This document shows, piece after piece, positions 1 to 12,027 of a DNA stretch of 12,027 nucleotides. The stretch is from assembly GCA_030432135.1 (NCBI GenBank), contig JAUIHD010000003.1, forward strand, positions 1 to 12,027. Reading direction: 5' to 3'. The stretch comes from a bacterium. Lineage in GTDB: Bacteria > Patescibacteriota > Minisyncoccia > Phycocordibacterales > 1-14-0-10-42-12. The notes beneath the pieces are model-generated. The model saw nothing but the letters and a program-made list of their open reading frames with translations. It did not search any database and had not been told where the DNA came from. Every line of letters begins with the position of its first letter. The stretch's first letter is position 1. The position numbers were made by a program, and so were the translations under genes.

Positions 1-649
1 TGATATGTAAAAGTATTTCCGAAATAGTTTTTATTGAATCATAGGGATCAGTACCATTCTCGATTGCTTCATCTATAGGTACCCACATATTGTGGCCAAA
101 TTCTGTATCTTCTGTGAGTTTTCCCTCATACATGTCAGCATGCGCTATGGGGAACATAACGTCAGAAAAAATTTCTCCTGACTTGTACATAATTCTTCTC
201 TCTGACCCCACTATTTTAAAAGAAGCGACAAGTCCAGTTTCTTGTTTTAACTTTCTTGAGGCCGCATCTTCAAGCAATTCTCCTTTGAGAACAACACCAC
301 CCATCACGCCCACTTTCCCATAAGACGGATTTGATTTTCGAACTTGGTTAAGAATTTCAATTTTTCCATCAACTACTCGCGAGACAATAGTGATGATGTT
401 TATTTTGAATAAGCTAGAAATAGCATCGTTTGCAGGAAATGGATCGGCAACATATTTGATTCCTTTTTCTGAAAGTTTATAACCAGTCTCTGTTTTTTCT
501 ACGTAATCTTTTTTAACCAGTTGTTGTAAATGATAATTAAACAAGTCATTAGGGACTTTTTCTGGGCGGAGTTCGCTATATTTGAGTGTGTAGGCGTTCT
601 TTAACCGAGACAGAATATTGTTCTGGATCAGTGAAAAGTTTATAGACAT
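1..649 (-). CDS. Winged-helix + NUDIX domain protein (3' end beyond window)
   Basis: Reading the minus strand from the ATG at 649 gives 216 codons with no stop before the left edge, so the C-terminus is missing. Residues about 1-68 look like a winged-helix DNA-binding domain (a helical stretch, NYHLQQLVKKDYVEKTETGY as recognition helix and wing, then LSEKG). Residues about 80-216 look like a NUDIX hydrolase domain, with a Nudix box at residues 118-140 (G118, E124, R132, E137, G139). Two usual acidic positions differ: the Glu after R132 is Lys133 and the first Glu of the EExG pair is Gln136. NUDIX enzymes cleave nucleoside diphosphates linked to another group; with these changes, catalysis may be weak and the domain may instead sense a ligand. 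The start lies 13 nt after the kinase stop, with AGGG just upstream, so the two genes are probably co-transcribed. NrtR regulators combine the same domains in the opposite order. Domain call is good; function is unknown. Confidence 0.82.
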   Translation of the reverse strand, partial: MSINFSLIQNNILSRLKNAYTLKYSELRPEKVPNDLFNYHLQQLVKKDYVEKTETGYKLSEKGIKYVADPFPANDAISSLFKINIITIVSRVVDGKIEILNQVRKSNPSYGKVGVMGGVVLKGELLEDAASRKLKQETGLVASFKIVGSERRIMYKSGEIFSDVMFPIAHADMYEGKLTEDTEFGHNMWVPIDEAIENGTDPYDSIKTISEILLHI

Positions 650-662
650 CAGCCCTAATGTA

Positions 663-1661
663 CTAAATTTCCTTTGGTTTGTAATCTTCTGGGGCGTTTC
701 GAAGAAATTCTTCAAGTTTTTCTCTAGGAAGGAGGCCGGCTTGTGCACCGACCTGTTGTACGACAGACATTGAATTGATTGGCCCCCACATAAGTGCCTC
801 AGGGATAGTTTTGCCGAGTACAAGTGCTGTTGTGAAGGTAGAAGAGAATGAATCTCCTGCACCTGTTCGTTCTTTTGGTGGTGCAGGGTCTGGGTATGGC
901 GGCATAAACCATGCGGTTTCGCCGTCTGATGCGTATGCACCTTCTGGTCCGTCTGTAATCACAACGATTCGCGGTCCTTTCTCGTGCATTTTCTGAATAA
1001 GATCTTTGATACTCGGGCTTTCTCCGCTTCCAATGTTAAGAATTCGCTTTGCCTCTTCTTTATTACAGAAAAATACTTCAGAAACCTTATAGAGCTCATC
1101 AAGTTCTGCAGACATTTTGATCTGGAAGGTTCCTGGCTGGAAGGCGAGCTTGATATCTGGGTTATCTTTTATCCATTTTGCAATTTCCATTTGGTATGGG
1201 ATTGAATTTTCCCCTAGAGATGAAAGGTATACCCAGCGAGGGTTTTCAGTAAAAGTGGGAATTTTGTAAGGGAATTCAGTGTGTTTAATGAGAATGGTTC
1301 TTTCAGCGTTGAAAGAAAGTACATAATGATAGTTTGTTTTTTTGCCGGGGTGTACAGTGACATATTCAGTAGACACACCCTCTTTTTTAAGTGCATCAAG
1401 ACATTCGTCTCCTGTGCGGTCGTCTCCTATTTCAGTGACTACCGCTGAATGAAGCCCGAGTCTGTGTGCTGAAACTGATGCGTTTGGACTGTTTCCGACA
1501 GCATTAACTACTACTACATCTTTGTAGGGGATTTTGTCTCCAAAACGCATACAAATTTTGCAGTTGTCCTCATTAATGTCGCAATGAACACTTGCGTCTT
1601 GTAACTCTATGAATGCATCGGTAACGATGTCACCAATAGCAAGGAAATCAATTTTCGTCAT
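663..1661 (-). CDS. PfkB/ribokinase-family carbohydrate (or nucleoside) kinase
   Basis: A 332-residue protein of the PfkB family, which moves phosphate from ATP to a sugar or nucleoside hydroxyl in the cytoplasm. The N-terminus (FLAIGDIVTDAF) is the family's first strand with its substrate-binding Asp. Residues 53-95 carry the first signature region (VGNSPNASVSAHRLGLHS, then IGDDRTGDECLDALKKEGV). The second signature, RTGAGDSFSST, is at 265-275 with catalytic base D270. The substrate cannot be read from sequence. An unusual insert in the lid region holds three cysteines (C27, C34, C37). I chose the ATG at 1661 over the in-frame ATG at 1715 because the PfkB fold starts right after it and an extended -10 box lies 8 nt upstream; the extra 18 residues match nothing expected and would need a transcript starting further out. 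The winged-helix-NUDIX gene follows after 13 nt. Confidence 0.88.
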   Translation of the reverse strand: MTKIDFLAIGDIVTDAFIELQDASVHCDINEDNCKICMRFGDKIPYKDVVVVNAVGNSPNASVSAHRLGLHSAVVTEIGDDRTGDECLDALKKEGVSTEYVTVHPGKKTNYHYVLSFNAERTILIKHTEFPYKIPTFTENPRWVYLSSLGENSIPYQMEIAKWIKDNPDIKLAFQPGTFQIKMSAELDELYKVSEVFFCNKEEAKRILNIGSGESPSIKDLIQKMHEKGPRIVVITDGPEGAYASDGETAWFMPPYPDPAPPKERTGAGDSFSSTFTTALVLGKTIPEALMWGPINSMSVVQQVGAQAGLLPREKLEEFLRNAPEDYKPKEI

Positions 1662-1669
1662 ATGCACAT

Positions 1670-1678
1670 AGTATATCA
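1670..1678 (-). promoter_or_regulatory. Extended -10 promoter of the PfkB kinase gene
   Basis: On the minus strand this reads TGATATACT, an extended -10 (TGn plus TATACT). No good -35 is visible at 17 nt, which is common for extended -10 promoters. Only 8 nt separate the hexamer from the ATG at 1661, so transcription should start at or within a few nt of the start codon. Confidence 0.55.
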
Positions 1679-1720
1679 AGTTACTATTCACAATACATTC
1701 GTCCGGGAGAGACATTCTTG

Positions 1721-1726
1721 TATAAT
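1721..1726 (+). promoter_or_regulatory. Candidate -10 box for the FAD-linked oxidase gene
   Basis: A perfect TATAAT, with TTCGTC 17 nt upstream (1698-1703) as a weak -35. Start of transcription would be near 1733, giving a leader of about 45 nt. A second candidate, TATACT at 1744-1749, would shorten the leader to about 22 nt. The choice is uncertain. Confidence 0.4.
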
Positions 1727-1764
1727 GGGTGCATAATGGCGCATATACTGCACTATATATGTAT

Positions 1765-1768
1765 GGAG
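1765..1768 (+). promoter_or_regulatory. Shine-Dalgarno site of the oxidase gene
   Basis: GGAG lies 10 nt before the ATG at 1779. It is the clearest Shine-Dalgarno sequence in the window and supports that start; most other genes here have none. Confidence 0.55.
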
Positions 1769-1778
1769 AATTGTAAAC

Positions 1779-3419
1779 ATGAATATTATTGAATTTTTAC
1801 AAAATCACACAAGTACGGAGATAAGCACTAAAAAGGCAGATCTTGAAAAACACAGCAAAGACACCTCATTATTCCAGGTGATGCCAATAGCTGTAGTGTT
1901 TCCCAAAAATAGTAAGGAGATTAGTGAGTTAGTGAAAGCAATTTCTGAACTTAAAGAAAATGGAGAAGATGTATCTCTCACAGGCCGCTCTGGAGGAAGT
2001 GATATGACAGGAGGACCACTTACAAAATCAATTGTACTGTCGACGACAAAGTACATGAAGAATTTTTCTATAGATACAGAAAAACAGCTTGCAGTAGTAG
2101 AGCCTGGTGTATTTTATAGAGATTTTGAAAAATCAGCAGACAAGGCTGACTTAGTATATCCTGCGTTTCCCGCTTCTAAATCACTTTGTGCATGGGGTGG
2201 CATGGTGATGAATAACTGTGCCGGAGAAAAAACACTTCGTTATGGTCAGACACGTGAACATGTGGAGAGGCTTAAGATGATTCTTTCTGACGGTAATGAA
2301 TACATGTTTGGACCTCTCACTGAATCTGAACTTTTTGAAAAAATGAATCGAAATAATTTCGAGGGGGATTTGTATCGAAAAGTGTACGATCTTGTCGATG
2401 AAAACTATGGAGTGATCCAAAAAGCCAAGCCAAAAGTGTCTAAAAACTCTGCAGGGTACGCCTTGTGGCGAGTATGGGACAAAGAGAAAAAGATATTTGA
2501 TATGTCACAACTCTTTACTGGATCGCAAGGGACTCTTGGTATGATGACCGAGGCTAATGTGCGTCTCATAAAAAAGGGGAAGCATGAAAGTATGATTGCA
2601 ATTTTTTTACCTAGTTGGGGTAAATTGCCGAGTCTTGTGAATAAAATTCTTCCGTTTGAACCAGAGAGTCTCGAAACATTTGACGATGCCACTATGAAGC
2701 TCGGTATTCGATTTATGCCGGAAATCGCAAAGAAAGTGGGTGTGTCACTCTTTGCATTTCTGTGGCAGTTTTTACCGGAAGCATTCATCACACTCCGTAT
2801 GCTTGCTTTCCCGAAGCTTGTGATACTTGTGCAGCTCGTTGAAGAAAAGGAAGATGTGCTTAATAAAAAAATAAAAGATATCGAAAAAGTTCTTAAAAAA
2901 GAAAAGGTACTCTCACGAACACTTCGAGAAAAACGAGAGCGGGATAAATACTGGGTCATGCGTCGCGAGAGCTTTAACCTCCTTCGACAAAAAGTGAAAG
3001 GTAAGAGGACTGCGCCGTTTATCGAAGACTTCTGTGTTCTCCCTGAAGATATTCCACAATTTCTACCAGAACTTCTTAAGATCTTGAAAGAGGCGGGTAT
3101 CAAAGCAAATATTGCTGGGCACGCAGGTAATGGAAATTTCCACATCATTCCTCTCATGGATCTTACTGATGAAAAAGAACGGGCAAAAATAGTGCCAACA
3201 GCTGACAAAATTTACGACCTGGTTATCTCATATAGTGGTAGTATCACAGCGGAACACAATGACGGAATTATTCGTACCCCATACCTAAAGCAGCAATTTG
3301 GTGATGATATGTACCATTTATTTGAAGAAGTAAAGAGAATTTTCGACCCTCAGGGTATATTCAACCCAAAAAAGAAGATCGGAGGGACAAAGGCTGATAT
3401 TATAAATAATATGTACTAG
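1779..3419 (+). CDS. FAD-linked oxidase (GlcD / D-lactate dehydrogenase-like)
   Basis: A 546-residue flavoprotein of the FAD-linked oxidase family (PCMH-type FAD-binding fold plus FAD-oxidase C-terminal domain), whose members oxidise 2-hydroxy acids such as D-lactate or glycolate. The FAD-binding half spans about residues 34-265, with a pyrophosphate loop near 66-80 (SLTGRSGGSDMTGG), the WGGMVMNNCAGEKTLRYG segment at 139-156 and TGSQGTLG at 247-254. The C-terminal half ends with GHAGNGNFH at 447-455, AEHNDG at 491-496 and IFDPQGIFNPKK at 521-532, the usual metal and substrate region. Compared with the classic GHxGDGNxH and GEHGxG motifs, Asn replaces Asp at 451 and Asn follows the second His. 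There is no GlpC-type iron-sulfur domain fused to it and no partner gene nearby, so the electron acceptor is unknown. A charged, probably helical segment lies at 355-410. The family call is secure; the substrate is not. Confidence 0.9.
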   Translation: MNIIEFLQNHTSTEISTKKADLEKHSKDTSLFQVMPIAVVFPKNSKEISELVKAISELKENGEDVSLTGRSGGSDMTGGPLTKSIVLSTTKYMKNFSIDTEKQLAVVEPGVFYRDFEKSADKADLVYPAFPASKSLCAWGGMVMNNCAGEKTLRYGQTREHVERLKMILSDGNEYMFGPLTESELFEKMNRNNFEGDLYRKVYDLVDENYGVIQKAKPKVSKNSAGYALWRVWDKEKKIFDMSQLFTGSQGTLGMMTEANVRLIKKGKHESMIAIFLPSWGKLPSLVNKILPFEPESLETFDDATMKLGIRFMPEIAKKVGVSLFAFLWQFLPEAFITLRMLAFPKLVILVQLVEEKEDVLNKKIKDIEKVLKKEKVLSRTLREKRERDKYWVMRRESFNLLRQKVKGKRTAPFIEDFCVLPEDIPQFLPELLKILKEAGIKANIAGHAGNGNFHIIPLMDLTDEKERAKIVPTADKIYDLVISYSGSITAEHNDGIIRTPYLKQQFGDDMYHLFEEVKRIFDPQGIFNPKKKIGGTKADIINNMY

Positions 3420-3433
3420 TACGGCCGTATCTC

Positions 3434-3461
3434 TTGCTTTTTAAAGATATTACTATATACT
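3434..3461 (+). promoter_or_regulatory. Promoter of the bL25 gene
   Basis: TTGCTT at 3434-3439, a 16-nt spacer, then TATACT at 3456-3461. The -10 ends 9 nt before the ATG at 3471, so the mRNA would have a leader of about 0-3 nt. Confidence 0.65.
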
Positions 3462-3470
3462 ACGAGGCCT

Positions 3471-4097
3471 ATGACATTAACTCTCGAAGCAGTAACACGA
3501 ACAGAGAAACGAGAAGATCTTCAAGCGAAGGCGCTTGTTCCTGCTGTTATGTATGGTCCAAAATCGGAACCAGTAGAAATTGCTATTCCTAAAATGGCAT
3601 TTATAAAAGCATTTAAAGAAGCTGGAGAAACAACGGTAGTGACCCTTGATCTTGGAGGGACAAAAACAGACACACTTATCCATGATATACAGTTTCACCC
3701 AGTATCAGGAGATCCAATGCATATAGACTTTTATGTGTTTGACAAGGATGCAAAACAAGAAGTTGAAGTGCCACTTGAATTTATTGGCGAAGCGCCTGCT
3801 GTAAAAAGTCTCGGGGGTATCTTGGTGAAAGTTATGCACGAAGTAACCGTGCTTGCGCTTCCAAAGGATCTTCCAAATAAAATTGAGGTAGATATCTCAT
3901 CACTTGCAACTTTTGAAGATCAAATCAAAGTTTCTGATATTAAAGTTCCAACAGGAGTTTTGCTTGAAACAGAGGAGGATGAGGTTGTTGCACTTGTTGA
4001 AGAACCACGAGACGAAGATGAGGAGGAAACAGAAGGCGGAGATGTTACAACTGTGGAAATCGAGAAAAAAGGGAAGAAGGAAGAAGAAACAGAATAA
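3471..4097 (+). CDS. rplY: 50S ribosomal protein bL25 (CTC form)
   Basis: A 208-residue protein of the long CTC form of bL25, which binds 5S rRNA in the large subunit. The N-terminal 5S-binding domain covers about residues 1-90, including LQAKALVPAVMYGPKSEPVE at 17-36 and DIQFHPVSGDPMHIDFYVF near 72-90. The second, beta-rich CTC domain (about 95-180) starts with VEVPLEFIGEAPAVKSLGG. The tail from about 175 is very acidic (EEPRDEDEEETEGG), as is common in this form. The gene has its own promoter and ends 20 nt before a strong terminator, so it is probably a single-gene transcript. No Shine-Dalgarno at a useful distance; GAGG at 3464-3467 is only 3 nt from the ATG. Confidence 0.95.
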   Translation: MTLTLEAVTRTEKREDLQAKALVPAVMYGPKSEPVEIAIPKMAFIKAFKEAGETTVVTLDLGGTKTDTLIHDIQFHPVSGDPMHIDFYVFDKDAKQEVEVPLEFIGEAPAVKSLGGILVKVMHEVTVLALPKDLPNKIEVDISSLATFEDQIKVSDIKVPTGVLLETEEDEVVALVEEPRDEDEEETEGGDVTTVEIEKKGKKEEETE

Positions 4098-4117
4098 TTT
4101 GCTTAATTTTTTACACA

Positions 4118-4150
4118 AACAAAAGCGGCCCTTGGCCGCTTTTGTTTTTT
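4118..4150 (+). terminator. Intrinsic terminator after bL25
   Basis: Left arm AACAAAAGCGGCC (4118-4130), loop CTT, right arm GGCCGCTTTTGTT (4134-4146), a perfect 13-bp stem, then a T run to 4150. An A-rich left flank makes it possibly bidirectional. Its right arm overlaps the promoter of the next gene. Confidence 0.9.
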
Positions 4151-4158
4151 GGTATAAT
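4132..4158 (+). promoter_or_regulatory. Promoter of the transglycosylase gene, inside the terminator
   Basis: TATAAT at 4153-4158 is a perfect -10; TTGGCC at 4132-4137 is a possible -35 with a short 15-nt spacer. The -10 ends 10 nt before the ATG at 4169, predicting a leader of at most a few nt. The -35 lies in the loop and right arm of the upstream terminator. Confidence 0.6.
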
Positions 4159-4168
4159 AGAAGTCTAT

Positions 4169-5509
4169 ATGAAAAAGTTATTCCAGAGAATAAGTACATT
4201 TTTTTTGGCTTTCGCATTAGTTGTACAGGTTGCGAATCCTGTCTTGCTTTTAGCTGAGACAATTGAAGAAAAAGAAGCGCGACTCCGCGCAGCGCTTGCT
4301 CAGAAAGAAAGAGAGATTGCCGTGCAGCAGGCAATTCTAGAAAACGAACAAAGAGAAACAGCATCTATTGAAAGAGACCTTGCCATCTTGAACGCCCGTA
4401 TTAAAGAACAGGAACTAAAAATTGAGGCGCGCAACATCGAGATCCAAATTTTAGGAAGAGATATTAACCTAAAGAACGAGACTATTGGTGAACTCAATAA
4501 TAAGATAGGCCGATCGAAGGAGTCACTATCACAACTTATTAGAAAGAAAAACGAGATTGATCAATTTTCTCTGGTAGAGATTGTGCTTTCAAACGAAGAT
4601 ATTTCAGATTTTTTCGCTGATGTCGATTCTTTTGATTCAATAAATGTCGCCATGCAGGCTTCTTTTGAAGAAATTCGAGATACCAAAAGTCAGGCAGAGC
4701 TTGAAAAAGATCAACTTGCTGTAAAACAGGCGGAAGAAGCGGACGCTAAGAAGGTGATTGAAAGTGAAAAGAAAAAGGTGGAGCGTGATGAGAGCGCAAA
4801 AGAAGAATTACTTGCTATTAATAAGGAGCAGGAGAGAACCTATGCGGCGGTGCTTGCGGCGAGACAACAGGAAGCAGCTGCCATTCGTGCAGCACTCTTT
4901 GCCCTTCGAGATGCGGGACCGATCCAGTTTGGGCAAGCGCTTGAGTATGCAAACGCTGCATTTCGCATGACCGGTGTCCGTCCAGCATTCTTGCTTGCAA
5001 TTTTGACACAAGAATCGGAGCTTGGGCGAAATGTGGGAACATGTAATCGACCAGGAGATCCTCCTGAAAAACATTGGACTGAGATTATGCCTGGACCACA
5101 TAGCAATTCGTGGCGAGATGATCAATCTGCTTTTTTAAGAATCATGAAGGGTCTTGGGCGTGAACCAGAAGGCACACCTCTTTCTTGTCCTATTGGTGCT
5201 GGGTGGGGAGGAGCCATGGGACCTTCTCAGTTTATCCCAGCTACGTGGGAAGCATATATCCCAAAACTTGAGCAGATACTCGGTGTTCACCCAGACCCGT
5301 GGAATCCTCAGCACGCATTTACTGCATCAGCAATTTACTTAGCCGATCTCGGTGCTTCTCAGGGCGGGTATAGTGCAGAGCATGAGGCTGCTGCCCGATA
5401 TTATGCGGGTGGAGGATGGCAGACCCGTGGACAAGCCTATGCCAATAGTGTGCTAAATCATGCACAAAACATCCAGACCAATATGATCGATCCGCTCCAG
5501 GGGCTCTAA
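4169..5509 (+). CDS. Secreted coiled-coil protein with lytic transglycosylase-like domain
   Basis: A 446-residue exported protein that probably acts on peptidoglycan. Residues 1-29 form a signal peptide (basic MKKLFQR, hydrophobic core, likely cleavage after LLLA). Residues about 31-245 are a long charged coiled coil (heptad-like E/K/R/A/L/I), resembling the N-terminal regions of PcsB- and EnvC-type cell-wall factors. Residues about 250-435 resemble a transglycosylase/lysozyme-like domain: LLAILTQESELG (275-286) with likely catalytic Glu282, GGAMGPSQFIPATWEAY (347-363), the helix AFTASAIYLADLG (383-395) and AARYYAGGGW (408-417). C292 and C340 flank an insert and could form a disulfide outside the cell. 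The ATG at 4169 was chosen because the signal peptide begins there and a TATAAT sits 10 nt upstream; the longer TTG-started reading frame from 4142 would begin inside the terminator and promoter. The exact bond cut and the exact SLT subfamily are not certain. Confidence 0.85.
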   Translation: MKKLFQRISTFFLAFALVVQVANPVLLLAETIEEKEARLRAALAQKEREIAVQQAILENEQRETASIERDLAILNARIKEQELKIEARNIEIQILGRDINLKNETIGELNNKIGRSKESLSQLIRKKNEIDQFSLVEIVLSNEDISDFFADVDSFDSINVAMQASFEEIRDTKSQAELEKDQLAVKQAEEADAKKVIESEKKKVERDESAKEELLAINKEQERTYAAVLAARQQEAAAIRAALFALRDAGPIQFGQALEYANAAFRMTGVRPAFLLAILTQESELGRNVGTCNRPGDPPEKHWTEIMPGPHSNSWRDDQSAFLRIMKGLGREPEGTPLSCPIGAGWGGAMGPSQFIPATWEAYIPKLEQILGVHPDPWNPQHAFTASAIYLADLGASQGGYSAEHEAAARYYAGGGWQTRGQAYANSVLNHAQNIQTNMIDPLQGL

Positions 5510-5529
5510 AAAGACATAAAATAAAAAAC

Positions 5530-5558
5530 TAGACAGATTGAGGGACTTGTGCTAGTAT
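5530..5558 (+). promoter_or_regulatory. Promoter of the small RNA at 5565
   Basis: TAGACA at 5530-5535, a 17-nt spacer, then TAGTAT at 5553-5558 with TG one base ahead (extended -10). The predicted start is near 5565. There is no start codon with a sensible reading frame downstream, so this promoter fits an RNA gene. Confidence 0.6.
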
Positions 5559-5564
5559 TGCCGC

Positions 5565-5683
5565 AGGCCTGTAGTCGCGCTCGTTTCGAACCCGGCGTAA
5601 CTCTCTTCTCTCCCGCGCACAGTTCACGAGGACGCTTGACTCGGCCCTCACGGGGGCGGCACCGGTGTGCCGCCCCCTTTTTT
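5565..5683 (+). ncRNA. Unidentified GC-rich structured small RNA, about 115-120 nt
   Basis: Between a promoter and a terminator lies a segment that is about 68% G+C (81 of 120 bases at 5561-5680, counted by hand), against 33% in the 70 bases at 5691-5760. Nested complementary segments suggest one long irregular hairpin: GGCC 5566-5569 with 5643-5646, AGTC 5573-5576 with GACT 5638-5641, GCG 5577-5579 with CGC 5633-5635, CTCGT 5580-5584 with ACGAG 5626-5630, and GAAC 5588-5591 with GTTC 5622-5625. Small bulges separate the helices, mostly on one side. The apex holds a pyrimidine-rich stretch, CTCTCTTCTCTCCC at 5601-5614, that could be single-stranded. The RNA then ends in a strong terminator. 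I see none of the SRP RNA loop (GGAAG/GNRA), a tmRNA tag or tRNA-like end, or RNase P motifs. A 6S-like regulator is a possible but unproven alternative. The 5' end is inferred from the promoter. Confidence 0.6.
5652..5683 (+). terminator. Intrinsic terminator of the small RNA
   Basis: Left arm GGGGGCGGCAC (5652-5662), loop CGGT, right arm GTGCCGCCCCC (5667-5677): a perfect 11-bp, nearly all-GC stem followed by six T. It separates the RNA gene from bL31. Confidence 0.95.
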
Positions 5684-5714
5684 GTTTTAGCTAATTTACC
5701 CTGAGCGTACCCTG

Positions 5715-5743
5715 TTGATTTTTATAGATATTCTTGTTACAGT
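5715..5743 (+). promoter_or_regulatory. Promoter of the bL31 gene
   Basis: TTGATT at 5715-5720, a 17-nt spacer, TACAGT at 5738-5743. The -10 ends 15 nt before the ATG at 5759, giving a leader of about 9 nt with no Shine-Dalgarno. This independent promoter argues against the upstream RNA being a bL31 leader. Confidence 0.55.
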
Positions 5744-5758
5744 ATTTGCCACTGAATT

Positions 5759-6013
5759 ATGAAAAAGGAAATTCACCCAGACAACTATAGAAAAGTGATA
5801 TTTGAAGACGTTTCAAACGGGGAGCGCTTTCTTATTGGTTCAACAGCGGAAAGTGAAGAAACGGCTAAGTGGACAGATGGAAACGAGTACCCACTATGCA
5901 AAATTGAAATCTCAAGTACTTCTCACCCATTTTATACAGGAACAAAACGAGTTATCGACAGTGCTGGTCGTGTAGAAAAGTTCAAGGCTCGACAGGCAAA
6001 AGCAGGCAAGTAA
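5759..6013 (+). CDS. rpmE: 50S ribosomal protein bL31, type B
   Basis: An 84-residue bL31 of the large ribosomal subunit. [20 protein letters not shown] at the start, the middle segment [13 protein letters not shown] and [12 protein letters not shown] (52-63) with GRVEKF (70-75) match the type B form. The zinc-binding cysteines of the classic form are absent; the only Cys (C47) is not at a zinc position, so this is the zinc-independent paralogue type. In many bacteria type B is a zinc-starvation spare (rpmE2/ytiA); here it sits in a translation cluster, which suggests it may be the main copy, although the rest of the genome is not visible. A large hairpin follows the stop by 10 nt. Confidence 0.95.
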
Positions 6014-6023
6014 ATACTTTTAA

Positions 6024-6059
6024 GAAGCCCGCTCATAGAGTTCTCTATGGGCGGGCTTC
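6024..6059 (+). other. 17-bp hairpin without U-tract between bL31 and RF1 genes
   Basis: Arm 6024-6040 (GAAGCCCGCTCATAGAG) pairs with arm 6043-6059 over 17 positions with a single G-U pair and a minimal loop. No run of T follows (GTCTGTATCAC), so it is not a standard intrinsic terminator. It ends 14 nt before the RF1 ATG at 6074 and could protect the bL31 mRNA end, pause RNA polymerase or affect RF1 translation. Confidence 0.7.
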
Positions 6060-6073
6060 GTCTGTATCACTTT

Positions 6074-7054
6074 ATGAACGAAGAACTCAAAAAATTTAAA
6101 GAGAACCAGAAGACTACATACCTAGTAGAGAGCTATGAGCGACTTGAGGAAATAATCAAGGCTAATAAAGAGTTGCTTACTGATGAGGGGATGAAGGAGC
6201 TTGCGGAAGAAGAAATAAAGGAAACAAAAGCCCAACAGGAAGTACTTCTTGAACAAATGAGAAATATAGTTAAAGAAGAGGCGGAAGAAAATAAGTTTCC
6301 AAACGAGCTTATTCTCGAAATAAGGGCAGGAGCTGGAGGTGAAGAAGCGTCTCTTTTTGCAGAAGAGCTGGCTAATATGTACTCACGTTTTGCCGAGATA
6401 CAGGGCTGGGGGGTAAAAACAGTTCATGAATCAAAAAGTGATCTTGGTGGCTACAAAGAGGTCGTGTACGAAATACGTGGCAAGGGCTGCTATGAAATGC
6501 TTCGTCATGAGATAGGGGTACACCGAGTTCAGCGTATTCCCGCAACAGAAAAACAAGGCCGTATTCACACTTCAACTGTTTCAGTAGCTATTCTGCCTAT
6601 TCGTAAACAGAAGAGTGGTATTGAAATCAACCCAGCAGATCTACATGTAGAATTTTCACGATCAGGTGGAAAGGGTGGTCAGAACGTCAATAAAGTTGAG
6701 ACTGCGGTCCGTATCGTGCATATACCTACCGGTATTGATGTGCGATCCACAGCTGAAAGAAGCCAACTTAAAAACAGGGAGAAGGCTATGGGTATTTTGA
6801 TTGCCAAACTTGAACAAATGAAGGAAGAGGAGGAAGCTAAGAAATTTGCTGATACGCGCTCATCCCAAATCGGAACCGCAGACAGGTCAGAAAAAATCAG
6901 AACATATAACTTCCCGCAGGATCGTGTAACTGATCATAGGATCAAGAAATCTTGGAGAAATATCGAGAAAATCATACAAGGCTCCATAGACGACATATTG
7001 GGCGACCTTGACGCGTTTAGTAAAGGTGAATTGGAGGAGGGAAAGGAAGAATAA
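6074..7054 (+). CDS. prfA: Peptide chain release factor 1 (RF1)
   Basis: A 326-residue class I release factor that reads UAA and UAG in the ribosomal A site and triggers release of the finished protein. An N-terminal helical domain covers about 1-75. [14 protein letters not shown] at 83-96 is a family hallmark. The stop-codon reading motif is PAT (156-158, in [17 protein letters not shown]), the RF1 form rather than the SPF of RF2. The catalytic GGQ is at 201-203 in [11 protein letters not shown], and the C-terminal region contains [15 protein letters not shown]. It is about 30 residues shorter than E. coli RF1, mostly at the N-terminus. The ATG at 6074 was chosen because the in-frame ATG at 6047 lies inside the right arm of the hairpin. 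No promoter or Shine-Dalgarno is obvious, so it probably depends on readthrough from bL31. RF2 should exist elsewhere, since pheS ends in TGA. Confidence 0.96.
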
Positions 7055-7063
7055 GGCTTTCTG

Positions 7064-7092
7064 TTGCGATTATAAATAATATCTGGTACAAT
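7064..7092 (+). promoter_or_regulatory. Promoter of rpsB-tsf
   Basis: TTGCGA at 7064-7069, a 17-nt spacer, TACAAT at 7087-7092 preceded by TGG (extended -10). It ends 10 nt before the rpsB ATG at 7103, so the leader would be at most a few nt, with no room for the structured leader that regulates rpsB in many other bacteria. Confidence 0.7.
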
Positions 7093-7102
7093 CTGCACCC
7101 GT

Positions 7103-7852
7103 ATGGACACTAAAGAAAAAGTAGCAAATCCACGAATTTCCGAGATGTTTGAGATCGGTGCTCATTTTGGTTTTACACGATCAAGACGGCATCCATCACA
7201 GAAACCGTTTATTTTTGGAAATAAGAGCAATATCGAAATTTTTGACCTTGAGAAAACCTCAGAGGCTTTTGACTCAGTACTTCTTCATGTAAAAGAGTTG
7301 GGTTCAAAAGGAAAAAAGATCTTATTCGTTGGAGGAAAAAATGAGGCACACGATTCTGTAGTTAAGGCAGCAGAAAAAACAGATATGCCATATGTTGCTG
7401 GGCGATGGATTGGTGGAACTCTTACAAACTTTAAAGAAATTCGAAAGCGAGTAGAGCGAATGCTACGACTACAAACAGAAAAAGAAAAAGGAGAGTTGAC
7501 AAAATACACAAAGAAAGAGCGACTACTTATTGACCGAGAAATTGAAAAACTTGGAGAGCGATTTGGCGGACTTGTTTCTCTTACAGAAAAGCCGGCTGCA
7601 CTCATTGCTATCGATAGTGCATATGAGCATATTGCAGTAGACGAGGCAAAAAAAGCAGGTGTGGAAGTGATTGCGCTTTGTGGGACAGATTGTGATATCC
7701 GAGAAATTGATCACGTATTCCCAGGAAATGATGCATCACAGAAGACTATTGAATATTTCCTCAATAACGTAGCGGAAGCATATCTTGCAGGAAAGGCTGT
7801 ATCAAAAGAAACAACACCAGAGAAACCAAAAACTGTTTCAGAAGAGAAATAA
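7103..7852 (+). CDS. rpsB: 30S ribosomal protein uS2
   Basis: A 249-residue uS2, which joins the small subunit late and sits between head and body near uS1 and the mRNA exit. The opening EMFEIGAHFGFTRSRRHPSQ, the segment PYVAGRWIGGTLTNFKEIRK near 94-113, FGGLVSLTEKPAALIAID near 154-171 and the ending region VIALCGTDCDIREIDHVFPG are all typical. The C-terminal tail from about 233 is charged and low in complexity. It is followed after 40 nt by tsf, the usual bacterial order. The probable mRNA begins at or just before the ATG. Confidence 0.97.
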   Translation: MDTKEKVANPRISEMFEIGAHFGFTRSRRHPSQKPFIFGNKSNIEIFDLEKTSEAFDSVLLHVKELGSKGKKILFVGGKNEAHDSVVKAAEKTDMPYVAGRWIGGTLTNFKEIRKRVERMLRLQTEKEKGELTKYTKKERLLIDREIEKLGERFGGLVSLTEKPAALIAIDSAYEHIAVDEAKKAGVEVIALCGTDCDIREIDHVFPGNDASQKTIEYFLNNVAEAYLAGKAVSKETTPEKPKTVSEEK

Positions 7853-7892
7853 TAATTTCTTTTTTATCAATAAAATAAATTTACATTTTACT

Positions 7893-8477
7893 ATGGCAAC
7901 AATAGGAGTGGATGATATTAAAAAACTTAGAGATGAGACTGGTATCTCTGTGATGCAGTGTAAGAAAGCACTTGAAGAGGCAGGAGGTGATATGGATAAA
8001 GCACGTATTATTCTCGAGAAACAGAGCAAGGTTGCTGCCTCTAAGAAAGCGGATCGATCTCTCGGTGCTGGTGCGGTTGCATCATATATTCATAACACAG
8101 GAACAGTTGGCTCTATGGTGATGCTTCTATGTGAGACAGATTTTGTTGCACGAAATGAAGAGTTTAAGGCGCTTGCGTACGATATTGCGCTTCAAGTTGC
8201 AGCAACAAATCCTGCATACCTAAAGGCAGAAGATATCTCGTCAGAAGATAAATCAAAAGCAAAAGAAGTGTTTATTTCTGAAGTGGCAGATAAGCCGGCA
8301 GACATGCAAGATAAGATTCTTGAGGGTAAACTCAACGCGTATTTTAAAGAGAAGACTCTACTGGAACAGGAATATATTAAGGACCCTTCAGTAACAATCG
8401 GAGAGATGCTTGAAAGAGGGACTCAGAAATTTGGGGAAAAAATAGAGATTGGATCATTTTCTCGACTCGAAGTATAA
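7893..8477 (+). CDS. tsf: Elongation factor Ts
   Basis: A 194-residue EF-Ts, the nucleotide exchange factor that reloads EF-Tu with GTP. Residues 1-45 are the UBA-like domain (GVDDIKKLRDETGISVMQCK), and the EF-Tu contact motif TDFVARN is at 82-88. At 194 residues it is much shorter than the 283 of E. coli and close to the short Thermus type, with one dimerisation subdomain reduced. The ATG at 7893 begins the canonical N-terminus; the frame is open back to 7785, but that part overlaps rpsB and is not EF-Ts-like. The 40-nt gap to rpsB is AT-rich and has no Shine-Dalgarno, so translation starts without one. The TAA stop overlaps the TATAAT of the next gene. Confidence 0.96.
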   Translation: MATIGVDDIKKLRDETGISVMQCKKALEEAGGDMDKARIILEKQSKVAASKKADRSLGAGAVASYIHNTGTVGSMVMLLCETDFVARNEEFKALAYDIALQVAATNPAYLKAEDISSEDKSKAKEVFISEVADKPADMQDKILEGKLNAYFKEKTLLEQEYIKDPSVTIGEMLERGTQKFGEKIEIGSFSRLEV

Positions 8478-8478
8478 T
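8449..8478 (+). promoter_or_regulatory. Possible promoter at the end of tsf
   Basis: TTGGAT at 8449-8454, an 18-nt spacer, TATAAT at 8473-8478, overlapping the tsf stop codon. It ends 16 nt before the ATG at 8495 and could drive the small membrane protein and possibly the tRNA separately from tsf. Confidence 0.45.
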
Positions 8479-8494
8479 ATAAAGATAAACGCGT

Positions 8495-8899
8495 ATGGCC
8501 ATTATATGGACATTTGGGCTTTCACTGCTTGGGATCATACTTATTTTCTTGAATAAGTTTTATGAACTTAGGCACAGGAAAGAAACGTTCGTAACAAAAA
8601 TCCTTTCATACTACGATAGGGTTCTTGAGCGAATCATACTTCGATTTTATTTTTTCTTTAAAAAGATAGAGGATAAGCTGTACGATAAATTCTTTGTGGT
8701 TTTACCACAAAAGGTACGTAATTTTGAAAGAAAAATTTTACGCTTTTTTGACAGACTTTCTCAAAGGTTTGTCTATTTTTTTAGAGGCAAAAAAGAGATA
8801 GTTCCACGGGCCAAAATGTCTAAGTTTATTGCATCTGCGCTTGAATATCGGTATCATAGCGAGCGTGAAAGACGCAAGCTACTAGGCGGAAAGGAATAA
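8495..8899 (+). CDS. Small one-pass membrane protein, hypothetical
   Basis: A 134-residue protein that I do not recognise. Residues about 3-20 are one hydrophobic helix (WTFGLSLLGIILIFL), and the rest is strongly basic and rich in aromatics and Lys/Arg (ILRFYFFFKKIED, FVYFFRGKKE), probably a cytoplasmic tail. The regular spacing of Phe, Tyr and basic residues suggests amphipathic helices lying along the membrane. The gene starts 17 nt after tsf with no Shine-Dalgarno and has a possible own promoter. Coding is supported by an uninterrupted reading frame, a hydrophobic start typical of membrane proteins and a good fit between tsf and the tRNA. No function can be assigned; ribosome or nucleic-acid contact at the membrane is only a guess from the charge. 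Confidence 0.7.
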   Translation: MAIIWTFGLSLLGIILIFLNKFYELRHRKETFVTKILSYYDRVLERIILRFYFFFKKIEDKLYDKFFVVLPQKVRNFERKILRFFDRLSQRFVYFFRGKKEIVPRAKMSKFIASALEYRYHSERERRKLLGGKE

Positions 8900-8939
8900 A
8901 TATGATATCCTGGCTACGCTTACGTTTGTGAGAATTTGA

Positions 8940-9016
8940 GCCATCTTAGCTCAGTTGGTTAGAGCAGTCGTTTTGTAAACGACAGGTCCTCGGTTCGAAT
9001 CCGAGAGATGGCTCCA
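8940..9016 (+). tRNA. tRNA-Thr (anticodon UGU)
   Basis: A full cloverleaf: acceptor GCCATCT/AGATGGC, D-arm GCTC...GAGC, anticodon stem GTCGT/ACGAC with loop TTTGTAA (anticodon TGT, reads ACA), T-arm CTCGG/CCGAG with loop TTCGAAT, and an encoded CCA end. The discriminator base (position 73) is T, whereas E. coli and B. subtilis threonine tRNAs have A there. A TATGAT at 8901-8906 could be its -10, without a clear -35; alternatively it is cut from a transcript that includes the upstream gene. Confidence 0.97.
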
Positions 9017-9020
9017 AGAT

Positions 9021-9057
9021 AAGAAAATAGCGCCTATGCACCAGGCGCTATTTTCTT
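9021..9057. terminator. Bidirectional terminator between tRNA-Thr and the minus-strand operon
   Basis: A 15-bp perfect stem (9021-9035 with 9043-9057), a GC core AGCGCCT/AGGCGCT and loop ATGCACC. A/T runs at both outer ends suit termination from both strands: the plus-strand tRNA transcript and the minus-strand operon whose last gene ends at 9077. Confidence 0.85.
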
Positions 9058-9076
9058 TGGCTATATTAAATTATGC

Positions 9077-9787
9077 TTACTCAACTTGGTCAGTAGAAGT
9101 CGCATTTTTGAGTGCTTCCATCTCCTCTCGTGCTTTCTTTATCTCCTCAAGTTCTGGGATGAGTTCTTCAAGATCAGCGAGAGTTTTGAGACCATAGTAT
9201 GTTGTATTTTTAATTTTGAGGGCAGGGAATTCAGCATCTATCCGATGTACTGAGCGAAGCGCTTCAATGGCTGGTGTATCAAGATAATAATCAAAAGGAT
9301 ACACGCGTATTTCTGGATAAAGTTCTTGGAGACGTGTGAGTACCGCTCCTTGCTTTGAACAGTCTTCACAATCGTCTTCTCTATTTGAATAGAAGTAGAG
9401 GATAGTGATAGTGTTGTCACCACATTTTTCAGCAATTTTCTTAGTAAGTAGTTGATCTTTTATAAGGAGAAGAGAATAGTATTTCTTAAGATTAAGGAAT
9501 TCAGGATCGTCTGGGTTTCGCTCACTTTCCATCATCTGTAGTCTTGAGCCAATAGAGGCTAGTTCTCGAGAAAGGAATGAGTCACCGATTTCTCCGCAGG
9601 AGAGGTCTTCAAGAAGAGAAAATTGGGTCTCGATAGATAAGATGTCCACAGAGATCTTATTCTCGATACTTCGGATTTCTTGAATACGCTTTTCACTAAT
9701 TGCATTACTTAAACCAAAAGAAACAGCGAATATCGCGCTTGTGATCACAAATGCTATGACATATGTCTTCCAGACAACTTTCTTCAT
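9077..9787 (-). CDS. Membrane-anchored thioredoxin-like protein with CEDC motif
   Basis: A 236-residue protein with one N-terminal membrane helix (about residues 8-28), so the rest probably lies outside the membrane. Residues 31-120 are helical and charged, likely a coiled coil. A thioredoxin-like domain follows from about 125: strand TITILYFYS, then the redox motif CEDC at 140-143, helix KQGAVLTRLQELYP, strand IRVYPFDY, and FPALKI at 187-192 with Pro188 as the expected cis-proline. Two more cysteines, C64 and C122, lie outside the active site and could form a second disulfide or act as a relay. The Glu-Asp pair between the cysteines is unusual and would affect redox potential. The tail (210-236) is acidic and helical. 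The gene follows the glycosyltransferase by 33 nt and is probably in its operon. It could help fold secreted proteins; whether it oxidises, isomerises or reduces is open. Confidence 0.8.
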   Translation of the reverse strand: MKKVVWKTYVIAFVITSAIFAVSFGLSNAISEKRIQEIRSIENKISVDILSIETQFSLLEDLSCGEIGDSFLSRELASIGSRLQMMESERNPDDPEFLNLKKYYSLLLIKDQLLTKKIAEKCGDNTITILYFYSNREDDCEDCSKQGAVLTRLQELYPEIRVYPFDYYLDTPAIEALRSVHRIDAEFPALKIKNTTYYGLKTLADLEELIPELEEIKKAREEMEALKNATSTDQVE

Positions 9788-9820
9788 ATAAAATTTGATT
9801 AAAATTAAAACAGAGCCACT

Positions 9821-11068
9821 TTAACGCCAACTAGGCTTTTTAGCAAGAAGTGCCTTAATAGAGGCGCTCAAGAGCCAATAGGTAGAAATAAAGCCGTACA
9901 CGAATGTGTAAAATATGAGCCCACGTGAAATACGGAATTTCTCTTTAGAGAGAGCGAGGCCCGCACATAGCATACAGAATACAAGGGCAATCATTGCAAA
10001 ACTTACAATGACTGGGACACTTGAACTTACATAAAACCAACTAAAATCGAATGTCGGCATACCGATGTCAAAGTGCCATCCGGTAACCATGTATTCACCC
10101 ACTTTATTTATTATCTTGAGCACACTATTTACCACAAGGAGTGCCGCAAAATAGATAGCTGAGTATATTGAAAACGTAGAGATAGGTAGAATGAAAAGGC
10201 CAAGATTGCCATGCTTTGGATTGAAGAAGAATGAGCGGTAATAGTCTTTCATATTGCGGAGGAAGCCGTAAATCCAGCGTACACGCTGTTTATAGAGCTT
10301 CTTTAGTGTATTTGGAGAAACTGTATAAACGACTGCTTCGTGAGCATTTATAATCTTCATATTATGTTCTTGCATGCGAAGACAGATCTCAAGATCCTCC
10401 GTGTTGTGTGCGTGTCGATAGGGGCCAACTATTGAAAACACCTCTCGTCTGAAAAAAGAAAACGGTCCAGGTGTGACAAAGATAGAACCAATGAGCGACA
10501 TTATTTTACGCATAAAAATACTCAAGGTGTATTCGATTTGTTGAGTAAGCTGAAGCGTGTTATGCGCACTTCCTACCTTAATCGCGGGCACAACAGCCAT
10601 AGCTTCTTTATCATCTATAAAGCTATGTACAATATGTAAAAGGGCATCAGGCGCTACATCAGAGTCAGCATCAAGACAGCCTACTATGTCACCTTTAGCA
10701 AATTGGAGTCCATAGTTGAGTGCTGTGTGTTTTCCGCCGTTTTCTTTTGTAAGGAGTGTGATACAAGGGTGACTCTCAAAGGCGTCGAGAACGGTCTGAG
10801 TGTTATCAGTGCTACCGTCATTAATGACAAGTATTTCAAGCTTACTTTTTGGATAATCAAGAGCGAGAAGTGAATTAAGGGTTTTGGCTACAGTTTTTTC
10901 CTCATTAAAAACAGGTACCATAACAGTTACGGCTGGAAGAAGTCTTTTTGTAACACTCTTTTTTTTAGGACTAAATATTTCACCTCTTTTTTCTAAAAAG
11001 ACCAGTAAAACAAAGACCTCAAAAAAGAGGGCAACGAAAAGCAATATGTACACGAACACTTCGTTCAT
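9821..11068 (-). CDS. Processive family 2 glycosyltransferase, membrane-bound
   Basis: A 415-residue membrane enzyme of glycosyltransferase family 2, like IcaA/PgaC, hyaluronan and cellulose synthases, which add sugars from nucleotide-sugar donors to a growing chain at the inner membrane. One helix at about 4-25 leads into the catalytic domain: VMVPVFNEE (49-57), INDGSTD (82-88), the metal-binding DADSD (133-137), the catalytic TED (223-225) and QRVRW (261-265), the QxxRW mark of processive enzymes. About three further helices follow (roughly 289-317, 348-374, 384-405), possibly forming the export channel. The polymer cannot be read from sequence; an N-acetylglucosamine-type chain is a fair guess. 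The promoter predicts a leaderless mRNA. The gene lies before the thioredoxin-like gene, so cell-surface work is likely. Confidence 0.92.
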   Translation of the reverse strand: MNEVFVYILLFVALFFEVFVLLVFLEKRGEIFSPKKKSVTKRLLPAVTVMVPVFNEEKTVAKTLNSLLALDYPKSKLEILVINDGSTDNTQTVLDAFESHPCITLLTKENGGKHTALNYGLQFAKGDIVGCLDADSDVAPDALLHIVHSFIDDKEAMAVVPAIKVGSAHNTLQLTQQIEYTLSIFMRKIMSLIGSIFVTPGPFSFFRREVFSIVGPYRHAHNTEDLEICLRMQEHNMKIINAHEAVVYTVSPNTLKKLYKQRVRWIYGFLRNMKDYYRSFFFNPKHGNLGLFILPISTFSIYSAIYFAALLVVNSVLKIINKVGEYMVTGWHFDIGMPTFDFSWFYVSSSVPVIVSFAMIALVFCMLCAGLALSKEKFRISRGLIFYTFVYGFISTYWLLSASIKALLAKKPSWR

Positions 11069-11076
11069 TACTGGCT

Positions 11077-11105
11077 ATAATACTTGTTTTTAGCCAAATT
11101 TACAA
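11077..11105 (-). promoter_or_regulatory. Promoter of the glycosyltransferase operon
   Basis: On the minus strand: TTGTAA (11100-11105), a 17-nt spacer, TATTAT (11077-11082), then 8 nt to the ATG at 11068. Leaderless start predicted. It overlaps the pheS promoter almost completely. Confidence 0.65.
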
Positions 11106-11111
11106 TATACT
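11084..11111 (+). promoter_or_regulatory. Promoter of pheS-pheT
   Basis: TTGTTT (11084-11089), a 16-nt spacer, TATACT (11106-11111), then 8 nt to the ATG at 11120, so a leaderless mRNA is predicted. A further TATAAT at 11076-11081 could give a longer transcript but lacks a good -35. Confidence 0.6.
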
Positions 11112-11119
11112 TGGATAAT

Positions 11120-11851
11120 ATGGCAGCGGAAGAAACGACGGGGCATTTGCACCCCATTACTCATATTTCTCGTCGAATAGTCGGCATTTTGATGGAACTC
11201 GGGTTCGAGGTGGCTCTTGGTCCAGAGCTTGATGAAGATCATTACAACTTCAAAGCACTTAATTTTCCTGATGACCACCCAGCACGAGATATGCAAGATA
11301 CGTTTTGGCTCAAGGATTTTCCTGGGAAGCTTTTACGGACACAGACGTCAAACGTACAGGTGCGATACATGGAAAAACATAAACCACCAGTTCAAATAGT
11401 GGTGCCCGGAAAAGTATTTCGTAATGAAGCAACGGACGCAACACACGAAATGCAGTTCCACCAAATAGAGGGGCTTGTTGTAGGAAAAGATATTTCTATT
11501 GCTAATCTCAAGTTTACCCTCGAGGCATTTATCAAAAAAATGTTTGGTGAAGATGTGGAAACTCGATTTCGTCCTGGCTATTTTCCATTTGTCGAACCAG
11601 GCATCGAGGTCGATATGAAGCGTCCAAACAAAGGCAATTCAGAAAAAAATAATGAATGGATAGAGATTCTTGGTGCCGGCATGGTGCATCCAAATGTTTT
11701 AAAGAACGTAGGAATTGATCCAAAAGAATGGCAGGGCTTTGCCTTTGGTGTTGGAATAGATCGTATTGCTATGATGAAATATGGTATTGCAGATGTGCGT
11801 GAGCTCTACAGTGGCGACTTACGGCTCGTTAATCAATTCCCTGGCATATGA
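11120..11851 (+). CDS. pheS: Phenylalanine-tRNA ligase alpha subunit, catalytic core only
   Basis: A 243-residue PheS, the catalytic subunit that activates phenylalanine with ATP and loads it onto tRNA-Phe as part of an alpha2-beta2 enzyme. The catalytic domain is complete: HLHPITHISRRIVGILMELG (9-28), GPELDEDHYNFKALNFPDDH (34-53), LLRTQTSNVQVRYM (71-84), class II motif 2 near VFRNEATDATHEMQFHQIEG (99-118), RFRPGYFPFVEPG (149-161), GAGMVHPNVLKNVGIDP (185-201) and motif 3, GFAFGVGIDRIAMMKYGI (206-223). The roughly 85-residue N-terminal coiled-coil arm of E. coli PheS (327 residues), which holds tRNA, is missing. It cannot be restored by a different start: the frame is closed by TAA at 11078. 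The ATG at 11120 was preferred to the in-frame TTG at 11084. The TGA stop overlaps the pheT start. Confidence 0.96.
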   Translation: MAAEETTGHLHPITHISRRIVGILMELGFEVALGPELDEDHYNFKALNFPDDHPARDMQDTFWLKDFPGKLLRTQTSNVQVRYMEKHKPPVQIVVPGKVFRNEATDATHEMQFHQIEGLVVGKDISIANLKFTLEAFIKKMFGEDVETRFRPGYFPFVEPGIEVDMKRPNKGNSEKNNEWIEILGAGMVHPNVLKNVGIDPKEWQGFAFGVGIDRIAMMKYGIADVRELYSGDLRLVNQFPGI

Positions 11852-12027
11852 AAATAGATTACACATGGTTACAGTCATATTTTAAAGAACCGTTTTTCCC
11901 GAGTCCTGAAGAAGTCTCCGCATTGCTCAATGCACATTCTTTTGAAATTGAAAGCGTTGATAGTGTAGGTGATGCAACTGTATTAGATGTCGATGTCCTT
12001 CCGAACAGAAGTCACGATTGCTTATCA
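11848..12027 (+). CDS. pheT: Phenylalanine-tRNA ligase beta subunit (5' part)
   Basis: The first 60 codons of pheT, running off the right edge. It overlaps pheS by ATGA, which couples their translation, and no Shine-Dalgarno is visible. The N-terminus MKIDYTWLQSYF is typical of PheT. In E. coli PheT a tRNA-binding OB-fold of roughly 100 residues (about 40-150) is inserted before the core motif of the form xxPNRxDCLS; here that motif (DVLPNRSHDCLS, 49-60) follows almost directly after SFEIESVDSVGDATVLDV, so the OB-fold appears to be absent. Confidence 0.93.
   Translation, partial: MKIDYTWLQSYFKEPFFPSPEEVSALLNAHSFEIESVDSVGDATVLDVDVLPNRSHDCLS

Follow-up and report, generated by a model that had tools for sequence, protein, structure and literature searches.

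The window, that is, the whole stretch of 12,027 nt analysed here, is contig C32 of genome G000 (417 kb, 59% complete). A GC-rich element lies in it between a transglycosylase gene and rpmE, with the following features:

4142..5509, plus strand: upstream gene with an SLT_2 transglycosylase domain (domain match; start codon not settled)
5530..5558, plus strand: promoter-like site P1 from the promoter scan (-35 TAGACA at 5530-5535, 17 nt, TGC, -10 TAGTAT at 5553-5558)
5566..5646, plus strand: GC-rich irregular hairpin of the RNA body (predicted fold)
5599..5614, plus strand: pyrimidine-rich loop of 16 nt, unpaired, with CUCUCCC at its end; candidate for pairing (predicted fold and unpaired probability)
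5652..5683, plus strand: intrinsic terminator with an 11-bp stem, a 4-nt loop and six T, the best-ranked of the window's 19 matches
5715..5743, plus strand: promoter-like site P2 before rpmE (TTGATT, 17 nt, TACAGT, preceded by TG; found by eye, absent from the scan matches)
5759..6013, plus strand: downstream gene rpmE (ribosomal protein bL31)

P1 begins 21 bases past the transglycosylase stop codon. The extended -10 promoter described in the initial annotation is present, with TGC before TAGTAT, yet promoter matches in the window were no commoner than in shuffled sequences (21 found, shuffled mean 25.1). The terminator, previously called perfect, was confirmed: 10 of the 11 pairs of its stem (5652-5677) are G-C, and TTTTTT follows directly. 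The G+C count had been given as 81 of 120 bases, and a recount for 5564-5683 yielded 78 of 120; by its best 80-base window, the element ranked third among 221 G000 intergenic stretches. No ATG occurs in 5564-5683. The longest frame on the plus strand (50 codons) starts from a GTG within P1, upstream of the predicted transcript start, and the minus strand over the element carries GTG frames of 37 and 22 codons. What is expected of an independent sRNA gene was thus found in the form of consensus matches: its own promoter, an intrinsic terminator and no ATG frame. Given the promoter and terminator matches, the element appears to be independent, as had been proposed for a free-standing RNA gene, and in our judgement it is probably an RNA gene.

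In the predicted ensemble, the loop at 5599-5614 was unpaired with a probability of about 1 (1.00 for its CTCCC), which would provide the accessible C-rich seed characteristic of UCCC-type sRNAs. The predicted fold does contain the five nested helices reported earlier. Taken by itself, however, the hairpin (5564-5650) folded no better than shuffled sequences (z -1.03; 34 of 200 shuffles folded as well), which counts against the sRNA reading. The whole RNA did fold better than shuffles (z -3.33), a significance contributed by the terminator.

The family search comprised two genomes, G000 itself and G001, the sole other genome of the genus. Between the same two genes, G001 carries a promoter-like site, a GC-rich body and a terminator-like hairpin, which favours an sRNA gene of this lineage. 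Its promoter reads TAGACA-17-TATATA with TGC before the -10, and the TAGACA starts at the stop codon. Against such a gene, this TATATA matches the consensus at 4 of 6 positions, so that the promoter is less clear than that of the window; the combined promoter and terminator scan chose an overlapping TATAAT ten bases upstream of it. A site resembling P2 (TTGCCA-17-TAGAGT) was seen by eye before the G001 rpmE as well. The two RNA bodies could not be aligned (local score 18, shuffled mean 26.1, P 0.994), a further adverse result. With build and place shared and the bodies unalignable, it is the position and the build that are common within the genus, not the sequence.

DNA similarity searches of the family found only the element itself, in one of the two genomes. 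Across the order, 17 of 197 genomes gave matches at E 0.1, and the 16 other than G000 were matches of 16-36 bases that did not go beyond chance. The rpmE loci of 28 other genomes, taken from the best 30 of 181 matching genomes (G000 and G001 included), showed no such unit by eye, L233 and L243 aside, where the contig edge intervened; none was seen by eye in 21 loci viewed out of a set of 80 named ones. Several relatives join the transglycosylase gene and rpmE by a short AT-rich spacer, also judged by eye. As far as seen, the restriction to one lineage that had been suggested agrees with these searches, no such unit having been noticed by eye in other families.

Crude gene calls yielded 266 reciprocal best hits between G000 and G001 (median identity 67%); 25 gene pairs were conserved and separated by 60 or more intergenic bases in each genome. 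GC-rich stretches in both genomes (60-base maximum of at least 0.70) were found for two of these 25 pairs, the element's locus and uvrC-ddl; the rest reached at most 0.58. The uvrC-ddl locus contains sRNA-like units on the strand opposite to both uvrC and ddl:

L320:3960-4246, minus strand: two sRNA-like units at uvrC-ddl in G000, each with a TTGACA
L281:17306-17445, minus strand: one sRNA-like unit at uvrC-ddl in G001

A scan of the intergenic stretches of both genomes returned 49 candidates with promoter and terminator. When these were ranked by GC content, the element came first, its G001 counterpart second and the uvrC-ddl units third, fifth and ninth, which supports the sRNA reading; the candidates ranked fourth and sixth to eighth (the seventh tRNA-like) had no CCUCC or CUCCC at an unpaired probability of at least 0.7. 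In the five RNAs, CCTCC occurred 8 times (1.49 expected from dinucleotide shuffles, 0 of 2000 shuffles) and CCTCC or CTCCC 12 times (2.93 expected, 0 of 2000). All five carry at least one of the two motifs (P 0.0105), and GGAGG was at chance (1 versus 0.52); the window's RNA itself has one CTCCC and no CCTCC. Each of the five has at least one CCUCC or CUCCC copy at an unpaired probability of at least 0.77, a point for loop-based pairing, and they constitute five of the seven candidates among the 49 that expose these motifs at 0.7 or more, a level at which none of the 49 exposes GGAGG or GGGAG. Intergenic hairpin loops overall showed no enrichment (CCTCC 58, GGAGG 61), which argues the other way.

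The uvrC-ddl RNA is homologous between G000 and G001 (score 45 versus 22.0, sd 3.9; 0 of 500 shuffles), in favour of a maintained RNA. Its apical loops, AAUCCUCCCC and ACCUCCCC, keep CCUCCCC, and the inner stems, CUCUC/GAGAG and UUCAC/GUGAA, differ on both sides at two of their five pairs and agree at three. MAFFT aligned the 5' halves of these hairpins and did poorly over their full length. A covariance model of the G001 hairpin (R1) placed the G000 counterpart first, with other GC hairpins close behind (23.2 versus 22.2 bits). Over the order, this model matched 3 of 197 genomes at E 0.1, G001 itself included; the search missed the known G000 copy and is therefore insensitive. For ddl, loci of 28 other genomes were drawn from the best 30 of 88 matching genomes, and none of the 25 readable ones had a similar unit. 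In genome G015, from a different family, the sequence upstream of ddl (L382) includes a GC-rich stretch that closes with a terminator-like hairpin. A kissing interaction of the window's RNA with the uvrC-ddl locus was considered and dropped because, judging by the promoters and terminators of that locus, its transcribed strand is one whose loops are pyrimidine-rich too.

The covariance search called for in the initial annotation matched the element to no Rfam family: with permissive filters, 5530-5683 had no match up to E 5. No match was obtained for the G001 counterpart (E 5 and E 1), the G000 uvrC-ddl units (E 1) or the G001 uvrC-ddl unit (gathering scores only). The G001 RNase P RNA match (L274:7047-7414, minus strand) scored 46 bits against an Rfam gathering score of 100, pointing to a divergent or reduced form; Rfam cut-offs consequently miss RNAs in this lineage. 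With strict filters, none of 148 genomes of the order yielded SRP RNA (11 of 14 controls positive), and with laxer ones RF00169 matched neither of two genomes; the Ffh M domain was not detected in any of 60 genomes of the order (14 of 14 controls positive). A pattern search of G000 and part of G001 with the SRP domain IV motif gave only matches that looked unrelated by eye and were discarded. The 6S family (RF00013) had no match in the two genomes at E 10, in a search positive in only 8 of 14 controls. As far as tested, these results agree with the earlier doubts about SRP RNA and 6S. No Hfq match came from 60 genomes of the order, in a search positive in 5 of 14 controls, which weighs against regulation by pairing with Shine-Dalgarno (SD) sites; such pairing would need no helper or another one. 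The missing SRP RNA and Ffh are in line with Nelson and Stegen (2015; PMC4508563), who report having detected no ffh and no gene for 4.5S RNA among their Parcubacteria genomes.

In both genomes, the 16S rRNA sequence that follows helix 45 is GGAAUAAUUCAACUGAG (L304, minus strand; L272:1241-1304), without CCUCC. The sequence GGATCACCTCCTTTT in G001 was rejected as a 16S end, the site having no rRNA match and the 16S of both genomes ending without CCUCC. The canonical 16S tail sequence, GGCTGGATCACCTCCTTTT, also turns up astray, outside any rRNA match, at L285:8421-8450, where the other strand reads AAGGAGGTGATCCAGCC ahead of a terminator-like hairpin. According to Amin et al. (2018; PMC6107228), 128 organisms have 16S rRNA without the anti-SD, and rRNAs without a perfect anti-SD generally go with no recognisable SD either. 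The core genes studied here are in line with that report: among 140 orthologues with a shared ATG, SD-like 4-mers numbered 5-12 per 5-base bin between -45 and -26 and dropped to 0-6 between -25 and -1, in either genome.

GC-rich frames behaved differently from those of lower GC. A strong SD preceded 29 of 56 frames with a GC content of at least 0.48 in G000 and 26 of 61 in G001, a finding for pairing with SD sites, compared with 3 of 358 and 18 of 534 frames below 0.45 (Fisher 9e-26 and 2e-17, respectively). Intermediate proportions were found in the band 0.45-0.48 (4 of 24 and 11 of 70), and at a control position 30 bases upstream of the GC-rich frames the counts were 4 of 56 and 3 of 61. Examples of this SD-led, GC-rich class are L326:2257-2802, L303:7376-8188 and L298:6728-7276. 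Most members are orphans, with an orthologue in the other genome for 3 of 29 (G000) and 2 of 26 (G001), and one orthologous pair (L304 frame 3250-3432; C9 frame 34-216) is an artefact because it lies inside the G001 16S gene. Stray contigs do not explain the class, since 28 of 29 and 26 of 26 members are on contigs with other orthologues; 25 (G000) and 15 (G001) lie within two genes of an orthologue. Pfam matched seven of ten G000 members searched out of the 29 (FolB, His_Phos_1, Cu-oxidase_4, TonB_C, NTPase_I-T, Response_reg and, weakly, Reg_prop) and did not match three. We infer that the class was acquired horizontally. Among 75 loci in the order's other genomes, mostly around conserved genes, 9 of 275 frames had an SD against 8 at the control position, and among frames at least 0.05 above local GC the count was 2 of 36; the class was not seen there. 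Orthologous SD-led genes share, at L326:3900-3970 (minus strand) and in G001 at C15:5850-5895, a leader of the form GGTACCC(C)TTACT..AAGGGG(G)AGGAG, in which a small hairpin directly precedes the strong SD. With a 16S lacking the anti-SD, the SDs of GC-rich genes are only putatively functional here, which counts against regulation through them.

The loop had been proposed as an antisense site for SD-like mRNA regions. In that general form the proposal fails because the core genes of the genus are without SD and the 16S is without anti-SD. A narrower form, confined to the SD-led GC-rich class, fared better in part. For all six loops tested, predicted pairing was much stronger with the SD class than with core genes, which supports it, and for the window's loop the median energies were -10.5 and -3.2, respectively. 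The best partners of this loop were L326:2912-3907 (-20.6), L306:5835-6038 (-18.3) and L298:6728-7276 (-18.1); the top three, and five of the top eight, belong to the SD-led GC-rich class, and L326:2912-3907 has a G001 orthologue with a similar leader. As to specificity of sequence, 65 of 100 composition-matched shuffled loops paired as well, a result against the reading, so that the preference of the window's loop for the SD class rests on composition only. Other loops did stand out, with shuffles as good in 3 of 100 cases for each of the two G000 uvrC-ddl loops, 5 of 100 for the G001 counterpart of the element and 2 of 100 for the upstream CCUCCUCC segment in G001; the G001 uvrC-ddl apical loop did so less (18 of 100). 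Across 243 orthologue pairs, the top-ten energies of the window's loop (-18.5, shuffled -18.3) gave no clear excess of strong targets, also unfavourable, and the loops fitted the SD set of their own genome no clearly better than that of the other.

Several other explanations were weighed. The element may be a GC-rich 3' UTR and terminator of the transglycosylase unit that insulates rpmE and has no separate RNA function, a reading that we hold to be doubtful though serious. The short distance of P1 from the stop codon (21 bases), the start of the G001 TAGACA at the stop codon itself, the window's top terminator at the end of the unit and the frequency of GC-rich terminators in both genomes all suit it, but the promoter-like TAGACA-17-TGC element recurs in both genomes, several relatives make do with a short AT-rich spacer between the same genes (by eye), and termination does not call for a further 80 GC-rich bases and an open loop. 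Somewhat less plausible, and in our view unlikely, is that the G000 and G001 units are independent, functionless insertions of GC-rich foreign DNA at an insertion-prone site. The dissimilarity of the two units (P 0.994), the GC-rich orphan genes scattered over both genomes and the fact that no such unit was seen by eye in other families would be explained, whereas insertion accounts poorly for the two being the most GC-rich promoter and terminator units of both genomes, and for a homologous uvrC-ddl counterpart in which the stem covaries and the loop is kept.

An attenuator or leader of rpmE would suit an element that immediately precedes the bL31 gene and has a terminator at its end; it is improbable in view of the promoter-like P2 after the terminator in both genomes (by eye), with no competing antiterminator seen and no match to an Rfam leader family. 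A divergent housekeeping RNA, either SRP RNA or 6S, is very improbable. Size and a single long hairpin would agree with one, and so would Rfam cut-offs that miss RNAs here (RNase P, 46 versus 100 bits), but the genomes of the order gave no SRP RNA (148 searched) and no Ffh M domain (60 searched), and neither of two genomes matched 6S at E 10 (8 of 14 controls positive). Equally hard to credit is a decoy of the 16S rRNA tail whose loops would copy an anti-SD and titrate something that binds it. Both G001 units contain ACCUCC, and of the three G000 units two contain CCUCC; set against this, the 16S of both genomes has no CCUCC after helix 45 and the window's loop has CUCUCCC only. Era is a binder of the 16S rRNA tail. 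Its loss in most CPR phyla is reported (PMC10582724), which also opposes a decoy.

Comparison with known systems gave partial likenesses. The RNA resembles SRP (4.5S) RNA in being a GC-rich single hairpin of about 100 nt and differs in having no RF00169 match, SRP RNA and Ffh being unmatched in the searched genomes of the order. Like 6S RNA, it is free-standing and, by prediction, largely double-stranded; unlike 6S RNA, it has an open loop at its tip and no match at E 10, and it is short for a 6S RNA. Its position upstream of rpmE resembles that of the bL31 (rpmE) leader RNAs, but a terminator of its own closes it, a promoter-like site for rpmE comes next, and there is no Rfam match. In the UCCC-motif sRNAs of Staphylococcus, RNAIII and RsaE, unpaired UCCC seeds pair with SD sequences (PMC9217828). 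The window's loop likewise has a UCUCCC that is predicted to be unpaired, and the RNA ends in an intrinsic terminator; the difference is that core mRNAs here are without SD, so that the possible targets are one special gene class. The likeness concerns the predicted seed only, and we claim neither sequence relation nor family membership.

The element looks like a real small RNA gene without an Rfam family, apparently confined to one lineage. As to its role, the best of several weaker readings is pairing with SDs of the GC-rich class: we assign a probability of roughly 0.35 to a lineage-limited, independently transcribed sRNA whose pyrimidine loop can pair with the SDs of that class. Under this reading, an RNA of about 120 nt would expose the pyrimidine loop CUCUCUUCUCUCCC, which would base-pair with purine-rich SD sites of mRNAs and block initiation, as UCCC-motif sRNAs do. 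Because core genes are without SD, the RNA would have access to GC-rich accessory genes led by an SD, such as L326:2912-3907 and L298:6728-7276. It would belong to a small group of such RNAs, with further units at uvrC-ddl. A bolder version, which we consider a long shot, is that the anti-SD has moved into small RNAs, the CCUCC and CUCCC loops of which would govern SD-bearing, foreign-looking genes apart from native ones; this would most simply amount to translational silencing, an RNA form of xenogeneic silencing, and less likely to recruitment. We found no study of small regulatory RNAs in this group in the open-access literature, a partial coverage in which subscription papers are largely missing. 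If real, the RNA would be a concrete sRNA in a lineage without an SRP or Hfq match in the genomes searched, and the wider pattern makes it testable whether a cell can tell native from foreign mRNA by the ribosome-binding site.
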